Origin: an uncultured Caldilineaceae bacterium
GTDB taxonomy: Bacteria > Chloroflexota > Anaerolineae > Caldilineales > Caldilineaceae
Reading direction: 5' to 3'
NCBI GenBank assembly: GCA_958295915.1
Contig: OY282381.1
Span: forward strand, 1,944,722 to 2,008,721
DNA length: 64,000 nt
Shown: positions 1 through 64,000 of the stretch, piece after piece
Layout of the letters: each line of letters begins with the position of its first letter
Position numbering within the stretch: the stretch's first letter is position 1
Translations under genes and position numbers: made by a program
The notes under the pieces: generated by a model
What the model was told of the DNA's origin: nothing
What the model saw: the letters and a program-made list of their open reading frames with translations, nothing else
The model's database searches: none

Positions 1-709
1 TTCGCCGTCGATTACTTCCTTTCTTCTTTGTGGAAATCGCGCGTTGCAAGCTTGTTTCTCTACTTCTGTCAATCACGCGCCGGGATACTGTTTCCCCATC
101 GCTGAAGGTCATGCGTTCATTTACGCCCATATCTATGCCCACCGCAGTATCCACAGAAGTAAGTGGCTCACTTTCCTCTTCATATACCAAATCGACTGTC
201 AGGATGCGACCGTGCATACCGATTCGCAAGGCTTTCAACTGGCTACTGGCTGGCAATGCACGATTGGGCCGTATTCTGATAACAGACAATCCCTTCACCT
301 TGATACGATTGCCCTTCACCATGCCCGCTGTAACGCTTGCCAACTCAAGGCACTGATAGCGTTGATGCGGCTTGAAGCGCGGATAACCAGGCTTTTCCCC
401 AGCTTTTACCCTACGAAAGAATGCCTTGAATGACCTGTCTACTCGTACCAGGACTCCGCGAGAAACTGTTATCCCTATATCTCGCCAGAACTGTTGTTCC
501 TTTCGTAGCTGGGTCAGCTCTTTCATCTGCGTGTACAAACTCATGCCCTTGCCATCAGAAAGATAGGTATTCTTGCGCTGTTCAAGGGAGCGATTGTATA
601 GCCAGCAACAAGAGCGCAATACTTCACGGATGCGAGCATAGCCAGCTCGCGAACAGTAGCCTCGTTCTTGATAGGTCTTGTGGAGTGTGGTACTCTGGGG
701 CGTATCCAT
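1..709 (-). CDS. tnpB: TnpB-like RNA-guided nuclease (IS200/IS605 or IS607 family), 3' part outside window
   Basis: Reading the minus strand from ATG at 709 gives 236 uninterrupted residues to the window edge, so the C-terminus is missing. The sequence has the TnpB/OrfB features: a helical N-terminal part with CCWLYNRSLEQR (residues 34-45), the DRSFKAFFRRVKAGEKPGYPRF segment split around residues 91-111, and the RuvC-I motif GIDMGVNERM at 191-200 with the catalytic Asp at 193. RuvC-II, RuvC-III and the zinc ribbon would lie to the left of position 1. No TnpA is visible on the right side. The usual lysine-rich start of TnpB is weak here; the same frame is open for about 28 codons upstream without a start codon, so the N-terminus may be slightly truncated. 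TnpB proteins are RNA-guided DNA nucleases that help maintain their element; whether this copy is active cannot be judged. Confidence 0.85.
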   Translation of the reverse strand, partial: MDTPQSTTLHKTYQERGYCSRAGYARIREVLRSCCWLYNRSLEQRKNTYLSDGKGMSLYTQMKELTQLRKEQQFWRDIGITVSRGVLVRVDRSFKAFFRRVKAGEKPGYPRFKPHQRYQCLELASVTAGMVKGNRIKVKGLSVIRIRPNRALPASSQLKALRIGMHGRILTVDLVYEEESEPLTSVDTAVGIDMGVNERMTFSDGETVSRRVIDRSRETSLQRAISTKKKGSNRRR

Positions 710-828
710 AAGTTCTGACCTTGTGGATCGTAGCCCGTAGTGTTTGCCGCACTGACGGGCTTTTCTCTTCTCGAAGTATCTCCATCATACCACATATTCA
801 CACGCAACGCACGGGAATCCTTGTGCAG

Positions 829-2373
829 TCAAGTATATAATTCCCAAATCATACGTGTCTGTTCGCGTTGCTGACGCAGGCGGCGGGGCGCTTGCCGGAA
901 GGTGGCCTGGGGAGCGAAGCGCGGATAGTGCGCCTGCGCGCCGGACAGCAACTCCTCGATGGTGAGAATCTGCACGCGGGGAAACGTGTGGCCCAGAAAA
1001 TGGCTCGGTTCGTAGAAGCCGGCCGCAGCCGCCTCGGTACGCATCGGCCCTGTGGGCGGCTTCAGCGTAACGAACAGACCGATCTCCGCCTTCTCGCGCT
1101 CCATGTCGCCCTTGAGGGTAGCTATCTGGCCGCGCTGCACGTTGCCGCTCTTGACCTGCACGATGATGCGCTTGGCCTTGCCGCTGTTGTCGTCGAAGAA
1201 GTTGATATAGCCGTCTATGCCCGAATCCGCGCCCTTGCGCTTGTCCTGGGCTGGCTTGGCATCCACCAGACCCAAGGCCCACCATTCAAATTGATAGCGG
1301 TCGTGTAGGGCCAGAGATTCGGCGCTGAGCAGGTCTTTGGGGTCGCCGAGCATGTGGTAGGGCTTCAGGTCTTCGCCGAACGAGTCATGCAGTCGATGGC
1401 GTATGAGGGTGATGGCAAGATGGGTGACATCAATGCCCATCCATCTGCGATTGAGACGTTCCGCCGCCGCGATGGCTGTGCCGCAGCCGCAGAAGGGGTC
1501 GAGAACAACGTCGCCCTCGTTGCTGCTGGCGTTGATGATGCGTTCCAGCAGCGCTTCCGGCTTTTGCGTGGGATAGCCCAGGCGTTCTTTGGCTTGTGAA
1601 TTGATGATATTGATGTCATGCCAAGTGTCGTGCATGGGCATGCCAGGATTCTCGTTATCTCGATAAACGATTTTGTCGTAATCGCCTTCTTTTATTTTCT
1701 TGGACGCTTTCTTCCGGTCGTACACAATGAGTTGTTTTCTCCCCCCAGGCCGGTTGACCTGGTATCCGATTTCCAGTTTGCGTTTCTTGTCAGGAGAAAG
1801 ACTGTACTGCTTGTTGAATTTTGCCCTATCCGACTTCACGTAGAACAAGATTATGTCGTGATTGCGCTGAAAGTAACCGGCAACGTTACTCCACTTACCG
1901 TAGTGCCACACGATCTCATTGCGGAAGTTCGCCCGCCCGAAGATGGCATCCATCAACAGCTTCAGATAGTGGCTCGCTGTTGGGTCGCAGTGGAGGTAGA
2001 TGCTGCCGCTGGGCTTGAGCACGCGCTGGAGTTCGGCCATGCGCTGCGCCATCATGGTGAGGTAGGCCATCATGTCGTTCGGCCCCAGGAATGAGCGCAT
2101 GGCCTGCAGCAAATCCGCCAAGGCTTTCGAGCCGTTCGTAACCACGTCATGGTAGGCGGATTCGGATTCCAGCCCCCACTGCCATATGTCATCAAAGGCC
2201 ATAATCTGCGTCGCCGACTGTGCGCCGCTTTTTTCCCGGAACAGCAGATTGTAGGTAGCGTTGGAGTTGAACGGCGGGTCGAGGTAGATCAGATCAACGC
2301 TCTCATCGGCGACGCGCTCGCGTAGAATATCAAGGTTGTCGCCGAAGTAGAGTCTGTTGCTCGCGGTTGTCAT
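829..2373 (-). CDS. Site-specific DNA-methyltransferase (adenine N6 / cytosine N4 class) with C-terminal nuclease-like domain
   Basis: The N-terminal two thirds form a beta-class amino-methyltransferase: catalytic motif IV DPPF lies at about residue 32, and the SAM-binding motif DPFCGCGT at about 292, in the permuted order typical of beta enzymes (IV before I). YPTQKP just before motif I is also characteristic. The last 170 residues contain GADSGIDGYINFF followed by RIIVQVKSG, a spacing that fits a PD-(D/E)xK nuclease fold of the Mrr kind (Asp, then Q-x-K). ATG at 2373 is preferred; a TTG three codons upstream (2382) is possible. A separate 75-codon open frame without a clear start (2379-2606) abuts it upstream. 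The tail could be a cleavage domain, which would make this a one-gene restriction-modification enzyme, or simply a DNA-binding module. The end lies next to the TnpB unit. Confidence 0.85.
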   Translation of the reverse strand: MTTASNRLYFGDNLDILRERVADESVDLIYLDPPFNSNATYNLLFREKSGAQSATQIMAFDDIWQWGLESESAYHDVVTNGSKALADLLQAMRSFLGPNDMMAYLTMMAQRMAELQRVLKPSGSIYLHCDPTASHYLKLLMDAIFGRANFRNEIVWHYGKWSNVAGYFQRNHDIILFYVKSDRAKFNKQYSLSPDKKRKLEIGYQVNRPGGRKQLIVYDRKKASKKIKEGDYDKIVYRDNENPGMPMHDTWHDINIINSQAKERLGYPTQKPEALLERIINASSNEGDVVLDPFCGCGTAIAAAERLNRRWMGIDVTHLAITLIRHRLHDSFGEDLKPYHMLGDPKDLLSAESLALHDRYQFEWWALGLVDAKPAQDKRKGADSGIDGYINFFDDNSGKAKRIIVQVKSGNVQRGQIATLKGDMEREKAEIGLFVTLKPPTGPMRTEAAAAGFYEPSHFLGHTFPRVQILTIEELLSGAQAHYPRFAPQATFRQAPRRLRQQREQTRMIWELYT

Positions 2374-2529
2374 AGGCTTCAATCTGAATCAGGTGATGGA
2401 GTAGTCGTTCCGTATACAGAAAGATTCCTTACATTTTCATACAATGTTTTTTCGTTCTCAATAATGCGCCATAAGCCACCATCAATATTAAACAATTGCT
2501 CAATTGCATGAAAAGTGGTTCGCTCAAGT

Positions 2530-2703
2530 TCATGAAATGTATTTTCCCAAACCCAGTCTGATAAAATCAGACTGGCATGCGTCCCGGTCAGGCGATGAAT
2601 GTATAGCTACTTCGTTATCGGCAATGGCCTGCGTTTGAGCTTCCCTCAATCTCCCAGTGTCCAAAATCCACCATATCCAGATGTGAGTATCTAGCGCAAT
2701 CAT
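2530..2703 (-). pseudogene. VapC/PIN-domain toxin, truncated
   Basis: The protein opens with MIALDTHIWIWWILD, the canonical start of VapC PIN-domain RNases, in which the first Asp of the acidic active site sits in ALDTH. The next segment (LREAQTQAIADNEVAIHSS) still follows the PIN pattern. It then loses similarity and stops after 57 residues, while complete VapC proteins have about 130 residues and three further acidic residues. The ATG at 2703 overlaps the stop codon of the upstream small gene by four bases (ATGA), the usual antitoxin-toxin coupling. Just downstream, another frame (2379-2606) is open up to the methyltransferase, so a deletion probably joined the toxin start to unrelated sequence. 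The toxin is expected to be inactive. Confidence 0.65.
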
Positions 2704-2915
2704 TCCTGGATGCCCCACTCGTGAAGAGCGATACCTTCAAAAGGAAGATCGTACTTATAGGGCTTGCCTCGCAGTGGGTATCGGTCTCGTTCTTCCTGAT
2801 TCACAGCAAGCGATTTTATGGTAATTTCTACCTGCTCTCCAGATTTGAAAGGCAGACCTGCGACGATGAGAGACCCATCGACCGCCACTGTTGCTCTGAT
2901 CTTGAATGTTGCCAT
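2700..2915 (-). CDS. Small antitoxin-like protein paired with VapC remnant
   Basis: A 71-residue protein starting MATFKIRATVAVDGSLIV and continuing with a short beta-rich domain (LPFKSGEQVEITI) that resembles the AbrB-like or DUF-type small partners of VapC toxins. Its stop overlaps the VapC start, which is the main reason for calling it an antitoxin. The charged tail (EERDRYPLRGKPYKYDLPFE) would be the toxin-binding part, an inference from the general architecture of such antitoxins. Because the toxin is broken, the antitoxin may now be a relic or retain autoregulation only. ATG is the only sensible start. Confidence 0.6.
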   Translation of the reverse strand: MATFKIRATVAVDGSLIVAGLPFKSGEQVEITIKSLAVNQEERDRYPLRGKPYKYDLPFEGIALHEWGIQE

Positions 2916-3010
2916 TCAGCTTCCTCTCCCCAAGGTTCAGGGATATATTCAGATCAACACTCTGCTGTTTTGATACGTTCAGTATAGCACGGCAGGCGGG
3001 GAGGTCCATA

Positions 3011-3080
3011 TGGACTATGATTTATATGATTCAGGATTGACCATGATTTCATCTTGTTCATCACATAAATCAAAAAATCA
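3011..3080. repeat. Family D repeat (AT-rich, degenerate copy)
   Basis: An AT-rich segment built from variants of TGATTTATATGAT, GATGATGA and CACATAAATCA. Cleaner copies lie at 35416, 35563, 46933 and 51639. This copy is rearranged. Together with the family C copy at 3188 it fills the gap between the antitoxin gene and the Fur gene; nothing else is seen in 2916-3270. Confidence 0.5.
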
Positions 3081-3187
3081 CAGTCGAAAATCACAGTCTG
3101 ATCCAGACAATTAGCAGAATATCACGATCTCAGATAAAATTGAGGCTGTAGAGCACGCGGGACTCGTCCCGGCAGTCAGACGCTTAT

Positions 3188-3255
3188 AGTTTTTAGTTGC
3201 CAGTTTTCAGCAACTGCGCCGTTACTGGCAACTAACCACTAAAAACCGCAGTTCA
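3188..3255. repeat. Family C intergenic repeat
   Basis: Composed of permutations of AGTTGCCAG, TTACTGGCAACTA, ACCACTAAAAAC and CTGCAGTT-like blocks around a central inverted repeat (GCCAGT/ACTGGC). Members of this family occupy many of the gene boundaries in the window. Confidence 0.75.
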
Positions 3256-3270
3256 ACGGGCGCGGCGGCT

Positions 3271-3726
3271 GTGAACGCAAACAGATCTTCCCAATATGTC
3301 GCGCCCCACAGTGGCGCGCAAAACAACTATATACAACGCCTCAAAGAAGCTGGCTATAAAATCACACCGGCCCGTCTGGCAGTGCTCCAGGTGATCGAGA
3401 ACCAATTGGGGCACCTCAATCCGGCGCAGGTGTTGCAAGCGGCCAAGGCCCTCAACCCCCAAATCGGTCGGGCTACGGTCTATCGGGCGTTGGAACTTTT
3501 TACTGTTTTGGGTCTCATACGGCCCATCTCCTGCGGTGACGGAGCGCCATTGTATATTCGCGCCGAGGGGGGACATCACCATCTGGTGTGTAATAGTTGC
3601 AACGCCATCATCGACTTTGATGAATGCGTTGCAGAGCCGCTGATGCAACAGTTGGCAGAGCGGAAAGGCTTTCAGGTCCAGAGCCATTTGCTGGAAATCT
3701 ACGGACTTTGCGCCGCCTGTCGGTAG
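3271..3726 (+). CDS. Fur/Zur-family metalloregulator with in-frame family A repeat
   Basis: A 151-residue Fur-family repressor. Residues 20-85 form the winged helix (YKITPARLAVLQVIE, then GRATVYRALELF as recognition helix). The dimerisation domain has HHHLVCNSCN (Zn/Fe ligands at 102-110) and ends with CAACR, giving two CxxC pairs for structural zinc. The following genes (YraQ permease and TIGR03943 protein) are often found with Zur-like regulators, so zinc or another metal is the likely signal; this is inference. GTG at 3271 is the only usable start. Residues 10-19 (VAPHSGAQNN) are the translation of a family A repeat lying between the start codon and the DNA-binding domain, so the normal N-terminus has been extended or replaced by repeat sequence. 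Confidence 0.9.
   Translation: MNANRSSQYVAPHSGAQNNYIQRLKEAGYKITPARLAVLQVIENQLGHLNPAQVLQAAKALNPQIGRATVYRALELFTVLGLIRPISCGDGAPLYIRAEGGHHHLVCNSCNAIIDFDECVAEPLMQQLAERKGFQVQSHLLEIYGLCAACR
3298..3327 (+). repeat. Family A palindromic repeat inside fur-like gene
   Basis: The unit is GTCGCGCCCCACAGTGGCGC plus GCAAAACAAC. Its core GCGCC-CACAGT-GGCGC is an inverted repeat. It is read as VAPHSGAQNN at the N-terminus of the Fur-family protein. Confidence 0.9.
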
Positions 3727-3735
3727 GGGCATAGA

Positions 3736-3845
3736 TCAGTTGCCAGTAGTCAGTTTCCAGTGGCCAGCGCCGTTACTGGCCACTAGCCACGAACCACTAA
3801 AACTGCAGTTGTGATTCCCAAGGCGGGCGCAAGACCCGCCCCTAC
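3736..3845. repeat. Family C repeat followed by family E hairpin
   Basis: The first 75 bases are a family C copy (ATCAGTTGCCAGTAGTCAG through AAAACTGCAGTT). From 3812 a family E element follows: AAGGCGGGCGC-AAG-ACCCGCCCC, a strong GC-rich hairpin ending in CCTAC. It fills the whole gap between the Fur gene and the permease, so transcriptional linkage of the two genes passes through this hairpin. Confidence 0.75.
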
Positions 3846-3856
3846 AAGCGTTCACT

Positions 3857-4972
3857 ATGAGCCAGATATCGCCGTTGACGGAAGCAACCCTGGACAAAAC
3901 AGAGAACTCCGCAGGCGCGCATCGGCTTGGGCGCTGGGGGATTGCGGCGCTTTCCATTCTGGCCCTTGCCGCGATTCTCGTCAGTAGCGTCAACACACCC
4001 CAGGCCCGATTTTTCGTTGCCGAACGCTTCCAGACATTCGTCACAGTGTTCCTTGGCCTCTTCATCGAAGCCGCCCCCTTTCTCTTGGCCGGTTCGATCG
4101 TGTCGGGCATTATCGCCGTCTATGTGAATCAGGAAATGCTGGAACGCTTCATACCCGGTCAGCCGCTGCTCGCAGCCCTGGCCGGCGCGGGATTGGGGTT
4201 CGTTTTCCCTGTCTGCGAGTGTGGAGTCGTACCGGTAACCCGCCGGCTCTATGGCAAGGGGTTGCCTCTGCCGGTGGGCATCGCCTTTCTGCTGGCGGCG
4301 CCGGTGATCAATCCGGTTGTGATCTTCAGTACCTTTGCCGCCTTCGGCTGGGGGCCCGTTCTGTGGGGACGGGTCGGTTTCAGTATTCTGGTCGCATTTG
4401 CGGTGGGCCTGATCTTCCATCTTGCCCGGCCAGAAGAGGTGTTGAATGCGCCTCTGCTCGAGAGAGGCGCGGAACTGCGGCCGCAGACCCCAGCCGCCCG
4501 CAGCAGTGTTTTGCGGGCAACCACAAGGGTTGCCCCTACGGAGCGCGACCATGTCCATCCCAATCCGCGCATCTGGCAGGCTCTCGCTATGGCCGGCGAT
4601 GATTTTCTGGACATGGGGCGCTACCTGATCGCCGGTTCGATCCTGGCCGCAGCCATGCAGACCCTCGTTCCCCAATCTACTTTGCTTGCCATCGGACAGG
4701 GGCCGATCATTTCCGTCTTTGTGTTGATGGCCCTGGGCTTCATCCTATCGGTCTGCTCTACAGTGGATGCGTTTATCGCCCTGGCCTTCAGCAACGCCTT
4801 TACAACCGGCTCGCTGTTTGGATTCCTCGTCTTCGGCCCAATGGTGGATGTCAAAAGCTCGCTGCTGTTTTTGGGGATCTTTCGACGGCGCACAGTCTTC
4901 TATCTGATCTTGCTGCCCTTGGCCCTTGTGGCTGTTATTGCCGTCTTCTGGAATGTGCAGGTGGGAGCATGA
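3857..4972 (+). CDS. YraQ/DUF318-family permease (UPF0718), carrying two repeat-derived insertions
   Basis: A 371-residue membrane protein of the two-repeat permease family (DUF318, also called YcgR or YraQ). Each half carries the family signature: [13 protein letters not shown] at residues 118-130 and [14 protein letters not shown] near 300. About eight to ten hydrophobic segments are visible. Members often sit next to TIGR03943 proteins and are suspected metal or arsenic-compound exporters; the substrate is not established. The central cytoplasmic loop (about 190-240) is unusual: it contains a family B peptide ([11 protein letters not shown], 197-207) and a family E peptide ([13 protein letters not shown], 219-231), both translated repeats. 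The ORF stays open through both. The stop at 4972 is six bases before the earliest start of the next gene, so the two are an operon. Confidence 0.88.
4445..4477 (+). repeat. Family B palindromic repeat (33 nt) inside permease gene
   Basis: AATGCGCCTCTGCTCGAGAG followed by AGGCGCGGAACTG. GCGCCTCT...AGAGGCGC is an eight-base inverted repeat. It is read in frame as [11 protein letters not shown] in the permease central loop. Confidence 0.9.
4513..4539 (+). repeat. Family E hairpin inside permease gene
   Basis: GGGCAACC-ACAA-GGGTTGCCC-CTAC hairpin; the same element is intergenic at 16670. Here it is translated as part of the permease central loop (RATTRVAPT). Confidence 0.8.
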
Positions 4973-4977
4973 GTTGC

Positions 4978-5010
4978 AATGCTCCTCTGCTCGAAAGAGA
5001 TGCGGATGAG
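4978..5010 (+). repeat. Family B repeat at the 5' end of the TIGR03943 gene
   Basis: A degraded 33-nt B unit (AATGCTCCTCTGCTCGAAAG, then AGATGCGGATGAG). It spans the permease/TIGR03943 junction and supplies candidate start codons for the downstream gene at 4979, 5000 and 5006. Confidence 0.75.
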
Positions 5011-5815
5011 TGATATCTTGCGTTTGCCCAGAGTCCAATCCGCGCTCAAGAGAATGCTTCTCTTCGGATTGGGGATCTTTCTCCTCACGCGCATCACATC
5101 CGGCACCCTCGACTTTTACATCAGCCAACGCTTCGCCTGGCTGACGATTCTGGCCATTCTCGGTCTCTTTCTTGTGGGGGGGAGCTACCGCCCAGAGGCA
5201 GCGCATGCGCACGCTGGGGCCGAAGACGACCATCATCATAGCTACTATCTGGGTTGGGCTGGGCTTGCGCTCATCGCGCTCCCCATCATACTGGGCCTTT
5301 TCGTGCCCCCCCGGCCTCTGGGCGTGGCGGCTCTGGACAATCGCGAGATCAGCGTCGGGTCCCTGGATTCCGTACTGCCCGCGGCCGTGCGTTCCGCCCA
5401 AGCCAGACAGACCAGCGAACGCAGCATACTGGATTGGGTGCTCGCCTTCCACGAAGGCCAATGGCCTGCCGAGACAGACACCGCCGATGTGATCGGTTTT
5501 GTTTACCATAGCGACAACGCCGACGAGAACTATGTCGCGCCTCACAGTGGCGCGCAAAATAACATCGTCGCGCCCCACAGTGGCGCGCAAAATAACATCT
5601 TTACCATCACCCGCTTTGTCGTCGGCTGCTGCGCCGCCGACGCCATGGCTGTCGGGCTGACGGTCCAATGGCCGGACGCGCCTGAGTTGGTGGAAGACCA
5701 GTGGGTGCGGGTCGTTGGGCGGTTCACCGTCCCGGTAGGAAATGCCATGCCGGTGCTTGTGGCCGAGCAGGTCAACACTGTGCCAGAACCCAACCAGCCC
5801 TATCTCTATCCCTGA
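4979..5815 (+). CDS. TIGR03943 (DUF1980/YcgQ-like) membrane protein with two in-frame family A repeats
   Basis: The protein has two N-terminal transmembrane pairs (ITSGTLDFYISQRFAWLTIL and LGWAGLALIALPIILGLFVP) separated by a His-rich loop (EDDHHHSY). A soluble domain follows with the family motif VGCCAADAMAVGL. TIGR03943 proteins are regularly encoded beside DUF318 permeases and probably work with them. Between the second membrane region and the CCAADA motif lie two consecutive 33-nt family A units, each read as (I)VAPHSGAQNN, so 22 residues are repeat-derived. The start is uncertain: 4979, 5000 and 5006 are all ATG and all lie in or next to the B repeat; 5006 (MSDILRLPR) gives the most natural N-terminus. 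Confidence 0.85.
   Translation: MLLCSKEMRMSDILRLPRVQSALKRMLLFGLGIFLLTRITSGTLDFYISQRFAWLTILAILGLFLVGGSYRPEAAHAHAGAEDDHHHSYYLGWAGLALIALPIILGLFVPPRPLGVAALDNREISVGSLDSVLPAAVRSAQARQTSERSILDWVLAFHEGQWPAETDTADVIGFVYHSDNADENYVAPHSGAQNNIVAPHSGAQNNIFTITRFVVGCCAADAMAVGLTVQWPDAPELVEDQWVRVVGRFTVPVGNAMPVLVAEQVNTVPEPNQPYLYP
5534..5599 (+). repeat. Two tandem family A repeats (2 x 33 nt) inside TIGR03943 gene
   Basis: Two adjacent units of exactly 33 nt differing at one base (GCCTCACAG versus GCCCCACAG). Both are translated in the same frame, adding 22 residues without breaking the gene. Confidence 0.9.
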
Positions 5816-5883
5816 ACCGCAGTGGTTCGTGGCTAGTTGCCAGTAACGGCACTGGCAACTAGAAACTGACTACTGGCAACTGA
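5816..5883. repeat. Family C intergenic repeat
   Basis: GTGGTTCGTGGCTAGTTGCC, AGTAACGGCACTGGCAACTA and GACTACTGGCAACTG blocks fill the gap between the TIGR03943 and TolB-like genes. Confidence 0.75.
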
Positions 5884-5887
5884 ATCT

Positions 5888-7027
5888 ATGTCAGCCCCAT
5901 CGCCTCCCCGGATAAGCCGTTTCGATCTCTCCGTGCTGTCCACTCTGAGCGTCTGCGCCCTGCTGCTCCTGGGCCTTTTCTGGCAAGCGCAGAGGGCTGC
6001 TTCAACCAGAGCCGATGGCGCCTCCTACCTGATCTACAAAACAGTCGATGCAGTCGGACGCGCCCAACTGCAGGCGCTGCCAGTCGCAAATGGAGACTTC
6101 AGCGCAGATATCCAACCCCTCACCCTCACCTCTACTGAAAACAGTGTGTGGGATTTCACGCCATCGCCCGACGGGACGCAGATCGTCTACGCGGCGCTGG
6201 GCACGCTGGGCATTAGCGACCTGCGGCTGATCGATCTGGCCACCAGGCAGGACACTCTGCTATTGGCCTGCGAAAATGGATCATGCAGCGGGCCGAGCTG
6301 GTCACTCGACGGCCAATATCTGGCCTACACCCGCCGCTCTGTCAATGCCTTTGCCTCCGGACTGCTCAGCCCGCCAAGGATCTGGATCCTGGATGTGGCC
6401 ACAGGCCAGACAGCCCCGATCTTCAGCGATAGCCAACGCCTCGGCCTGGAGGCCCGCTGGTCCGCCGACGGACAGTGGCTCTGTTACATTGCGCCTGATG
6501 AACAGAAACTGGGCGTTTTCAATCTGATAGACGGACAAACCGCTCTCTACCCGACCGCTACAGGAGAGTCATGCGCTTGGGATACATCCCAACTCAGGCT
6601 GTATACAACCGAGTTCTGGCAGAGCGGCGATGAATGGATGACCCATCTGATCGCAATCGATGTGGAGAGCGGCGAGCAGGTGAATCTGAGCGGAGCTGGC
6701 AATCTGGTCGAGGATAAATCGGCCGTCCCATCCGCCGATGGCGCCTGGCTCGCCTTCCAGCGCAAGGAGTTAGAAGGCCCCGGCGCGACCCGCGGCAGTC
6801 AGATCTGGCGTATGCGCCCCGACGGCACACAGGCTACCGCGCTGACAGCGGATGCCGCCCACGACCACGGGCCGCCGGTGTGGAGCGCAGACGGACGCTT
6901 TCTGATCACCCGCCGTTTCCCCCTGCGCGGGCCAGAAGTCGTCCCTTCCCTGTGGTTGATCGACCTGAAGACCGGCGCGTTGCGTCACCTGCTGGAGCCA
7001 GGAGATTTTCCGGCCTTTGCCCCTTGA
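5888..7027 (+). CDS. TolB-like beta-propeller (PD40) protein, membrane-anchored
   Basis: A 379-residue protein with an N-terminal signal-anchor (LSVLSTLSVCALLLLGLFWQ, residues 14-33) followed by a beta-propeller made of PD40/WD40-like repeats. Recognisable blades include FTPSPDGTQIVYA, PSWSLDGQYLAYT, ARWSADGQWLCY, SADGAWLAFQ and PVWSADGRFLITR. Such proteins resemble the C-terminal domain of TolB and the propellers of prolyl oligopeptidases and usually mediate protein contacts outside the membrane. No catalytic domain is present. The partner is unknown. It is separated from the metal operon by a family C repeat and converges with the MFS gene; only 93 bases lie between the two ends. Confidence 0.8.
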   Translation: MSAPSPPRISRFDLSVLSTLSVCALLLLGLFWQAQRAASTRADGASYLIYKTVDAVGRAQLQALPVANGDFSADIQPLTLTSTENSVWDFTPSPDGTQIVYAALGTLGISDLRLIDLATRQDTLLLACENGSCSGPSWSLDGQYLAYTRRSVNAFASGLLSPPRIWILDVATGQTAPIFSDSQRLGLEARWSADGQWLCYIAPDEQKLGVFNLIDGQTALYPTATGESCAWDTSQLRLYTTEFWQSGDEWMTHLIAIDVESGEQVNLSGAGNLVEDKSAVPSADGAWLAFQRKELEGPGATRGSQIWRMRPDGTQATALTADAAHDHGPPVWSADGRFLITRRFPLRGPEVVPSLWLIDLKTGALRHLLEPGDFPAFAP

Positions 7028-7120
7028 TCTTCTTGCGCCCGACGATCAGCGGAAGACTCAAATTCGGTATTCCCGCCAGCTGATGACCGTTCATGTGGTT
7101 TGTGTGATTGCGCTCATACC

Positions 7121-8347
7121 TCACATCGCCTGTGCCGTTCCGATGGGCTGGGTCTGTGTCCGCCGTATCAGCCCAATGGCCGGCAGAACCACCACAAATG
7201 ACATAGCCGCGCCCAACCAGTATGGGATCGTCGGCCCCAGAGTAAAGAGGATGCCGGCGATGGCCGTGCTGATGATCGTAGACAGATTGGCACTCGACTG
7301 AAAGAGGCCTAGCACGCCGCCGCGATCCTGATCGGCCACAGTTGAAGTAGCCATCGATTGTAAGGACGGGTTGGCAATCCCATAACCGGTGGCGAAAAAT
7401 AACGAGCCGAGCGGCCCCAACCACGGAGTTGTGATCAGCGCGTAGACCACTATGCCGATCGTGCGCAAAATGCTGCCTATCACCACAAGCTGGCCTTCCC
7501 CAAAGCGCCGCACCATCCGCCGCAGTAGGTAGGTTTGGGTGAACAACAGGGTTGCCCCCACCACGGTCAGCAGCAGGCCGATTCCGATATTCGTCATCTT
7601 TTCGCTATACTCTTTGAACAGCACCGCTTCCCCGTACAGAGCAAACGTAGACTGCAATATGCCCAACGAAAAATTACCGAAGAACGCGATGAGAAGAATC
7701 GTCATCAGGGGCAGATTGCCTAGCGCGCTGCCGATGGAGAGGCTACCGGCGCCGCGGACCCGGGCAGCCGTTCGTTCTTCCGACGTAAGGGTCTCGTCCA
7801 GCGCATACCAGGTGAGCGTGACAACAGCCGCCGCGGCCACCGCAGCCACCAGGAAGGGCATCGTGGCGCCGTATGCCGCCGCCAGCACACCCCCCAGCGC
7901 GGGCCCAAACATAAAGCCCAGACCAAAGGCAGCGAAGATATACCCTAAAAATTCCGTGCGCTTTTCGCGCGGGGTGATGTCGGTAATATAGGCCTGGGCA
8001 ACGATGAGATTGCCGCCGGTGATGCCATCCAGGATGCGAGCAGTGAAAAGCCAGCTGAAATTCGGCGCAAAGGCCAGCATGACAAAACTGATGACCGTCC
8101 CGATCTGACTGACAATCAGCACAGGAATGCGGCCATAGCGATCCGACAGCCGGCCAATGTACGGGCCGGCCAGAAATTGGGCGGCAAAGAAAGAGGAGAC
8201 GAGCAACGTGATCAGTTCTGGCGTCATCTGAAACGTCCGCTGCGCATACAACGGCAGGATCGGCAGAATGAGCGACGCGCCCAGCATCTGCACAAAAACG
8301 ATCAGTAGAATCGTCAGCAGTCGTCTGTCGATAGTGCTGAATTTCAT
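7121..8347 (-). CDS. Major facilitator superfamily transporter (DHA1/TetA-like)
   Basis: A 408-residue twelve-helix MFS protein when started at ATG 8347 (MKFSTIDRRLLTILLIVFVQ); the frame is open 20 codons further upstream but that part is not conserved-looking. The MFS signature GRLSDRYGRIPVL lies in the loop between helices 2 and 3, and helix 5 shows GPALGGVLA, the antiporter motif C found in drug:H+ antiporters. Efflux of a small hydrophobic compound is therefore plausible, but the substrate is unknown. No adjacent regulator is evident. Confidence 0.88.
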   Translation of the reverse strand: MKFSTIDRRLLTILLIVFVQMLGASLILPILPLYAQRTFQMTPELITLLVSSFFAAQFLAGPYIGRLSDRYGRIPVLIVSQIGTVISFVMLAFAPNFSWLFTARILDGITGGNLIVAQAYITDITPREKRTEFLGYIFAAFGLGFMFGPALGGVLAAAYGATMPFLVAAVAAAAVVTLTWYALDETLTSEERTAARVRGAGSLSIGSALGNLPLMTILLIAFFGNFSLGILQSTFALYGEAVLFKEYSEKMTNIGIGLLLTVVGATLLFTQTYLLRRMVRRFGEGQLVVIGSILRTIGIVVYALITTPWLGPLGSLFFATGYGIANPSLQSMATSTVADQDRGGVLGLFQSSANLSTIISTAIAGILFTLGPTIPYWLGAAMSFVVVLPAIGLIRRTQTQPIGTAQAM

Positions 8348-8433
8348 GCCTTCTCCCGCCCGTAACGCTTCTGGCCTCAAGCCATCATCAGCCTGAACTG
8401 CTGGCAAAGCGAACTGACCACAGGGGCAACGAG

Positions 8434-8501
8434 CAGTGGCCAGTAGTCAGTCTCCAGTGCCGTTACGGGCCACTAGCCACTAACCACTGAAAACTGCAGT
8501 T
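8434..8501. repeat. Family C intergenic repeat
   Basis: CAGTGGCCAGTAGTCAG, CCGTTACGGGCCACTAGCC and ACCACTGAAAACTGCAGTT blocks occupy the gap between the MFS and LysM genes. Confidence 0.75.
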
Positions 8502-9753
8502 AAGGCACAGTCAGTTCCAGATCGACCCAGATTTTATTTTCATCCTCGCCGATGATCGCTTGGTTGGCGATGTAGAGATCTGCCCAACGGCCTGAGTCTC
8601 CATACAACTTATAGGCGATGATCCGCAAGTTTTCGCCCTTCTGAACAATGTATGTCTCCGGCAACTGCACCACCAGTGCTGCGCCGTGAATCAACTCGAC
8701 GCCCTCGATCTGGGCCGCCAGATCCAGCAACTCGATCCGATCCGATGTCAGTGACACAATCCCCTGCAAAGTGAGTTCGCCGTTCTGCAGCCAGGCTGTC
8801 ACCGCAAGCGCGGCCAGATCCGGACGGTTTTGTCCGTTCAGATACGCTCTCAAATCGAAGGACTGTTCGCGGGCGGTAGCGACAATTGTAGCGGCCACAG
8901 CGGCAGAATTCATCTCTGAATCCGTAGGCGTCGGTGAGGGTGACGGCAGTTGTGTCGGTTCTGGCAAAGGGAACGCGGCAGGCTCCTCTTGCGGGGCCTC
9001 TGTAGGCGCTGGGGTCGCCGTATCGGGCCCTACAGTGGCGCGCAAAGTAACGTTTTCGGCACTGTCAATGGCCGCCCTACTCTCCGGCGCGGGGTCGTCT
9101 TGGATGAGGGCAGAATAAGCCGACGACAATTCCTGTGGTATATCGCGTAGCTGCCGCAGCGCTGTCAGCACAGAATCCGCCGTGCCTTGTGTGAGAAAAA
9201 TGGCTCCCAGCAGTGCTGCGGCGATGGGAATTGCCCAAGGCAGGCGGCTGCGTCGAGCCTTAGGGGGCGGTTGCTTGTCCAGCGGGACCGGATAATAATG
9301 CTCAGAATTGACTTGGCGGCTTGCTTTGCCCACCACCAGCTGGCCCCCTTTAACGGGCGCCTGCTCCCGTTTGCGCGCCTCTTCCAGCCGCCCTTGTTGC
9401 AACCGTTCCTGATGAGAGCGCAGCAGCCACTCGCCCTCTCGCCGCAGAATGTCGTCCGCAGGGATGGCGGCCACGTGGTGGCGCATATCGCTGAATTCGC
9501 CCCGTTTACGATAAATGAGAGCTGCCAGCAGATGCAACTCGGACGCGTCCACAACGGCAACGCTTTGACGAATTCCCTCCAGAGCCGCCAGTTCATTCCC
9601 CATCGAATACTGTTCCAGGGCACGCTGATAGAACACTCGGCTCATATCCGCCGGCGTATAGTGCGAGGCCACATCTGCGTCACAGGCGGGGCAATTCGCG
9701 AAGGACGAAGTTACCTCGACTGAAGCGCCGCATTCGGGACAAGCCAGATTCAT
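8500..9753 (-). CDS. Zinc-ribbon, membrane, BON-like and LysM multidomain protein
   Basis: Residues 1-30 form a zinc ribbon with two CxxC pairs (CPEC and CPAC). Residues 35-130 are helical and TPR-like (YQRALEQYSMGNELAALEG). A single transmembrane helix (LPWAIPIAAALLGAIFL, about 171-187) follows a basic stretch. Outside the membrane come a low-complexity Pro/Thr linker, a BON-like domain (about 310-365; LTLQGIVSLTSDRIELLDLA) and a C-terminal LysM-like domain (YIVQKGENLRIIAYKLYGD, about 370-417). BON plus LysM suggests an envelope-stress or peptidoglycan-associated role, with the zinc ribbon on the cytoplasmic side. Residues 235-244 (TLRATVGPD) come from a family A repeat read in the opposite orientation. 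The function remains unassigned. Confidence 0.75.
   Translation of the reverse strand: MNLACPECGASVEVTSSFANCPACDADVASHYTPADMSRVFYQRALEQYSMGNELAALEGIRQSVAVVDASELHLLAALIYRKRGEFSDMRHHVAAIPADDILRREGEWLLRSHQERLQQGRLEEARKREQAPVKGGQLVVGKASRQVNSEHYYPVPLDKQPPPKARRSRLPWAIPIAAALLGAIFLTQGTADSVLTALRQLRDIPQELSSAYSALIQDDPAPESRAAIDSAENVTLRATVGPDTATPAPTEAPQEEPAAFPLPEPTQLPSPSPTPTDSEMNSAAVAATIVATAREQSFDLRAYLNGQNRPDLAALAVTAWLQNGELTLQGIVSLTSDRIELLDLAAQIEGVELIHGAALVVQLPETYIVQKGENLRIIAYKLYGDSGRWADLYIANQAIIGEDENKIWVDLELTVP
9023..9051 (-). repeat. Family A repeat inside LysM gene (antisense orientation)
   Basis: TCGGGCCCTACAGTGGCGCG then CAAAGTAAC. The gene is on the minus strand, so the repeat is read as VTLRATVGPD, a different reading from the VAPHSGAQNN seen in plus-orientation copies. 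Confidence 0.8.
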
Positions 9754-10101
9754 ATAATCAAATCCAGACTGCGACCAGTTGCTTGATCGCTGATGGGTGA
9801 GCGAAACAAACCAAAAAAGAAATGACTAGTCGATCGAGCGCCATCCATATGGCCCTCTGACCCTGGGGAAACAGGTTCACGCAATCAACGTTTGAGAGGA
9901 TTCCAATCCCTCCAGCCCTAGATAAGAACAGTGTATCATCAGCCCAACAGCGACGCAAGCCGCATGTTCAGAGAGTGCGTCCATCATCCTGATAACCCTG
10001 ATTCAGACAATCTGTTCCTCCAAACCACTTTTTAGTTTCGAGTAACTGCAGTTCACTGACTACTGGAAACTGACAACTAAAAACTGCAGTGAGGACGCAT
10101 G
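9754..10101. repeat. Intergenic gap holding family F and family C repeats
   Basis: From 9981 to 10020 lies a family F element (CATCCTGATAACCCTGATTC, then AGACAATCTGTTCCTC), also present at 44689. From 10029 to 10090 a family C copy follows (TTTAGTTTCGAGTAACTGCA ... AAAAACTGCAGT). The part 9754-9980 shows no gene. It should contain the promoter of the minus-strand LysM gene, but no convincing -35/-10 pair was found. Confidence 0.6.
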
Positions 10102-12063
10102 TCAGGCCTCCTGGCGCTCGGCCAACTCTGCCCAGCGCTCAAAAGCGGACTCCAACGACATCTCGACGGTCATCAGCTCCGATGACAGGGTCTGCAATCT
10201 CTGATAATCGCTGCCGCTGTCGTTGATCCTCCGCTGCAACCGTGCCTTCTCTTTTTCCCAGCCGACGATCTGTGATTCCAACTGCGCCAACTCCTGTTTC
10301 TCGTTCCACGTCAATTTCTGGCGCGTTTCAGTCGGCCGCTCGCGGTTGTTTCGCGCGCCACTGTGGGGCGCGAAGCCGCTTCCATTCGCCGCTATCGCAT
10401 GACCGCGCGCCTTTCGAGTGGCTGCATCGGCCTCTTGTGATCGATCTGCCCGGACTGTCTCTTCATCCTGGGCGCGTAGCTGCCGGTACGTATCGTAGGG
10501 GGCGGGATAACGCTTGCCCAGATGTCCGTGCTCGAAGGGCAGGATGAAATCAACGGCGCGATCAAGGAAGTAGCGATCATGGCTGGCAACCAGCAGGCAG
10601 CCGCTGAACGCGTCCAGAAATTCCTCCAGTACAGCCAACGTCTGCACATCCAGATCGTTTGTCGGCTCGTCCAGGAGCAGAACATTCGGCTGGTGAATAA
10701 GGGTGCGCAGCAGATACAGACGCCGCCGTTCGCCACCGCTGAGGCTGCCAATGCGACCCCACTGCATCTTGCGGGGAAAGAGAAACCATTCCAGTATCTG
10801 GGTAGCCTCCACACGGCTGCCATCCTTGGCCTGAATCAACGACGCTTCCGCCTCGATGAACTCGATCAGCCGCTGTGAGCCATGCAGATCGATGGTCTGT
10901 TGGTCGTAATAGCCGAGCCGCGCCGTTTCTCCCCAGATGATCTGGCCCGCGTCCGCTTGGACTTTGCCCGCCAGCATATCGAGAAATGTGCTCTTGCCCG
11001 CGCCATTGGGGCCAAGGAGACCGATGCGATCGCCCGGTTCCAGTGAAAAATCGATGCCCTTCACCACTAGCCCGCCGTCGTAGGATTTTGTCAAACCCCT
11101 GGTGGTCAGAACGGTTTTGCCCAGACGACGGGTGGCCAAGGCCATCACCACCCGATCCGTGCCGGCATCGTAGTGAATACGTTGAAGTTCGGCAATACGC
11201 TGTCGGCGCGCCTTCTGCTTCGTGCCCCGAGCCATCGGCGTCCGCCGTATCCATTCCAGCTCCCGTTTGAGAAGCTTCTGTCGCGTCCGCTCTTCTGATG
11301 CCAAACGTTCGTGGCGCATCTGACGCAGCTCCAGATAGCGGCTGTAGTTGCCATCGTAAGAGACGAGTTGCCGCCTGTCCAGCTCGACAATGCGATCGAC
11401 CACCCGGTCGAGAAAGTGACGGTCATGGGTGACCATCAGCAGCGCGCCGGGTGTGGTAATCAGATACGCCTCCAGCCACTCGATCGTCTCTACATCGATA
11501 TGATTGGTCGGCTCATCGAGGATCAGCAGGTCTGCTCGGTCGATAAGGGCGCGGGCCAAGGCCACCCGCTTGCGTTGTCCGCCGCTGAGGCTGCCGACAG
11601 ACGCATCGAAATCGCTGACCCCCAGCTTGGTAAGGATCGATTTGGCGTTCGCCGCCGCCGCCCAGCCACCGCCGCGCTCCATCTCCGCTGAGAGTTCCAT
11701 CAGCCGCTGCTGTAGGGTCGGGTTGGTCGGGTCCTGCTCCAGGCGCTGGCTGGCGCTTTCGTAGTCCCGCAGCAGGCGCATCTGCGGTGAACTGCCGCGG
11801 AAGAGTTGGTCGAGGACCGTCGCCTCCTCGTCCAACGCCGGCTCCTGGCGCACCATCTCTACTCTCACACCGCCCCAGACGATCACATGGCCATCATCCG
11901 GCGCTTCCTGCCCGGCGATAATGCGCAGGAGTGTCGTCTTCCCGCTACCGTTGACGCCAAGCAGCCCGATGCGTTCTCCAGCATTGATGGCGAGCGAGAC
12001 AGCATCCAGCAGCAGCCGTTCAGAAAACTGTTTGGAGACATTTTCGAGAGTGAGGAGATTCAT
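10102..12063 (-). CDS. ABC-F family ATPase (Uup/EttA-like), with family A repeat in linker
   Basis: A 653-residue soluble protein with two ABC domains and no membrane part. Domain 1: Walker A GVNGSGKTTL, signature LSGGQRKRVALARAL, Walker B LLILDEPTNHID. Domain 2: Walker A GPNGAGKST, signature LSGGERRRLYLLRTL, Walker B VLLLDEPTNDLD. A C-terminal coiled coil (about 580-653, LAQLESQIVGWEKEKARLQRR) is typical of Uup. ABC-F proteins act on ribosomes, or in the case of Uup also affect recombination intermediates. The linker before the coiled coil contains GFAPHSGARNN, a translated family A repeat. The ATG overlaps the stop of the upstream acyl-CoA synthetase by four bases, so both are translated from one mRNA. 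Confidence 0.92.
   Translation of the reverse strand: MNLLTLENVSKQFSERLLLDAVSLAINAGERIGLLGVNGSGKTTLLRIIAGQEAPDDGHVIVWGGVRVEMVRQEPALDEEATVLDQLFRGSSPQMRLLRDYESASQRLEQDPTNPTLQQRLMELSAEMERGGGWAAAANAKSILTKLGVSDFDASVGSLSGGQRKRVALARALIDRADLLILDEPTNHIDVETIEWLEAYLITTPGALLMVTHDRHFLDRVVDRIVELDRRQLVSYDGNYSRYLELRQMRHERLASEERTRQKLLKRELEWIRRTPMARGTKQKARRQRIAELQRIHYDAGTDRVVMALATRRLGKTVLTTRGLTKSYDGGLVVKGIDFSLEPGDRIGLLGPNGAGKSTFLDMLAGKVQADAGQIIWGETARLGYYDQQTIDLHGSQRLIEFIEAEASLIQAKDGSRVEATQILEWFLFPRKMQWGRIGSLSGGERRRLYLLRTLIHQPNVLLLDEPTNDLDVQTLAVLEEFLDAFSGCLLVASHDRYFLDRAVDFILPFEHGHLGKRYPAPYDTYRQLRAQDEETVRADRSQEADAATRKARGHAIAANGSGFAPHSGARNNRERPTETRQKLTWNEKQELAQLESQIVGWEKEKARLQRRINDSGSDYQRLQTLSSELMTVEMSLESAFERWAELAERQEA
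10345..10374 (-). repeat. Family A repeat inside ABC-F gene
   Basis: On the minus strand it reads CGCGCCCCACAGTGGCGCGC plus GAAACAACC, translated FAPHSGARNN at the junction of the second ABC domain and the coiled coil, a site tolerant of insertions. Confidence 0.85.
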
Positions 12064-14117
12064 ACGGCCTTCTGGATCGCCTGTATCGTCGCTGGATCCT
12101 CCAGACTGCTGACATCACCCGGCGCCTCGCCCAGATAGGCAGCCCGGATCACGCGACGCATGACTTTGGCATTACGGGTTTTGGGCAGCGCAGTGCAGAA
12201 TTTCACTTCCTTTGGTCTGAGCGGACGCCCCAATTCAGCGCTAATGCGCTCTTGCAGCGTGGCGCGCAGGGCTTCGTTGGCGGCTATCCCCGGCTTGAGA
12301 ACCGCGAAAACGACCACTTCGTTGTCCTTCACAGGATGGGGCACGCCCACAGCCGCCGATTCAGCCACGTCCGGATGCGCGTTGACCAGCGCTTCGACCT
12401 CCGCCGGGCCAAGCCGTTTGCCCGCGACTTTGATTGTGTCGTCGCTGCGCCCCAGAATATACCAAAGCCCATCCTTGTCAATGGCGCAGAAATCGCCATG
12501 CACCCACAGCCCGTCGAAACGGCGCCAGTATGTGTCCAGGTAGCGCTCGTTGTCCCGCCAGAAACCCCGTGTCATACCGATCCACGGCTGACGAATGACC
12601 AGATCGCCCACTGCTCCCCGCACAGAATTGCCGGCATCGTCCACCACATCCGCATCCATCCCCGGAATCGGCCCGCCAAAGGCCGCCGGTTTGAGCGGTT
12701 TGAAAAAATTGCCGGCCAAAATGCCGCCGCTGATCTCCGTGCCACCAGTATAGTTGAGGATCGGCTTGCGGCTTTCCAGTACATTCTCGAACACCCAGCG
12801 CCAGCTCACCGGATCCCACGGGCTTCCGGTGGAGCCGACAGCTCGCAGCCTGGACAGGTCATGCTGTGTAAGCGCTCCGCTGCCGTGGGGCATCAGGGCC
12901 CGCACCAGCACCGGCGACAGGCCCAAATGGGTGACCTGGCGCCGAGCGCAGATATCCCATACCCGATCGACCGACGGATGATCCGGCGCGCCATCGAAAA
13001 ATAACATCGTTGCGCCGTTCAGCAGTGTGCCGAAAACCAGCCATGGCCCCATCATCCAGCCCATATCGGTCATCCAGTACATCCGTTCACCGGGCTTCAG
13101 ATCCATGGCGTGGCGCATGTCCTGGGCCGCTTTCACCGGGAACCCGCAGTGGGTATGCAGAGCGCCTTTGGGCCGGCCCGTGGTGCCGCTGGTATAAATA
13201 ATCATCAGCGGGTCCTCGGCGCAGGTCAGCCTGGTTTCGGCCTGACAAGCCTGTGCTGGAACCAACTCATGCCACCAATGATCCCGTTCCTTCTGCCAGG
13301 GAATCTGTAGTTGCCGCGGCGCAGACGCGCGGCAACCACGCGCGCCAGCCTCCGGCTGTGGCGCGGTGGCTAGTCGTGCGCAGACGATCACGCGCTGGAC
13401 GCTGGGCACATCCGCCAGCGCCGTATCCAGCGCCGATTTCATCGCCACCGCTTGCCCGCGGCGCAGGAATCCGTCAGCAGTGAATACGGCCTGGGCGTTG
13501 GCATCGTTCAGACGGCTGCTGATGGCGGACGGGCCATAACCGCTGAAAAGGGGCAGGACGATCCCGCCTACTTTGATCACCGCCAGAAAGGCGATAGCCA
13601 GTTCAGGGATCATCGGCATATACAGGCCGACGGCATCGCCGCTACCTATGCCGAGGCTGCGCAGAGCATTGGCGCAGCGACAGACCTCCTCGTGGAGTTG
13701 GGCATAGGAAAGGGTCGCGCATTGGCCTTCCTCCGCTTCCCAGATGAGGGCGGGTTTGGCCGCTCTGTCCGTATTCTGCCATCTGTCCAAGCAGTTGTGG
13801 ATGATATTCATCTGCCCGCCGACACACCACTTGGCGAAGGGCGCGCCAGCGGAAAGATCGACAATTTGCGAATAGGGATGGGCAAACTGAATATTCAGAT
13901 CCTGCATCACCGCATCCCAGAACCAACCGATATCCTCCAGCGCGCGGGTCAGGAGCGCATCATACGAGCCGATGCCGTGCCGGTCCATAAACCGTTGCAG
14001 ATTGCTCTGGGCAATCCATTCAGGATTCGGTTGCCACGCAATTTCCTGGTCGAAGGGAAAGGTGCTGGGTCTCACATGAATAACCATTCCTGTTGGTGCG
14101 GCCTGGGCGTTTGCCAT
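12060..14117 (-). CDS. AMP-forming acyl-CoA synthetase (acetyl/acetoacetyl-CoA synthetase-like)
   Basis: A 685-residue ANL-superfamily enzyme. Core motifs are intact: A3 IIYTSGTTGRPKGALHTH, A5 LNYTGGTEISGG, A7 HGDFCAIDKDGLWYILGR, A8 SDDTIKVAGKRLGPAEVE, and the C-terminal catalytic lysine in TRNAKVMRR. It activates a carboxylic acid with ATP to the acyl-adenylate and then forms acyl-CoA. The length and N-terminal ACAS-like part (NIIHNCLDRW) point to the acetyl/propionyl/acetoacetyl group; the exact acid is not predictable. A stretch at about 249-278 rich in Ala/Arg (TAPQPEAGARGCRASAPRQ) looks inserted relative to the family and lies in GC-rich repeat-like DNA. MVIHV at 14087 is an alternative start. 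It is translationally coupled to the ABC-F gene. Confidence 0.88.
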   Translation of the reverse strand: MANAQAAPTGMVIHVRPSTFPFDQEIAWQPNPEWIAQSNLQRFMDRHGIGSYDALLTRALEDIGWFWDAVMQDLNIQFAHPYSQIVDLSAGAPFAKWCVGGQMNIIHNCLDRWQNTDRAAKPALIWEAEEGQCATLSYAQLHEEVCRCANALRSLGIGSGDAVGLYMPMIPELAIAFLAVIKVGGIVLPLFSGYGPSAISSRLNDANAQAVFTADGFLRRGQAVAMKSALDTALADVPSVQRVIVCARLATAPQPEAGARGCRASAPRQLQIPWQKERDHWWHELVPAQACQAETRLTCAEDPLMIIYTSGTTGRPKGALHTHCGFPVKAAQDMRHAMDLKPGERMYWMTDMGWMMGPWLVFGTLLNGATMLFFDGAPDHPSVDRVWDICARRQVTHLGLSPVLVRALMPHGSGALTQHDLSRLRAVGSTGSPWDPVSWRWVFENVLESRKPILNYTGGTEISGGILAGNFFKPLKPAAFGGPIPGMDADVVDDAGNSVRGAVGDLVIRQPWIGMTRGFWRDNERYLDTYWRRFDGLWVHGDFCAIDKDGLWYILGRSDDTIKVAGKRLGPAEVEALVNAHPDVAESAAVGVPHPVKDNEVVVFAVLKPGIAANEALRATLQERISAELGRPLRPKEVKFCTALPKTRNAKVMRRVIRAAYLGEAPGDVSSLEDPATIQAIQKAV

Positions 14118-14129
14118 GCGCCGCCTTCA

Positions 14130-14159
14130 GTCGCGCCCCACAGAGGCGCGCAAAACAAC
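14130..14159 (+). repeat. Family A repeat, intergenic
   Basis: GTCGCGCCCCACAGAGGCGC plus GCAAAACAAC, lying between the start of the acyl-CoA synthetase and the end of the YhhN gene. It is only 12 bases upstream of the synthetase ATG and so occupies its ribosome-binding region on the opposite strand. Confidence 0.85.
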
Positions 14160-14204
14160 CTTATGGCCAGCGACTTTGGCAGATGGAAACGGACGGCAGG
14201 CCAA

Positions 14205-14966
14205 TCAGGCGAAATCCTGGAGCGCCGACCAGATAGAGGCAACGATCAGGGCCTGGCCAGGAGCGCAGAGCAGCCAGACTGTATCGCCGCTGAAGGGCAA
14301 GCGCCAGCCGGCGAACAGCTCTGCAACCAAAATCAGATCGCGAACTAGAAAGATGACCGCACCCGCCGCCAGAACGCCGAAAAGCGGCGCGGTCAGCGCA
14401 AGACCGGTGGCGAAGCCGACCGTAGCGCAGAGCAATAGGGTGTACCCCACAGCCACCGACACCCACAGTGGATCGCGTCGGCGCGTCCGAAACAGAATCA
14501 CCCGGCCTGCCAGCGTGCCAAACACCAGCCACAGAACCAATACAAGCCAGCGCATACCCCCGAAACCATCGCCATATTGCGCAATCGCGCCGATGTACAG
14601 CAGATTGCTGAGAGCAAAGGCGGAGAGGCCGACCAGCATGCGGTTCGACATGAGCGCCTCGCGCGTCTGCGGCGCATAGCGCGAACGTCGAATGGGCGCG
14701 GGCTGCCGCGCCAGAAACAGATCCCCGAGCAGGCCCATGGTTATCCCCCCCGCGATGCCGATGGCATAGCCGGCTGTGTCCGTGCCCAACCGCGCAAGAA
14801 GATAGCCGTACCAGGCCAACAGCGCCAGAACCGCCGATGATGTCATCCATATCCAGGTCGGCATAAGCTGATGTTGCGCGGGGGATTTGCCGAAAAGGAG
14901 CCCGCCGCAGAGAAGAATTGCCCAGACGACGAGTAAACCCCAGGCGATGAGGTCGAGGACAGGCAT
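14205..14966 (-). CDS. YhhN/TMEM86-family membrane protein (lysoplasmalogenase-like)
   Basis: A 253-residue protein with about eight transmembrane helices. The YhhN pattern is recognisable: GLLGDLFLA near residue 80, FALSNLLYIGA near 118, and IFLVRDLILVAE near 205, where conserved Asp residues sit within or next to helices. Eukaryotic and some bacterial members hydrolyse the vinyl-ether bond of lysoplasmalogens; others have no known activity. The two Asp residues seen here match the presumed catalytic pair. It lies head-to-tail with the downstream synthetase gene, separated by a family A repeat. Confidence 0.8.
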   Translation of the reverse strand: MPVLDLIAWGLLVVWAILLCGGLLFGKSPAQHQLMPTWIWMTSSAVLALLAWYGYLLARLGTDTAGYAIGIAGGITMGLLGDLFLARQPAPIRRSRYAPQTREALMSNRMLVGLSAFALSNLLYIGAIAQYGDGFGGMRWLVLVLWLVFGTLAGRVILFRTRRRDPLWVSVAVGYTLLLCATVGFATGLALTAPLFGVLAAGAVIFLVRDLILVAELFAGWRLPFSGDTVWLLCAPGQALIVASIWSALQDFA

Positions 14967-14978
14967 CGCAGCGATCCC

Positions 14979-15617
14979 TCATCCATTGACACTGTACCCT
15001 AAAAGCTGAGGTTCGGCCCAGACAGCCCAATTCCAGCGACTGTTGCCCAATCCATCGGTCATCAACTGCAAAATGACATGCTGCCCGGCCAGATTAGGCA
15101 GGTCGGTGACGAAGCGCTCCCACCTGCAGATCTGCTTGGTATTGCTCCAGACGCGGACGCCGTTCAGCAGCACCCGGAAGGCGCAGAAGTTGTCCTCTTC
15201 CATCTGCGCGCCGTCGCGGATGCCGATAGCGAACTGCATCCGCAACCGGTCGACTTCCACCGGGATGCGCACATCATATTCAACGACCGCGCTGCCATGG
15301 ACCGGCGGATGCTGCCACAGGGCCGGCTGCTGCACCATGCCGCAACTGGCCGTGTCGATCTTGACTTCCATCAGATCTGGCGCCCGCGTGGCCTCTTGAC
15401 GAGATTCCGGAAACGCTTCCAACAGGTCGTATTTCCACATGAGGGTGAACCCGGTTTTGTCCGCGCCTTCCTCGTCCAGCAGACTCTGCCACAACTCTTC
15501 CTGCCACTTGAGATAGCCCACATATTGGGAAAGCTGGAAGAGCGACTGTTCGTTCAGATCGCGAATGCGCCGGAGTACGGCCTCCAATGTTTCCTGTCCA
15601 GGGGTGAAGCTGTCCAT
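14979..15617 (-). CDS. Hypothetical protein with C-terminal beta-sandwich-like domain
   Basis: I do not recognise a named family. The frame is open from 15656, but MDSFTPGQETLEAVLRRI at 15617 is the more natural start, giving 212 residues. The first 60 residues are helical and acidic (LNEQSLFQLSQYVGYLKWQEELW). From about 80 the sequence alternates strands and turns (VVEYDVRIPVEVDRLRMQFAIGI ... AFRVLLNGVRVWS ... LAGQHVILQLMTDGLGN), reminiscent of carbohydrate-binding or NPCBM-type jelly rolls. There is no signal peptide. It sits between HNH nuclease and YhhN genes, in the same direction and only 20 bases from the HNH gene. Confidence 0.6.
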   Translation of the reverse strand: MDSFTPGQETLEAVLRRIRDLNEQSLFQLSQYVGYLKWQEELWQSLLDEEGADKTGFTLMWKYDLLEAFPESRQEATRAPDLMEVKIDTASCGMVQQPALWQHPPVHGSAVVEYDVRIPVEVDRLRMQFAIGIRDGAQMEEDNFCAFRVLLNGVRVWSNTKQICRWERFVTDLPNLAGQHVILQLMTDGLGNSRWNWAVWAEPQLLGYSVNG

Positions 15618-15676
15618 AGGCGCGTGAAGGGAAAACAGTCCGCCGCCGCAGAGCAACGCGTACGATTCTCCCTCTC

Positions 15677-16198
15677 TTAAAATGCCGCGCCCATCAGAGC
15701 TTCCCAGCGGGACGCGGCAGTCGGATTGCTCAGCAGCACCAGGGCTACGTATGTCGGCTCGAACGGGCGTCGCATTAATTTCATGCCTGCTTCACGCGGG
15801 GTCATGCTGCCCTTTTTGTGATTGCAGCGCTTACAAGCGGTCGCCAGATTGGCCCAGTCATGACCGCCGCCGCGACAGCGGGGCGCCACATGGTCCACCG
15901 TCAGCGCGTGCTTGCCCGGCCTGTCGCCGCAGTACTGACAGGTGTATGCGTCTCGCAGCATCACCGCGCCACGAGTGGGCGGCACCGACCGATGCGGCAG
16001 CCGAACGTAGCGGGTCAGACGGATCACCAATGGCTCTGGCAGGGCGTGGTTGGCGCTGTGGAGCATGCGCTCGGTAGCTTCAACCAGCTCCGCCTTTTCC
16101 CGCAGCAGCAAAACGATTGCCCGACGCACAGAGACCAGACTTAAAGGTTCAAGTGTTGCATTCAGTACCAATACAGAACGGGACATGGGATAATTCAT
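15677..16198 (-). CDS. HNH endonuclease
   Basis: The N-terminus carries [20 protein letters not shown], the conserved start of a widespread bacterial HNH family. The HNH module follows: CQYCG (zinc knuckle), [31 protein letters not shown] with the catalytic DH, the Asn-containing ANL and a second CxxC. ATG at 16198 ([10 protein letters not shown]) is chosen; 16186 is also possible. The role of this family is unknown; members are single-copy, chromosomal and often not part of mobile elements. The protein is close to the usual length of about 170 residues. Confidence 0.85.
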
Positions 16199-16246
16199 GG
16201 TGTCTTTATCGCATTCCCGAAGCGAGCGCGCCATGCCCCAGACGCC

Positions 16247-16630
16247 TTATGTCAACGCCACAACACGGGCTCGAATAATGACCTCCATCAAAAAAAAACA
16301 GACGATTGCCAACAGAACCGTCTTTACATTTTCGTCCTCCAGACGACTCAGATAGGCATACGCTGCGGGCAAGGTGATGACCGCGACGACACCGTACAGA
16401 ATATGCACAAATCCGCGCGTCAGATTCCCTCCCAAACCCTGTCCGTAGAGCAGCCACCCCAACAGAAACTGCGCAATCATCAACACCTCACCGATGGCGG
16501 CGGCGCCATACCAGCTGCCATTCAGTGGGCGAGAGCGGATACGCAGCCAAAGCGCCCATACCCCCAGAGCGATGAAAAATAGAATGCCGGAATCGGCCAG
16601 ACCGCGATGAATGTTGCTCAAAGATTCCAC
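16247..16630 (-). CDS. Small four-helix membrane protein, unknown function
   Basis: A 127-residue protein with four hydrophobic segments (ILFFIALGVWALWLRI, GEVLMIAQFLLGWLLY, GFVHILYGVVAVITLPAAYAY, TVLLAIVCFFLMEVIIRA). An N-terminal NIHRGLADSGILFF motif and a central His (FVHILYG) recur in a group of Chloroflexi membrane proteins of this size, as far as I can recall; I cannot name a domain. No partner is obvious. Its end lies 48 bases from the start of the HNH gene. Confidence 0.65.
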   Translation of the reverse strand: MESLSNIHRGLADSGILFFIALGVWALWLRIRSRPLNGSWYGAAAIGEVLMIAQFLLGWLLYGQGLGGNLTRGFVHILYGVVAVITLPAAYAYLSRLEDENVKTVLLAIVCFFLMEVIIRARVVALT

Positions 16631-16648
16631 GGCGCCGACAAAACCTCA

Positions 16649-16747
16649 ATGTCAGTAGCCAGTGTTCAAGTAGGGGCAACCCTTGTGGTTGCCCAAGGCG
16701 GGCACAAGGCCCGCCCCTCCCAACAGTTTCTGGCCACTGGCCACTAT
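16649..16747. repeat. Composite family C and family E repeat
   Basis: Family E (GTAGGGGCAACCCTTGTGGT then TGCCCAAGGCGGGCACAAGG, 16670-16721) contains two hairpins and is bordered by family C fragments (GTCAGTAGCCAGTG and GGCCACTGGCCACTATT). It fills the gap between two minus-strand genes. Confidence 0.7.
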
Positions 16748-16748
16748 T

Positions 16749-16770
16749 GTGCGCCTACGGTGGCGCGTGC
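16749..16770 (-). repeat. Degenerate family A repeat forming the 3' end of a gene
   Basis: GTGCGCCTACGGTGGCGCGT is a diverged A core. On the minus strand it encodes the last residues (HAPP) and leads straight into the stop codon of the glycosidase-like protein. Confidence 0.6.
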
Positions 16771-18125
16771 ACGCTGAGGTACTGGTGTAGCACCCTCTCC
16801 ACATGGCCGCCAATCTCATACGTTTCCCAGCCAGGGCTGGCCGCCAAGGCGAAGATGCAGCCGCCGATCACATATGCATCCTGTTGCATCGCCAGATCGT
16901 ACCAAACCAACTGTTCCACGTATGTGCCCGGCCCCCAGGAACCATAGCCGTGCTGTGCCCAGTACTGTTGAAAATTCTGCCATCCCAGAGCGTTTTGCGG
17001 CCCCGGTCTCTCAGCGATAAGCCCATCTACGCCCAATTCAGTCATGACCAGCGGAATCGCTAGGTTGGCCGGCTTCAAAATCTGATTGTAGACCTGACGG
17101 TAGCGTAATGTCAGCCAACCAGTGTCATGCGGCCCGACTCCGGGGTAGCGCCCCTGGCCATCCCGGGTGCTCAGATAGTAGATGGTCGGGGCAGAATACT
17201 CGTGCAGACCCAACCAGCCATCGTGAGCCCGTGCTTCTGCCACAGCCGGCAAAAAATGTTCCCACATTTCCAGAGGTGGCTGGCCGGCGCCGAAGTTGCC
17301 GATGACGCTGCGGAGGCCGCCTTGGCTGAGCAGACGCGTGCGTTCTGCCTCGAACTCTGTCAAACGTTTGAACTCGTCCACATTCCCGGCCACCGGCTCG
17401 TTGAACGCTTCCCAGCCATCGAAATGGAGGCGACGCTGCGGATGGTCGGCCACGGGCCATAAACGATTGACGAAATCCCGGGCTGCCGCCTTCGCATCAA
17501 GGTTGTTCAATTGCAGCTGGGGCAGATCGATGCGCCCAATAAGCCGGACGCGCGGCGCCGTCTCTTTGATCTTGCGCGCGAAATTGGCATCCAATTCCAG
17601 CGTCTTGACGACAGCGACCCCGCCAGTGCGCAGCAGACTGAACAGTCTGGGATCATTACGGGTGACGAATAACCCCAGCTTGCTCGGTGGACCAGGCGGA
17701 AAAGGGGTGGTGGTCGGCGTGGGTGTTGGTGTCGGCGTTAGCGTTGGCGACGGTGTCGGCGTTGGCGGGAGCGGTGTGTTGGTCGGGGTATACGTAGCTG
17801 TCACCTTCGGCGGTGTCGGCGTCAATCTGGGTTGGCGGAGCTGCAAGCCGCGCATTCTGACCCAGGGCAGATACTCTCTGTATGCCCGGGTCGGGGTAGA
17901 CGTAGACAAATTCGTAACAGATGCGCTCCTGGTTCGGCAAGCGCCAATTAGCATTCCGATGCCGGCAAATGCGCCGCCCAGAAAGCGACGTCGAGACCAG
18001 AAAACTCGCGGCTCGCGAGAGTCAGGCCGATTCTGTTTGCCTGTATCTTCAGTATACTCAAAATTCGGATCGGAACTGTTTCGACCGTCCGCGCGTGGAG
18101 AAGGGCGTTTTGCTGTCATAGACAT
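16755..18125 (-). CDS. Exported glycoside-hydrolase-like lipoprotein with Tat/lipobox start
   Basis: The N-terminus contains [20 protein letters not shown]: a twin-arginine-type signal followed by a lipobox ending in Cys 63, so the protein is probably exported folded and lipid-anchored. A linker of (TP)n repeats (about 100-143) leads to a TIM-barrel-like domain with the glycosidase-type motifs WEAFNEP (acid/base Glu candidate) and VMTELGVDG (nucleophile Glu candidate), the geometry of clan GH-A enzymes. No specific GH family can be assigned from sequence reading alone. The C-terminal residues are supplied by a degenerate family A repeat. Later in the window (51767) a second protein shows a comparable barrel. 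Confidence 0.72.
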
Positions 18126-18240
18126 ACTATATCATCGATTTGGCAGCATCTCCAAGTACAGAGCGGCAGTATCTGCAAGTTATGCTCGGATTTGCCCATC
18201 GGCGGGACATTCGCTATACTGCCTGCAGCGGTCAATTGAT

Positions 18241-18273
18241 CCGCGCCTCTGCTCGAAAGAGGCGCATTGCAAC
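18241..18273 (+). repeat. Family B repeat upstream of SelW-like gene
   Basis: CGCGCCTCTGCTCGAAAGAG then GCGCATTGCAAC; the eight-base arms GCGCCTCT and AGAGGCGC are intact. It lies 64 bases before the start codon. A second B copy sits directly after the gene. Confidence 0.85.
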
Positions 18274-18337
18274 TTTATACGCGGTGCCGGATGCCCGCGC
18301 AAGCGGCGGACAGCCCGCCTAGCGACAGGAGAGCGCC

Positions 18338-18604
18338 ATGCAGAAGTACAACGTCAGTATTGAATATTGCGTGCAATGAAACTACACGCCCCGAGCCGTC
18401 CGTGCGGCGGCCGATCTATTGGAGAATTTTACGCCAGCAATTAAAAGCCTGAAGTTGATTCCGGCGGGCGGTGGGCTCTTTGAAGTGTTAGCCGACGATA
18501 CGCTTGTGTTCAGCAAAAAGGCTGAGGGACGCCACGCGGAGGAGGGGGAAGTGTTGAACCTCTTTGCGGATGCCATCAACATGGAGCCGGCCCCGCGTGC
18601 ATAA
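18338..18604 (+). CDS. SelT/SelW/SelH (Rdx) family protein with in-frame UGA, likely selenoprotein
   Basis: Starting at ATG 18338, which follows AGGAGAG at ideal spacing, the frame reads MQKYNVSIEYCVQ, then TGA (18377-18379), then NYTPRAVRAAADLLE and on to TAA at 18602-18604. The continuation has the Rdx hallmarks: IKSLKLIPAGGGLFEV and VFSKKAEGRHAE. Family members have a CxxC or CxxU redox motif after IEYC, and the TGA falls exactly on the second position (C-V-Q-U). Bases 18391-18410 can fold as a hairpin (CC, GA bulge, GCCG stem, loop TCCGTG, CGGC, GG) whose loop begins 19 nt after UGA, the spacing expected for a bacterial SECIS. The total is 88 residues, the normal family length. The protein is thought to act as a small thioredoxin-fold redox protein. 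SelA/SelB/SelD are not in the window, so decoding is inferred. Confidence 0.82.
18391..18410 (+). promoter_or_regulatory. Candidate bacterial SECIS hairpin
   Basis: Immediately downstream of the UGA at 18377. Stem GCCG/CGGC extended by CC/GG across a two-base bulge, six-base loop with a G. Position relative to UGA agrees with SelB-binding elements; thermodynamic folding was not calculated. Confidence 0.45.
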
Positions 18605-18610
18605 GCGTTG

Positions 18611-18643
18611 AATGCGCCTCCGCTCGAAAGAGACGCAGTAGTA
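18611..18643 (+). repeat. Family B repeat downstream of SelW-like gene
   Basis: AATGCGCCTCCGCTCGAAAG then AGACGCAGTAGTA; arms slightly degraded. It begins six bases after the SelW-like stop codon. Confidence 0.8.
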
Positions 18644-18658
18644 GTTTTCGTCGAATAT

Positions 18659-18689
18659 AGCCCGCCGCCAGGATGCTGCGGCGGGCTTT
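18659..18689. terminator. Intrinsic terminator between SelW-like and Nif3-like genes
   Basis: A perfect ten-base stem AGCCCGCCGC / GCGGCGGGCT with a nine-base loop, followed by TTT. It lies between convergent genes and can serve the plus-strand SelW-like transcript; on the minus strand no T-run follows the stem, only mixed sequence. Confidence 0.7.
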
Positions 18690-18697
18690 CGGCGCGC

Positions 18698-19450
18698 TTA
18701 TAACCCCGTCGGCAGATCAACGAACTCGAAGGTGACGCCGAAGCGCCGGGCCAGATGGTCGCCCAAGGCCTGTACGCCCACTGTTTCGGATGTATAATGG
18801 CCGCCATACAGAACATTGATGCCTGTGTTCACTGCTTCGTAGTATTGAGCGTGGCTCGTCTCCCCGGTGACATACGCATCACAGCCGAGGCTGGCCGCAG
18901 TGGCGATTTCATTGGCGCCGGCGCCGCTGAGAATGCCCACCCGACGAACTGTTGCCGGCCCTGCCGCCTGAACCAGCCGCGGCCGCCCTACGCGTTCCTC
19001 AAAGCGCGCGACCAGCTCGGCAAAGGAGATCGGCTCAGCGGTTTCTGCCAGGGCAGCCAGAGGCGTACCTTTGACGTTGGCCCACCAGTCGTTGATCGTC
19101 AGACCCAGCCGGCGCGCCAGTTCGGCGTTGTTGCCCCACTCCGCATGCGCATCTAAGGCCAGATGGGCAGCGTAGAGGTTCAGATCATTCTCGATAAATG
19201 CGCGCGCCAGCCGACCATAGCTGCCGACAAGTGGCTTCGACGCGCCCCAAAAGATACCGTGATGCACCAGCATCAGATCAGCCTCCCGTTCCAGCGCGGC
19301 GTTCACGCACGGTTGGTGGGCATCCACCAGCCCGATAATTTTATCGACCTGGGTTCGCCCTTCGATCTGAAGCCCTTGGGGGCCGTAATCAGAGATTTCG
19401 CTGATGCGCAACGTATCGTCCAAATAGCGGACCAGCAGATCCCTTTGCAT
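18698..19450 (-). CDS. Nif3-like dinuclear metal center protein
   Basis: A 250-residue member of the Nif3/YbgI (DUF34) family. Metal ligands are visible: [11 protein letters not shown] near residue 63, [15 protein letters not shown] near 95, and the C-terminal [13 protein letters not shown] with the conserved His and Glu. A second conserved segment, [11 protein letters not shown] and [14 protein letters not shown], is typical of bacterial forms. The family binds two metal ions in a hexameric ring; GTP cyclohydrolase and other activities have been proposed but the role is unsettled. A strong ribosome binding site (CAGGGAGAAG) precedes ATG 19450. It converges with the SelW-like gene. Confidence 0.92.
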
Positions 19451-19536
19451 AAGGTCTTCTCCCTGGTTTACAGGTTACACCAGTGTATTGAATCCTGATT
19501 CAGACGCCGCCGCCCAGTTGTTCGGCGGGCAGCAGT

Positions 19537-19752
19537 TTACTGACCACTGAAGTGTGGACTGCGACGCACGAATCTCTTAACACCGCGGGCGAATTTGCGC
19601 CGGGGCAAAAGCGCCCGCCGCCCGCACGTCCCGCAGAGTAGACCGATGTCCGCGCCCACCCGCACGATCTCCCACTGGGCGCCGCCGCAAGGATGAGGTT
19701 TGCGCATCTGAACCACATCGCCCGTGTAAAGTTTTTCATTGACAGCGAGCAT
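19537..19752 (-). CDS. DUF951 domain protein
   Basis: A 71-residue basic protein with the DUF951 pattern: [44 protein letters not shown] in separated blocks, including the zinc-binding C..CxxC arrangement. DUF951 proteins are small, conserved in Firmicutes and Chloroflexota, and often lie near ribosome- or chromosome-related genes; function unknown. A good GGAGAGCGGAG ribosome binding site precedes the ATG. The last residues (SPHFSGQ) come from a family C-like fragment. Confidence 0.88.
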
Positions 19753-19769
19753 CTCCGCTCTCCACTGAA

Positions 19770-21032
19770 CTAGCCACTAGCCACTGATTGCCCCTCTCTC
19801 TGCCATGCGCTACGCAGTAGGCCGCCCAATGTCAGCGCAAAACTGAGCAGATAGACCACCCAACCCAGGAACGGAATACGGCCCAGAACGACGATCAGAA
19901 GCGCGCCGATCAACAGCGCCATAAGTGGGCTGAGATCGCCGCTCAGTCGCGCGCTGATGATATCCCCCAGCCAAAAACCCGTGAGCAGCGGGCTGAGGAA
20001 CCAGATCAGGGCCAACGAAGCAAACAGAAAAACGAACATGATAATGCCGGAGAAGACGCCCCAGAATGTCCAGAAGAAGGCCACCAGCGCTATCGATACG
20101 ATGGGAATGAAGACAAACAACACCGCTGCACCCAGGCCGTACAACCCCGTCTCCAACGGTTTTGCTCGGATCGCTGCAAGCGGACGGGTCAGCGCATTCG
20201 GCGCAAAGCGGATCAGCAACCAGCCGACGATCACAACACCCACAAGTATGGCAACCGTCCGCAGGATCCACCCCAATATTGCCCCAACGATAGTTCCTGA
20301 AGTCCCCTCGTCAGTTCCTGAAGTCCTCCCGTCAGTCCCTGAAGTCCTCCCGTCCGCTACCGACTCTTCAAAGCGGATGTCGCTGGCAACGCCGGCCGGA
20401 AATTCCTGTTGTTCTGCGGTGGTATAAGACAGCGTACCGCCAATGCGTGCGGATTCGTCGATACGCAACTCCGAGACTATGATATCGGCGTTGCCACCGA
20501 TTGTGCCGGCAATATCAGCGACGCCGCCCAACATGACGGCATCGCCACCGACCTCCCCGGCGATGCGCAGCCCTGAATCGATTGAGCGAGTTCCCGTCCA
20601 GACAGGAAAGGCGATCTGCCCGCCCCCGCCCGCCAGGAACGCATCATCGCCGACAGTGCCGACGAGTTCGATGCCGGCGCCGGCCGCGCGCAGATCGTCC
20701 TGCACTGCGCCCTTGACGACGATTCCAGCGCCGACAGCCCCCAAATCCCCTTCCACAGTTCCCGTTGCGCCGATTTCGATATAGCCGCCGGCCGCTATCA
20801 GATCGCCTTTAACTGTACCGTCGATATAGATTTCTGTAGCGGCTACATACAGATCGTCTTCCACTATCTCGCCGGCAGCGAGCCGGTAGGTCTCATCGCC
20901 GGCGAATTCAGCAGCCAGGGCCGCGCCGGAAGCCGTCACAACTAAAAAGATCGTGAGCGCCACCGCCGCCAGCCATCGTTTGGATACCGTGCGCTCTTTG
21001 TCGCGCCCCACAGTGGTGTGCAAAACACCCAT
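19770..21032 (-). CDS. Bactofilin-like (polymer-forming) membrane protein
   Basis: A 420-residue exported membrane protein. After a short start region comes a signal sequence ([24 protein letters not shown]). Residues 40-215 form a right-handed beta-helix of bactofilin type ([30 protein letters not shown] style turns). A short tandem peptide (GRTSGTD repeated) links to four or five C-terminal transmembrane helices (about 250-405). The combination suggests an envelope scaffold anchored in the membrane. ATG 21032 is preceded by AAGGAGA and so is a well-supported start; residues 4-12 (LHTTVGRDK) are then a translated family A repeat inserted between start codon and signal sequence. Confidence 0.78.
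20280..20345 (-). repeat. Short tandem repeat coding GRTSGTD units
   Basis: About three units of 21 nt around TTCCTGAAGTCCTCCCGTCAG on the plus strand, translated in the minus frame as GRTSGTD-type heptads. The stretch joins the beta-helix to the membrane part of the bactofilin-like protein and can vary in length without a frameshift. Confidence 0.65.
21000..21029 (+). repeat. Family A repeat at the very start of the bactofilin-like gene
   Basis: GTCGCGCCCCACAGTGGTGT plus GCAAAACACC. The gene is on the minus strand and the repeat directly follows its ATG, between a strong ribosome binding site and the signal peptide. Confidence 0.85.
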
Positions 21033-21118
21033 TCTTGTCTCCTTTGGGTGATCAGAGATACATACTCAGAAAACCAAGCTTCATCCTAACACAACTTTCA
21101 GGACAGTATATCAACACT

Positions 21119-21176
21119 GTTTCTAGTTTTCAGTTTCGAGTAACACCGCAGTTGCTAAAAACTGGCAACTAAAACT
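21119..21176. repeat. Family C intergenic repeat
   Basis: GTTTCTAGTTTTCAGTTTCG, AGTAACACCGCAGTTGC and AAAACTGGCAACTAAAAC blocks, immediately after the PIG-L stop codon side. Confidence 0.75.
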
Positions 21177-21178
21177 AT

Positions 21179-22054
21179 CTAGGCAATATCCTGGAACAGA
21201 TCGGACTCCTGAAACGCGCCCGGCGCGGGATAGGCCCGGGTGAAATTTTCGTAACGGGCCAACCGATTCCGCAGCGGCCCCGGCAACATCCGAAACATCG
21301 CTGGCCCGCCGCTGTATTGGCTGGCATGGGCACGGCTGGCCCGTTCTTTGTCTGGAAGGTAGGCGCGCACGTCGATGCGCGCGTGGACCGGCGTTTCCCA
21401 GCCAGCGATCTCCACCAGATCGATGTCTTTGTTGCGGCCCATCTGACGGGGATTGCGACCGGTTATGCGCATGAATTTCACTATCCAGCGCAGCGCACGC
21501 TTGTCGAAATTGGTGTAGTAGAGCTTCTGCGCTCTGTGGGGTTGCAGACTGCCGATTCTGTTGCCGTTTCCCGCCTGCCCATCTGTCTGTGCGGCCGCAT
21601 AAAACGCTACGGTCACCGCTTCGCAACAGCGGATGTGATCGGGATGCCCATAGCCGCCGTAGGGATCGTGGGTGAGGACAACCTGCGGTTTCAAGCGGCG
21701 GATGGTATCGGTCAGTTCGGCTGCCAGCCGCTCCACCGGCTGTCGCGCCAGCGCTCTGGGATGCTCATTGTCGGGCGAGCCGCGCATGCCACTGTCCCGG
21801 TAGGGCAGATTCCAGATGCTGGTAACGCCCAACGCGACCGCGGCGCGGGCAAGTTCCTCGCTCCGTTCCTGGGCCAGCGTGCGTCCGCCCTGGCGTTGGT
21901 GGCTATCTTCGACGGAGCCTGCATCGCCGTCGGTAGCGATGATAACATGCACCTGTGCGCCCTGGGCCGCATACGCGGCCAATGTGCCCCCTGGCCCAAA
22001 GCTCTCGTCATCAGGATGGGCAAAGATGCCCAGAAGTGTCCGTGGATTGCTCAT
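21179..22054 (-). CDS. PIG-L family N-acetylglucosamine deacetylase
   Basis: A 291-residue LmbE/PIG-L enzyme when started at ATG 22054 (MSNPRTLLGIFAHPDDESFG). The zinc site is complete: AHPDDE near the N-terminus and GGYGHPDHIRCCEAV for the third His. These enzymes remove acetyl groups from N-acetylglucosamine-containing substrates, for example in mycothiol or bacillithiol synthesis or in glycan processing; the substrate here is not known. The open frame continues 15 codons upstream, but that extension (MNCSYSKLKT...) is translated family C repeat and is not believed. It is followed by a family C repeat at each end. Confidence 0.88.
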   Translation of the reverse strand: MSNPRTLLGIFAHPDDESFGPGGTLAAYAAQGAQVHVIIATDGDAGSVEDSHQRQGGRTLAQERSEELARAAVALGVTSIWNLPYRDSGMRGSPDNEHPRALARQPVERLAAELTDTIRRLKPQVVLTHDPYGGYGHPDHIRCCEAVTVAFYAAAQTDGQAGNGNRIGSLQPHRAQKLYYTNFDKRALRWIVKFMRITGRNPRQMGRNKDIDLVEIAGWETPVHARIDVRAYLPDKERASRAHASQYSGGPAMFRMLPGPLRNRLARYENFTRAYPAPGAFQESDLFQDIA

Positions 22055-22070
22055 GCGTTTCTGGTTTCTG

Positions 22071-22134
22071 GTTTTTAGTTTCGAGTAACTGCAGTTCACC
22101 GACCACTGGAAACTGACAACGAAAAACTGCAGTT
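22071..22134. repeat. Family C intergenic repeat
   Basis: TTTTTAGTTTCGAGTAACTG, CAGTTCACCGACCACTGGAA and ACTGACAACGAAAAACTGCA blocks between the spermidine-synthase-like and PIG-L genes. Confidence 0.8.
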
Positions 22135-22145
22135 AGGCCGCTCAC

Positions 22146-23717
22146 TTAATCTGCGCTCCTGCGCAAAAAATTCCAAATGATCTTGTGAACCAGCTGTTCG
22201 ACCGGCGCGCGGTCGTCGGTGAAAACAGGTGTCCCCGCGGGTGGGTCGGCCTCCCGAATGTGGGATAAACTTTCTATCGCGAACTGACGGAATTCGTGCG
22301 GAATCGAAGAAGACAAAGCGGAAACATTGGCCGCAAACGCTTCTGGCGTGGTGGCGTTGAGCGTGGCGACGACTAAAGAGTTGCCCAGATCGTCAGGCGG
22401 TCCAGGCTCGTCCACCACCAGCACAGAGGGAAATACCTCTGCCAGCGTCGCCGCCAGAGCATCTACCAGCGCAAAATCCGTCGCCGAACGTCCGGCATTG
22501 ATCGCCAGGACGCCCCGTTCGCTCATATGTGCCCGCGCCAGTTGAAAAAACTCGACGGTCGTCAGGTGGAACGGTATATACGGCGGCCGGTAGGCATCCA
22601 CCAGCACAATGTCGAAAATCGCATCCTCTGGCTGGCTCCGCAGCCAACGGCGGCCATCCGCGGCCACCGGCGTCAGGTTGGGCTGGGTCATGCCAAAATA
22701 GCGCCGCCCCACCTCAATAATCTGTGGATCCAACTCCACCCCGACGATTTCCACCGGGCCGTATACATCCGTATACAGGTTCGACGCCGTCCCCGCGGCC
22801 AGACCAATCACCAGTACCCGCTCCTGCCGCTCGAACCCCCCATCAGCTCGAAAAAGCGGCGCCAACAGAAAATAATCCCAGATTCCTCGACTGAGCAGAC
22901 TGTCTGGATGGGAGACGCTGTGGATACCCACGCCTTCATTCAGCCTCAGATGACGCTCGCTGCCCCACGCCCGCACCGCAATATAGTTGTAGAGACTTTC
23001 ATCTTCGTATAAAATTGGATCGTCGCCTGCGCCGTCCCACTGGGCGCGCACACTGCCAGGGTCCAGCAGAGCCAGAGTCAGTGTCCCGCACAGCGCCAGT
23101 AGCGGCAGCCAGTGGAGTCGCTGATTTCGACTGCTCACGAGCGCAGTCAACAGGGTGACGGTCAACAGCCAAAGGGCCAACAGATAAAAGCTCCTACGGG
23201 TGCCGTAGGAGGGGATCAACCAGAGAACAGACAAAAATGTGCCCATGATACTACCGCACGTCCCAATGGCATATAGCCGCCCGGCCACCCGGCCCGTCTG
23301 CTGCAGATCGGTGACCGCCAGGCGCACCGCCCACGGGCTGACCGCGCCCAGCAGAATGACCGGCAGGCTGAAGATCAGCAGGACCACAAGCAATGTTCCC
23401 GCCAGCAGACCCGGCAGATAGTCATGCAGCCCCACAGCTGCCAGACGCAATACAGGCGGACTGATGGCCGGCACCAATGCGATGCCCAGCCCAGAAACAC
23501 TCGCCAGCGCCAACAGGCCACCGAGGCTGGGGAACCGATCGGCCAGTTTCCCGCCCAACCAGGCGCCCACTGCCAGATACAACAGAATCAGGCCAATCAG
23601 ACCCGCCCACACGATCTGGCTGTTGCCGAACCAGGGGTCCAGCAAACGAGCGGCGCTCAGCTCAACGCCGAGGATGACTGCGCCCGCCGTGAAGACAAGC
23701 AACGAAAGAGATTTCAT
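22146..23717 (-). CDS. Fused membrane/spermidine-synthase-like protein
   Basis: A 523-residue protein. The first 220 residues contain about seven transmembrane helices of an MFS-like half (LSAARLLDPWFGNSQIVWAGLIG and WLGGKLADR recall the family start). Residues 250-520 form a spermidine-synthase-like Rossmann domain: RVLVIGLAAGTASNLYTDVYGPVEIVGVELDPQIIEVGRRYFG contains the SAM-type loop in separated parts, and IFDIVLVDAYRPPYIPFHLTTVEFFQLA the catalytic-region Asp. Fused-MFS spermidine synthases are common in Chloroflexota; whether they transfer aminopropyl groups is unproven, and the classical polyamine-binding residues are not all evident. Confidence 0.85.
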   Translation of the reverse strand: MKSLSLLVFTAGAVILGVELSAARLLDPWFGNSQIVWAGLIGLILLYLAVGAWLGGKLADRFPSLGGLLALASVSGLGIALVPAISPPVLRLAAVGLHDYLPGLLAGTLLVVLLIFSLPVILLGAVSPWAVRLAVTDLQQTGRVAGRLYAIGTCGSIMGTFLSVLWLIPSYGTRRSFYLLALWLLTVTLLTALVSSRNQRLHWLPLLALCGTLTLALLDPGSVRAQWDGAGDDPILYEDESLYNYIAVRAWGSERHLRLNEGVGIHSVSHPDSLLSRGIWDYFLLAPLFRADGGFERQERVLVIGLAAGTASNLYTDVYGPVEIVGVELDPQIIEVGRRYFGMTQPNLTPVAADGRRWLRSQPEDAIFDIVLVDAYRPPYIPFHLTTVEFFQLARAHMSERGVLAINAGRSATDFALVDALAATLAEVFPSVLVVDEPGPPDDLGNSLVVATLNATTPEAFAANVSALSSSIPHEFRQFAIESLSHIREADPPAGTPVFTDDRAPVEQLVHKIIWNFLRRSAD

Positions 23718-23729
23718 GCCGGTTGGAAG

Positions 23730-23777
23730 TTTCCAGTTTCGAATAACTGCAGTTCACGAACAACTAAAAACTGCAGT
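23730..23777. repeat. Family C intergenic repeat
   Basis: TTCCAGTTTCGAATAACTGC, AGTTCACGAACAACTAAAAA and CTGCAGTG blocks upstream of the minus-strand membrane/spermidine-synthase gene. Confidence 0.75.
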
Positions 23778-23867
23778 GTAACAGTATAGCACATCGAACA
23801 GGTAGAAGGAGAGCGGGCAATGCCGCAAGCGCGCCTGACAATCCCTGTAACCGTGCGGAGAGTGTTG

Positions 23868-23900
23868 AATGCGCCTCTGCTCGAGAGAAGCGCGTTGTGG
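23868..23900 (+). repeat. Family B repeat, intergenic
   Basis: AATGCGCCTCTGCTCGAGAG then AAGCGCGTTGTGG, located 42 bases before the start codon of the cyanophycinase-like gene. Confidence 0.85.
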
Positions 23901-23941
23901 CCCAGCCGCCATTGCGATCATGCCGAGCGAAAGGAAATGCC

Positions 23942-24997
23942 ATGAGTGAAATCGGTCCGATTGCTCTTTTTGGGTCAGGGGAGACGGCGCCGGGCGCCTA
24001 TCGAATTCATGATCGGGTGATGCGCCGGCTATCGGCGCCTGTTTCCGTTGCCATTCTGGAGACGCCAGCCGGTTTTGAGCCGAACTCCCACGCGGTCGCC
24101 AGCAAAGTCGGCGCCTATCTGAACCGTCATTTGCGTAACTTTTCACCACAGATTTCGATCGTGCCGGCCCGCAAACGCGGCACCCAATTCGATCCCGACG
24201 ATCCAAACCTGGCGGCGCCGCTCTTTGAAGGCGATTATCTTTTTATGGGGCCGGGCAGCCCTTCATACACAGTGCGCCAACTGCGCGACAGCTACGCCTG
24301 GCACGCGTTGCGCGCCCGTCATCGGCTGGGCGCCGCCATCTGCTTTTCCAGCGCCACCACAGTCGCATCCGGCCACTACACTCTGCCAGTATACGAGATC
24401 TATAAGGTCGGCCAGGATCTCCACTGGATCGATGGTTTGGATTTTTTCAGCGCCTTTGGGCTGCGGCTGATTGTCATTCCCCACTGGAACAACAACGACG
24501 GCGGCCAGGAACTGGACACCAGCCGTTGTTATATGGGCCGGCAGCGCTTCCAGGAGTTGTTGCGCCTGCTGCCGGCGGGGGTGACTGTTCTGGGCATCGA
24601 CGAAAACACCGGCCTCGTGATCGAACCGATGACAGATGCATGTGAGCTTGTGGGGCAGGGCGGCGCCACTGTCTTGACGCCCGCAGGGGAGCGGCAAACG
24701 TTTGCCAGGGACGAGCGTTTCCCCGTCTCCGCGCTTGGGGATTGGCGTCTACCCTCGTCGCCGCAAGCGGACATTCCCCCGGACGTATGGCAGCGGGCCT
24801 GCGAAGCGCAGACCGCCGCTGAACAACTGGCGCACGCGCCGGCGCCGCAAGCGGTGCTGGCCCTGGCCGAACAACGTCAGGCCGCGCGCGCGCAGCGCAA
24901 CTGGGCCGCCGCCGACGCCTTGCGGGATGAGATCACCGCCTTGGGATGGCAGGTCTACGACACGCCAGACGGCCCACATTTGGAAAAGGCGGATTGA
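23942..24997 (+). CDS. Cyanophycinase-like S51 peptidase / class I amidotransferase-like protein with CysRS-like tail
   Basis: ATG 23942 follows GAAAGGAAATGCC and starts MSEIGPIALFGSGETAPG. The N-terminal 260 residues resemble the peptidase S51/cyanophycinase-type fold: GSGETAPG near the start, LFMGPGSPSYTVRQLRDS, and a nucleophile-elbow-like ICFSSATTVASG in place of the usual G-x-S-A-G. A later HWNNNDGGQELDTSR resembles the S51 pattern. The last 60 residues (LALAEQRQAARAQRNWAAADALRDEITALGWQVYDTPDG in parts) match the C-terminal domain of cysteinyl-tRNA synthetases. This fusion is known to me only as an unnamed Chloroflexota-type protein. Substrate unknown; a role in peptide or amino-acid processing is possible. 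Confidence 0.7.
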   Translation: MSEIGPIALFGSGETAPGAYRIHDRVMRRLSAPVSVAILETPAGFEPNSHAVASKVGAYLNRHLRNFSPQISIVPARKRGTQFDPDDPNLAAPLFEGDYLFMGPGSPSYTVRQLRDSYAWHALRARHRLGAAICFSSATTVASGHYTLPVYEIYKVGQDLHWIDGLDFFSAFGLRLIVIPHWNNNDGGQELDTSRCYMGRQRFQELLRLLPAGVTVLGIDENTGLVIEPMTDACELVGQGGATVLTPAGERQTFARDERFPVSALGDWRLPSSPQADIPPDVWQRACEAQTAAEQLAHAPAPQAVLALAEQRQAARAQRNWAAADALRDEITALGWQVYDTPDGPHLEKAD

Positions 24998-25173
24998 CAC
25001 AACAGGCGCCCGCACGGTCAATTAGACCCATTATGAAGAACTTATATTACGATGGGAGTTATAGTACAGAGAGTAACCATGATTGAGTTTGACTAAATGT
25101 TTGGTATTTTATTATAGTACTCATGTTACGCAGTGGTTGACAAAGGGAGTAGAATAAGGACAGGAGGTGAACT

Positions 25174-25233
25174 ATGGACTACCCACCTTTTGACCTGTAT
25201 TCGGACGAATTTTGTAGTCGTTGTAATAGCTGA
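25174..25233 (+). CDS. Possible 19-residue peptide with perfect ribosome binding site
   Basis: ATG 25174 lies seven bases after CAGGAGGTGA, one of the best Shine-Dalgarno sequences in the window. The frame encodes MDYPPFDLYSDEFCSRCNS and stops at 25231. The start MxYPPFDLYSDxF feels like the N-terminus of small conserved proteins, so this may be a truncated remnant; I cannot name a family. A hairpin (GGGCGC-ATT-GCGCCC, 25236-25250) follows the stop at once. The surrounding gap 24998-25373 holds no other gene that I can support; another short frame, 25322-25369, ends just before the next gene. Confidence 0.35.
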   Translation: MDYPPFDLYSDEFCSRCNS

Positions 25234-25235
25234 AT

Positions 25236-25250
25236 GGGCGCATTGCGCCC
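25236..25250 (+). terminator. Short GC hairpin after the small peptide frame
   Basis: Perfect six-base stem GGGCGC/GCGCCC with a three-base loop, followed by TCTTGTT rather than a clean T-run. It could be a weak terminator or a regulatory hairpin in the leader of the amino-acid-binding protein gene. Confidence 0.35.
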
Positions 25251-25373
25251 TCTTGTTGGCTACACGATTCATGGACTGCTGTGATAGCTACCATTCATCT
25301 ATTACCACCAAGAGGCATCCCATGAAACATGTCATAAGCAGTCTAACTATCATAATTCTCGGGAGGTAGTCGC

Positions 25374-26498
25374 ATGAACAGTTGCTCGACAGTCATAGCC
25401 ACAATCGCGACGGCGGCGGTTTTCATGTTTGGCGCATGCGGTCATTGGGGCGAGTTCGCCCCGGAAATGAAGAGAAGCCGGGCAGAGCTCGATGCAGGCG
25501 CGCGCAGCGGCCGGCAAGAGTTCAAATCGGCAAAGAAAAGCAGCCGGCTTGAGTCCGTGAGAGCGCGCGGGCGTCTGAACTGCATGTCCCACGTCAGTTT
25601 TCCGGGGTTTGGCTACCAGGATTCCGCCGGAACCTATCGCGGGTTCGATATAGACCTGTGCAGGGCCGTTGCCGCCGCGGTCTTTGGGGACCCGAACGCC
25701 GTCGAAGTGCAACCCAGAACATTCGTCCAGCGAGCCGAAGCCATGCAATCCGGCAAAGGCGACACCGACATGCTCTCCATGACTACGACATGGACCCCCG
25801 GCCGGGATGCCCGCTGGGGCAACTTTACCGTCATCATGTTTTACAACGGCCAGGGCTTTATGGTCAGGGCAGACAGTGGTTATGACAGCGTCCTTGACAT
25901 GGACGGCGCCATCGTTTGTGTGACCAGTAGCACCACAACCGAGCTGAATCTGGAGGAGTATTTCAGGGAGAACGAGCTGGGTCTCGAGACCGTCGTCCAT
26001 GAAGACCGGCTAGCCGTGTACCAGGCCTACGAACAGGGGCTATGCGATGCCGTGACCGACGACGTATCGGCTTTGGAGGCGGTGAAGCATGGGTTTGCCA
26101 GCCCGGATGAGCACAAACTGCTGCCAGAGACGATTTCCAAAGAGCCGTTGAGCCCGCTGGTCCCCCACGGCGATGAACAGTGGTTCGACCTCGTCAAGAC
26201 CGTTATGTACGTGTTGATCAACGCCGAAGAGTTGGGCGTCACCCAAGCCAACGTCGAGTCGATGCGGACGGAAGGCAACACGGCGGCGCGACGCCTGGTG
26301 GGCGCCGAGGGCGAGTACGGCCAGGCCGACCTCGGCCTGAAACCAGATTTCGCCGTCGATGTGATTCAGAGCGTTGGCAATTACGGCGAGATATACGACC
26401 GCTATATGGGCCCCAACGGCGAATCCTTCACCATGCCCCGGGGGGCCAACAAACTCTGGAGCGAAGGCGGACTGATTTACGCGCCGCCGCTCCGCTAG
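25374..26498 (+). CDS. Amino-acid ABC transporter substrate-binding lipoprotein (AapJ-like)
   Basis: Signal sequence with lipobox (IATAAVFMFGAC, Cys at about residue 22), so the protein is probably lipid-anchored. The mature part resembles the periplasmic general L-amino-acid-binding proteins: VRARGRLNCMSHVSFPGFGY, GTYRGFDIDLCRAVAAAVFGD, DTDMLSMTTTWT, then a typical YGEIYDRYMGP near the C-terminus. These proteins deliver amino acids to an ABC permease; no permease or ATPase follows here, so this copy is an orphan. GGGAGG precedes ATG 25374. The next gene, a GT-C membrane protein, starts 39 bases after its stop. Confidence 0.9.
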   Translation: MNSCSTVIATIATAAVFMFGACGHWGEFAPEMKRSRAELDAGARSGRQEFKSAKKSSRLESVRARGRLNCMSHVSFPGFGYQDSAGTYRGFDIDLCRAVAAAVFGDPNAVEVQPRTFVQRAEAMQSGKGDTDMLSMTTTWTPGRDARWGNFTVIMFYNGQGFMVRADSGYDSVLDMDGAIVCVTSSTTTELNLEEYFRENELGLETVVHEDRLAVYQAYEQGLCDAVTDDVSALEAVKHGFASPDEHKLLPETISKEPLSPLVPHGDEQWFDLVKTVMYVLINAEELGVTQANVESMRTEGNTAARRLVGAEGEYGQADLGLKPDFAVDVIQSVGNYGEIYDRYMGPNGESFTMPRGANKLWSEGGLIYAPPLR

Positions 26499-26537
26499 CT
26501 CAGCTGAGGGTCAGATTGGCGCTGTACGAGCTATGTC

Positions 26538-28949
26538 ATGATGAAGCGAACGTCGAGGAACTCGTCGAATACTCTTTGGCGCACTCTGAGCGCCTGGTAT
26601 ATGAACAGTGCGTTACTGCATTTCGTCCTCTCCGCTGCGCAAAGCCCTGTTCTGTTCGTCCTGTTCCTCGGCGGCATCCTGACCTACGGCGCTTGGTTCG
26701 CCTGGTACATGCTCTCCCGCTTCGACCTCATCAATCTGATCCGCGATGTGAATGTCGATGACTCCTTCTACTACTTCCAGATAGCCAGAAATCTGGCCGC
26801 GGGGAAGTTCTCGACCTTCGACGGAGGCATCACCCAGACCAACGGCTATCATCCCCTCTGGCTGCTGCTCATCACGCCCTTCTACTGGGTATTCGACCCG
26901 CAGACCGCGCTGTTCGGCATCAAGGCTCTCGAGATTATGCTCATTGCCGCTGGCGTAGCCTTCATCGCGCTGTCCGCTCAGTTGGCGCGCCTGTCCTGGA
27001 TTCTGCTGTTCGCCCTGCTACCGACGCTCTATCAAATCCACTCCTTATTGTCAGGAATGGAAGCGGCCGCCGCGTTGTTTATGCTGGGGCTGTTTTTTAC
27101 GGCTATCTGTCTCTTTGCGCTGCGCCCGGCGCGGTGGACGTGGCCATTGGCTGCCGTCGCCTTTGCCCTGCCCTGGGTGCGCCTGGAGTACGTCGCCATA
27201 TCGCTGGCGGCCACGGCCGCGCTGTGTCTCATCGGCTGGTCATGGCAAGAGAAGCCGCCTGGCGCCTCCTTGAGAGCCGCTCAATTCGCCCCTCCCCGTA
27301 CATTTGTTCCATTACTCGGCGCGTGTGCGGGCATCCTCGTGTACTTCGTTTACAACCAGATCGTCTTTGGCGGCATCGTTCCCGTGAGCGGAGCGACCAA
27401 GCGAATGTGGTCGCAAATCAGTTGGAATCAGGCTGGCGGATACAGCCTCGTGCAGAATTTCCAGGAGATCCGGAAAATCAGCGCTTTCCATAATGACGTT
27501 CTGCTCGTGGCTCTGGGAATCTGCGTTTGCTTGCTGTTGGTCTGGTGGTTCGCCCGCCGCTCCGGGAGCCGGCAGGACTGGCTGCTGCTGGCCTTCCTGA
27601 TATCTCCTTTCAGCCTGGCGGCCGGTCACCTGGCCAAGTTCGCGCAGACTGTTCTCAGCATGAATTCTCGCCAGGGAGGCACTCCCTGGTATTTCACGCC
27701 GGCGTACCTGATGATGGCGCTGGTTGTTCCAATTAGCTGCTATATAGCCGTGCACTTCATCCGCCGTTTCATCGGGCCGAGGTCACCCCGCGCGGCCCAC
27801 ATTGTGAGCCTGATCATTGTCATGGCCGGCGCGGTCTTCCTGTTTGCCAAGGCAGACTTCACCGAGCCGTTCCAGCTAGTTGACCAGATGAGCAGGTCCA
27901 CCGGTCGTAACGTGCTGTCGATGAGTTATGCGGGAACACTGGTTATGAACCGCGTGCTCCCCGAGGACAGCATAGTTGGGGTGTGGGACGCCGGCATCGC
28001 CGGATATTTTTCAGACTTTCCGGTGGTGAACCTGGACGGCCTCGCGAATGATTACGATTTTTTGCGCGAATATAGCGAACCCGAGATGTACGGGGGTGGG
28101 ATATATCACCTGAGAGACTCTTATGCCCAAACCCTGCATCAAAAATTTGGCGCAACCCACTATGCCCAGGTTTGGCCTATCGAAGAGGAAGTATACAACT
28201 TCGACAATACAGTATACAAGGGGGCCGCAGGTACCATAACGGAGATGATGGGTGGTCCAATCATAGCGTTCCAACTCTGGGCAGCGAGTCCGGCGGCGGG
28301 CGGTGAACCTGACCTTGCCGATTGGTTCTGGGAGAGAATGGAGCCTCACTTCGACTACCAGTCGGGTGAAGTAGGCGTTGTGGTTGATGGACGGCTGGCC
28401 CAGACGTTCGCCAAACAGTGCGCGCCGGACGAACTGATCGTGTGGTCCTGGGCCGGCCAGGGGAATGAAACAGTCGTCACGCCCGGAACGAACACGCACA
28501 AGAATCAATCGGGGATATGCGTGAACGATCTTCTGCTGCCCCGCAATGTGGCGCATTCGCTGCGGATTGAGATGAAGACAGCGAGCGATTACCTAGCTGG
28601 GTTGCAGGAGAACAGTCAACCGGCAATCCGCTCCAACTTCGACGTGTATCATGGCGAAAACAGACTCATCTACGTAAAGGAGCGGTGCGGACAGGATGAC
28701 GTTGAGGCAATGTTCTTCCTCCACCTGGACCCGGCTGAAATAGATGACCTCCCCGGCTATCGCAGGCAATACGGTTTTGACAACCTTGATTTTAACCTTG
28801 ACCGGTATGGCGAGAGAATCGGCGGGATATGCTTGGCGGTTGTCCCTCTCCCGGGATACGACATCATCGGGATCAGGACCGGCCAGTACATACGTGTGGA
28901 AGGCGGTTACGATAACATCTGGCAAGACGATTTTCTTCTTGTCGAGTAG
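26538..28949 (+). CDS. GT-C type membrane glycosyltransferase-like protein, copy 1 of 3
   Basis: An 803-residue integral membrane protein. The N-terminal half has about ten transmembrane helices. The first extramembrane loop carries VDDSFYYFQIARNLAAG (about 73-89), with the acidic pair typical of GT-C enzymes such as protein mannosyltransferases and ArnT, followed by ITQTNGYHPLW, also conserved in this group. The C-terminal half (about 480-803) is extracytoplasmic, beginning at VLPEDSIVGVWDAGIAGYFSDFPVVNLDGL. These enzymes use polyprenyl-phosphate sugars; donor and acceptor are unknown here. Copies 2 and 3 follow in tandem. Copy 1 is the most divergent in its second half. It begins the polysaccharide island. 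Confidence 0.78.
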   Translation: MMKRTSRNSSNTLWRTLSAWYMNSALLHFVLSAAQSPVLFVLFLGGILTYGAWFAWYMLSRFDLINLIRDVNVDDSFYYFQIARNLAAGKFSTFDGGITQTNGYHPLWLLLITPFYWVFDPQTALFGIKALEIMLIAAGVAFIALSAQLARLSWILLFALLPTLYQIHSLLSGMEAAAALFMLGLFFTAICLFALRPARWTWPLAAVAFALPWVRLEYVAISLAATAALCLIGWSWQEKPPGASLRAAQFAPPRTFVPLLGACAGILVYFVYNQIVFGGIVPVSGATKRMWSQISWNQAGGYSLVQNFQEIRKISAFHNDVLLVALGICVCLLLVWWFARRSGSRQDWLLLAFLISPFSLAAGHLAKFAQTVLSMNSRQGGTPWYFTPAYLMMALVVPISCYIAVHFIRRFIGPRSPRAAHIVSLIIVMAGAVFLFAKADFTEPFQLVDQMSRSTGRNVLSMSYAGTLVMNRVLPEDSIVGVWDAGIAGYFSDFPVVNLDGLANDYDFLREYSEPEMYGGGIYHLRDSYAQTLHQKFGATHYAQVWPIEEEVYNFDNTVYKGAAGTITEMMGGPIIAFQLWAASPAAGGEPDLADWFWERMEPHFDYQSGEVGVVVDGRLAQTFAKQCAPDELIVWSWAGQGNETVVTPGTNTHKNQSGICVNDLLLPRNVAHSLRIEMKTASDYLAGLQENSQPAIRSNFDVYHGENRLIYVKERCGQDDVEAMFFLHLDPAEIDDLPGYRRQYGFDNLDFNLDRYGERIGGICLAVVPLPGYDIIGIRTGQYIRVEGGYDNIWQDDFLLVE

Positions 28950-29095
28950 TCCAGGGGCTGGCGCTGGCAAGGCGCCAAGAAGGTTTTCAGTTTTTAGTTT
29001 CGAGTAACTGCAGTTCACTGACCACTGGAAACTGACAACTAAAAACTGCAGTTGGGAGCATTGGTGTATTGTAGCCAATTTCACATGTCTATGTC
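28950..29095. repeat. Duplicated spacer between GT-C copies (contains family C)
   Basis: The spacer is nearly identical base for base to 31466-31611. It holds GGGGCTGGCGCTGGCAAGGC with a small hairpin, a family C element (28985-29053), and the segment TTGGTGTATTGTAGCCAATT before the next ATG. Near-identity of the spacers shows that gene plus spacer were duplicated as a unit, recently. Confidence 0.85.
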
Positions 29096-31465
29096 ATGAT
29101 GGAGCGTAAACTATTATCGAATACTCTTTGGCGCACTCTGAGCGCCTGGTATATGAACAGTGCGTTACGGCATTTCGTCCTCTCCGCTGCGCAAAGCCCT
29201 GTTCCGTTCGTCCTGTTCCTCGGCGGCATCCTGACCTACGGCGCTTGGTTCGCCTGGTACACGCTCGCCAATTTCGACCTCATCAACCTGATCCGCGACG
29301 TGAACAGCGATGACTCCTTCTACTACTTCCAGATAGCCAGAAATCTGGCCGCGGGGAAGTTCTCGACCTTCGACGGAGGCATCACCCAGACCAACGGCTA
29401 TCATCCCCTCTGGCTGCTGCTCATCACGCCCTTCTACTGGGTATTCGACCCGCAGGCCGCGCTGTTCGGGATCAAGGCTTTCGAGATTCTGCTCACAGCG
29501 GGTGGTGTCGCGCTGGTTGTTCTGGCCACTGGCATATCACGCCTGCCCTGGATTCTCCTGTTTGCCGCTCTCCCACGGCTCTATCGATATGGGCACTTTC
29601 AAGTAGGAGTGGAAAGCGCCATCGCGCTGTTTATGTTGGGGCTGCTCTTCCTCGCCCTCAGCCTCTTCGCGCGGAACCCAGCGCGGTGGACGTGGCCACT
29701 GGCTGTCATTGCCTTTGCCCTGCCCTATGCGCGCCTGGAGTACGTCGCCATATCACTGACGGCAACCGCGGCGCTGTATCTCATCGGTTGGTCATGGCAA
29801 GAGAAACCGCCCGGCGCCTCCTTGAAAGCCGCTGAATCTGTAGCTCCCTCCTCCAGAACATTTGTTCCGTTGCTCGGCGCGTGCGCGGGCATCCTCGTGT
29901 ACTTCGTCTACAACCGGCTCGTCTTTGGTGGCTTCGTGCCCGTGAGCGCGGCGTCCAAGCAGGCGTGGTCGCAGTCCCGTTGGGAGCGGGAAGGCGGATA
30001 CAGCCTCGCGCAGAACTTCCAGGATGTCCTGCAAATTCACGTGTTCAATGACACACTGCTGGTCGCTCTCGCAATCTGTGGCTACCTCCTGCTGGTCTGG
30101 TGGTCTGCCCGCCGCTCCCGCAGCCGGGAGGATTGGCTGCTCCTGATCTTTCTGGTGGGCGCGTTCAGCCTGGCGGCGGGTCATATAGTGAAGTTCGCGC
30201 AGACCGTTCTCACTGTGCATCCCTACTGGGGGGATTATGGGCATTATTTCGTTCCGGCGTATCTGATGAAGGAGCTGTTTGTTCCCATTAGCTGTTACGT
30301 CACCGTTCACTTCATTCGCCGTTTTGTTGGACCGAAGTCGCGCCGCGCGGCCAATATTCTGAGCCTGGGGATTGTCATAGCTGGCGCGATCTTCTTCCTG
30401 TTCAGACCGGCAGGAATTACATCATTCCTGGATGTTGACCGTGCGAGCGAGTCTTCTCGTTGGGAATGGGAGATAACCTCTTACATGGGCACGCAGGTAA
30501 TGAACCGCGTGCTTCCCGAAGACAGCATAGTCGGGGCGTGGGACGCTGGCGTCATTGGATACTTTTCGGACTTTCCCGTTGTGAATCTGGACGGCCTCGT
30601 GAATTCCTATGACTATATGCGCGCGCGGCAAGAAGGGAATGCAGAATCGTATTATCAAAAGTATGGAATTACGCATTTCGCCAATATCAGGCGTACCGAG
30701 CGGAACTTCGATAATACGCTTTTTGAAGGTGCTTCGTTAGAGACAGAGTATGAGTTCAAACTCTGGTCCGCTGAGCCGCTGGAGGCGTCATCGGGCGAGT
30801 CTGACAACGCCGCCTGGTTCTGGGAGAGAATAGAGCCCCATTTTGACTACAAGTTGGATGAAGTCGGGGTTCTCGTTGATGACAGGTTGGCGCAGGTTTT
30901 CGTGAGAGATTGTGAGCCGGAAGAACTGCGGGAAAAACTCTTTGTGGTTTCCTGGCGTACCGAAGGGAGCGAAACAGTCGCCAGCGCCCGGTATCCATGG
31001 AAGAACGCGAGGGAAAATCACCTGAGGTTCTGCGTGGATGCGTTTGCACTGCCTGACGACGCGGTTCATCCAGTTCGGATTGAGACAATGTCAGCGCGTG
31101 ATTACGTCGAGCGGCTCTCCAAAGACGGCCAGCCGATAATCCGCTCCAATTGGAATGTGTATATCAACGGGAACAATCTCATCTACGTAAAGGAGCTGTG
31201 CGAACAGGATGACGTTGAGGTAAAGTTCTTCCTCCACCTGGACCCGGTTGAAGTGAATGACCTCCCCAGCCATCGCAGGCAATACGGTGTTGACAACCTT
31301 GATTTTAACTTTGACTGGTATGGCGGCGAGAGAATCGGCGGGATATGCTTGGTGGTTGTCCCTCTCCCGGGATACGACATCATCGGGATCAGGACCGGCC
31401 AGTACATACGTGTAGAAGGCGGTTACGATAACATCTGGGAGGCAGAAAATCGTCTTGTCGAGTAG
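29096..31465 (+). CDS. GT-C type membrane glycosyltransferase-like protein, copy 2 of 3
   Basis: A 789-residue paralogue of the preceding gene, same topology. The DDSFYYF and ITQTNGYHPLW motifs are unchanged. The helices after FDPQAALFGIKA differ clearly from copies 1 and 3 (FEILLTAGGVALVVLATGIS), whereas the rest of the membrane part and nearly all of the extracytoplasmic half match copy 3 (for example YKLDEVGVLVDDRLAQVFVRD). The variable segments probably affect acceptor or donor choice. The start MMERKLLSNTLWRTLSAWYM is well aligned with copy 1. Confidence 0.78.
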   Translation: MMERKLLSNTLWRTLSAWYMNSALRHFVLSAAQSPVPFVLFLGGILTYGAWFAWYTLANFDLINLIRDVNSDDSFYYFQIARNLAAGKFSTFDGGITQTNGYHPLWLLLITPFYWVFDPQAALFGIKAFEILLTAGGVALVVLATGISRLPWILLFAALPRLYRYGHFQVGVESAIALFMLGLLFLALSLFARNPARWTWPLAVIAFALPYARLEYVAISLTATAALYLIGWSWQEKPPGASLKAAESVAPSSRTFVPLLGACAGILVYFVYNRLVFGGFVPVSAASKQAWSQSRWEREGGYSLAQNFQDVLQIHVFNDTLLVALAICGYLLLVWWSARRSRSREDWLLLIFLVGAFSLAAGHIVKFAQTVLTVHPYWGDYGHYFVPAYLMKELFVPISCYVTVHFIRRFVGPKSRRAANILSLGIVIAGAIFFLFRPAGITSFLDVDRASESSRWEWEITSYMGTQVMNRVLPEDSIVGAWDAGVIGYFSDFPVVNLDGLVNSYDYMRARQEGNAESYYQKYGITHFANIRRTERNFDNTLFEGASLETEYEFKLWSAEPLEASSGESDNAAWFWERIEPHFDYKLDEVGVLVDDRLAQVFVRDCEPEELREKLFVVSWRTEGSETVASARYPWKNARENHLRFCVDAFALPDDAVHPVRIETMSARDYVERLSKDGQPIIRSNWNVYINGNNLIYVKELCEQDDVEVKFFLHLDPVEVNDLPSHRRQYGVDNLDFNFDWYGGERIGGICLVVVPLPGYDIIGIRTGQYIRVEGGYDNIWEAENRLVE

Positions 31466-31611
31466 TCCAGGGGCTGGCGCTGGCAAGGCGCCAAGAAGGT
31501 TTCCAGTTTTTAGTTTCGAGTAACTGCAGTTCACTGACCACTGGAAACTGACAACTAAAAACTGCAGTTGGGAGCATTGGTGTATTGTAGCCAATTTCAC
31601 ATGTCTATGTC
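31466..31611. repeat. Second copy of the duplicated GT-C spacer
   Basis: Near-identical to 28950-29095, including the family C element (31501-31569). After it, copy 3 has small changes that shift the frame, so its usable start moves to 31637. Confidence 0.85.
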
Positions 31612-31636
31612 ATGATGGAGCGAACATCGAGTAACT

Positions 31637-34021
31637 ATGTCGAATGCTCTTTGGCGCACTATGAGCGCTTGGTATATGAAGTATATGAACAGTGCGTTAC
31701 GGCATTTCGTCCTCTCCGCTGCGCAAAGCCCTGTTCTGTTCGTCCTGTTCCTCGGTGGCATCCTGACCTACGGCGCTTGGTTCGCCTGGTACATGCTCGC
31801 CAATTTCGACCTCATCAATCTGATCCGCGACGTGAACGGCGATGACTCCTTCTACTACTTCCAGATAGCCAGAAATCTGGCCGCGGGGAAGTTCTCGACC
31901 TTCGACGGAGGCATCACCCAGACCAACGGCTATCATCCCCTCTGGCTGCTGCTCATCACGCCCTTCTACTGGGTATTCGACCCGCAGGCCGCGCTGTTCG
32001 GCATCAAGGCTCTCGAGATTATGCTCATTGCCGCTGGCGTAGCCTTCATCGCGCTGTCCGCTCAGTTGGCGCGCCTGTCCTGGATTCTGCTGTTCGCCCT
32101 GCTACCGACGCTCTATCAAATCCGCTCCTTATGGGGAGGAATGGAAGCGGCCGCCGCGTTGTTTATGCTGGGGCTGTTTTTTACGGCTATCTGTCTCTTT
32201 GCGCTGCGTCCGGCGCGGTGGACGTGGCCACTGGCTGTCATTGCCTTTGCCCTGCCCTATGCGCGCCTGGAGTACGTCGCCATATCACTGACGGCAACCG
32301 CGGCGCTGTATCTCATCGGTCGGTCATGGCAAGAGAAACCGTCCGGCGCCTCCTTGAAAGCCGCTGAATCTGTATCTCCCTCCTCCAGAACATTTGTTCC
32401 GTTGCTCGGCGCGTGCGCGGGCATCCTCGTGTACTTCGTCTACAACCGGCTCGTCTTTGGTGGCTTCGTGCCCGTGAGCGCGGCGTCCAAGCAGGCGTGG
32501 TCGCAGGCCCGCTGGGAGTGGAAAGGCGGTAGGTACAGCCTCGCGCAGAACTTCCAGGATGTCCTGCAAATTCACGCGTTCAATGACGAACTGCTGATCG
32601 CTCTCGCGATCTGCGGCTACCTCCTGCTGGTCTGGTGGTCTGCCCGCCGCTCCCGCAGCCGGGAGGATTGGCTGCTCCTGATCTTTCTGGTGGGCGCGTT
32701 CAGCCTGGCGGCGGGTCATATAGCGAAGTTCGCGCAGACCGTTCTCACTGTGCATCCCTACTGGGGGAGTTATTCGTATTATTTCGTTCCGGCGCATCTG
32801 ATGAAGGAGCTGTTTGTTCCCATTAGCTGTTACGTCACCGTTCACTTCATTCGCCGTTTTGTTGGACCGAAGTCGCGCCGCGCGGCCAATATTCTGAGCC
32901 TGGGGATTGTCATAGCTGGCGCGATCTTCTTTCTGTTCAGACCGGCAGGAATTACACCATTCTCACCATTCCTGTATGTTGACCGTGTGAACGAGTCTTC
33001 TCATCGGGAATGGGAGATAACCTCTTACATGGGCACGCAGGTAATGAACCACGTGCTTCCCGAAGACAGCATAGTCGGGGCGTGGGACGCTGGCGTCATT
33101 GGATACTTTTCGGACTTTCCCGTTGTGAATCTGGACGGCCTCGTGAATTCCTATGACTATATGCGCGCGCGGCAAGAAGGGAATGAAGAATCGTATTATC
33201 GAAAGTATGGAATTACGCATTTCGCCATTGTCAGAAGTACCGAGTTGAACTTCGATAATGCGCTTTTTGAAGGTGTTTCGTTTCCCAGATCTGAAGAGAA
33301 AGAGTATGAGTTCAAACTCTGGTCCGCTGAGCCGCTGGAGGCGTCATCGGGCGAGTCTGACAACGCCGCCTGGTTCTGGGAGAGAATAGAGCCCCATTTT
33401 GACTACAAGTTGGATGAAGTCGGGGTTCTCGTTGATGACAGGTTGGCGCAGGTTTTCGTGAGAGATTGTGAGCCGGAAGAACTGCTGGAGAAACTCTTTG
33501 TGGTTTCCTGGCGTACCGAAGGGAGCGAAACAGTCGCCAGCGCCCGGTATCCATGGAAGAACGCGAGGGAAAATCACCTGGGGTTCTGCGTGGATGCGTT
33601 TGCACTGCCTGACGACGCGGTTCATCCAGTTCGGATTGAGACAATGTCAGCGCGTGATTACGTCGAGCGGCTCTCCGAAGACGGCCAGCCGATAATCCGC
33701 TCCAATTGGAATGTGTATATCAACGGGAACAATCTCATCTACGTAAAGGATCTGTGCGAACAGGATGACGTTGAGGCACTGTTCTTCCTCCACCTGGACC
33801 CGGTTGAAGTGAATGACCTCCCCGGCTATCGCAGGCAATACGGTTTTGACAACCTTGATTTTAACTTTGACCGGTATGGCGGCGAGAGAATCGGCGGGAT
33901 ATGCTTGGCGGTTGTCCCTCTCCCGGGATACGACATCATCGGGATCAGGACCGGCCAGTACATACGTGTGGAAGGCGGTTACGATAACATCTGGCAGGCA
34001 GAAAATCGTCTTGTCGAGTAG
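31637..34021 (+). CDS. GT-C type membrane glycosyltransferase-like protein, copy 3 of 3 (mosaic)
   Basis: A 794-residue paralogue. Residues from about 115 to 205 (LEIMLIAAGVAFIALSAQLA, MEAAAALFMLGLFFTAICLF) match copy 1 almost exactly, while from RWTWPLAVIAFALPYARLEY onward the protein matches copy 2. This is what gene conversion or recombination between neighbours produces. Compared with the other two the initial codons are out of frame (the ATGATG at 31612 leads into a different frame), so translation should start at ATG 31637; a short duplication (TATATGAAG/TATATGAAC) lies close by. Acidic motif and HPLW motif are intact. Confidence 0.78.
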   Translation: MSNALWRTMSAWYMKYMNSALRHFVLSAAQSPVLFVLFLGGILTYGAWFAWYMLANFDLINLIRDVNGDDSFYYFQIARNLAAGKFSTFDGGITQTNGYHPLWLLLITPFYWVFDPQAALFGIKALEIMLIAAGVAFIALSAQLARLSWILLFALLPTLYQIRSLWGGMEAAAALFMLGLFFTAICLFALRPARWTWPLAVIAFALPYARLEYVAISLTATAALYLIGRSWQEKPSGASLKAAESVSPSSRTFVPLLGACAGILVYFVYNRLVFGGFVPVSAASKQAWSQARWEWKGGRYSLAQNFQDVLQIHAFNDELLIALAICGYLLLVWWSARRSRSREDWLLLIFLVGAFSLAAGHIAKFAQTVLTVHPYWGSYSYYFVPAHLMKELFVPISCYVTVHFIRRFVGPKSRRAANILSLGIVIAGAIFFLFRPAGITPFSPFLYVDRVNESSHREWEITSYMGTQVMNHVLPEDSIVGAWDAGVIGYFSDFPVVNLDGLVNSYDYMRARQEGNEESYYRKYGITHFAIVRSTELNFDNALFEGVSFPRSEEKEYEFKLWSAEPLEASSGESDNAAWFWERIEPHFDYKLDEVGVLVDDRLAQVFVRDCEPEELLEKLFVVSWRTEGSETVASARYPWKNARENHLGFCVDAFALPDDAVHPVRIETMSARDYVERLSEDGQPIIRSNWNVYINGNNLIYVKDLCEQDDVEALFFLHLDPVEVNDLPGYRRQYGFDNLDFNFDRYGGERIGGICLAVVPLPGYDIIGIRTGQYIRVEGGYDNIWQAENRLVE

Positions 34022-34202
34022 TCCAGGGACTGGTCTTGGGGTCCAAACGGCCCAGTTAGCCTGACCGCCCACTCCTGCCCACTGACTACTAAGGTGGCTC
34101 AGCGCGCCATTGCGTCAGGCCAATGAATCGTGCTAGAATTTTCCCAGATAACTGTAGTGCGCGCAGTGCGGAGTTCGCTATGTCAGAGCGAGAGGAGGGA
34201 GC
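34022..34202. other. Gap before Uma2 gene with weak promoter
   Basis: A family C fragment (CCCACTGACTACTAAGG) is followed by TTGCGT-18-TAGAAT (34112-34141), a weak sigma-70-type promoter candidate for the Uma2 gene. GAGAGGAGGGAGC before 34203 is a strong ribosome binding site. Confidence 0.35.
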
Positions 34203-35300
34203 ATGGAACCCACAGCGCGGTTGCGCGACGCGCCCCAAGAGCGGACAACCCAGGCCAACGGTCGCCCATCGCAGGCTGCCGCTCTGCCCGGCAGATGGGA
34301 GACAGAGTCAGCCGACAGACCGATCAACCCCCTTGCGCCCGACGATGGTCGCTATGTCACCAAGGCAGAGTACTGGGCCAGGTGGTATGAAAACCCGTAC
34401 CTTGACGTCAGCTACGAATGGAACAATGGCATTCTGGAGGCCAAACCCTTGTCCACGCCCCCACAACTCGACCTCTATGGCTGGTTTCTCACGCTCTTGC
34501 TGCACTATGAGCAGAGCCACCCCATTGCCAGGCTGCTGTATCTGGAAACTGGTTTCAATCTGACCATGCCGGATCCGGCAGAGCTGTCTGGGATGCGGGA
34601 GGCGGTGCGCAAGCCGGACATCGGCGTGATTCTGTATACCAATCCGGTACTCTGGAAGCTCACTGAACGGGCGTATAGAGGGATCTGCGATATGTGCGTG
34701 GAGTCGGTGTCTGATTCGACACTGGCGGAGGCGCGTCGGGACACGGAGGAGAAGAAGAGGGATTATGCTCTGGCTGGGGTGCGGGAGTACTTCATTCTTG
34801 ATCCGGACGATCGCTATATGCGCTTCTATCGTCTTGGCGCGGCTGGGCGCTACGCAGAGATACAGTCTGACGTCGAGGGGGTGATCCGTTCTGAGGTGTT
34901 GCCTGGGTTTCAGTTTCGGCGGCGCGATCTGCTGCGGTTGCCGGAGATAAAGGATCTGGCTCTGGATGAGGTGTATGCGGGGTATGTCCTACCCGAATAT
35001 CAGGCCGCTGTCGCCGCTAGCCAGAAGGCGGAGGAACAGGCCACGCTAGAGGGGCAGCGGGCCGATACAGAAACGCAGCGGGCCGATACAGAAACGCAGC
35101 GGGCCGATACAGAAACGCAGCGGGCCGATACAGAAACGCAGCGGGCCGATACAGAAGCGCAGCGAGCCGATACAGAAACGCAGCGGGCCGATACAGAAGC
35201 GCAGCGAGCCGATACGGAAGCGGCTGCTCGCCGAGTAGCGGAAGAACGGGCGCAAGCGCTGGAAGCCGAATTGGCCCGACTGCGCCAACAACGCTCCTGA
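34203..35300 (+). CDS. Uma2-family (DUF820) nuclease-fold protein with C-terminal heptad-repeat tail
   Basis: A 365-residue protein. Residues 55-235 form the Uma2 domain, a PD-(D/E)xK-like fold: VRKPDIGVIL (Asp), CVESVSDST (Glu), and EKKRDYALAGVREYFILDP. Uma2 proteins are greatly expanded in Cyanobacteria and Chloroflexota and probably cut or bind nucleic acid, but no member has a settled role. After LLRLPEIKDLALDEVYAGYV the tail (280-365) becomes a series of QRADTET heptads followed by a charged helix (RRVAEERAQALEAELARLRQ). The heptads come from a perfect 21-nt tandem repeat and should form a long alpha-helix or coiled coil. GGAGGGAGC precedes ATG 34203. Confidence 0.85.
   Translation: MEPTARLRDAPQERTTQANGRPSQAAALPGRWETESADRPINPLAPDDGRYVTKAEYWARWYENPYLDVSYEWNNGILEAKPLSTPPQLDLYGWFLTLLLHYEQSHPIARLLYLETGFNLTMPDPAELSGMREAVRKPDIGVILYTNPVLWKLTERAYRGICDMCVESVSDSTLAEARRDTEEKKRDYALAGVREYFILDPDDRYMRFYRLGAAGRYAEIQSDVEGVIRSEVLPGFQFRRRDLLRLPEIKDLALDEVYAGYVLPEYQAAVAASQKAEEQATLEGQRADTETQRADTETQRADTETQRADTETQRADTEAQRADTETQRADTEAQRADTEAAARRVAEERAQALEAELARLRQQRS
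35055..35222 (+). repeat. 21-nt tandem repeat, eight units, coding QRADTET heptads
   Basis: Eight consecutive 21-nt units of type CAGCGGGCCGATACAGAAAC-G, with single-base variants (GGG/GAG, AAACG/AAGCG). The unit length is a multiple of three and equals one coiled-coil heptad, so copy-number change lengthens the helix without frameshift. Confidence 0.95.
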
Positions 35301-35415
35301 ACACATAACCGTCAGAAAGGAATGGATCCTTGGAAGGGGATTGAGAGGTGGGCGGCCTCCCCGCTCTTATTCCTCCCTCCTCCACTATGCCGCATCGTAT
35401 CATCGCCGCTGCGCC

Positions 35416-35489
35416 CCTTGATTCACTTGATTCTTATGATGGGGATGATGAACTACAACTATCATGATAATCAGATAAATCAGTGGTCA
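35416..35489. repeat. Family D repeat
   Basis: CCTTGATTCACTTGATTCTT, GATGATGAACTACAACTATC and GATAAATCAGTGGTCAA, the typical D structure with pairing AGTTATCATG-type arms. Confidence 0.75.
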
Positions 35490-35524
35490 ATTTGGGACGC
35501 GCCCCCCCCCGTATGGCTTACGAT

Positions 35525-35553
35525 TTGACCGTCCCGTTCCCTGTTGCTATACT
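35525..35553 (+). promoter_or_regulatory. Sigma-70-type promoter for tRNA-Ala(CGC)
   Basis: TTGACC, 17-base spacer, TATACT: five of six matches at each hexamer. A family D repeat (35563-35640) lies between this promoter and the tRNA gene and would be part of the precursor leader. Confidence 0.65.
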
Positions 35554-35562
35554 TGATTTGCG

Positions 35563-35640
35563 ACCCTTGATTTATATGATAAAGATGATGAACCGCAGTT
35601 ATCATGGCAATCATACAAATTATAAAAATCAGTGGTCAAC
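35563..35640. repeat. Family D repeat in tRNA-Ala leader
   Basis: CCCTTGATTTATATGATAAA, GATGATGAACCGCAGTTATC and AAAATCAGTGGTCAA. Positioned between promoter and the first tRNA. Confidence 0.75.
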
Positions 35641-35643
35641 TTC

Positions 35644-35716
<73 letters not shown>

Positions 35717-35726
35717 CACGCCAGAC

Positions 35727-35755
35727 TTGACAAGCGAGCCAGATTCCTGTATCGT
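35727..35755 (+). promoter_or_regulatory. Promoter for second tRNA-Ala
   Basis: Perfect TTGACA, 17-base spacer, TATCGT. It lies between the two tRNA genes, so each appears to have its own promoter. Confidence 0.55.
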
Positions 35756-35796
35756 GCTCAAATCGCAGCGCAACACAAGCCGGCGGAGGATATCTC

Positions 35797-35872
<76 letters not shown>

Positions 35873-35903
35873 AACTACACAAATCAAGAACCGCAGGTGG
35901 GCA

Positions 35904-36568
35904 TTGTTAAGGAGCGTGCCGTTAGTGGATAACGCGGCATCGCACTCAGCGACTGTGACAGGGAACGAGCCTTACCCCCCGCACGTACGCCTAAAATCCG
36001 CAACCACACATTCCTACGGTTCGCTGCTAGTCATTATTCCCGCGCTGAACGAAGAAAAGTCTATCGAGCAGGTTGTGGCGGATGTCCGGCGCTGCGAGGG
36101 GCAGCTCGGTACATCCGGCGTTGACGACCTGAAAGTCTGCATCATCGACGACGGCTCGACGGACGACACCGCCAGCGTCGCGCGACAGGCGGGCGCGGAC
36201 CACATCCTCGTCCACAAGGTGAATCAGGGGCTGGGCGCGGCCGTGCGCAGCGGCCTGAGCTTCGCGCGCAGACACGGATTCGACATCGTGGTCAAGCTAG
36301 ACGCCGACGGCCAGCACGACCCGTCGGACATACCTGCTCTTATCGCCCCGATCCTCGCCGACGAAGCCGACATCGTCTACGGCAACCGCTTCCCGCGCCT
36401 GACCTACCGCATGCCCTTCATGTCGGAGTCGAGTTCACCCTCTGGCTGCTGGGCCGGGCGGCGAAGCCGGTGGAACACGTCAACTTCGTACTGGGGCTGG
36501 GAATCTTCGGTCTGAACACCGTCTACTTCGGACTACTGGCCGAGCTGGTTGTGCGACGGAAGAACTGA
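35904..36568 (+). pseudogene. Family 2 glycosyltransferase (DPM1-like), internal deletion and frameshift
   Basis: Residues 40-170 are a good GT2 N-terminal half: SLLVIIPALNEEKSIEQVV, DDLKVCIIDDGSTDDT, GLGAAVRSGLSFARRHGFDIVVKLDADGQHDP in parts (nucleotide-binding Asp and DxD-type motif). The frame then breaks after TYRMPF. Immediately downstream in another frame (36424-36568) is a typical C-terminal end, GVEFTLWLLGRAAKPVEHVN and LNTVYFGLLAELVVRRKN. The middle third, with the acceptor-site residues, is absent. The coding sequence therefore lost an internal block and is inactive. Weak alternative: two independent fragments brought together. Confidence 0.8.
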
Positions 36569-36581
36569 CGGGAGCGCAGAG

Positions 36582-36825
36582 AGTGCCTTGCGGGCTTCAG
36601 CCGCAGCGACGATGACATCGACCCCTCGTTCTTCCTGCGCATCGCCGGCAGTTCACTTTCGACAACCTAGGTTTTAACTTCAACGAGTATGGATTTCTGG
36701 TTGGAGGACGATGCGTCATCGTGCGCAATCTTCCCTACTACGACATCGCCGCAATCAGGACTAGCCAGTATATTCTCAGGGAAGGCCACCTTTGGGAAGG
36801 GGAGTTCCGCTTCGCCCCCGAATGA
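36582..36825 (+). pseudogene. C-terminal fragment of a fourth GT-C copy
   Basis: The translated pieces DDDIDPSFFLRIAG and, after a frame change, FDNLGFNFNEYGFLVGG, YYDIAAIRTSQYILREGHLW match the end of the three complete GT-C proteins (DDVEALFFLHLDP..., FDNLDFNFDRYG..., YDIIGIRTGQYIRVEGG). The sequence is more divergent than the three tandem copies, so this is an older or separately acquired relative. The 3' end overlaps the last codons of the minus-strand ligase gene. Confidence 0.75.
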
Positions 36826-38170
36826 GGAACGCCGCCAGAGCGCAACTCAAACCGACCAGGAAATTGGACGCCCCCATGGCGAGCAAATGCTGGAACGTTA
36901 CACTGAATAAAACCATCACAACTGCCCATCCGAAAATTGAATCTCTGACCAGGGATATTGGCATACGCCAACGCAACCGCAGCAAAAAGAACAACCACAG
37001 CAAGTATAATGCCAATGGGATGATACCTGCTTCGCCAATCAGCATCAGGTACAGATTGTGGACACCGGCCGGTCTGCCATGGTAGCCGAGGGGAGCGCCT
37101 TCCATATAGTGGAGTTGATACAGGCCATGACCGACGAGGGGCGATGCCAGCGCCTTGGCGAAGCCTATTTTCCACAAGCCGATTCGCCGCAATAGACCTC
37201 CCACGTAGATTTCAGGTTCTCCTCTGATAACCTCCTCGTTCTCCCTTGCTTGTTCCAGTTGCTGAACGAGCGCGTTGGCATCCTCATTCTCCCTTGCTTG
37301 TTCCAATTGCTGAACGAGCGCGTTGGCATCCGCTGCAGTCGCTGCCGGCGTTGCCATTTGCTGGAATAGCGCAATTAGCTGCAGGTCTATGGTGAGATAA
37401 ATCAGGATGCTGGCCGCGCCCAGAACAGTCAGGCCGGTATGCCAGAGATTCTGCCTCAGGCGGCGGCCATTCAACAGCAGAAAAGCTATCAGCAGCAGCC
37501 CCAGAACAAAAATTGCCGTATCGGAACCCGATAACAACCCCGCGCCGCATCCCAAGACCAGAGCCAGACCGCCGAGGATGCGTTGCCGGCCATTGCTTTG
37601 AAATGCCAACGCCAGCGCTACCGTCATGCAAGCGACGAAGCTCGCGTTATTGGGGTCGCTGAACGTGCCGGGGTGGCGGGCAAGTTTGTACCCCGGCAGC
37701 ACGCCCAGATCGCGCAGAAGCGGCGAAGCCAGAATCACGGCGCAACTTGCCGTCAGGACCACGAGCGCCCACTTCAACAGCGCCTCGACCCCGATTCGCT
37801 CCAGCAGCGAGCGGCCGCCAAGCATCGCCGCTAGCGTAACGAGGAAGAAAAAGACTTGCCGCAGCACATCTTTGCCCTGCAGCAAATCGGCATCGGTGAC
37901 GAGCAGAACGGCGACGCCAATGACCAGATAGGTGGCCATCGTGGCCAGGATGAATGCCCCGGGCGTTCCAATCGTCTTCCAGAAGTGGACGCTTACGAAA
38001 CCCAGCAGGAGCAGACAGCACACGAGCGTGACCCCAAGGACCAGCGACTTTATGACGGCTTCCTGCAGGGTAATCTGGACCATCACGAGCAGTGCCCAGA
38101 ACGAAAATGCGATGCAGGGAATTGCTGCGAACTCTAATCTCCTCCCCAGCCACGGTATCAACGATAACAC
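36776..38170 (-). CDS. O-antigen ligase/polymerase-like membrane protein, paralogue 1
   Basis: About 464 residues starting at GTG 38170, which is placed after GAAGGA exactly as the ATG of paralogue 2; an upstream GTG at 38185 is possible. Ten or more transmembrane helices surround a large extracytoplasmic loop, the Wzy_C/WaaL layout. The late motif VGHGLYQLHYMEGAPLGYHGRPAGVHNLYLMLIGEAGI in parts contains the H-N-x-x-L of ligases. The loop includes a perfect 18-residue tandem duplication (DANALVQQLEQARENE). The last residues (GRSGTPLPKGGLP) run into the fourth GT-C fragment and appear to be non-native. It likely polymerises or transfers polysaccharide. Confidence 0.8.
   Translation of the reverse strand: MLSLIPWLGRRLEFAAIPCIAFSFWALLVMVQITLQEAVIKSLVLGVTLVCCLLLLGFVSVHFWKTIGTPGAFILATMATYLVIGVAVLLVTDADLLQGKDVLRQVFFFLVTLAAMLGGRSLLERIGVEALLKWALVVLTASCAVILASPLLRDLGVLPGYKLARHPGTFSDPNNASFVACMTVALALAFQSNGRQRILGGLALVLGCGAGLLSGSDTAIFVLGLLLIAFLLLNGRRLRQNLWHTGLTVLGAASILIYLTIDLQLIALFQQMATPAATAADANALVQQLEQARENEDANALVQQLEQARENEEVIRGEPEIYVGGLLRRIGLWKIGFAKALASPLVGHGLYQLHYMEGAPLGYHGRPAGVHNLYLMLIGEAGIIPLALYLLWLFFLLRLRWRMPISLVRDSIFGWAVVMVLFSVTFQHLLAMGASNFLVGLSCALAAFLIRGRSGTPLPKGGLP
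37204..37320 (-). repeat. Tandem duplication coding ANALVQQLEQARENED in ligase loop
   Basis: About 54 bases are repeated twice (CTCCCTTGCTTGTTCCA plus GTTGCTGAACGAGCGCGTT), giving two copies of the helix DANALVQQLEQAREN in the extracytoplasmic loop. Paralogue 2 has an unrelated longer insert at the same place. Confidence 0.8.
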
Positions 38171-38274
38171 ACTTTTATCCTTCACTCATGTTACGCAGCG
38201 ACTAATGGAATTTCGAGAGAAAGGAGATGTCTGCGAGAAGATACTTCCCCCTATAAAATAATATGCTTTATTGT

Positions 38275-38296
38275 GGGGGGGGGGGGGGGGGGGGGG
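38275..38296 (+). repeat. Poly-G tract of 22
   Basis: An uninterrupted run of 22 G lies in the 410-base gap between the two ligase paralogues, about 100 bases upstream of the start of paralogue 1. Apart from this tract, 38186-38580 shows no gene. It could be a phase-variable tract, or the exact count may be an assembly artefact. Confidence 0.9.
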
Positions 38297-38580
38297 TACC
38301 CACTCCCTCCAGAGGCACAGGAAGGAAGCAGCTTGTATTTTACAGATTGATGCGCTTTCCACCGGGAGAGGGCATCAGAATTCAGTCTTCGCTGGATCAT
38401 TGTCCGAGCATATCACCTATGGGGGACGATTGGGGACGCTTGCAAAGAGAGCGAAAATCTGAAACATTTCGTCAACGCCTGCGTAACGTGAGTCCTTCAG
38501 TCAGTTGTATGGCTGTTTGACGGCGGCCGTCCCGCACGACCTACTGCCGGCGCAAGCTACGCAAGTCCGCAGCCATACGG

Positions 38581-40371
38581 TCATACCAATTGGCGCAGGG
38601 AAGAAGTAAGAAATGAGAAGTGAGAGCCGTTTCTCTCTCCACTCTCTACTCGCCCTTGAATGAGGAACGCCGCCAGAGCGCAACTCAAACCGACCAGGAA
38701 ATTGGACGCCCCCATGGCGAGCATATGCTGGAACGCTACATTGAATAAAACCATCACAACTGCCCATCCGAAAATTGAATCTCTGACCAGGGATATTGGC
38801 ATACGCCAACGCAACCGCAGCAAAAAGAACAACCACAGCAAGTATAATGCCAATGGGATGATACCTGCTTCGCCAATCAGCATCAGGTACAGATTGTGGA
38901 CACCGGCCGGTCTGCCATGGTAGCCGAGGGGAGCGCCTTCCATATAGTGGAGTTGATACAGGCCGTGACCGACGAGGGGCGATGCCAGCGCCTTGGCGGA
39001 GCCTATTTTCCACAAGCCGATTCGCTGCAACAGATCGCTCCTTTCTATCGTTTCTCCTCTGATAACCTCTATGTTCTCCCTTGTTTGTTCCAGTTCCCGG
39101 GCGAGCGTGCTGGCGGCCTCTGCGGCCTCTGTGGTCGCGGTCGGCGTTGCTGCGGGGAGGGCTGTGGGAAGCGCTGCGGGAAGTGCTGCGGGCGCTGGCA
39201 ATATCGGGCCTACGGCGAGCGTCTGCCCCCGGTACAGTATACCCTCCTTCTCATAGTCCACGTAGGCGCGGAAGAATTTGCCCTGGTCGTCGGCGGTCAG
39301 GGTGTATTCAGATGTCAGGTCGCCGTCTGGGTCAATGTCGACCCAAGTGGCATCGTCGGGCGTATTGGCATCGCCGGACTGGGCGTTGGCCCGCTGCCAC
39401 TGCCAGCGGGACATGGGGTTGTCGTCCTCACGGTGGTCATGATCGTGAACCAGGGAGGCGCCGATGGTGTCCCCCACCCGCTTCGCTTCATCCGCCTCGG
39501 CAATCACGCCTTCGCTGATATTCACTATCGGCGCCACGGGAGAGCTTCTTCCTGCCAGTTGCTGGAATGGTCCAATTAGCTGTAGGTTTATGACGAGGTA
39601 AACCAGAACGCCGGCCAAGCCCGGAACAATCAGGCCGGAGCGAAAGAGATCCTGCCGCAGACGGCGAACATTCAACAGCAGAAAAAGCGTCAGTATCACG
39701 CCCAGAATGATAACCGCTGTATGGGAAAATGTTGTAAATGCCGCGCTGTATCCCAAGACCAGAGCCAGACTGCCGAGGAGATGTTGCCGGCCGTTGGATT
39801 GAAATGCCAACGCCAGCGCTACCGTCATGCAAGCGACGAAGCTCGCGTCATTGGGGTCGCTGAAAGCGCCGGTGTGGCGGGCAAGTCTGTACTCCGGCAG
39901 CACGCCCAGATCGCGCAGAAGCGGCGAGGCCAGAATCACGGCGCAACTTGCCGTCAGGACCACGAGCGCCCACTTCAACAGCGCCTCGACCCCGATTCGC
40001 TCCAGCAGCGAGCGGCCGCCAAGCATCGCCGCTAGCGTAACGAGGAAGAAAAAGACTTGCCGCAGCACATCTTTGCCCTGCAGCGATTCGGCATCAGTGA
40101 CGAGCAGAACGGCGACGCCAATGACCAGATAGGTGGCCATCGTGGCCAGGATCAATACGCCGGGCGTTCCAATCGCCTTCCAGAAGCGGACGCTTACGAA
40201 ACCCAGCAGGAGCAGACAGCACACGAGCGTGACCCCAAGGACCAGCGACTTTATGACGGCTTCCTGCAGGCTAATCTGGACCATCACGAGCAGTGTCCAG
40301 AACGAAAATGCGATGCAGGGGATTGCTGCGAACTCCAGTCTCTTCTCCAGCCACGGTATCAGCGATAACAT
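38581..40371 (-). CDS. O-antigen ligase/polymerase-like membrane protein, paralogue 2 with long loop insert
   Basis: A 596-residue paralogue of the preceding gene. The membrane parts are almost identical (for example LLKWALVVLTASCAVILASPL and HNLYLMLIGEAGIIPLALYL), but the extracytoplasmic loop carries about 150 extra residues: an acidic, strand-rich segment (DDATWVDIDPDGDLTSEYTL, FFRAYVDYEKEGILYRGQTL) resembling Ig-like or cell-wall-protein modules, and an Ala/Pro/Thr linker. The last residues (ESGERNGSHFSFLTSSLRQ) are translated family G repeat. GAAGGA precedes ATG 40371. The two ligases may have different acceptor preferences. Confidence 0.8.
   Translation of the reverse strand: MLSLIPWLEKRLEFAAIPCIAFSFWTLLVMVQISLQEAVIKSLVLGVTLVCCLLLLGFVSVRFWKAIGTPGVLILATMATYLVIGVAVLLVTDAESLQGKDVLRQVFFFLVTLAAMLGGRSLLERIGVEALLKWALVVLTASCAVILASPLLRDLGVLPEYRLARHTGAFSDPNDASFVACMTVALALAFQSNGRQHLLGSLALVLGYSAAFTTFSHTAVIILGVILTLFLLLNVRRLRQDLFRSGLIVPGLAGVLVYLVINLQLIGPFQQLAGRSSPVAPIVNISEGVIAEADEAKRVGDTIGASLVHDHDHREDDNPMSRWQWQRANAQSGDANTPDDATWVDIDPDGDLTSEYTLTADDQGKFFRAYVDYEKEGILYRGQTLAVGPILPAPAALPAALPTALPAATPTATTEAAEAASTLARELEQTRENIEVIRGETIERSDLLQRIGLWKIGSAKALASPLVGHGLYQLHYMEGAPLGYHGRPAGVHNLYLMLIGEAGIIPLALYLLWLFFLLRLRWRMPISLVRDSIFGWAVVMVLFNVAFQHMLAMGASNFLVGLSCALAAFLIQGRVESGERNGSHFSFLTSSLRQLV
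38601..38650 (-). repeat. Family G repeat at the 3' end of ligase paralogue 2
   Basis: AAGAAGTAAGAAATGAGAAG, TGAGAG and TTTCTCTCTCCACTC. On the minus strand it encodes GSHFSFLTSS at the C-terminus. In-frame G copies also occur at 52495 and 53042. Confidence 0.7.
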
Positions 40372-40390
40372 ACTTTTATCCTTCAGTCGA

Positions 40391-40444
40391 ACTGCCAGTT
40401 TTTAGTGGTTCGTGGCCAGTAACGGCGCTGGCAACTGACTACTG
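40391..40444. repeat. Family C repeat
   Basis: AACTGCCAGTTTTTAGTGGT, TCGTGGCCAGTAACGGCGCT and GGCAACTGACTACTG. Its end overlaps the last codon(s) of the GT4 gene. Confidence 0.75.
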
Positions 40445-41527
40445 CCGGCGCAAGTTCCGCAGTTCCTCGGCGACACGGTCGTACCAGTTGGCGTTGCGGA
40501 AGTAGTCCCCCCGGCGCTCGGCCCCCTCGCACAGCCGCCGGTACAGACCGGGGTCTTCCAGCAGCCGCTGGATTGCAGCCTTCAGACCGGCCGCGCAGCG
40601 GGGTTCTACCAGCAGCCCGTTCTCCTCGTGCTCAACCAGTTCCGGAACGCCGCCCCACCTGGCGGCGACGACGGGCAGGCCGCACTGAAAGGCCTCCAGA
40701 ATGCTGCCGGGATACCCTTCGTTCTTGAAATAACTGGGAAACACTAGCAGGTCGTGCTCGCTGAATGCCCGGGGCACTTCTGCCGGATCCAGAACGCCTC
40801 CATACGTCGCCCTGGGGTGGTCGTCGAAAAGGGAGAAGTCCGCGTCGGATGTACGGGGGCCGAAGACAGTAAGATGACAATTCTCCGGCAAATGACGGCA
40901 CGCCTCCAGAGCCTCGCCCAGCCCTTTGTCCATTTCCAAACGGGCAAGGAAGATGAGCTTATTGATTTTGTCGCGCCTGACGCGGTCAGGCGCCTTGATG
41001 TCTCTCGTATTGGGAAACCAGCGCACATTGGCCCGGTCGTTGAAGAATCGGCATAACTCATGCGTTTCCAGATACACCAGCGCACAGCGCAGATAGGTCC
41101 GATCAGCCAGCCAGCGGGCCAGGGCGCCGTACGTACGGTAAGTTTGAATCAGGCCAGTCCCGGTTATACGCAGTACCATAGGGCGGCGTGTGATTTTACA
41201 AATAACCCAAATGGTCGACGCCAGGATTAGCGCCGAAAAGGAGGGGGTAATGAGGAAAACGATTTGGTCGCGCCGGCACTTACTCGCCACGCCCCAGACT
41301 ACCCGCAGAAACCTGACCATGCGAATCGCCCGGATTTTCCAAAGGGGCAGATTGGTCACGCCCCCCGACGTGTCGATAGTATCTGGCGTAAAGCCCATCA
41401 ACCTCAGTTGATGGGCCGTGTTCGCCATCATTACTTTGTCTCCACCGATAATGTTCGTAGCGGATTCGGCGCCCGCCAGCGGACCGATGAGCAGGATCTT
41501 CGGCATCTGACTTTCGTTTTTTCCCAT
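40439..41527 (-). CDS. Family 4 glycosyltransferase
   Basis: A 362-residue GT-B enzyme. The N-terminal domain starts with ILLIGPLAGAESATNIIGGDKVM; the C-terminal domain has the retaining-GT motifs LIFLARLEMDKGLGEALEA, LTVFGPRTSD and the E-x7-E segment FKNEGYPGSILEAFQCGLPVVA, followed by GGVPELVEHEENGLLVEP. It would transfer a sugar from a nucleotide donor to a growing oligosaccharide at the cytoplasmic side. The start is ATG 41527 or MPKILL seven codons later. It is codirectional with the flippase gene, separated by a family C repeat of 26 bases that reaches into the flippase. Confidence 0.9.
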   Translation of the reverse strand: MGKNESQMPKILLIGPLAGAESATNIIGGDKVMMANTAHQLRLMGFTPDTIDTSGGVTNLPLWKIRAIRMVRFLRVVWGVASKCRRDQIVFLITPSFSALILASTIWVICKITRRPMVLRITGTGLIQTYRTYGALARWLADRTYLRCALVYLETHELCRFFNDRANVRWFPNTRDIKAPDRVRRDKINKLIFLARLEMDKGLGEALEACRHLPENCHLTVFGPRTSDADFSLFDDHPRATYGGVLDPAEVPRAFSEHDLLVFPSYFKNEGYPGSILEAFQCGLPVVAARWGGVPELVEHEENGLLVEPRCAAGLKAAIQRLLEDPGLYRRLCEGAERRGDYFRNANWYDRVAEELRNLRRQ

Positions 41528-41539
41528 ACTTCAAGTTCC

Positions 41540-41592
41540 TTAGTTTTTAGTTGTCAGTGAACTGCAGTGACTCGAAACGAAAAACTGGAAAC
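41540..41592 (-). repeat. Family C repeat forming the 3' end of the flippase gene
   Basis: CCTTAGTTTTTAGTTGTCAG, TGAACTGCAGTGACTCGAAA and CGAAAAACTGGAAACG. The minus-strand reading gives SFSFRVTAVH and the stop codon of the flippase. Confidence 0.75.
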
Positions 41593-42894
41593 GAATACGG
41601 ATCGACCTGCAGCCCACAGGAAACTTGCGTCACTGCGTCGCGGCAGCCAGACCGAGGGCCAGCCCATTCGCGTCACTCTGTGGAAAACGATCGCGAGAAA
41701 GAAGAAACTGCACAGCATGCCCATAGTCATGGCCCAGGCAGCCGCTTCAACGCCAAGTTTCGGGTAGAGCAGGAGAAGCGCGCCGAGGTTGACGCATACG
41801 CCCAGGAAAACCGCCCATGAACAGACATCCGGCAAGTTAGCGCCTTTGAAGTGTGTCATGAATATCCTGGAGACAGCATAGGCGAGTAGCCCGGGCGCCA
41901 GAATCCACAGGAGCGGGACCGCCGGCAGGAAGGCATCCGAAAGCAGGAGATGAACCAGCGGCGTACTGAGCGCGAGAAAGGCGAGGAGGGCGAACGCGGT
42001 GGCCATGCAAACAAGGCGCAGACAGAGCGCGACCAGATCGGCGCGCTCCAAGCCGGCGATGCGGGGCAAAAGCGCGATGCCGACCGAGTTGGAGATCAAT
42101 ACGAATCCAAGCATGAGCGCGCTCGCCGCGGAGAACAGTCCAATTTCAGCCTGGCTTGAGATCAACCCAAGAACGACGATGCCGATGTGGGGTTCGATGG
42201 CGTTTCCGACCCGCGCGACATAGTATTTCAGGCCGTAGCCGAGAATGCGGGTGAAATGCAGGCGGCCGGGTATCTCGAAGGCCAGCCCACAATGCCGCCG
42301 CAGGTCCAGCAAGCAGGCGACTATCATGACGCAATGACCGGCGGCAAATGCCATGACCGCGCCGTCTACCCCAAGTCCCAGGCCCCAGACGAGCGCCAGG
42401 ATTGTGAACGCATTCGCCATGACGCGGAGCATTGAAAAGACCGCCAAACGCCTGAAACGCCTCTGCGCGACAAGTTGATGATCGAGCGCGACCGAGATGA
42501 CCGTGAGCGGAACCAATATCAGCGCTAGAAGGAACGTGTGTGTCTCCGCCTTTTGAAAAAAGGGAACATCGCTGTAGATCAGCGGAAGCGCCAGCGCGGC
42601 AGCCAATCCTCCGCCGACGAGACTGATGATCAGGGCCGAAGACACGCCTTGCGAAACGCTTATCAGTCTCGCCGCGACGAAATACTGCGCGCCCTGTGCG
42701 GCGCCAGGCGTGAGAAGCAAACCAAGCAAAGTCCCAAACACGATGCAAACGGCATAGGCGCCCCTGCCTTCAGGAAGGAGCATATAGGCAAGGAGACCCT
42801 GTATCAGCAGGTTTAGGGCAGCCATGCCGCCCAAGGTCGCAAACAGTACGGACACATCCTGCCCGCCAGTTGTGTCCGGGCCTTTTTTACGCAT
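41554..42894 (-). CDS. Polysaccharide flippase (Wzx/MATE-like)
   Basis: A 446-residue protein with about twelve transmembrane helices and a typical polysaccharide-export start (VLFATLGGMAALNLLIQGLLAYMLLPEGRGAYA). Internal features include GLISSQAEIGLFSAASALM and FKGANLPDVCSWAVFLGVCVN. Flippases of this class move lipid-linked oligosaccharides to the outer face, which the ligases could then use. The C-terminal ten residues are encoded by a family C repeat, so the natural end has been replaced. A gap of 91 bases upstream reaches the GT2 gene; it contains a family G repeat. Confidence 0.85.
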   Translation of the reverse strand: MRKKGPDTTGGQDVSVLFATLGGMAALNLLIQGLLAYMLLPEGRGAYAVCIVFGTLLGLLLTPGAAQGAQYFVAARLISVSQGVSSALIISLVGGGLAAALALPLIYSDVPFFQKAETHTFLLALILVPLTVISVALDHQLVAQRRFRRLAVFSMLRVMANAFTILALVWGLGLGVDGAVMAFAAGHCVMIVACLLDLRRHCGLAFEIPGRLHFTRILGYGLKYYVARVGNAIEPHIGIVVLGLISSQAEIGLFSAASALMLGFVLISNSVGIALLPRIAGLERADLVALCLRLVCMATAFALLAFLALSTPLVHLLLSDAFLPAVPLLWILAPGLLAYAVSRIFMTHFKGANLPDVCSWAVFLGVCVNLGALLLLYPKLGVEAAAWAMTMGMLCSFFFLAIVFHRVTRMGWPSVWLPRRSDASFLWAAGRSVFVSSFSFRVTAVH

Positions 42895-42965
42895 CTGTTG
42901 TTATCAACTGCGATTGCAGCATAGTACCGGTGGGTGCGGGAAATCAAGCCGCCCAGGATCCAGAC

Positions 42966-43016
42966 GAGTGAGAGGATTTCTCCTCTCACTTCTCACTCCT
43001 ATTCCCTCTCTCCCCT
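42966..43016 (-). repeat. Family G repeat overlapping the end of the GT2 gene
   Basis: GAGTGAGAGGATTTCTCCTC, TCACTTCTCACTCC and CTCTCTCCCC. It is a partly palindromic G element; the minus-strand reading gives GERGNRSEK at the end of the GT2 protein. Confidence 0.65.
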
Positions 43017-44041
43017 TGGCGGGATGTCCCTGTAGCCGCCGACCTGCGGACTCGTGCCGGAAGGAGAAAGCCGATCCCCCAACTCAGGTGCATAATTGTC
43101 AGAGCCAACGGAAGGAGGACAGTCGCCGCATCCCGTAGACGAAAGCCCACAACCACCGACGTGGCCACGAGAACCAAAATGTAAGCAAACAAAGTCGCCG
43201 CCGCCAACCACAAGAATCCGGCCAGGGCCGCCGCCGCCGCCGCCGCCAAAGCCAATACGATCACAGGAGCGGCAAAGTAGTGCAGGCGAGCTGAGGCCGG
43301 ATGCGTCATAAACACCACTGACTTCCAGCGGCCGTACTCAAAATACTGTCGCGCCAGCGACCAGGGCGTGCTGCGCGGCCAATATCTGACCACCAGCTCG
43401 GGATCGAACCACACGGTCTTCCCTTGCTTGCGCAATCGGTAATTGAGCTCGTAGTCCTCAGCACGAATCAGGGAGGTGTTGTATCCCCCCACCGCGTCCA
43501 ATGCTTCACGCCGGTACACGCCCAGATAGACGGTGTCAACGGCTCCCTCCGCCCCTCCCAGACGATAGCGAGAGTCGCCTGCCCCCAGCAGGGTGGTCAT
43601 GGCTATCGCCACGCTTCGTTGAAACAATGTTCTCCCTACTGGTTGTTGCCGACCGCCGACATTCGCTGCCCCCGTCCGTTCCAGCGTTTCGACCGCACGC
43701 TGCAGATATCCGGGTGGGAAGAACGTATGGGCGTCACACCGTACTATGATATCTCCGGTTGCCATCCGCATCGCCGCGTTGACTCCGGGCGCGATGGCCT
43801 GATCCGGATTGGAGACCAGCCGCACCGCCGGGTAGTGCCGGCGCACCACCTCGGATGTGGCCGGGGTATCGGAGCCATCAACGACGATAACCTCCACCGG
43901 CCCCGCATAGTCCTGGGATAGTACCGAGTCAAGAGCCTCCGCGATGGTCGCCTCGGCATTAAGAGTCGGGATGATTACCGACACGCAGGGGAAATTAGGA
44001 GAGGAATCCCCCTCCCCTAAACAAATGTTCTCGTTATGCAT
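42986..44041 (-). CDS. Family 2 glycosyltransferase (ExoA-like), membrane-anchored
   Basis: A 351-residue protein. Cytoplasmic GT2 domain: VSVIIPTLNAEATIAEALDS, VEVIVVDGSDTP, IIVRCDAHTFFPPGYL (DxH/DxD metal site), and RAEDYELNYRLRKQG (catalytic ED plus the R-x-R region). The C-terminal 100 residues contain two or three transmembrane helices (APVIVLALAAAAAAALAGFL, LFAYILVLVATSVVVGF), as in succinoglycan ExoA. Probable role: addition of a sugar to a lipid-linked intermediate. The last residues derive from a family G repeat. Confidence 0.9.
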   Translation of the reverse strand: MHNENICLGEGDSSPNFPCVSVIIPTLNAEATIAEALDSVLSQDYAGPVEVIVVDGSDTPATSEVVRRHYPAVRLVSNPDQAIAPGVNAAMRMATGDIIVRCDAHTFFPPGYLQRAVETLERTGAANVGGRQQPVGRTLFQRSVAIAMTTLLGAGDSRYRLGGAEGAVDTVYLGVYRREALDAVGGYNTSLIRAEDYELNYRLRKQGKTVWFDPELVVRYWPRSTPWSLARQYFEYGRWKSVVFMTHPASARLHYFAAPVIVLALAAAAAAALAGFLWLAAATLFAYILVLVATSVVVGFRLRDAATVLLPLALTIMHLSWGIGFLLPARVRRSAATGTSRQGERGNRSEK

Positions 44042-44210
44042 AGAGTAATGCCGGCTGCAAATGCAGTACGTGCTGAGAATATCTTGAAGCCCGCGTTCGC
44101 TCTGCCTGTCTTGGATGGTCCCACGTACTCATGGTATGAGAATGGTATGATAACATATGGATGCCCAAACCCATAAATGGTCGACCGGACGCCTCCAAAT
44201 AATGTGGGAA

Positions 44211-44480
44211 TCATATAAGGGCGAGTAGTTGGCTGGAGTGGAACCAGCGTTGGCTGCGAAGAGTAGAGCGCAAAGCGAGAACGGCTTGCGCGTCGTGGCG
44301 AGCCCCAGCAGCGCATGCCAGCCGATTTTCTAGTAGGGGCAACAGATTTACAACCAGATTCCACAGGGTCTCTGCCTTCGCCACAACCTGCCCTATGGAC
44401 TTCTCCTCGTTGAAGGCCGGGATGATGACGAGCAGAGAGCCGTTGGCATAAGCGCTTACAGATTTTTTATTAGAACGCAT
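44211..44480 (-). pseudogene. N-terminal fragment of a family 2 glycosyltransferase
   Basis: Begins MRSNKKSVSAYANGSLLVII and continues PAFNEEKSIGQVV, closely similar to the broken GT2 at 35904. After 35 residues the match stops and the frame enters a family E remnant (GTTGCCCCTAC) and unrelated sequence. It starts five bases from a poly-G tract (44485). The remaining gap 44042-44210 holds nothing that I can assign. Confidence 0.65.
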
Positions 44481-44484
44481 GTTC

Positions 44485-44499
44485 GGGGGGGGGGGGGGG
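44485..44499 (+). repeat. Poly-G tract of 15
   Basis: Fifteen consecutive G directly upstream of the ATG of the GT2 fragment on the minus strand (where it reads poly-C). It sits at the opposite end of the polysaccharide cluster from the 22-G tract at 38275. Confidence 0.9.
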
Positions 44500-44688
44500 T
44501 AAACATGTCATTAATGGCGCGATTCTTGGAAGTTTCCGATATTGGAGATAATTCCCTGAAAATTACGAAGTACGAGTTGCGCAGTTTCTTCCCACTCCCT
44601 TCTCCAGTGAACAATTCCTAAAAGTTTATCCGAAATCTGACCCGCTTGTCAAATCTGGCGTGTGGAGGTGGTATCTCCTGTATATCCT

Positions 44689-44727
44689 GCCATCCTGAAA
44701 ATCCTGATTCAGACAATCTGTTCCTCG
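44689..44727. repeat. Family F repeat
   Basis: CATCCTGAAAATCCTGATTC then AGACAATCTGTTCCTC; nearly identical to 9981-10020. In the gap 44500-44941 no gene is supported; besides this repeat it contains a promoter candidate. Confidence 0.7.
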
Positions 44728-44850
44728 CCCCAAACTCGGGCGCTGCTGGCATCTGGATGCCCCTAAACTGAGATGCACCTGGGAGGCATGCGCCCCAAAA
44801 TGGGGATAAACTTCTGGCCTGGTTCACGAACCACTAGCCCCTAATCACTA

Positions 44851-44878
44851 TTGATTATGGGCGTGGCTATGGTATAAC
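44851..44878 (+). promoter_or_regulatory. Promoter candidate for hsdM
   Basis: TTGATT, 16-base spacer, TATAAC. It lies 64 bases before the hsdM start codon; GAAGGGAAG serves as the ribosome binding site. Confidence 0.45.
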
Positions 44879-44941
44879 AGGAGACGCGCTGATACGCGAG
44901 ATCGGCTACAAGGCTGTACCGCTATCCTGAAGGGAAGACCG

Positions 44942-46474
44942 ATGCCATTGACCAAAGGGGAACTCGAGTCCAAGCTGTGGCAGGCCGCCGACATCCTGCG
45001 CGGGCAGATCGACGCCGCCGACTACAAAAACTACATCTTCTCGATCCTCTTTCTGAAGCGGCTCTCGGACCGCTTCAGCGAGGAGGTCGCCAACGCCGTG
45101 GCCGCCGGCGTCCCGCGCGACGTAGCCATCTCGGACCCCGACGAACACGAGTTCTTCGTTCCGGATTCGGCCCGCTGGCCAGCGATCGCCGGCGCGTCCA
45201 TGAACCTGGGCGAGGCGCTCAATGTGGCCAGCCATGCCATCGAAGATGCCAACACCCCGCGACTCGACGGCATATTGACCGGCACAAACTGGAACGACGA
45301 ATCCAAATTGGGCAGTCCGGCAAACCGTGAACGCATCATCCGCAGCCTGCTCAGCCACTTCAGCGCTCTCGACCTGCGCGACGCGAACCTGCGCGCAGAC
45401 GGCGACAGCGGCGCCGCCAACGTATTGGGCAACGCCTACGAGTACCTGATCTACCAGTTCGCCGACGACGCCGGCAAGAAGGGCGGCGAATTCTACACGC
45501 CCCGTTCAGTCGTGCGGCTGATTGTCGAGCTGCTGCAGCCCGCCGAAGGCATGCGCATCTGCGACCCCACGGCCGGCTCCGGCGGCATGCTCATCTACGC
45601 AGCCCAGTACGTGCAGGAAAACCGCGGCGACGCGCGCAATCTTGTGCTCCACGGCCAGGAGCGCAATCTGGGCACGCTGGCCATCGGCCAACTCAACCTG
45701 CTGCTGCATGATCTGCGGGCCGCGCGGCTGGAGGCCGGCGATGTCATCGCCGAGCCGGGCCTGGTGGACCCGTCGGGTCGCCTGCTCGCCTACGACCGCG
45801 TGATCGCCAATCCGCCCTTCAGCCTCAAAAACTGGGGCTACGACTTCGCGCCCAACGACCCGCACCACCGCTTCGACCGCTTCGACGCCATCCCCCCCAG
45901 AACCAAAGGCGATCTGGCCTTCCTGCTGCACATGCTGGCGGTGACCAACGCCCACGGCATGGTCGGCGTAGTCATGCCCCACGGCATCCTTTTCCGCGGC
46001 GGCGCCGAGGGCAAGATCCGCCGCGGCATCGTCGAAGCCGACCTCTTCGAAGCCATCATCGGCCTGACGCCCAACCTCTTCTTCGGCGCCAGCATCCCGG
46101 TCGCCATCTGCGTGCTCAACAAGGCCAAGCCCGCCCCGCGACGCGGCAAGCTGCTCTTCATCGACGCCGCCCAGGAAGGCTACTTCCGCCCGGGCAAGGC
46201 GCAGAACTTCATCGACCAGGAGCACATCGACAAGATCGTCGCCGCCTACCGCGCCTTCGAAGACGTAGAACGGTTGGCGCACGTGGCGGACCTGGCCGAG
46301 ATCGAAGCCAACGACTTCAACCTCAACATCAGCCGCTACGTCGACACCACCGAGCCGCTGGAGACGCTCAGCGTCGAGAAGGCCCTGGCCCAGCTGAAGG
46401 AGGCCGAACGTCGGCGCGCCGAAGCCGTGACAAAGATGGACGAACTGCTGGCGCAGCTGGGATATGCCCGCTAG
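44942..46474 (+). CDS. hsdM: Type I restriction-modification methylase subunit HsdM
   Basis: A 510-residue, full-length N6-adenine methylase. The N-terminal helical HsdM_N domain (LESKLWQAADILRGQIDAAD, YIFSILFLKRLSDRF) precedes the catalytic core: GGEFYTPRSVVRLIVELL, CDPTAGSGGMLIYAAQYV (SAM motif I), and VIANPPFSLKNWG (catalytic NPPF). The C-terminal part ends with a coiled helix (LKEAERRRAEAVTKMDELL) typical of interaction with HsdS. An HsdS fragment follows 600 bases later, but no HsdR is present, so restriction is not expected from this locus alone. Confidence 0.95.
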   Translation: MPLTKGELESKLWQAADILRGQIDAADYKNYIFSILFLKRLSDRFSEEVANAVAAGVPRDVAISDPDEHEFFVPDSARWPAIAGASMNLGEALNVASHAIEDANTPRLDGILTGTNWNDESKLGSPANRERIIRSLLSHFSALDLRDANLRADGDSGAANVLGNAYEYLIYQFADDAGKKGGEFYTPRSVVRLIVELLQPAEGMRICDPTAGSGGMLIYAAQYVQENRGDARNLVLHGQERNLGTLAIGQLNLLLHDLRAARLEAGDVIAEPGLVDPSGRLLAYDRVIANPPFSLKNWGYDFAPNDPHHRFDRFDAIPPRTKGDLAFLLHMLAVTNAHGMVGVVMPHGILFRGGAEGKIRRGIVEADLFEAIIGLTPNLFFGASIPVAICVLNKAKPAPRRGKLLFIDAAQEGYFRPGKAQNFIDQEHIDKIVAAYRAFEDVERLAHVADLAEIEANDFNLNISRYVDTTEPLETLSVEKALAQLKEAERRRAEAVTKMDELLAQLGYAR

Positions 46475-46589
46475 GAGGAATAGACTGCACGGGTGCGTCT
46501 CAAGATGGGGGTAGGGTCGGCGTCTTGCGCCTGGCCGCGTCGCTACGCACAGAACGAGAAAGGAATCAGCCGAACAAATCCGGGAGGCC

Positions 46590-46919
46590 ATGATTTCCAT
46601 CTCGAAAGGCATAGGGTATGATGACGAGGGTATGATGACGATAGCAGAAGTGACGATTAGCATCGGCATCGGGGTGATTTCTGGCCTGGTCACCTCAGGG
46701 CTGATCTGGCTCTGGGTTTTCCGCCGCCGAGTGCGTAAGTGGATTTCCACCCGCAATATATCAGTTGGTGAGAGTTTCGGTTGGCTGATGGCGTTCACCA
46801 TGCTGACAGTCATCATTGTATTCCCCCTCATTGGCCTTGAGACACCGGACGTTCTATATTGGATAGTGCCCATGACGGCCATGCACATCATCGTGCTCAG
46901 GGCATGGCGACGCCGCTAA
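46590..46919 (+). CDS. Small membrane protein, unknown function
   Basis: Up to 109 residues; start 46590 (MISISKG) or the MMTIAEV pair at 46632. Three hydrophobic segments (GIGVISGLVTSGLIWLWVF, GWLMAFTMLTVIIVFPLIGL, LYWIVPMTAMHIIVL) with basic flanks (FRRRVRKW) are visible. I recognise no domain. It lies within the type I locus, between hsdM and the hsdS remnant, where small accessory genes are sometimes found. Confidence that it is a gene rests on its clean membrane-protein pattern. Confidence 0.5.
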   Translation: MISISKGIGYDDEGMMTIAEVTISIGIGVISGLVTSGLIWLWVFRRRVRKWISTRNISVGESFGWLMAFTMLTVIIVFPLIGLETPDVLYWIVPMTAMHIIVLRAWRRR

Positions 46920-46932
46920 AAACCGTCAATTC

Positions 46933-47066
46933 TGACCCTTGATTCACTTGATTTATTTGATAAAGATGATGAATTGCAGTTATCATGGCAATCAGATGAA
47001 GCAGTGGTCAGAGACGATGAAGCAGTTATCACGGTAATCACTTGAATCACATAAATCAGTGGTCAT
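46933..47066. repeat. Two adjacent family D repeats
   Basis: CCTTGATTCACTTGATTTAT then GATGATGAATTGCAGTTATC, and a second partial copy CAGTTATCACGGTAATCACT then CACATAAATCAGTGGTCA. They fill the gap before the hsdS remnant. Confidence 0.75.
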
Positions 47067-47072
47067 AGATTG

Positions 47073-47243
47073 ATGCAGCCCAAACGATTAGTGCCCGACG
47101 GCTGGCAGGTCGCGCGCCTGGGGGATGTGGCGGAGATATTGGACGCTCGACGAATTCCGCTAAACACTGATGAGAGGGCGAGAATGACCGGTCCCTATCC
47201 TTACTATGGCGCGCACGGCGTCGTGGATTATAGTGACCGATAA
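47073..47243 (+). pseudogene. hsdS: Type I specificity subunit HsdS, cut off by a repeat
   Basis: Translates to MQPKRLVPDGWQVARLGDVA, EILDARRIPLNTDERARMTG and PYPYYGAHGVVDYSD: the start of an HsdS first target-recognition domain (GWQ-x-x-x-LGDV and PYYGAHG are the usual motifs). The frame stops at TAA 47241, exactly where a family C repeat begins (TCAGTTGCCAGTAGTCAG). About 350-400 residues are missing, including the second recognition domain. Insertion or recombination at the repeat destroyed the gene. Confidence 0.85.
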
Positions 47244-47352
47244 TCAGTTGCCAGTAGTCAGTAGTCAGTGGCCAGTAACGGCACTGGCCACTGACTACTG
47301 AAAACTGCAGTTGTGGTTGCCCAGGGCAGGCCCAAAACGCCGACCCTACTAA
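47243..47352. repeat. Family C repeat followed by family E hairpin
   Basis: Family C (TCAGTTGCCAGTAGTCAGTA to GAAAACTGCAGTT, to 47312) and a degenerate family E (GTGGTTGCCCAGGGCAGGCC). The border with the truncated hsdS is exact. 47353-47501 contains no assigned gene. Confidence 0.75.
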
Positions 47353-47501
47353 CCACTCCACGGATCACTGACCACTGCTGTTTTGCGTCCTGTGGCATTA
47401 AGGCGTATGATTGCGCTGAAAATTAAGGGAATTCAGAGAACGCGTCTCAGCCAACCGCCCCCGCGAGCGGCTGAAACGTGCGAAAGGATGGCTGACTACG
47501 C

Positions 47502-48233
47502 GTGGCTGCGCAACAACGGGCCAAAGATGAACTGCGTCCGGTCAAATTCGAACTCGATTATATCCTTCATCCCGAAGGCTCCGTCCTGATCAGCGTGGGC
47601 AACACCAAAGTGTTGTGCAACGCCACTGTGGTGGAGCGTCTGCCCCGCTGGCTGCATCGCTCCTCCCAGCGCCACGGCTGGGTGACAGCCGAATATGCCA
47701 TGTTGCCGCGCAGCACCCATCAGCGCACGGAGCGCGAGACCCTGCGCCCCAAAGGACGCACCCAGGAGATCACCCGGCTGATCGGCCGCAGCCTGCGCAG
47801 CGCCGTCGATCTGCGCAAACTGGGCGAACGCCAGATTATCGTCGATTGCGATGTCATCCAGGCCGACGGCGGCACGCGCACGGCCGCCATCACCGGCGGC
47901 TTCGTGGCCCTGGCTCTGGCCGTCAAACGGCTGGAACGCAGAAAATTGGCCAAACCGGGCACGCTCATCCGCCAGGTAGCCGCGGTCAGTGTCGGTATCC
48001 TCAACGGCAAGGCCTTTCTCGACCTCGACTATCAGATGGATCAGAACGCGGATGTGGATTTTAATGTCGTGATGACCGACGCCGGCCAATTCGTCGAAGC
48101 CCAAGGCACGGCCGAAGGCGAACCGTTCAGCAAAGGCGCATTGAGCGCCATGATGCTGTTGGCAGAGCTAGGCATAAAAGAACTGCACCATCTGCAGAAA
48201 GCCGCGCTTTCCGAGGCAGGGTACGCAATCTGA
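47502..48233 (+). CDS. rph: Ribonuclease PH
   Basis: A 243-residue phosphorolytic 3'-5' exoribonuclease trimming tRNA 3' ends. Typical segments: [52 protein letters not shown] (conserved TAEYxMLPxST), [40 protein letters not shown], and [20 protein letters not shown]. All match RNase PH. The start is GTG 47502 ([13 protein letters not shown]); AAAGGA lies about 14 bases upstream. The protein is about 12 residues shorter at the C-terminus than some homologues but complete in the active site. The LacI-type gene follows after 24 bases. Confidence 0.95.
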
Positions 48234-48257
48234 AACTGAGCACAGGGAATCCGGTCT

Positions 48258-49286
48258 GTGAGCAAAAAAAAGAAACGGGTGACATTACGCGATGTGGCGC
48301 GCTGCGCGGGAGTATCCCCCACCGCCGTTTCATTCGCCTATAACGCCCCCCACCAACTGAGCCGCGCCACCCGAGAGCGCATCCTGGACACCGCTGAGGA
48401 ACTCGGCTATCAGCCCCATCCGGTCGCGCGCACCCTGGCGACAGGTCGCACCAATTCGATCGGCCTGCTGGTGCCCACCAGCCTGAACTGGATGCTGCAC
48501 GACCCTCTGTTTACCCACTTCTTAGGCGAGATCGGCGCTGCCTGTGATCGGGAAGAGAAACGCATTCTGCTGGCGCCTGTGTATAGAAACATGGCGCCCC
48601 AAACACTGGCAATGATCGCGACAGATGGCTTCCTGATGTTCGGCATCGACCGCGCCCACCCACTGACCGAAGCTTTGCAGCACTCTCTGCGCCCGATCGT
48701 TCTGCTCGACAGCGCCGACAGTATACAAGCGCCCACCTTCAATATCGACGATCGCGGCGGCGCCTACACGGCCGCGCAACATCTGCTGAAAAAAGGACAC
48801 CGCCAGTTTGCCGTCGCCACCATGACGCCGCGCCAGGATGGGGTCGTGACCCCGACTATTGAACGCAGAATCGAAGGGTTTTCGCAGGCGATTGCCGATG
48901 CCGGCCTGCCCCCATCCGCGGTTCAGATCGTGCACGCGCGCGGGGTGCGTTCCGCAGGGCAGCAATCATTCCAGAATATCTGGCAGCTGCGTAGACGCCC
49001 GACGGCTGTCTTCTGCGTCAGTGATGTGCGCGCGCTGGGGATCCTGAGCGGCGCCCGCAAAGCTGGGTTGTCTGTGCCGGATGATCTGGCTATCGTCGGC
49101 TTTGGCGACCTGCCCGACGCCAGCGTATCGAGCCCGCCCCTGACAACCATCCATCGGGATATGAACAGCCAGCCGCGACTGGCGATCCGCACCCTCTTTC
49201 AACTGATCAACGAGCAGATCAGCGAAACCGATCTGGCCTCTCCCCACATCAGCAACACCCAGCTAATCGTCCGCGAAAGCAGCTGA
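48258..49286 (+). CDS. LacI-family transcriptional regulator
   Basis: A 342-residue repressor. The N-terminal helix-turn-helix reads VTLRDVARCAGVSPTAVSFA with the hinge-helix LATGRTNSIGLLVP. The sugar-binding domain follows with FNIDDRGGAYTAAQHLLKKG and a C-terminal LAIVGFGDLPDASVSSPPLTTI, typical of this family. Effector and targets are not known; no sugar operon follows immediately. The start is GTG 48258 with MSKKKKRVTL; CAGGGAA upstream is an acceptable ribosome binding site. It is closely spaced after rph. Confidence 0.92.
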   Translation: MSKKKKRVTLRDVARCAGVSPTAVSFAYNAPHQLSRATRERILDTAEELGYQPHPVARTLATGRTNSIGLLVPTSLNWMLHDPLFTHFLGEIGAACDREEKRILLAPVYRNMAPQTLAMIATDGFLMFGIDRAHPLTEALQHSLRPIVLLDSADSIQAPTFNIDDRGGAYTAAQHLLKKGHRQFAVATMTPRQDGVVTPTIERRIEGFSQAIADAGLPPSAVQIVHARGVRSAGQQSFQNIWQLRRRPTAVFCVSDVRALGILSGARKAGLSVPDDLAIVGFGDLPDASVSSPPLTTIHRDMNSQPRLAIRTLFQLINEQISETDLASPHISNTQLIVRESS

Positions 49287-49304
49287 GCCACGCCAGTGGC
49301 AAAA

Positions 49305-49420
49305 ACCAGTGGCCAGTAGGGGCATAGATCAGTTGCCAGTAGTCAGTTTCCAACTGCAGTTACTCGAAACGAAAAACCAGAAACAGCAGTTGCTGTTACT
49401 TACCACTAACCACTGCAGTG
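49305..49420. repeat. Composite family C repeat between convergent genes
   Basis: Contains TAGGGGCATAGATCAGTTGC and AGTAGTCAGTTTCCA, identical to the copy after the fur-like gene (3725-3758), followed by inverted blocks (AACTGCAGTTACTCGAAACG, AGTTGCTGTTACTTACCACT). Confidence 0.75.
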
Positions 49421-50676
49421 CCGAGAGCGACGCCGATGTCATCTCCCCGCTGCACGCGATAGGCAGGAATGTTCGACAGCTCTAGCTCGTGGGACAGCTC
49501 CTCATAGGAATCCAAGCCGCCAAATGTCGACCCATCCATCACAACCGCCGCACTATACACCCCCCGCCGGCGGATCTCGCGCAGGGCGCGCGCCCATGCC
49601 GGGTTCGGGTCGGCCGTGATCGCCAGAATCATGTCATTGCGATTCAATCGCACCCCTTCGGTCACCAGCAGCTGATCGAAGGAGATCTGTCCCTCTGCCG
49701 ACACCACCGCCAGCGCTTCCAGCATCTTGCGCATCTGCCGCTCGCCCCGATCGGTCTGCAGCAGATAGCGTTGGCTGCCGTGCCACATCATCCCCACCGC
49801 CCGATTGCGCAGCAGAAAGTAGCGGGCTACGCTCGCCGCCGCCGTAACTGCATATTCCAGCGCACTGGGCGCTAACTCCAGACGCGCCGCGCGCGTGCGG
49901 CCGCTGAAGGCAAAGACGCCGGGATCCGGGCGGGACAGTTCCCAGGGCAAGCTGCGCGTCACGGCGCTGTGCAGATCAAGAAAGACCCAGATATCCGCTG
50001 CCGGGTCCAATTCGAACTCCTTTGTCATCAGCCGCCCGGTGCGCGCCGTGGTCAGCCAGTGGATACGATTGAAGCTGTCCCCCGGCGCGTATTCGCGGAT
50101 GCCGGAAACATTGGTCGTCAGGTATTGGGTGCGGCGGCTGAGGGCTTCGCCACCGGCCAGATCAGCGATGGGAGGCTGAAAGGTCGCCAGAGATACGGTC
50201 GCCGGGTAGACGATCAGATCGCTGGTCTGGCTCAGGGTCTGATCAACGGAGAAGAGGCCCAACGGGTCACCGCTGAACAGGCGTATCGGCCCCAGACGGT
50301 AGTAGCCCCGCTGCTGGCAGAGCGTTCGCACCTGCCAACGATGACGGGAACGACCCCGCAGATGGCTGACCACGCGGCTGGCGCCATGAAAGGGCACCGT
50401 CGAAAAATCCCGCACCTCCAGCCACAGCTTCGGCAGCCACCCCTGATTACGCACTTCGAAACTTTCTTCAAAGTACTGTCCCACCTGACTGCGCCGGGCG
50501 CGGGTATAGCGATTGATACGAATGGCGCGGGTACTGGTCCACGCCCAGACATAACTGAGCGCCAGAATGCCGCTCAACAGATAGGCCAGATTGAAGGCCA
50601 GAGGACGCCCACTGTTCAGCGCAAAGATCCAGGAAAAAATCAGAGCGGCAATCAGAAAGAGCAGACGTAACGACAT
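49396..50676 (-). CDS. DUF58 domain protein, partner of MoxR ATPase
   Basis: A 426-residue membrane-linked protein. Two N-terminal helices (LLFLIAALIFSWIFALNSG, LAYLLSGILALSYVWAW) precede a beta domain. The DUF58 motif is clear: GDSFNRIHWLTTARTGRLMTKEFE, then a vWA-like part beginning ADIWVFLDLHSAV. DUF58 proteins are encoded directly after MoxR ATPases and may be chaperoned by them in envelope or metal-insertion tasks; no specific job is known here. Its ATG overlaps the MoxR stop by one base (TGATG), and its C-terminus ends in a family C repeat. Confidence 0.9.
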   Translation of the reverse strand: MSLRLLFLIAALIFSWIFALNSGRPLAFNLAYLLSGILALSYVWAWTSTRAIRINRYTRARRSQVGQYFEESFEVRNQGWLPKLWLEVRDFSTVPFHGASRVVSHLRGRSRHRWQVRTLCQQRGYYRLGPIRLFSGDPLGLFSVDQTLSQTSDLIVYPATVSLATFQPPIADLAGGEALSRRTQYLTTNVSGIREYAPGDSFNRIHWLTTARTGRLMTKEFELDPAADIWVFLDLHSAVTRSLPWELSRPDPGVFAFSGRTRAARLELAPSALEYAVTAAASVARYFLLRNRAVGMMWHGSQRYLLQTDRGERQMRKMLEALAVVSAEGQISFDQLLVTEGVRLNRNDMILAITADPNPAWARALREIRRRGVYSAAVVMDGSTFGGLDSYEELSHELELSNIPAYRVQRGDDIGVALGTAVVSGK

Positions 50677-51629
50677 CAGCGGGGCTTGACGCGGCTGCCC
50701 GGCACAGGCGTATGGGAAAGGGCATCCTGAATCACCTGGTCGGCGTCCACATTTTTAATGCGCGCCGACGGGCTGACGATCAGCCGGTGGGCAAGCGTCG
50801 CTTCAGCCAGCAGTTTCACGTCATCCGGCAGCACATACTCCCGCCCATCGATAGCAGCCCAGGCCCGCGCCGCCCGGAAAAGGGCCAAGCTTCCGCGGGG
50901 ACTGGCGCCCAAATATACGTCCGGATGATCGCGCGTGGTGGAGACAAGATCGACGATATACTCCTTCACGCTATCGTCCACATACATATTTCGCACTGCC
51001 TTCTGCGCCTCGGCTAGTTCGTTCACAGACACAATTTTTTGCAGATTCTCGATGGGATGTATCTGGGCCTGCAATCCCAGGATGCTGATCTCATGGACCT
51101 TCGTGGGATATCCCAGCCGGATACGCATCAGGAAGCGGTCCACCTGCGCCTCCGGCAGGGGAAAGGTGCCTTCGTATTCGATGGGATTTTGGGTCGCCAG
51201 CACCAGAAATGGCCGCGCCATCTGATAGGTCGTGCCATCCACCGTAACCTGACGTTCTTCCATCGCTTCCAAGAGAGCGGATTGGGTCTTGGGCGTGGCC
51301 CGGTTGATCTCATCCGACAGCACAATTTGGGCCATTATCGGCCCTGGCCGAAATTCAAATTCAAGGGTTTTCTGATTGAAGACGCTCACACCGGTGACAT
51401 CGCTGGGAAGCATATCCGGCGTGAATTGAATACGGCGATAGGTGCTGCCGATACTGCGGGCGATAGCGCGGGCGAGCATGGTTTTACCGACGCCAGGCAC
51501 ATCTTCGATGAGCAGGTGGCCCTCACAGAACAGAGCGACCACGGTCATGCGGATCTCCCGATCCTTGCCGATAATGACCTGCTCGACATTGGTGATAATG
51601 CGGTTAGCGACGGCTTGCACTTCTTGCAT
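50676..51629 (-). CDS. MoxR-family AAA+ ATPase
   Basis: A 317-residue AAA+ protein from ATG 51629 ([20 protein letters not shown]). Walker [16 protein letters not shown], Walker [23 protein letters not shown], sensor 1 [20 protein letters not shown] and the sensor 2 region ([18 protein letters not shown]) are all in place. The C-terminal lid is complete. MoxR ATPases act as chaperones in assembling complexes, typically with DUF58/vWA proteins, as in the downstream gene. The frame is open another 33 codons upstream, but that is translated family D repeat and is not part of the protein. Confidence 0.92.
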
Positions 51630-51638
51630 GGGGTTTTC

Positions 51639-51728
51639 GACCCTTGATTCACTTGATTTATGTGATAAAAAAGATGATGAACTGCAGTTATCATGGTAAT
51701 CATACACATCACATAAATCAATGGTCAA
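51639..51728. repeat. Family D repeat in divergent promoter region
   Basis: CCCTTGATTCACTTGATTTA, GATGATGAACTGCAGTTATC and CACATAAATCAATGGTCAA. It separates the divergent MoxR gene and the large glycosidase-like gene and so overlaps both regulatory regions. Confidence 0.8.
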
Positions 51729-51751
51729 ATTATGAATTGACTAATCTGTTG

Positions 51752-51757
51752 TATAAT
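51752..51757 (+). promoter_or_regulatory. TATAAT -10 element close to a start codon
   Basis: A consensus TATAAT ends ten bases before ATG 51767. Transcription would start about at the ATG, giving a leaderless or nearly leaderless mRNA. No good -35 at 17 bases is seen. Confidence 0.35.
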
Positions 51758-51766
51758 GGTCCTCTC

Positions 51767-54001
51767 ATGGATCTGCACGCCTATCCTCGTCCCGAAGATG
51801 ACACAGGCATCGGTATCCACTGGTGCGCCGGCATCAGCGCGTCCGCGCCAGAAATGGTGGACGAGTTTTGGCTTCCGGAACTTATCGCTCTGGGCGTCAA
51901 ATGGGTAAAAATCGCTGATCAGCGCGGCGCGCTGCACCTATCAGAAGCTCTGCTGGCCGCGGACATCATGCCGATCGTCCAGGTCGTACGCGCCGTGCCC
52001 GAGCCGGGCCATCTCTCCCCGACGGAATTGGACCAGGTCGAGCGGCTCATCCGCGCCGGCGTGCGTTACTTCGAGATCGATAGTGAGCCGGATCGGCAGC
52101 CTGGCAAAAGGCTGCCGTCCGATGCCCTGACCGCCACCGCGCGCAACGCCGTGACCGATATGCAGGCGATTCTGGCCCGAGGCGGCTTGCCGGCGATACC
52201 GGCCTTGACCCCAGAAGGCGACTGGCAGTTGGCAAAGGAGATCCAGCGTCTCGCCGACGACGCGCTGTTCGAGGAACCGATCTGGCTGGCGATCCACAAC
52301 TATTCGAGCAACCGCCCGCTGCATTACCCCAACGATGCCGGCCATCTGGAAGGCGCGCCCCTGACCCAGGAATTCTACTACGCGCTGGCCGCGGAAGCCT
52401 GGCAAGAAGATCCCTGGCAGGGCAGGCAACTGGCAGAGATCAATGACCTGCGTCGCAGACTGTCGCGCGATCAACCAACAACGACGCAACAACTACCCCC
52501 AGACGAGGAGAGAGAGGGCAGGAGAGAGGAGAGAGAAAAACCATCTCTCACTTCTCACTCCTCTCCCCTCACTTCTTCCGATCTGCCGCCGGATCAGGTG
52601 CATTGGCGCGCCTTTGAACTCCTGAACGCGCAGATTTACAAACTGATTGGCCACAGCCTGCCGATCCTCTCCACAGCCAACGGCTATCTCATCAATGAAA
52701 ACGCAGACCCGCGCTATCCCACTACGACCCCGACCCTGCACATGGCCCAGACGCTGGAAATCTGTCGGGCCATGATGGGAACCAGTAGCCGTATCCGGCC
52801 GGCGCCGGATTACTATTTCTGCACGGCCTTCTGGTTGCTGGCGCATGAAGCGCTGGAAAGCGATGGCGTCATCGACGAACATAGCGCCTGGTATAGCCCA
52901 GTCCACTTGGCGCAGAGTTCGCTCGCCGGCGCCGAGGCAAGATGCGAAGCGTTCGGCTGGTCGGTGCTGCCGATCGTCCCGCTTCTCAAATCGGAGCCAA
53001 AACAATCCAGAGACGCCTCTACCGCCGACGACGCGCGGCAGCCCCCGGACGAGGAGAGAGAAAAACTATCTCTCATTTCTCACTCCTCTCCCCTCACTTC
53101 TTCCGATCTGCCGCCGACCCTGGCGCCTTTTACGCGACCGACAGGGCAGAGCGTGCTCAGCGGCAAAGTGCGGGGCGGCGCCGGCGCAGAGCTTCGCCTT
53201 ACCCACAGCGACGGCTTCGCCTATGAATCCATCGCCAGAACAAACGGCTCCTACCGTTTTGTCGATCTGCCAGCGGGTCGCTACAGTCTGGAAGTGATCA
53301 ATCCAGCCGGCAGCCGCGTGGACGCAATCGACCTGCCGCAAGCCGGCGAGACGCATGTCGCCTTATCAGCCTACGGCTGGGGCTTTGAGATCGATCAACA
53401 TCCTATGGAACACGGCAGAATGTTGACATGTGGCATCGAGCTTTTGCCGGCCACTACCACCGGCACGCCAACCTTGCGCATCAGCGGCAGCGAGCAGAAG
53501 ATCTGGGTCATTCCTCTGACGCCCAGCAGCCAATCGCAGATGGCGCATTGTGAAGTGGGACCGTTGCCCTCCGACAGCTATCGGCTGGAGGTGTTAGGGC
53601 TGCCGGATAGCGGCGCCACCCCGTTAAGCTGCCAAGTCCAGATCGAGCGGGGCATGTCGGCGGACATTCTCTTTGTCCACTGCATCGACGAAAAAAGAGT
53701 TGCCCCAAGAACATCTGCCATTGCCGGCGCCGTGCAAGGTTTTGCATCCCGGCGCAAAAGCCAAAATCGCTGGGCAATCAAAGAGGGCGCTTGTACTGTG
53801 CGCCTACGGGCTGAAGATGGCAGTGAGCGGCTTGCCGAACCAGACGAGACCGGGCACTATGCCTTCAGCGACCTGCCCGCCGGCACATATTTTCTGGATG
53901 TGAAACACAGACATCTGCTGAATTACACCGGCCCTTTCGCTTTGGATGGGCACAACCAGACGCGCTGCGACCTGTTCCTCATGCCGGCGGACTACACGTA
54001 A
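51767..54001 (+). CDS. Large glycosidase-like protein with carboxypeptidase-regulatory-like repeats and two family G insertions
   Basis: 744 residues from ATG 51767 (MDLHAYPRPEDDTGIGIHWC). The first 450 residues look like a TIM-barrel glycoside-hydrolase fold (GVKWVKIADQRGALHLSEAL, YFEIDSEPD, IWLAIHNYSSNRPL, AFWLLAHEAL). The C-terminal half carries at least two beta-sandwich units of CarboxypepD_reg type (VLSGKVRGGAGAELRLTHSD ... GSYRFVDLPAGRYSLEVINP, and HYAFSDLPAGTYFLDVKH). No signal peptide is seen. Two nearly identical 25-32-residue inserts (PPDEERE...SLTSHSSPLTSSDLPP) are translated family G repeats at 52495 and 53042. The function is not known; it differs from the exported barrel protein at 16755. 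Confidence 0.65.
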   Translation: MDLHAYPRPEDDTGIGIHWCAGISASAPEMVDEFWLPELIALGVKWVKIADQRGALHLSEALLAADIMPIVQVVRAVPEPGHLSPTELDQVERLIRAGVRYFEIDSEPDRQPGKRLPSDALTATARNAVTDMQAILARGGLPAIPALTPEGDWQLAKEIQRLADDALFEEPIWLAIHNYSSNRPLHYPNDAGHLEGAPLTQEFYYALAAEAWQEDPWQGRQLAEINDLRRRLSRDQPTTTQQLPPDEEREGRREEREKPSLTSHSSPLTSSDLPPDQVHWRAFELLNAQIYKLIGHSLPILSTANGYLINENADPRYPTTTPTLHMAQTLEICRAMMGTSSRIRPAPDYYFCTAFWLLAHEALESDGVIDEHSAWYSPVHLAQSSLAGAEARCEAFGWSVLPIVPLLKSEPKQSRDASTADDARQPPDEEREKLSLISHSSPLTSSDLPPTLAPFTRPTGQSVLSGKVRGGAGAELRLTHSDGFAYESIARTNGSYRFVDLPAGRYSLEVINPAGSRVDAIDLPQAGETHVALSAYGWGFEIDQHPMEHGRMLTCGIELLPATTTGTPTLRISGSEQKIWVIPLTPSSQSQMAHCEVGPLPSDSYRLEVLGLPDSGATPLSCQVQIERGMSADILFVHCIDEKRVAPRTSAIAGAVQGFASRRKSQNRWAIKEGACTVRLRAEDGSERLAEPDETGHYAFSDLPAGTYFLDVKHRHLLNYTGPFALDGHNQTRCDLFLMPADYT
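52495..52590 (+). repeat. Family G repeat in frame, copy 1
   Basis: CCCCCAGACGAGGAGAGAGA ... GAGAGAGAAAAACCATCTCT ... CACTTCTTCCGATCTGCCGC. GAGAG-type arms pair with CTCTC arms across the centre. Translated as PPDEERE...SLTSHSSPLTSSDLPP. Confidence 0.85.
53042..53115 (+). repeat. Family G repeat in frame, copy 2
   Basis: CCCCCGGACGAGGAGAGAGA, AAAACTATCTCTCATTTCTC and CCCCTCACTTCTTCCGATCT. It is shorter than copy 1 by 22 bases, yet both lie in the same reading frame. Confidence 0.85.
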
Positions 54002-54019
54002 GCCGATTCGCGCCGAGGT

Positions 54020-54078
54020 GAGCGCCCTCATCACCTAAATCAGTGGCCAGGTGTTGAATTGGCGGGAATGCCGAACTG
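54020..54078. repeat. Family H repeat
   Basis: AGCGCCCTCATCACCTAAAT, CAGTGGCCAGGTGTTGAATT and GGCGGGAATGCCG. The same arrangement is present at 58561-58616, upstream of the YqeB gene. Confidence 0.65.
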
Positions 54079-54203
54079 TGGATATCCGTCGCAGTCTTGG
54101 AAAGATATATATCTTAACTGCTAATGAACGATGGGCTGAAGAGAACCATCACACATTTGATATCTGGGCCTGATACGACGGCGCGCCGGGGCTACAGAAG
54201 GCT

Positions 54204-54233
54204 GTCGCGCTCCACAGTAGCGCGCAAAATAAC
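54204..54233 (+). repeat. Family A repeat at the 5' end of the sugar-binding protein gene
   Basis: GTCGCGCTCCACAGTAGCGC plus GCAAAATAAC ends two bases before the ATG at 54235. If translation begins upstream at 54124, it codes RSTVARKIT. Confidence 0.85.
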
Positions 54234-54234
54234 G

Positions 54235-55593
54235 ATGTCCCAATTCGGGCTTCGCACGATGCGCAAAACCTGCGGCGCGCTCAGCCCGGACACTCTGTTC
54301 CTATATGTATGTGTACTGTGCGCGGCCGTTCTGAATGTAGGCTGCCAGGCCGCGCCAGCGCTAGAAAGCACTGCCACCACTGTCGCGGCGCCCACAACCG
54401 AAACCACCCTGCGCTGGATGGGGCCGGCCTTTGCGCGCCCGGTCGATATGGAAATCGTTGCCCGCTGTGCCCAGGATATCGGAGTGGATATTGAACTGCT
54501 GCCAGCGCCCACCAATCCCCAGGATCGCCTGCACCTCTATCGCCAGTTTTTGCCAGCCGAGTCCGATGACATCGATCTGATCGATTTTGACGTAATCTGG
54601 TCCGGCATGCTTGCGCCGCATCTGCTTGACCTGAAACCGTATCTCTCCACAGAAGAACGCGCCCAATACTTCCCCATATATCTTCAGAACAATACCGTCG
54701 ACGGCGCGCTGGTCGGCCTGCCGCAGATGGGCGAGATCGGGCTCCTCTACTACCGCACAGACCTGTTGGAAAAGCACGGTTTCCAGCAGCCCCCTACCAC
54801 CTGGACAGCGCTGGAGGAGATGGCAGCGACCATTCAAGCCGCAGAACGCGCGCAAAACCCTGACTTCTGGGGATTCGTCTGGCAGGGCAATGTCTACGAA
54901 GGACTGACTGTCAACGCGCTGGAATGGCAGGCGAGCATGGGAGGCGATCTCATCGTCGATGCAGATGGACGCCTGTCTGTGAACAACGCCGCCGCTGCCC
55001 AGACATTTGACAGAGCGGCCGCGTGGGTAGGCGCCATCAGCCCGTCAGCGGTCACGGTCTTTCAGGAAGAGGATGCGCGCGCCGTTTTTCAGATGGGGAA
55101 TGCGGCTTTCATGCGCAATTGGCCCTATGCCTTTCCACTGGGACAGGCCGAGGATAGCCCCATCCGCGGCAAATTTGACGTTGCCCGCCTGCCCAAAGGG
55201 GATGATGGTCCGAAGGCCCGCCATGCCAGTGTTATCGGCGGCCAACAGGTCGGCGTCAGCCGCTACAGTCAGGATCCAGATGCGGCTGCGGCCGCAGCCA
55301 GGTGCCTGACCGATCCCGCTGCGCAAAAACGCCGCGCCATCACGGAAGGGATCCCCCCGGCCATCCCCGCGTTGTACGCTGACGCTGAAGTGCAGGCGCG
55401 CATCCCCGCGTCGCCACAGATCGGAGAGAGCTTCGCAAACCACGGAGTCGCGCGCCCGGCCGCGACCACTGGCAGATACTATAGCGAAATCTCCCTTGTC
55501 TACTTCACAGAAGTGCATCGAGTGTTATCAGGTGAGCAGAACGGCGCGACAGCAGCCACTCGCATCGCCGAGCTGATCGCACAACTGCACTGA
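54235..55593 (+). CDS. ABC-transporter sugar-binding lipoprotein (family 1 solute-binding protein)
   Basis: From ATG 54235 it has 452 residues; an upstream ATG (54124) adds 37 residues that partly come from a family A repeat. A signal region with lipobox (LYVCVLCAAVLNVGC) precedes a mature solute-binding protein of the maltose-type family: DLIDFDVIWSGMLAPHLLDL, GLPQMGEIGLLYYRTDLLEK, NPDFWGFVWQGNVYEGLTVN, AVFQMGNAAFMRNWPYAF, then RYYSEISLVYFTEVHRVLSG. It should bind a sugar outside the membrane; the matching permease genes are not in this window. No convincing Shine-Dalgarno stands before either start. Confidence 0.88.
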   Translation: MSQFGLRTMRKTCGALSPDTLFLYVCVLCAAVLNVGCQAAPALESTATTVAAPTTETTLRWMGPAFARPVDMEIVARCAQDIGVDIELLPAPTNPQDRLHLYRQFLPAESDDIDLIDFDVIWSGMLAPHLLDLKPYLSTEERAQYFPIYLQNNTVDGALVGLPQMGEIGLLYYRTDLLEKHGFQQPPTTWTALEEMAATIQAAERAQNPDFWGFVWQGNVYEGLTVNALEWQASMGGDLIVDADGRLSVNNAAAAQTFDRAAAWVGAISPSAVTVFQEEDARAVFQMGNAAFMRNWPYAFPLGQAEDSPIRGKFDVARLPKGDDGPKARHASVIGGQQVGVSRYSQDPDAAAAAARCLTDPAAQKRRAITEGIPPAIPALYADAEVQARIPASPQIGESFANHGVARPAATTGRYYSEISLVYFTEVHRVLSGEQNGATAATRIAELIAQLH

Positions 55594-56415
55594 TCACCGA
55601 CCACGGACCACGGACCACCGCAATTTGACCCATTCCACCACAACCAGCAGCGCGAACACCGGCAATATCGCCATCCGGCGCCAGCGCCACGGCTCGCGCA
55701 TCAGCCGGTGCAGCCACTCCAGACCCAGCCGCTGCACCCATACCGGCGCCCGCTGGGTGACGCCCGCTACGAAATCGAAAGCGCCGCCGACTCCCAGCGC
55801 CACCGTAACCGGCAGTTCGTCCCTGTGCCGCTGAATCCAGATGTCCTGATGGGGATGACCGTAGGCGACGAACAGCAGATCCGGCCGCGCGTCGCCCAGC
55901 CGCCGCTGAATCTGTGGCCAGTCGGCCTCCGCGGGGGAACCGCTGAAGGCGCCGGCAACGGCCAGCCTGGGATAGAGCTTCGCAAGCTCCTCGGCGACGC
56001 TCTCCGCAACCCCCGCAGCCGCGCCCAAGAAGAACACCCGCCAACCTTGGTCTGCCGCCCGTTCACATAGACGGTAGATTCCGTCGGAGCCGGTCACCCG
56101 CTCGTCTAAGCGCACCCCCGCCAGCTGGGCAGCCCACAGTACACCGACGCCATCCGGCGTGCATAGATCCGCTGCGGCCAGCATCTGCCCAAAGGCCGGA
56201 TCCCGCCGGGCCTGCATGATGAATTCAGGGTTGACGGTGCAGACTTGGCGGGCACGTAGGGACGGGCAGGCACAGACGCTGTCCCTACCTGGTTGCCCCC
56301 TACAGCGCGCAATCCAACTGTCGATGAGGGAGAGGGTCTGCCGGAAATCGACGCAATCGACGCGCACGCCCAGGATCTGCACAGCCAGCAGATCGTTCTC
56401 CTGCGCCAGCCTCAT
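55594..56415 (-). CDS. WecG/TagA/CpsF-family glycosyltransferase with repeat-derived insert
   Basis: A 273-residue enzyme. GT26 hallmarks: QVCTVNPEFIMQARRDPAF, DLCTPDGVGVLWAAQL, RVTGSDGIYRLCERAADQGW, VFFLGAAAGVAE, DLLFVAYGHPHQDIWI and ALGVGGAFDFVAGVTQRAP. It transfers N-acetylmannosamine-type sugars to lipid-linked acceptors. Between helix SWIA and QVCTVN the family normally has a few residues, but here about 20 residues (RCRGQPGRDSVCACPSLRAR) are encoded by a hairpin element of GTAGGGAC/GTCCCTAC type. The C-terminus carries one hydrophobic segment. The four-base overlap with the upstream GT4 gene indicates translational coupling. Confidence 0.88.
   Translation of the reverse strand: MRLAQENDLLAVQILGVRVDCVDFRQTLSLIDSWIARCRGQPGRDSVCACPSLRARQVCTVNPEFIMQARRDPAFGQMLAAADLCTPDGVGVLWAAQLAGVRLDERVTGSDGIYRLCERAADQGWRVFFLGAAAGVAESVAEELAKLYPRLAVAGAFSGSPAEADWPQIQRRLGDARPDLLFVAYGHPHQDIWIQRHRDELPVTVALGVGGAFDFVAGVTQRAPVWVQRLGLEWLHRLMREPWRWRRMAILPVFALLVVVEWVKLRWSVVRGR
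56249..56304 (-). repeat. Hairpin element (family E-like variant) inside WecG gene
   Basis: GGGCACGTAGGGACGGGCAG, CACAGACGCTGTCCCTACCT and GGTTGCCCCCTAC. GTAGGGAC pairs with GTCCCTAC. In frame in the WecG-like protein at about residues 38-56. Confidence 0.6.
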
Positions 56416-57602
56416 CTCTTGTCCGCTGCCTCCTCCAGTACCGCTAGCGTCTCTCTGGCCGCTTTATCCCAAGAAAACCGCTTGACATTCTCATATCCTT
56501 TGGCGATCAACTCCTGTCGCAAGGCTTCATCCCGGCTCAGGCGCAGCATGGCCGCGGCAATGGCGTCCACGTCCAGCGGATCCACCAGCAGCGCGGCATC
56601 CCCGGCGATTTCTGGCAGGGCAGAGTTGTTGGCGCACATAACAGGCACTCCTGTGGTTTGGGCTTCCAGTACCGGCAGACCGAAGCCCTCGAATAAAGAC
56701 GGAAACGCGAAGAACAGCGCGTCCTGCATCAATACGGCTACCGCCCCATCCGGCAGATAGCCGGGAAAGTGAACCCGACCGGCCAGCCCTTTGGCAGCGA
56801 CAAATGTCTCGTACTCCTCACTCAGCCAGCCCCAGCGCCCGACCAGGACCAGATCCCAGCCAATGCGCTGCTGATGCACCAGCCGCTCGAACCCTTCTAT
56901 CAGCCGCAACAGATTCTTGCGTGGCTGTATCGTGCCCACGTACAGAGCAAACGGACGTTCATAGATGGGCGCATTGTCCTCGTTCGCTTCTGACCCGGCC
57001 TGCCGCGGCGCCGGCGCTTCATGAATGACGCTGATTTTGGCCTCCGGCACGCCGTAGAAACGGTGCAGATCGGTCGCCGTCTGCCGGCTGACAGCAATGA
57101 TGCGACGGGCAGCCGCCGCGCTCCAGCGTGTGGACAGCTCCAGATAAAGCCGCTGCGCAAGTGTATGGGCCTGGGGGAAATAGCGATAGCCAATATCATG
57201 CAGCGTCACGACCGTCGGCGGCAACAGCGCCGGCGGCAGGAAAGGCGCCACGTGGGCCGGCACGAACAGCACATGCGGCCGGCGACGGCTGACTTCCCAG
57301 GCCAGCGCCCGGTGGCTCCACAACCACCGTCCCGGCAGCGCCCGAACTGTCACAGCACTGCTGTCTGGCTGAGGCGTAGCGCCACCGTGGCGCGGCGCTC
57401 TATACTCCTTTTCTGCCTCCGCCCAGCAACTCTGCGGCATATACAGACGGAAGGCGAGCTGCGAGCTGTACGTTGTCGCCAACACATGGCTGATGATCTG
57501 CCGCGAATAGCGCTCGGTGCCGGTCGGTTCAGGTCGCTGGCTGCGGGAAGCATCGATGCCGATAATCAGACGTTCAGCTTCCCTGGCCCATTGTTCAGAC
57601 AT
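56412..57602 (-). CDS. Family 4 glycosyltransferase
   Basis: 396 residues from ATG 57602 (MSEQWAREAERLIIGIDASR). GT-B enzyme of the mannosyltransferase type: GTERYSRQIISHVLA near the start, VTLHDIGYRYFPQAHTLAQR, IIAVSRQTATDLHRFYGVP, ALYVGTIQPRKNLLRLIEGF, and the E-x7-E segment PSLFEGFGLPVLEAQTTGVP. A TTG start 11 codons upstream is also possible and would add RATVGRDIVP from the family A array, so the array directly abuts the gene. A GCGCC-rich stretch (about residue 80, YRAPRHGGATPQ) may be a further degraded A unit. It is coupled to the WecG-like gene. Confidence 0.92.
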   Translation of the reverse strand: MSEQWAREAERLIIGIDASRSQRPEPTGTERYSRQIISHVLATTYSSQLAFRLYMPQSCWAEAEKEYRAPRHGGATPQPDSSAVTVRALPGRWLWSHRALAWEVSRRRPHVLFVPAHVAPFLPPALLPPTVVTLHDIGYRYFPQAHTLAQRLYLELSTRWSAAAARRIIAVSRQTATDLHRFYGVPEAKISVIHEAPAPRQAGSEANEDNAPIYERPFALYVGTIQPRKNLLRLIEGFERLVHQQRIGWDLVLVGRWGWLSEEYETFVAAKGLAGRVHFPGYLPDGAVAVLMQDALFFAFPSLFEGFGLPVLEAQTTGVPVMCANNSALPEIAGDAALLVDPLDVDAIAAAMLRLSRDEALRQELIAKGYENVKRFSWDKAARETLAVLEEAADKR

Positions 57603-57611
57603 TGGGACGAT

Positions 57612-57850
57612 GTCGCGCCCTACAGTGGCGCGCAATATAACTCTTGTCGCGCCCTAACAGTGGCGCGCAATACAACTCTTGTCGCGCCCTAACAGTGGCG
57701 CGCAATACAACTCTTGTCGCGCCCTAACAGTGGCGCGCAATACAACTCTTGTCGCGCCCTACAGTGGCGCGCAATATAACTCTTGTCGCGCCCTAACAGT
57801 GGCGCGCAATACAACCCTTGTCGCGCCCTAACAGTGGCGCGCATATAACC
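57612..57850 (+). repeat. Tandem array of seven family A units
   Basis: Seven consecutive units of type GTCGCGCCCTACAGTGGCGC plus GCAATACAACTCTT. Units 1 and 5 are 34 nt, the others 35 nt (CTAACAG instead of CTACAG); unit 7 is degraded. There are no unique spacers. The array lies between divergent... in fact codirectional minus-strand genes, upstream of the GT4 gene and after the TsaC gene. Confidence 0.95.
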
Positions 57851-57891
57851 TTTCTGTCGCGGCCTGCCGCGCCCGGCGCAGAACAGACTGT

Positions 57892-58518
57892 TCAACAGCG
57901 TCGGCCGGCGGCCAGGACTTCCCGGCCAATTGGCCCCTCCCGCAGTAGCCTTGGCTCCTGTCCGCTCAGGTCCAGAACCGTGCTGGCCTGGGCCAGAGGC
58001 GTCGGCCCGGCGTCGATGAGCAGGGGAATACGCCCGTCCAGTTGGGCCAGTACTGCGGCAGCGGTGGCGCAGGCGGGCGCGCCGCTGCGGTTGGCGCTGG
58101 AGGAGGCCAAAGGGCCGATGCGCCGGGCCAATGCCCGCAGAAAGGGCTGATCCGGCACGCGCACGCCCACCGTACCCTCGCCCGCTGTGAGGGCTACAGG
58201 CAGATGCGTCTGGGCGGGCAGCACAAGCGTCAGCGGGCCAGGCCAGTGGCGCTGCATCAGCGTCTGGGCCAGCGGCAAGATCGTCCCCCGCACGACTGCC
58301 TGCCCCTGGGCTGCGTCCCCTAAGAGGACCGGCAAGGGTTTGTGGATCGGGCGCTCCTTCACCGCGAACAGCCGATCAATGGCAGCCGCGTCGCTGCCTA
58401 GACACACCAACCCGTAGACCGTATCCGTCGGCACGCCGATCACCGCGCCCTGCTCCACGGCTGTCGCTGCCCGCTCCAGAGATCCCTCCGCATCGGCTGC
58501 AAGCACTACTGTCATCAA
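57892..58518 (-). CDS. tsaC: Threonylcarbamoyl-AMP synthase (Sua5/YciO/YrdC family)
   Basis: A 208-residue protein forming threonylcarbamoyl-AMP from threonine, bicarbonate and ATP for the t6A37 tRNA modification. The YrdC pattern is clear: GAVIGVPTDTVYGLVCLGSD, FAVKERPIHKPLPVLLGD (KxR), WPGPLTLVLPA, TVGVRVPDQPFLRAL and ASSANRSGAPA. The C-terminus (STVLDLSGQEPRLLREGPIG) is also characteristic. It has the length of TsaC without the C-terminal Sua5 domain. The family A array lies just downstream of its stop codon. Confidence 0.92.
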   Translation of the reverse strand: MMTVVLAADAEGSLERAATAVEQGAVIGVPTDTVYGLVCLGSDAAAIDRLFAVKERPIHKPLPVLLGDAAQGQAVVRGTILPLAQTLMQRHWPGPLTLVLPAQTHLPVALTAGEGTVGVRVPDQPFLRALARRIGPLASSSANRSGAPACATAAAVLAQLDGRIPLLIDAGPTPLAQASTVLDLSGQEPRLLREGPIGREVLAAGRRC

Positions 58519-58560
58519 GCCCGCTCCGTTTCAAATCGCGTCCCACCACCTGTGAGGCAT

Positions 58561-58616
58561 AAGCGCCCTAATCACATAAATCAGTGGTCAGGGGTCGAAC
58601 TGGCGAGAATGCCGCA
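58561..58616. repeat. Family H repeat
   Basis: AAGCGCCCTAATCACATAAA, TCAGTGGTCAGGGGTCGAAC and TGGCGAGAATGCCGCATCCT, second copy of the element at 54020. Confidence 0.65.
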
Positions 58617-58696
58617 TCCTGATTTCCGCTTTTTCCCTCCATGTGTATACTACTGATAGCGGAAGAGTACGTCAACATTCTCTCCCATATAGCGAG

Positions 58697-59563
58697 ATGA
58701 AAAGCGAATCTCCTTTTGACGATCTGCTGGTGCTGGTAAAAGGTGCCGGCGACTTGGCGACCGGTGTGGCCTGGCGGCTGCATCGTTGCGGTATTCCGGT
58801 GGTGATGACCGAACTGCCTCGCCCGTTGACCGTGCGGCGGGCAGTGGCCTTTGCCCAGGCAGTGTTTGCAGATGAACACGAAGTGGAAGGGATTACCGCG
58901 CGTAAAGCTCTGGTGGCGGATGCGCCGGACGTGCTGGCCGCGGGGGAGATCCCTGTACTGGTCGATCCGGAGTCGGAGGCGGTCGCCGAGCTGGCTCCAT
59001 CCGTTGTCGTAGATGCAATCCTGGCGAAAACCAATACCGGCACAACGCTGGACAGCGCGGCGTTTGTGGTCGCGCTGAGTCCGGGCTTTGAGGCGAGCAT
59101 CGATTGCCACGCGGTCATCGAGACCAACCGGGGCCACAACCTGGGACGATCTATTTGGGAAGGCACAGCCGAAACGGATACAGACACACCCGGCGCCCTG
59201 CCCAGCCTCGATGAGGCGGCAATGCGCGTCCTGCGCGCGCCTGTCGCTGGCCGCTTTCAGGCATTGGCGCGCATCGGCGACCGGGTGCCCAGCGGGGAGC
59301 CTGTCGGCACGATTCTGCAATCATCCGGCAAGGAGATGACACTGCTGGCGCCTTTTACCGGCGTGCTGCGCGGCTTGATCCACGAACGCGTTCCCCTGCA
59401 CCCTGGCCTCAAAATTGGCGATCTCGACCCGCGCAGCAATCCCCAACATGCCTTTCAGATCTCCGACAAAGCCCTGGCTGTGGGCGGCGGTGTGTTGGAG
59501 GCGATTTTGCATTGGCATTTTGGAAGAATCGATGACGCCGTCACCGAAGAATTGGGGTTCTGA
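58697..59563 (+). CDS. yqeB: YqeB-type protein (selenium-dependent molybdenum hydroxylase system, EF2563 family)
   Basis: 288 residues from ATG 58697 (MKSESPFDDLLVLVKGAGDL); the frame is open 18 codons further upstream. Family features: VLVKGAGDLATGVAWRLHRC, VVMTELPRPLTVRRAVAFAQ, GEIPVLVDPE, VVDAILAKTNTGTT, ALSPGFEASIDCHAVIETNR and GHNLGRSI, and the C-terminal biotinyl-like module (RVPSGEPVGTI). YqeB proteins are associated with selenium-containing molybdenum hydroxylases. The stop overlaps the cofE start (TGATG). A weak extended -10 (TGTGTATACT) stands 45 bases upstream. Together with the SelW-like UGA gene it suggests selenium metabolism. Confidence 0.88.
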   Translation: MKSESPFDDLLVLVKGAGDLATGVAWRLHRCGIPVVMTELPRPLTVRRAVAFAQAVFADEHEVEGITARKALVADAPDVLAAGEIPVLVDPESEAVAELAPSVVVDAILAKTNTGTTLDSAAFVVALSPGFEASIDCHAVIETNRGHNLGRSIWEGTAETDTDTPGALPSLDEAAMRVLRAPVAGRFQALARIGDRVPSGEPVGTILQSSGKEMTLLAPFTGVLRGLIHERVPLHPGLKIGDLDPRSNPQHAFQISDKALAVGGGVLEAILHWHFGRIDDAVTEELGF

Positions 59564-60366
59564 TGAACAGTAGCCGCGCCAATGCGCCTCTGCTCGAAAG
59601 AGGCGCATTGAACATCTTTCCCGTTCCAGGCATACCGCTCGTGCAGCCGGGCGATGATTTGGCGATACTCATTGTTGAAAAGAGCCTGGCCGCTGGACTT
59701 CCCCTTATGTCAGGTGATATTCTTGTGGTGGCGCAAAAAATTGTGAGCAAAGCCGAAGGGCGGCTGATCCACCTGGCTGATGTGACACCAGGAGCGGAGG
59801 CGCTCCGTCTGGCGCAGGTGACAGGCAAGGACCCGCGCGTGGTGCAGACGATTTTGGATGACAGCCGGGCCGTAGTCCGGGCACGCGCAGGGATTCTGAT
59901 CGTCGAGCAGAATAGCGGCTGGATCTGTGCCCACGGTGGGCTGGACCGTTCGAATGTCGCCCCGGAAAAGGCAGAGACGGTCGCACTCCTGCCGACAGAC
60001 GCCGACGCTAGCGCAGAAGAGATGCGCCGCCGCATTCAGGCGCAAACCCATACAACCATTGCCGTGTTGATCAGCGACAGCCACGGCCGCCCATGGAAAA
60101 TAGGAACTGTCGGGGTCTGCATCGGCTGTGCCGGCCTGCCGACGATCTGGGACCAGCGGGGACTGACAGACCTGTACGGATACGAACTCAGCAGCAGCGA
60201 AGAATGCATTGCCGATGAACTGTGCGCGGCCGCCTCTCTGATTATGGGCCAGAGCGACGAAGGCCGCCCAGCTGTCATCATCCGCGGCTACACACCGCCA
60301 GACCACCTGCCGCCAGCCCCGGCTCGTTCCATCCAGCGCCCAAAAGAGCGCGATCTGTTTCGCTGA
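59563..60366 (+). CDS. cofE: Coenzyme F420-0:L-glutamate ligase
   Basis: A 267-residue GTP-dependent ligase adding glutamate to F420-0. Family motifs: PVPGIPLVQPGDDLAILI, GDILVVAQKIVSKAEGRLIH, VRARAGILIVEQNSGWICAH, GLDRSNV and ISDSHGRPWKIGTVGVCIGC. Residues 7-17 ([11 protein letters not shown]) are a translated family B repeat placed before the domain; the conserved start of CofE (about IFPVPGIPLV) follows at once, so activity should be kept. The ATG overlaps the YqeB stop by one base. It indicates that the organism makes F420, in agreement with Chloroflexota. Confidence 0.93.
   Translation: MNSSRANAPLLERGALNIFPVPGIPLVQPGDDLAILIVEKSLAAGLPLMSGDILVVAQKIVSKAEGRLIHLADVTPGAEALRLAQVTGKDPRVVQTILDDSRAVVRARAGILIVEQNSGWICAHGGLDRSNVAPEKAETVALLPTDADASAEEMRRRIQAQTHTTIAVLISDSHGRPWKIGTVGVCIGCAGLPTIWDQRGLTDLYGYELSSSEECIADELCAAASLIMGQSDEGRPAVIIRGYTPPDHLPPAPARSIQRPKERDLFR
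59581..59613 (+). repeat. Family B repeat (33 nt) inside cofE
   Basis: AATGCGCCTCTGCTCGAAAG then AGGCGCATTGAAC, the cleanest B copy in the window. Read as [11 protein letters not shown] at residues 7-17 of CofE. Confidence 0.95.
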
Positions 60367-60378
60367 GGCCCTGCAAAG

Positions 60379-60450
60379 TACCCCCGACAGGATTCGAACC
60401 TGTGCGCCCGGCTCCGGAGGCCGATGCTCTATCCACTGAGCTACGGGGGC
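60379..60450 (-). tRNA. tRNA-Arg, anticodon CCG
   Basis: On the minus strand it begins GCCCCCGTAGCTCAGTGGAT. Acceptor GCCCCCG pairs with CGGGGGT; D arm AGCTCAGTGGATAGAGC; anticodon stem TCGGC/GCCGG with loop CTCCGGA (anticodon CCG, codon CGG); T arm ACAGGTTCGAATCCTGT. CCA is not encoded. A family B repeat lies three bases upstream of its 5' end. Confidence 0.95.
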
Positions 60451-60452
60451 AT

Positions 60453-60485
60453 CATGCGCCTCTACTCGAAAAAGGCGCATTGAAC
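60453..60485 (+). repeat. Family B repeat upstream of tRNA-Arg
   Basis: CATGCGCCTCTACTCGAAAA then AGGCGCATTGAAC. It separates the tRNA from its expected promoter on the minus strand (weak TATCTT around 60507). Confidence 0.85.
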
Positions 60486-60641
60486 ACTTCATACCGGATA
60501 AGATACCACAGTGGTCGGGTCTTCAGCAAATAACTGCCGACACAGCCGAGCCGCACGATAGCAGGCTAAGCTGGCGGATATCTATACGGTTACCAACACC
60601 CACAATCTTAATATTGAACAACAGTTGAACTCTCTACACAG

Positions 60642-60670
60642 ATGACATTCCTCCGTCCCTGTGCTATTAT
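60642..60670 (+). promoter_or_regulatory. Promoter for aminotransferase gene
   Basis: ATGACA, 17-base spacer, TATTAT: five of six matches to each consensus hexamer. The start point near 60677 leaves a 50-base leader before ATG 60728. The gap 60488-60641 shows nothing else. Confidence 0.55.
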
Positions 60671-60727
60671 CTGCCCAATGTTGTGATACTGAAAACACCA
60701 GTGCTTACGCAGAAGGAACGCTTTCCC

Positions 60728-61942
60728 ATGTCATCTCCAGCAGCCGCTCGGGTTCAGTCCTTCGGCACGACGGTCTTCACCGAATATACAACCCTGTCCC
60801 TCGAACACAACGCCGTCAACCTAGGCCAGGGCTTTCCTGACTTTCCCGCGCCAGATTTCGTCATCGAAGCGGCCCGCGCGGCGCTGGCCACCGGACATAA
60901 TCAGTATGCTCGCGGCGCCGGCCATCCGCGGCTGGTCAATGCGCTGGCCGCGGTCTACAGCCCGGTTTTCGGTCGCGAGTTGAACCCACTGACGCAAATC
61001 GTCGTCACCACCGGCGCCACCGAAGGCATCTTCGCCACCATTCAGGGGTTGGTGGACCCTGGCGATGAGGTCATTCTCATCGAGCCATTTTATGATAGCT
61101 ATCCGGCGTCGGTGATCATGGCCGGAGGAACGCCGATCTACATCCCCCTGCGCCCCGCCCCCGGCGCGACCAGCGCCGCAGATTGGCGGGTGGATGTGGA
61201 CGAACTGCGGGCCGCGCTGAACCCGAAAACAAAACTGCTGATCATCAATACCCCCCAGAACCCTGTGGGCAAAATCATCAGCCGGGAAGAATTGCTCACC
61301 CTTGCGCAGATCGCACAGGAGCACGACCTGCTGGTGCTCAGTGATGAGGTCTACGAGTGGATAACCTACGATGAAACGCCCCACGTACGCATGGCAACCC
61401 TGCCGGGCATGTGGGAGCGCACCATTACCTTGGGCAGCGCCGGCAAGACCTTTTCCGTCACCGGCTGGAAGATCGGCTGGGCCATCGCGCCCGAACCCCT
61501 GACCCACGCAGTACTGATGGCCCATCAATGGATCCCCTTCGCCGTGACCACGCCTTTGCAGGAAGCGGTCGGCGCGGCCTTTGAGCAGGTGGAAGAGCGC
61601 AATTACCTCCACGAACTGAGTGCTATGTATCAGGCCAAACGGGACATTCTGCTGACCGCCTTGAACGATGTGGGTCTCCCACCAGTGACGCCCCATGGCA
61701 GTTATTTTATACTGGTGGATACCACAGACCTGGACGCGCCGACGCCCACCGACGACCCGCGGGACGTACAGATCTGTCGCTGGCTGACTCGCGAGATCGG
61801 CGTGACCGCCATTCCGCCATCGGCTTTCTACAGCGCCGAACATAGCCATCTGGCCGCCAATATCGCCCGTTTCTGCTTCTGCAAGACGGATGCGATTCTC
61901 GAAGCCGCAGCGACGCGACTGCGCGCGAATCTGCGATCATAG
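60728..61942 (+). CDS. PLP-dependent aminotransferase class I/II (kynurenine/methionine aminotransferase-like)
   Basis: 404 residues from ATG 60728 (MSSPAAARVQSFGTTVFTEY); GAAGGAA lies upstream. Fold-type I features: VNLGQGFPDFPAPDFV, NQYARGAGHPRLVNALA, TGATEGIFATIQGLVDPGDEV, INTPQNPVGKI, LVLSDEVYEWITYD (PLP-binding Asp and Tyr) and TLGSAGKTFSVTGWKIGWAI with the Schiff-base Lys in SAGKTFS. The GQGFPDFPAP start and KTFSVTGWK are closest to kynurenine aminotransferase / YbdL-like methionine aminotransferases. It probably transaminates an aromatic or sulfur amino acid. Confidence 0.92.
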   Translation: MSSPAAARVQSFGTTVFTEYTTLSLEHNAVNLGQGFPDFPAPDFVIEAARAALATGHNQYARGAGHPRLVNALAAVYSPVFGRELNPLTQIVVTTGATEGIFATIQGLVDPGDEVILIEPFYDSYPASVIMAGGTPIYIPLRPAPGATSAADWRVDVDELRAALNPKTKLLIINTPQNPVGKIISREELLTLAQIAQEHDLLVLSDEVYEWITYDETPHVRMATLPGMWERTITLGSAGKTFSVTGWKIGWAIAPEPLTHAVLMAHQWIPFAVTTPLQEAVGAAFEQVEERNYLHELSAMYQAKRDILLTALNDVGLPPVTPHGSYFILVDTTDLDAPTPTDDPRDVQICRWLTREIGVTAIPPSAFYSAEHSHLAANIARFCFCKTDAILEAAATRLRANLRS

Positions 61943-61997
61943 AAGAGACGTGACGCCTGCATCGTAAGAACAATTCATAATTGCTAAAGGCCATTCA

Positions 61998-63545
61998 ATG
62001 GAACTACGGGTGCAGCAGGGAAATATCACCGAAGCGGATGCCGATCTGATCGTCGTCAATCTGTTCGCCGGTGTGACGACGCCCGGCGGCGCGACGGGCG
62101 CCGTTGACCAGGCGCTGGGTGGCGGCATTAGCCAGCTCATTGCCCAAGGGGATTTCAGCGGCAAAGCGGAGACGACAGCGCTGCTCTATGCGTCTCTTTC
62201 TAGCAGAGGCGCATTGAACACGTCCCAGAGCCGGCTGGCCGCGCCCCGGGTGCTGCTCGTCGGCCTGGGCAGACCTGATCGGTTCGGAATTGCGCAGATC
62301 CGGCGGGCAGCAGCGGTGGCCGCCCAAGCCGCGGCCAAACTGGACGGTGTCAAGACTATGGCGACGATCATCCACGGCGCCGGCATTGCTGGCCATGACA
62401 CCGCCGTTGCCGCGCAGGAGGTGGCGCTGGGAACTCTGTTAGCCAGCTATCGGCCCAAACAGTACCGGCGCAATAACCCCGACGACCAGTTGACAAGCTG
62501 CACAGTTGTGGAGTTCAGCGCCGAAAAACTGGCCGACGCCCAACGCGGCCTGTCCAGGGGCGAGGCCATCGGCCGGGCTGTCTGCAGGGCCCGCGATCTG
62601 GTGAACGAGCCGCCGAATCTCCTGACGCCCCTGGAGATGGCCGCCCGTGCCCAGTCCATGGCCGCGGATGTGGGCCTGAAAAGCGCAGTTCTGAACGAGG
62701 CGGCCATGCAGGAAGTGGGGATGGGCTTTCTGCTGGCGGTGAGCAGAGGCAGCGCCAATGAGGCCCAGCTTGTCATTCTGGAACACGCGCCCGCCGGGCA
62801 CGCCGAGGAAGCGCCGCTGGTTTTCGTCGGCAAAGGGATTACATTCGATACCGGCGGCATCAGCCTGAAACGTCCGGCAGATATGTGGGCGATGAAGGAC
62901 GATATGGGCGGCGCGGCCGCGGTGATCGGCGCGCTGGAGGCCATCGGCCAGCTTGATCTCCCCCAACGGGTGATCGGCGTGGCGCCCTGTGTGGAAAATA
63001 TGCCCGACGGTACATCCTACCGGCCCGGCGATATCGTCACCGGCATGACAGGCAAAACCGCGGAGATCATCAGCACGGATGCGGAGGGACGGCTGGTTCT
63101 CGCTGACGCGCTGGCGTACGTGGCCCGTTTCAATCCCATCGCGGTTGTCGATCTGGCAACTCTTACCGGCGCGATCGGCACGGCGTTGGGGCTGCATGTG
63201 CGCGCGGGCCTGTTCAGCAACGATACCGCCCTGCAGGAAAAGCTGATGACGGCCGCAGATCACAGCGGCGAGCGGCTATGGCCGTTCCCGATGGATGAGG
63301 AATATGAGAAGCCGATTCAAAGCGACATGGCAGAAGTGAAGAACAGCAGCGGGCGCGCCGGCGGCCTCAGCAGCAGCGCCAAGTTTATCGAACACTTCAC
63401 CGAAGGCTACCCTTGGGCCCACCTGGACATCGCCAATATGGTGCTGGCCGACAGCCGAATCAACCCGGAGACACCGAAAGGCGCCACCGGATACGGCGTG
63501 CGGCTGCTAGTGGAGTTGGCAGAGCGCTATGCAGTACATTCGTAA
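61998..63545 (+). CDS. pepA: Leucyl aminopeptidase (M17)
   Basis: A 515-residue cytosol aminopeptidase with AAAGG before ATG 61998. The catalytic C-terminal domain has all metal and active-site motifs: FVGKGITFDTGGISLKRP (Lys, Asp), MKDDMGGAAAVIGALEA (Asp, Lys), and ISTDAEGRLVLADAL (Asp-Ala-Glu-Gly-Arg). The N-terminal domain carries an insert at residues 64-74 (YASLSSRGALN), a translated family B repeat in a loop between two strands. Ends with NPETPKGATGYGVRLLVELA as is typical. It hydrolyses N-terminal residues of peptides in the cytoplasm. Confidence 0.95.
   Translation: MELRVQQGNITEADADLIVVNLFAGVTTPGGATGAVDQALGGGISQLIAQGDFSGKAETTALLYASLSSRGALNTSQSRLAAPRVLLVGLGRPDRFGIAQIRRAAAVAAQAAAKLDGVKTMATIIHGAGIAGHDTAVAAQEVALGTLLASYRPKQYRRNNPDDQLTSCTVVEFSAEKLADAQRGLSRGEAIGRAVCRARDLVNEPPNLLTPLEMAARAQSMAADVGLKSAVLNEAAMQEVGMGFLLAVSRGSANEAQLVILEHAPAGHAEEAPLVFVGKGITFDTGGISLKRPADMWAMKDDMGGAAAVIGALEAIGQLDLPQRVIGVAPCVENMPDGTSYRPGDIVTGMTGKTAEIISTDAEGRLVLADALAYVARFNPIAVVDLATLTGAIGTALGLHVRAGLFSNDTALQEKLMTAADHSGERLWPFPMDEEYEKPIQSDMAEVKNSSGRAGGLSSSAKFIEHFTEGYPWAHLDIANMVLADSRINPETPKGATGYGVRLLVELAERYAVHS
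62187..62219 (+). repeat. Family B repeat (33 nt) inside pepA
   Basis: TATGCGTCTCTTTCTAGCAG then AGGCGCATTGAAC. The right half is intact, the left arm is degraded, but length and frame are kept. Confidence 0.85.
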
Positions 63546-63593
63546 GCAGTGATCAGGCGGCCACGCCGTCACGACAACAGCGGGGAGATATCT

Positions 63594-64000
63594 ATGCAGA
63601 TGAAATCGATGCGACGATTAGGCTGGCGTCGCGTCCTACAGTGGCGCGCAATACAACCCATTCTCGGCGGTTTGCTGCTGATAGGAGCATGGCCGGAGTT
63701 GGCGCTCGCTGCGGGGCTGGAGCAGACAGTGGAGCCGACAGTCACGCTAATCATGCCAGCGATGGTGCCGCTGGCCGGGGCATCCGTAGGGATCGAACGC
63801 ATACTTGAACTGATCTGGCACTATCTGGAATGGGGAGCAATGCGTTTTTTTCGCTGGCGGCCCAGTGATCTGAAGACGCCTAGCTATGTGGCGTTCAAAC
63901 GCAGCACCAGTCTCTTAGTCGGCATCTTTCTGGGCATCGTGGTCTCCAATTACAGTGGCATGCGTCTGATGGGCTATCTGAACCCGCTGGTGCCCGGTTT
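63594..64000 (+). CDS. Membrane protein, truncated by window end
   Basis: ATG 63594 follows GCGGGGAGATATCT. The frame runs open to the window edge (135 residues). A signal or first helix (ILGGLLLIGAWPELALAAG) is followed by VTLIMPAMVPLAGASVGIER, then a basic region and a further helix (TSLLVGIFLGIVVSNYSGM). I do not recognise a family; the length and helices suggest an inner-membrane protein. Residues 12-21 (RVLQWRAIQP) are a family A repeat read in the third frame, unlike the two readings found elsewhere. Confidence 0.6.
   Translation, partial: MQMKSMRRLGWRRVLQWRAIQPILGGLLLIGAWPELALAAGLEQTVEPTVTLIMPAMVPLAGASVGIERILELIWHYLEWGAMRFFRWRPSDLKTPSYVAFKRSTSLLVGIFLGIVVSNYSGMRLMGYLNPLVPG
63628..63657 (+). 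repeat. Family A repeat inside the terminal membrane protein gene
   Basis: GTCGCGTCCTACAGTGGCGC plus GCAATACAAC, directly upstream of the signal-like helix. Confidence 0.85.

Follow-up and report, generated by a model that had tools for sequence, protein, structure and literature searches.

Organization of the operon and its host genome

The window analyzed in this study is a stretch of 64,000 nucleotides corresponding to positions 1,944,722-2,008,721 of the single-contig 5.06-Mb genome of an uncultured Caldilineaceae bacterium. According to the permease described below, its closest relatives are MAGs named Caldilineaceae bacterium, some of which presumably originate from sponges. Three genes of one operon lie on the forward strand: a Fur-family regulator gene at 3271-3726 (151 aa, GTG start; PF01475, E=8.5e-27), an ArsP_1-type permease gene with orthologues in congeners at 3857-4972 (371 aa; PF03773, E=3.6e-66), and a TIGR03943/DUF1980 gene at 5006-5815, with ATG 5006 as its probable start (TIGR03943, 129.8 bits for a cut-off of 88.8; PF21537 and PF09323). 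The permease scored far under the cut-off of the nearest NCBIfam equivalog, SO_0444 Cu/Zn efflux. Based on the protein families, the operon may have a role related to metals, perhaps zinc.

With regard to fur, no close orthologue was found in any of the 16 congeners, in which the best matches reached 26-33 % identity. The more distant genome G033, unlike these congeners, carries a fur gene near its permease. For the permease and DUF1980 genes, comparison with the two nearest relatives (G012 and G010) gave a dN/dS of approximately 0.11-0.19, a measure in which most of the history covered may predate the insertions described below.

Two families of short hairpin elements

The operon contains copies of two palindromic elements, A and B. 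Element A (GTCGCGCCCYACAGTGGCGCGCAAWACAAC), whose length of 30 nt was judged by conservation, has six pairs in its stem, seven bases in its loop and a tail whose last bases are CAAC (GTTG on the opposite strand). Element B (AATGCGCCTCTGCTCGAAAGAGGCGCATTGAAC) measures 33 nt; its hairpin comprises eleven pairs and its tail closes with SAAC, which reads GTTC or GTTG (GTTS) on the opposite strand. Both elements consist of a GC-rich stem-loop from which an unpaired tail extends at one side; the hairpins fold with z-scores of -2.6 to -5.8, and a pyrimidine run 3' of the insertion point is preferred by A as well as by B. At one stem pair of A, a change from C-G to T-A was observed in 7 of 82 distinct copies. 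All six frames of the A consensus are open, as are five of the six frames of the B consensus.

Using a 24-nt core and up to 2 mismatches, 352 copies of A were found in this genome and none with the reversed control; B is present in 151 copies, again with no control match. In contrast, A was absent from all 60 genomes of relatives, including 16 of the same genus, and B was represented in the congeners by a single copy with three mismatches, in 1 of 16. A search of 84,980 species genomes, among which the window's own genome may be missing, gave no exact copy of A, and viral_contigs contained no exact copy of either element. No target duplication was detected for A as a family, the best offset combination being weak (7 matches for 1.5 expected, among hundreds of tests). 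Examined piece by piece, the elements showed no clear tie to GC skew that would point to a replication-strand bias.

Between 1,806 and 1,822 kb of the genome (G000; L082, L083), a row of paralogous genes carries 1-4 tandem 29-nt A units each, at the same upstream place, and constitutes a natural series of array expansion. A B-like stretch occurs at the same place in a type ISP restriction-modification protein (L098:9940-13167) and in three similar called proteins (L234, L256 and L268); this stretch may predate their duplication or may be a chance resemblance.

Insertions in the operon

An exact 30-nt consensus copy of A lies in fur at 3298-3327 (forward strand), as the preliminary description of this DNA had stated. 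It codes for YVAPHSGAQNN, at about residues 9-19 of the N-terminus. GTG 3271 is the sole in-frame start before A and, as no ATG, GTG or TTG occurs between A and the Fur domain, A would necessarily be translated if Fur is. The peptide is absent from the Fur of the distant G033.

In the permease, B occupies positions 4445-4477 (forward strand) and adds 33 nt, or 11 residues, in frame to the linker between the two membrane halves. These residues are missing from all 20 orthologue rows, 19 of which are informative, as the row of G016b stops short, and the same gap is seen at the DNA level against G012 and G010. The permease also contains an exact match to a GTAG-tagged hairpin, element E, at 4515-4539 (forward strand), so that the earlier assignment of one B and one E to this protein was correct. 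E is located in a His-rich linker of variable length among orthologues, where it may represent an insertion or a replacement and is not datable.

Two A units with a period of 33 nt are found in the DUF1980 gene at 5534-5563 and 5567-5596 (forward strand), resulting in a gain of 66 nt or 22 residues that is absent from 19 of 19 orthologues. In the predicted structures, which have low mean confidence for both proteins (66 for DUF1980 and 67 for the permease), the A inserts fall in a loop at 173-193 (pLDDT<50) between strands 159-167 and 197-206, and the permease linker that holds B, residues 195-234, likewise has pLDDT<50. Such low-confidence loop sites are predicted positions of the kind expected for tolerated additions.

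A decayed B copy with 6 mismatches in 29 nt is situated at 4978-5010 (forward strand), at the junction of the permease stop and the DUF1980 start. In the two nearest relatives, the permease TGA overlaps the DUF1980 ATG at this place. The junction copy adds approximately 37 nt, which is not a multiple of 3, and has ATGAGT on both flanks. If translation starts at ATG 5006, it lies outside the coding frames and need not be present in the protein. Thus, of the repeats previously attributed to the TIGR03943 protein, the two A units were found, while the B repeat proposed for its start belongs to the gene junction. The earlier claim that peptides had been inserted without a frameshift holds for the permease and DUF1980 proteins, since the proposed comparison with related genomes revealed insert-free sites in all DUF1980 orthologues and all informative permease orthologues; for Fur, which has no close orthologue, it is only likely.

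A third dispersed repeat of approximately 63 nt, rich in CAGT/CCACT, is present at window positions 3736-3798 and 5821-5883 and brackets the permease-DUF1980 pair. These two copies are in inverted orientation and 94 % complementary. A further copy at 3191-3246 precedes fur, and many members of this family occur in the window and across the genome.

Insertions elsewhere in the genome

All five single A insertions that could be aligned with relatives were exactly 30 nt, or ten residues, long. For the gain in an RpoD-like sigma factor, no residues are present at the site in 14 of 16 orthologues, and the remaining two (L209 and L211) have three. The corresponding sites are empty in 14 of 14 orthologues of a hydantoinase, in 14 of 14 orthologues for each of two gains in a DUF3500 protein, and in 11 of 11 orthologues of a 372-aa protein. 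One further gene showed a 15-residue gain over its single aligned relative. The hydantoinase has a second A copy, located in a variable linker for which no clean gap was found. B is also present on the reverse strand at 62190-62224, within an M17 leucyl aminopeptidase gene (61998-63545; PF00883 and PF02789). This copy corresponds to a 33-nt gain relative to G012 and G010; 14 of 16 congeners have 8-11 other residues at the site, and this case could be a replacement instead of an insertion.

The coding context of the elements was assessed in a 1.65-Mb sample (33 % of the genome, partly picked for density), with genes called by our own hexamer model with arbitrary cut-offs, so that the number of intragenic A copies depends on the threshold. 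At a tolerance of up to 3 mismatches, the sample contained 327 copies of A (control 0). Of these, 168 lie outside called genes, even though 85 % of the sampled sequence is coding, 123 are in called genes but do not have a coding score on each side, and 36 have one on each side, which makes the clearly intragenic copies a minority. Among 144 sampled copies of B, 21 had coding sequence on both sides. These 36 A and 21 B copies are palindromic stem-loops within the coding flanks of unrelated families, the hosts of A including the RpoD-like sigma factor, a GTPase, restriction enzymes and the hydantoinase. The 36 strictly coding A copies use all six frames (5, 8 and 12 copies in sense; 4, 6 and 1 in antisense). 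Frame use is uneven, the commonest frame being VAPHSGAQ (12 of 36), and some selection on the peptide of this frame is possible. Outside the strictly coding set, tandem A units are spaced by 15-43 nt in any phase; the sole strictly coding pair has a spacing of 33.

GTAG hairpins and other repeats

Unlike A and B, the E family was found in all 17 genomes of the genus, with stem variants that retain pairing, such as GGGCACCC...GGGTGCCC in G001. Another GTAG-type hairpin is located on the reverse strand at 3822-3845, close upstream of the permease start, and its reverse complement begins with GTAG. The congener G011 (L272-L291) is filled with different, abundant repeats of its own, which have GGGCCTTCGGCCC and GGGGCTGCGCCCC hairpins and include a GTAG hairpin with a different stem. 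This suggests that the set of hairpins is particular to each species. Given the near-absence of A and B from relatives, the presence of E in the entire genus and the GTAG hairpin of G011, we conclude that A and B are specific to this lineage, whereas hairpins of the GTAG kind are of long standing in the genus.

The window itself also contains a tandem array of the 21-nt repeat GCAGCGGGCCGATACAGAAAC at 35012-35242 and, at 26597-34033, three tandem copies of a unit of approximately 2.5 kb, parts of which are 64-99 % alike. The sample of the window's own genome also included 68 copies of a long direct repeat with the unit CAGATTGGAGAGACTGCCC..., which resembles a CRISPR array in appearance.

Origin and spread of the elements

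When tandem units are counted once and the decayed B copy is not included, the operon comprises 4 element events in 2545 bp. In a simulation that kept the number of events per piece and randomized their positions, the densest 2.5 kb of an 848-kb sample, partly chosen for density, held a mean of 5.1 events, and at least 4 in 99.8 % of 500 trials. Several other loci match or exceed the operon in element count. An exceptional cluster, and with it the earlier statement that the insertions in 2.5 kb were far above chance, is therefore not supported. Nor is the lack of frameshifts remarkable, as had been suggested: it reflects what selection has left over, aided by element lengths of 30 and 33 nt, which are divisible by three. 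The operon is an ordinary example from a genome that carries hundreds of copies.

Direct observation covers the number of copies, their confinement to this genome, the exact lengths, the reading in six frames and the absence from orthologues. We consider it highly probable that A and B are lineage-specific miniature palindromic elements, similar to REP or RPE sequences, which have multiplied in this Caldilineaceae genome. A copy landing in a gene would add 10 or 11 residues and leave the gene unbroken, given that the lengths are divisible by three and that those A insertions that could be aligned are clean and bring no extra target bases. Selection would purge harmful landings, and the survivors would be found in gaps, N-termini, linkers and loops, as with the putative landings in this operon: the N-terminal tail of Fur, the permease linker, the loop in the beta-domain of DUF1980 and the stop/start junction. 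The inserts are probably neutral, and their spread would be transposition-like, driven by a putative mobiliser. The ATGAGT repeat around the decayed B at 4978 does not fit insertion free of target-site duplication.

Other explanations of the elements can be weighed against this one. Local recombination or slippage, rather than a transposition-like process, could have spread the copies, as tandem arrays are frequent and consist of similar units, with 2.8 differences per 30 nt, and as copies separated by 100-2000 nt differ at 5.7 positions compared with 6.6 after shuffling (2 of 2000 shuffles as low). This closer likeness of nearby copies suggests either local spread or duplicated segments, of which the region at 1.806-1.822 Mb is an example that may account for part of it. 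However, slippage accounts for arrays and not for dispersal, and single copies occur at many unrelated sites with clean 30-nt borders and no common flanks, which makes an exclusively local origin unlikely. Alternatively, A and B could be RNA hairpins with a regulatory role, maintained because they influence transcription or mRNA, with the intragenic copies as by-products. Many copies are indeed intergenic or situated shortly before a start, and one B copy parts the overlapping stop and start of the permease and DUF1980. Nevertheless, the elements show no preferred orientation with respect to the direction of transcription (15 of 35 in unidirectional gaps), the density in convergent gaps is just slightly elevated (0.70 compared with 0.44-0.47 per kb, from 6 events), and neither element within the window matched Rfam at gathering scores; we regard a regulatory origin as a rather remote prospect.

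Recruitment of the repeats to a metal operon as a functional peptide module, for instance a metal-binding or targeting tag, would be in line with the VAPHSGAQNN frame, of which Fur has one copy and the DUF1980 protein two, and which is also the commonest genome-wide. This proposal was rejected as very improbable because all six frames are in use: the same DNA yields unrelated peptides, so that no conserved peptide, and hence no peptide function, is implied. Moreover, the hosts of A are unrelated proteins, about half of the copies lie outside called genes, the modelled inserts are disordered, and orthologues in the genus manage without the insert. Least credible of all, by a small step, is the view of the operon as a group of pseudogenes filled with repeats. 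Several foreign elements are indeed present within and between the genes, and another dispersed repeat lies on the flanks, but the open frames, the strong family scores and the dN/dS values of the permease and DUF1980 genes indicate that these genes are under constraint and that the operon is not decaying. Decay, which had been named as the observation that would undermine the preliminary description, was thus not what the sequences pointed to.

With regard to the putative mobiliser of these lineage-specific elements, the Y1_Tnp domain (PF01797) was absent from 17 of 17 genus genomes, in a search whose controls were positive in 5 of 14, and a RAYT was rejected as the mobiliser on this basis. 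Inspection by eye of the 34 genes bracketed by A or B revealed no transposase-like gene. The tag, the hairpin plan and the 3' pyrimidine run of A and B recall the GTAG REPs moved by RAYTs. Tentatively, A and B could represent a third tag class (GTTG/GTTC, beside GTAG and CGTC), moved by a non-Y1 activity whose insertions are clean, have lengths divisible by three and fall preferentially where a pyrimidine run follows. If so, such elements can live in genes, with ten-residue peptides placed even in the RpoD-like sigma factor of one lineage.

Relation to known palindromic repeats

In 2002, Ogata reportedly described the Rickettsia palindromic elements as in-frame palindromes in unrelated proteins. 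As presented in PMC3733652, these are short, species-restricted palindromes found in frame in unrelated proteins, with no dedicated transposase. A and B resemble them and the CGTC REPs in being in frame in many unrelated proteins, restricted to a species and devoid of a dedicated transposase. They lack the CGTC tag in their consensus. They further differ from the Rickettsia elements in being read in all six frames, in the exact 30-nt gains of A and in their occurrence in another phylum. The same source proposes that intragenic inserts may occupy flexible linkers or loops, those that inactivate a protein having plausibly been removed, a reading that matches the one reached here, and it mentions that GTAG REPs occur inside genes as well (PMC3733652).

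Element E and the hairpin at 3822-3845 belong to the type of the GTAG REPs associated with RAYTs (TnpA_REP), with which A and B share the short tag and the hairpin. E carries CTAC/GTAG, whereas GTAG is not present beside the stem of A or B, whose tag is GTTG or GTTC, and no protein with PF01797 was found in the 17 genomes of the genus. Like MITEs, A and B are small, non-autonomous and multiplied; unlike them, they have no recognised terminal inverted repeats of a known transposon, and target-site duplication, a trait of MITEs, is absent for A and limited to a possible 6-nt repeat at one decayed B. Palindromic DNA in coding sequence also occurs in Mollicutes and Nematomorpha, but those cases are repeat proteins or mitochondrial inverted repeats, unlike dispersed 30-nt elements (PMC2996958, PMC6649704).

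By definition, REPs are mostly extragenic, as stated in PMC12306157, and a survey table therein covers three Chloroflexota genomes, so that REPs in this phylum are already in print. A literature search, which covered subscription papers thinly, retrieved no prior report of such elements in Caldilineaceae. Selfish palindromes in proteins of Rickettsia and intragenic REPs in several other bacteria are established. What is new is the A/B family itself, its restriction to one lineage within the sampled genus, the 30- and 33-nt quanta, the use of six frames and the different tag. This Chloroflexota family of one species, missing from 16 congeners, combines exact insertion lengths with empty sites in many relatives, and for this reason offers a good system for studying the one-step gain of residues in protein loops and the movement of palindromes without a RAYT.

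Follow-up and report, generated by a model that had tools for sequence, protein, structure and literature searches.

The window analyzed here is a 64,000-nucleotide stretch of DNA from an uncultured Caldilineaceae bacterium, and it contains a short gene of the SelW-like (Rdx) family that is interrupted by an in-frame TGA codon (Table 1). The frame opens with an ATG and, past the TGA, stays open on the forward strand until a TAA at 18602–18604. Reading through the UGA gives a product of 88 residues that begins MQKYNVSIEYCVQUNYTPRAV, in which the UGA-encoded residue is the second of the redox pair in the CxxC/CxxU motif (C11-V-Q-U14).

Table 1. Features at and around the SelW-like gene (positions are those of the window).
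Feature	Position	Strand	Basis or remark
Divergent gene	16755–18125		no Pfam match
Sigma-70-type promoter, possible, weak (TTGCCC-17-TATACT, 9/12)	18192–18220	+	pattern match only
Ribosome binding site AGGAG	18327–18331	+	read from the sequence; 6 nt 5' of the ATG
SelW-like (Rdx family) selenoprotein gene, U14	18338–18604	+	Rdx profile, structure matches
In-frame UGA, C-V-Q-U	18377–18379	+	aligned to Cys14 of CxxC homologues; TGA conserved
Bacterial SECIS hairpin	18392–18413	+	fold (-10.4 kcal/mol), RNAalifold, covariation
GC-rich hairpin, possible weak terminator	18660–18686	+	fold; followed only by UUUC
Convergent DUF34/NIF3 gene	18698–19450		next gene

The SelW-like gene is probably transcribed alone, as a monocistronic unit, because its two neighbors are divergent and convergent to it. 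The initial annotation had placed a ribosome binding site before the gene and a terminator after it. The former was borne out, and homologues have a purine-rich, GGAG-like motif where this sequence has AGGAG. The terminator was upheld only in part, in that a strong GC-rich hairpin does lie 3' of the gene but is followed by just UUUC, and no intrinsic terminator 3' of the gene passed a pattern scan. Many Caldilineaceae loci share the order of genes across 16755–21032 (the divergent gene lacking a Pfam match, DUF34/NIF3, DUF951 and a membrane protein). This conserved neighborhood gave no clue to function, since neither flanking gene runs in the direction of the selenoprotein gene.

On both sides of the gene, at 18243–18266 and 18614–18637, lies a palindromic repeat of 24 nt, GCGCCTCTGCTCGAAAGAGGCGCA. 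Further copies in the window lie at 4448, 4981, 23871, 59584, 60456 and 62189, for a total of eight, and the genome has 324 copies at three or fewer mismatches (control, 0). The palindrome can be extended to GTTGAATGCGCCTCTGCTCGAAAGAGGCGCATTGAAC. The repeat looks like a REP-type element, and its copies around the selenoprotein gene were probably inserted there by chance.

Profile and structure comparisons support that the frame continues through the UGA at 18377 into Rdx sequence, as had been proposed from the nucleotide sequence. The readthrough product matched Pfam Rdx (PF10262) with an E-value of 1.7e-19 and 70.3 bits (cut-off 22.6) and also passed the NCBIfam model TIGR02174 (CXXU_selWTH; 54 bits, cut-off 34.2, E-value 1.6e-14), so that it shares the family which that model describes. 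It shares the family of NF041051 (SelTWH_Campy) as well but, at 87.2 bits against a cut-off of 88, fell 0.8 bit short of this Campylobacter-centered curated model. A genome-wide Rdx search returned this gene as the sole Rdx of the genome, with one TGA inside the match. In a phmmer search against solved structures, 2fa8 was matched at 3.7e-12, and residue 14, encoded by the UGA, fell opposite the second Cys of the CxxC motif in 2fa8, 3dex and 2obk, which places the UGA at the redox position that the initial annotation had assigned to it. Downstream of the TGA, the whole frame is conserved at the protein level. Overall, these data confirm the finding of a SelW-like gene with an in-frame UGA.

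A hairpin expected of a bacterial SECIS was also found close behind the UGA, although it spans 13–34 nt past the codon and not the 11–31 nt first reported. Its core stem consists of six base pairs (18395–18400 with 18406–18411), supplemented by two outer pairs, and its loop is CGUGC (18401–18405) with GU at 18402–18403. Published limits for bSECIS elements are a loop of 3–9 nt with a G in the first two positions, often followed by G or U, an upper stem of 4–16 bp, a distance of 16–37 nt from the UGA and a minimum free energy of at most -7.5 kcal/mol (PMC13188914). The hairpin lies within all of these limits, with a loop of 5 nt that has its G at position 2 and begins 21 nt past the UGA, a stem of 6 bp and an energy, when folded alone, of -10.4 kcal/mol.

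That the hairpin stands above chance follows from its conservation at a fixed position and not from the folding energy of the single sequence. For this sequence alone, the energy was unremarkable relative to dinucleotide shuffles (z -0.46) and borderline relative to synonymous recodings (P 0.07). Nearly all Caldilineaceae homologues have a loop at 21–22 nt with G(U/G), and RNAalifold, given 21 sequences, predicted the SECIS hairpin unprompted and no other structure. Over 22 representatives, 112 pairs at the six pair positions were kept, versus 91.2 ± 3.3 in synonymous recodings (1000 recodings, maximum 103), and the summed hairpin energy was -224, versus -142 ± 11. The pair formed by alignment columns 21 and 33 changes from C-G to U-A in five sequences with zero mismatches; both columns are fourfold-degenerate third codon positions, so that the compensation is synonymous. 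Pair 24–30, likewise third to third codon position, is C-G in 21/21 sequences, and sliding the partner by 1–3 columns lowers pairing from 95% to 21–75%. As the sequences are related, the numbers of this covariation test overstate their independence. The synonymous recodings, the compensatory pair and the RNAalifold prediction all indicate that the structure is conserved beyond coding constraint. The exact helix is not formed in three more distant homologues (L046, L048 and L049). Among three Cys-type loci (L052, L053 and L067), one has no bSECIS-like hairpin and two have unrelated hairpins, but these are distant Rdx paralogues and a poor test of SECIS absence.

The host genome (5.06 Mb in one contig, 99% complete) encodes the entire machinery for Sec decoding, a search for which had been suggested in the initial annotation. 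A tRNA-Sec with the anticodon TCA (UCA) scored 67.6 bits, above the Rfam cut-off, and selA (557.7 bits), selB and selD (329 bits) were each above their cut-offs, with selB corresponding to a 643-residue ORF that has EF-Tu and SelB winged-helix domains. The selD gene (L021, G000:C1:2537211-2538203) was itself observed to have an in-frame TGA, within ACAGUASKLPPG, which is the known Sec/Cys site of SelD. The genome therefore has at least two probable selenoprotein genes, the SelW-like gene and selD.

Homologous loci were drawn from species-representative genomes. There were 28 such loci, 27 of which cover the motif, and TGA was present at the motif codon in all 27. The TGA-bearing loci reach down to 44% identity and belong to Chloroflexota, Actinomycetota and Poribacteria. 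Within the genus the TGA form was found in 17/17 genomes, and within the order an Rdx gene was found in 42/46 genomes and the TGA form in 41/46. The one genome of the order survey with only a Cys form (G240, L067) has no selB above the cut-off. Distant CxxC Rdx paralogues occur in some Caldilineaceae (L052 in G221, L053 in G237 and L067 in G240), sometimes together with the Sec form.

Across a sample of the phylum, TGA-type Rdx genes were present in 75 of 201 genomes, and the TGA form tracks the presence of selB. The latter was above its cut-off in 73 of these 75 genomes and absent in two, versus 85 with and 41 without among the other 126 (Fisher P = 8e-8); it was absent from 5/21 genomes that have only stop-free Rdx genes, versus 2/75 with TGA forms (P = 0.005), the P values being indicative only, as the genomes are related. 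The TGA-bearing genomes in which selB was not above the cut-off (G044, G197 and G222) are 83–88% complete.

Taken together, the gene is almost certainly a monocistronic SelW-like (Rdx) selenoprotein gene with its UGA read as Sec, an incorporation that we infer from the features described above. Each of the computational checks suggested in the initial annotation favored its interpretation. Other readings of the UGA were considered. A TGA lies one base away from both TGT and TGC, and a former CxxC Rdx gene could have acquired it by mutation, as a pseudogene, or by sequencing error. This is extremely unlikely, however, as the identical TGA occurs in every motif-covering locus and in every genome of the genus, the frame 3' of it is conserved as protein, and a single broken gene would not retain the hairpin through compensatory synonymous changes. 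Conservation of the TGA, the frame and the hairpin refutes this reading, and an error of base calling is excluded because the TGA is kept in many independently assembled genomes.

A reading in which a tRNA other than tRNA-Sec decodes the UGA as Cys or Trp, through recoding of UGA or a suppressor tRNA, would fit the Cys at the aligned residue of CxxC homologues, but it is very unlikely. This genome otherwise uses UGA as an ordinary stop, since TGA ends 3 of the 11 window genes checked and also terminates the selD frame. The only tRNA found with a UCA anticodon is the tRNA-Sec, a full Rfam match (the ARAGORN scan was confined to the tRNA-Sec locus), and the link between the TGA form and selB is likewise at odds with such decoding. 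Sec decoding and termination generally compete at UGA-Sec codons, and it is conceivable that the UGA mainly stops translation, that a 13-residue peptide or a stall is regulatory and that the full protein is made only with selenium. We consider this as improbable as a broken gene, given that the entire downstream frame is conserved at the protein level and that no gene under the control of such an upstream ORF follows, the next gene being convergent. It would, moreover, add to the selenoprotein reading and not replace it.

According to the selenoprotein reading, translation would start at 18338 and, at the UGA, SelB carrying Sec-tRNA(UCA) would bind the downstream SECIS hairpin with its GU loop. 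Sec would be inserted in place of termination, and translation would run on to the TAA. An AlphaFold model built from 22 TGA homologues (pLDDT 91.2, pTM 0.81) predicts a thioredoxin-like fold of the SelW type, with the CxxU pair located where strand 1 ends and helix 1 starts. When Foldseek was run with this model, the best 22 matches were all Rdx proteins. The CxxC Rdx structures 2fa8, 3dex, 2obk, 2p0g, 2oka and 2ojl have the same fold (TM-scores 0.78–0.85, with 0.85 for 2fa8) and their CxxC aligns to the CxxU, but they have Cys where the product would have Sec and are 24–38% identical to it. Mouse SelW (2npb), also among the Foldseek matches, shares the fold (TM-score 0.64) and the CxxU motif, although sequence identity is only 25%. 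In eukaryotes the SECIS sits in the 3' UTR, unlike that of the SelW-like gene here. Judging from motif and predicted fold, the product is most likely a small thiol/selenol redox protein, in which Cys11 and Sec14 would form a selenenylsulfide.

The novelty of the gene is low, because bacterial SelW-like CxxU selenoproteins have been known since about 2005. SelW-like CxxU proteins were among the most abundant selenoprotein families in the Sargasso Sea, with 48 genes (PMC1088965), and in the Global Ocean Sampling data, with 427 Sec versus 56 Cys forms (PMC2398784), and a 2026 review lists them as PF10262 with CxxU (PMC13188914). The gene described here has the same Rdx domain, Sec at the second position of the CxxU motif and a SECIS just past the UGA; it differs only in host lineage (Caldilineaceae, Chloroflexota), and no difference in kind was seen. 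In the literature consulted that treats Chloroflexi, selenoproteins and SelW together, no Caldilineaceae SelW-like selenoprotein was seen. Standard annotation would tend to overlook or truncate a gene of this sort, as the initial annotation expected, and the frame given here corrects it. In Epsilonproteobacteria, SelW genes are reported to have been completely missed in annotation (PMC4607533).

A 2006 survey noted few Cys homologues of SelW-like proteins in Sec-using organisms and suggested that Sec was the original form (PMC1794560). The TGA-only picture obtained here agrees with that suggestion. We tentatively propose, as a possibility that falls somewhat short of an even chance, that in Caldilineaceae and much of Chloroflexota Sec is ancestral and practically irreplaceable in this SelW-like subfamily, such that loss of selB leads to loss of the gene or leaves a distant Cys-type Rdx, and the UGA is not converted to Cys in place. 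The same survey listed three selenoproteins in three families for Chloroflexi (PMC1794560). To this phylum, for which few had been listed, the gene contributes a well-supported selenoprotein family. The large set of TGA-only homologues within one family also offers material for studying why SelW-like proteins keep Sec.
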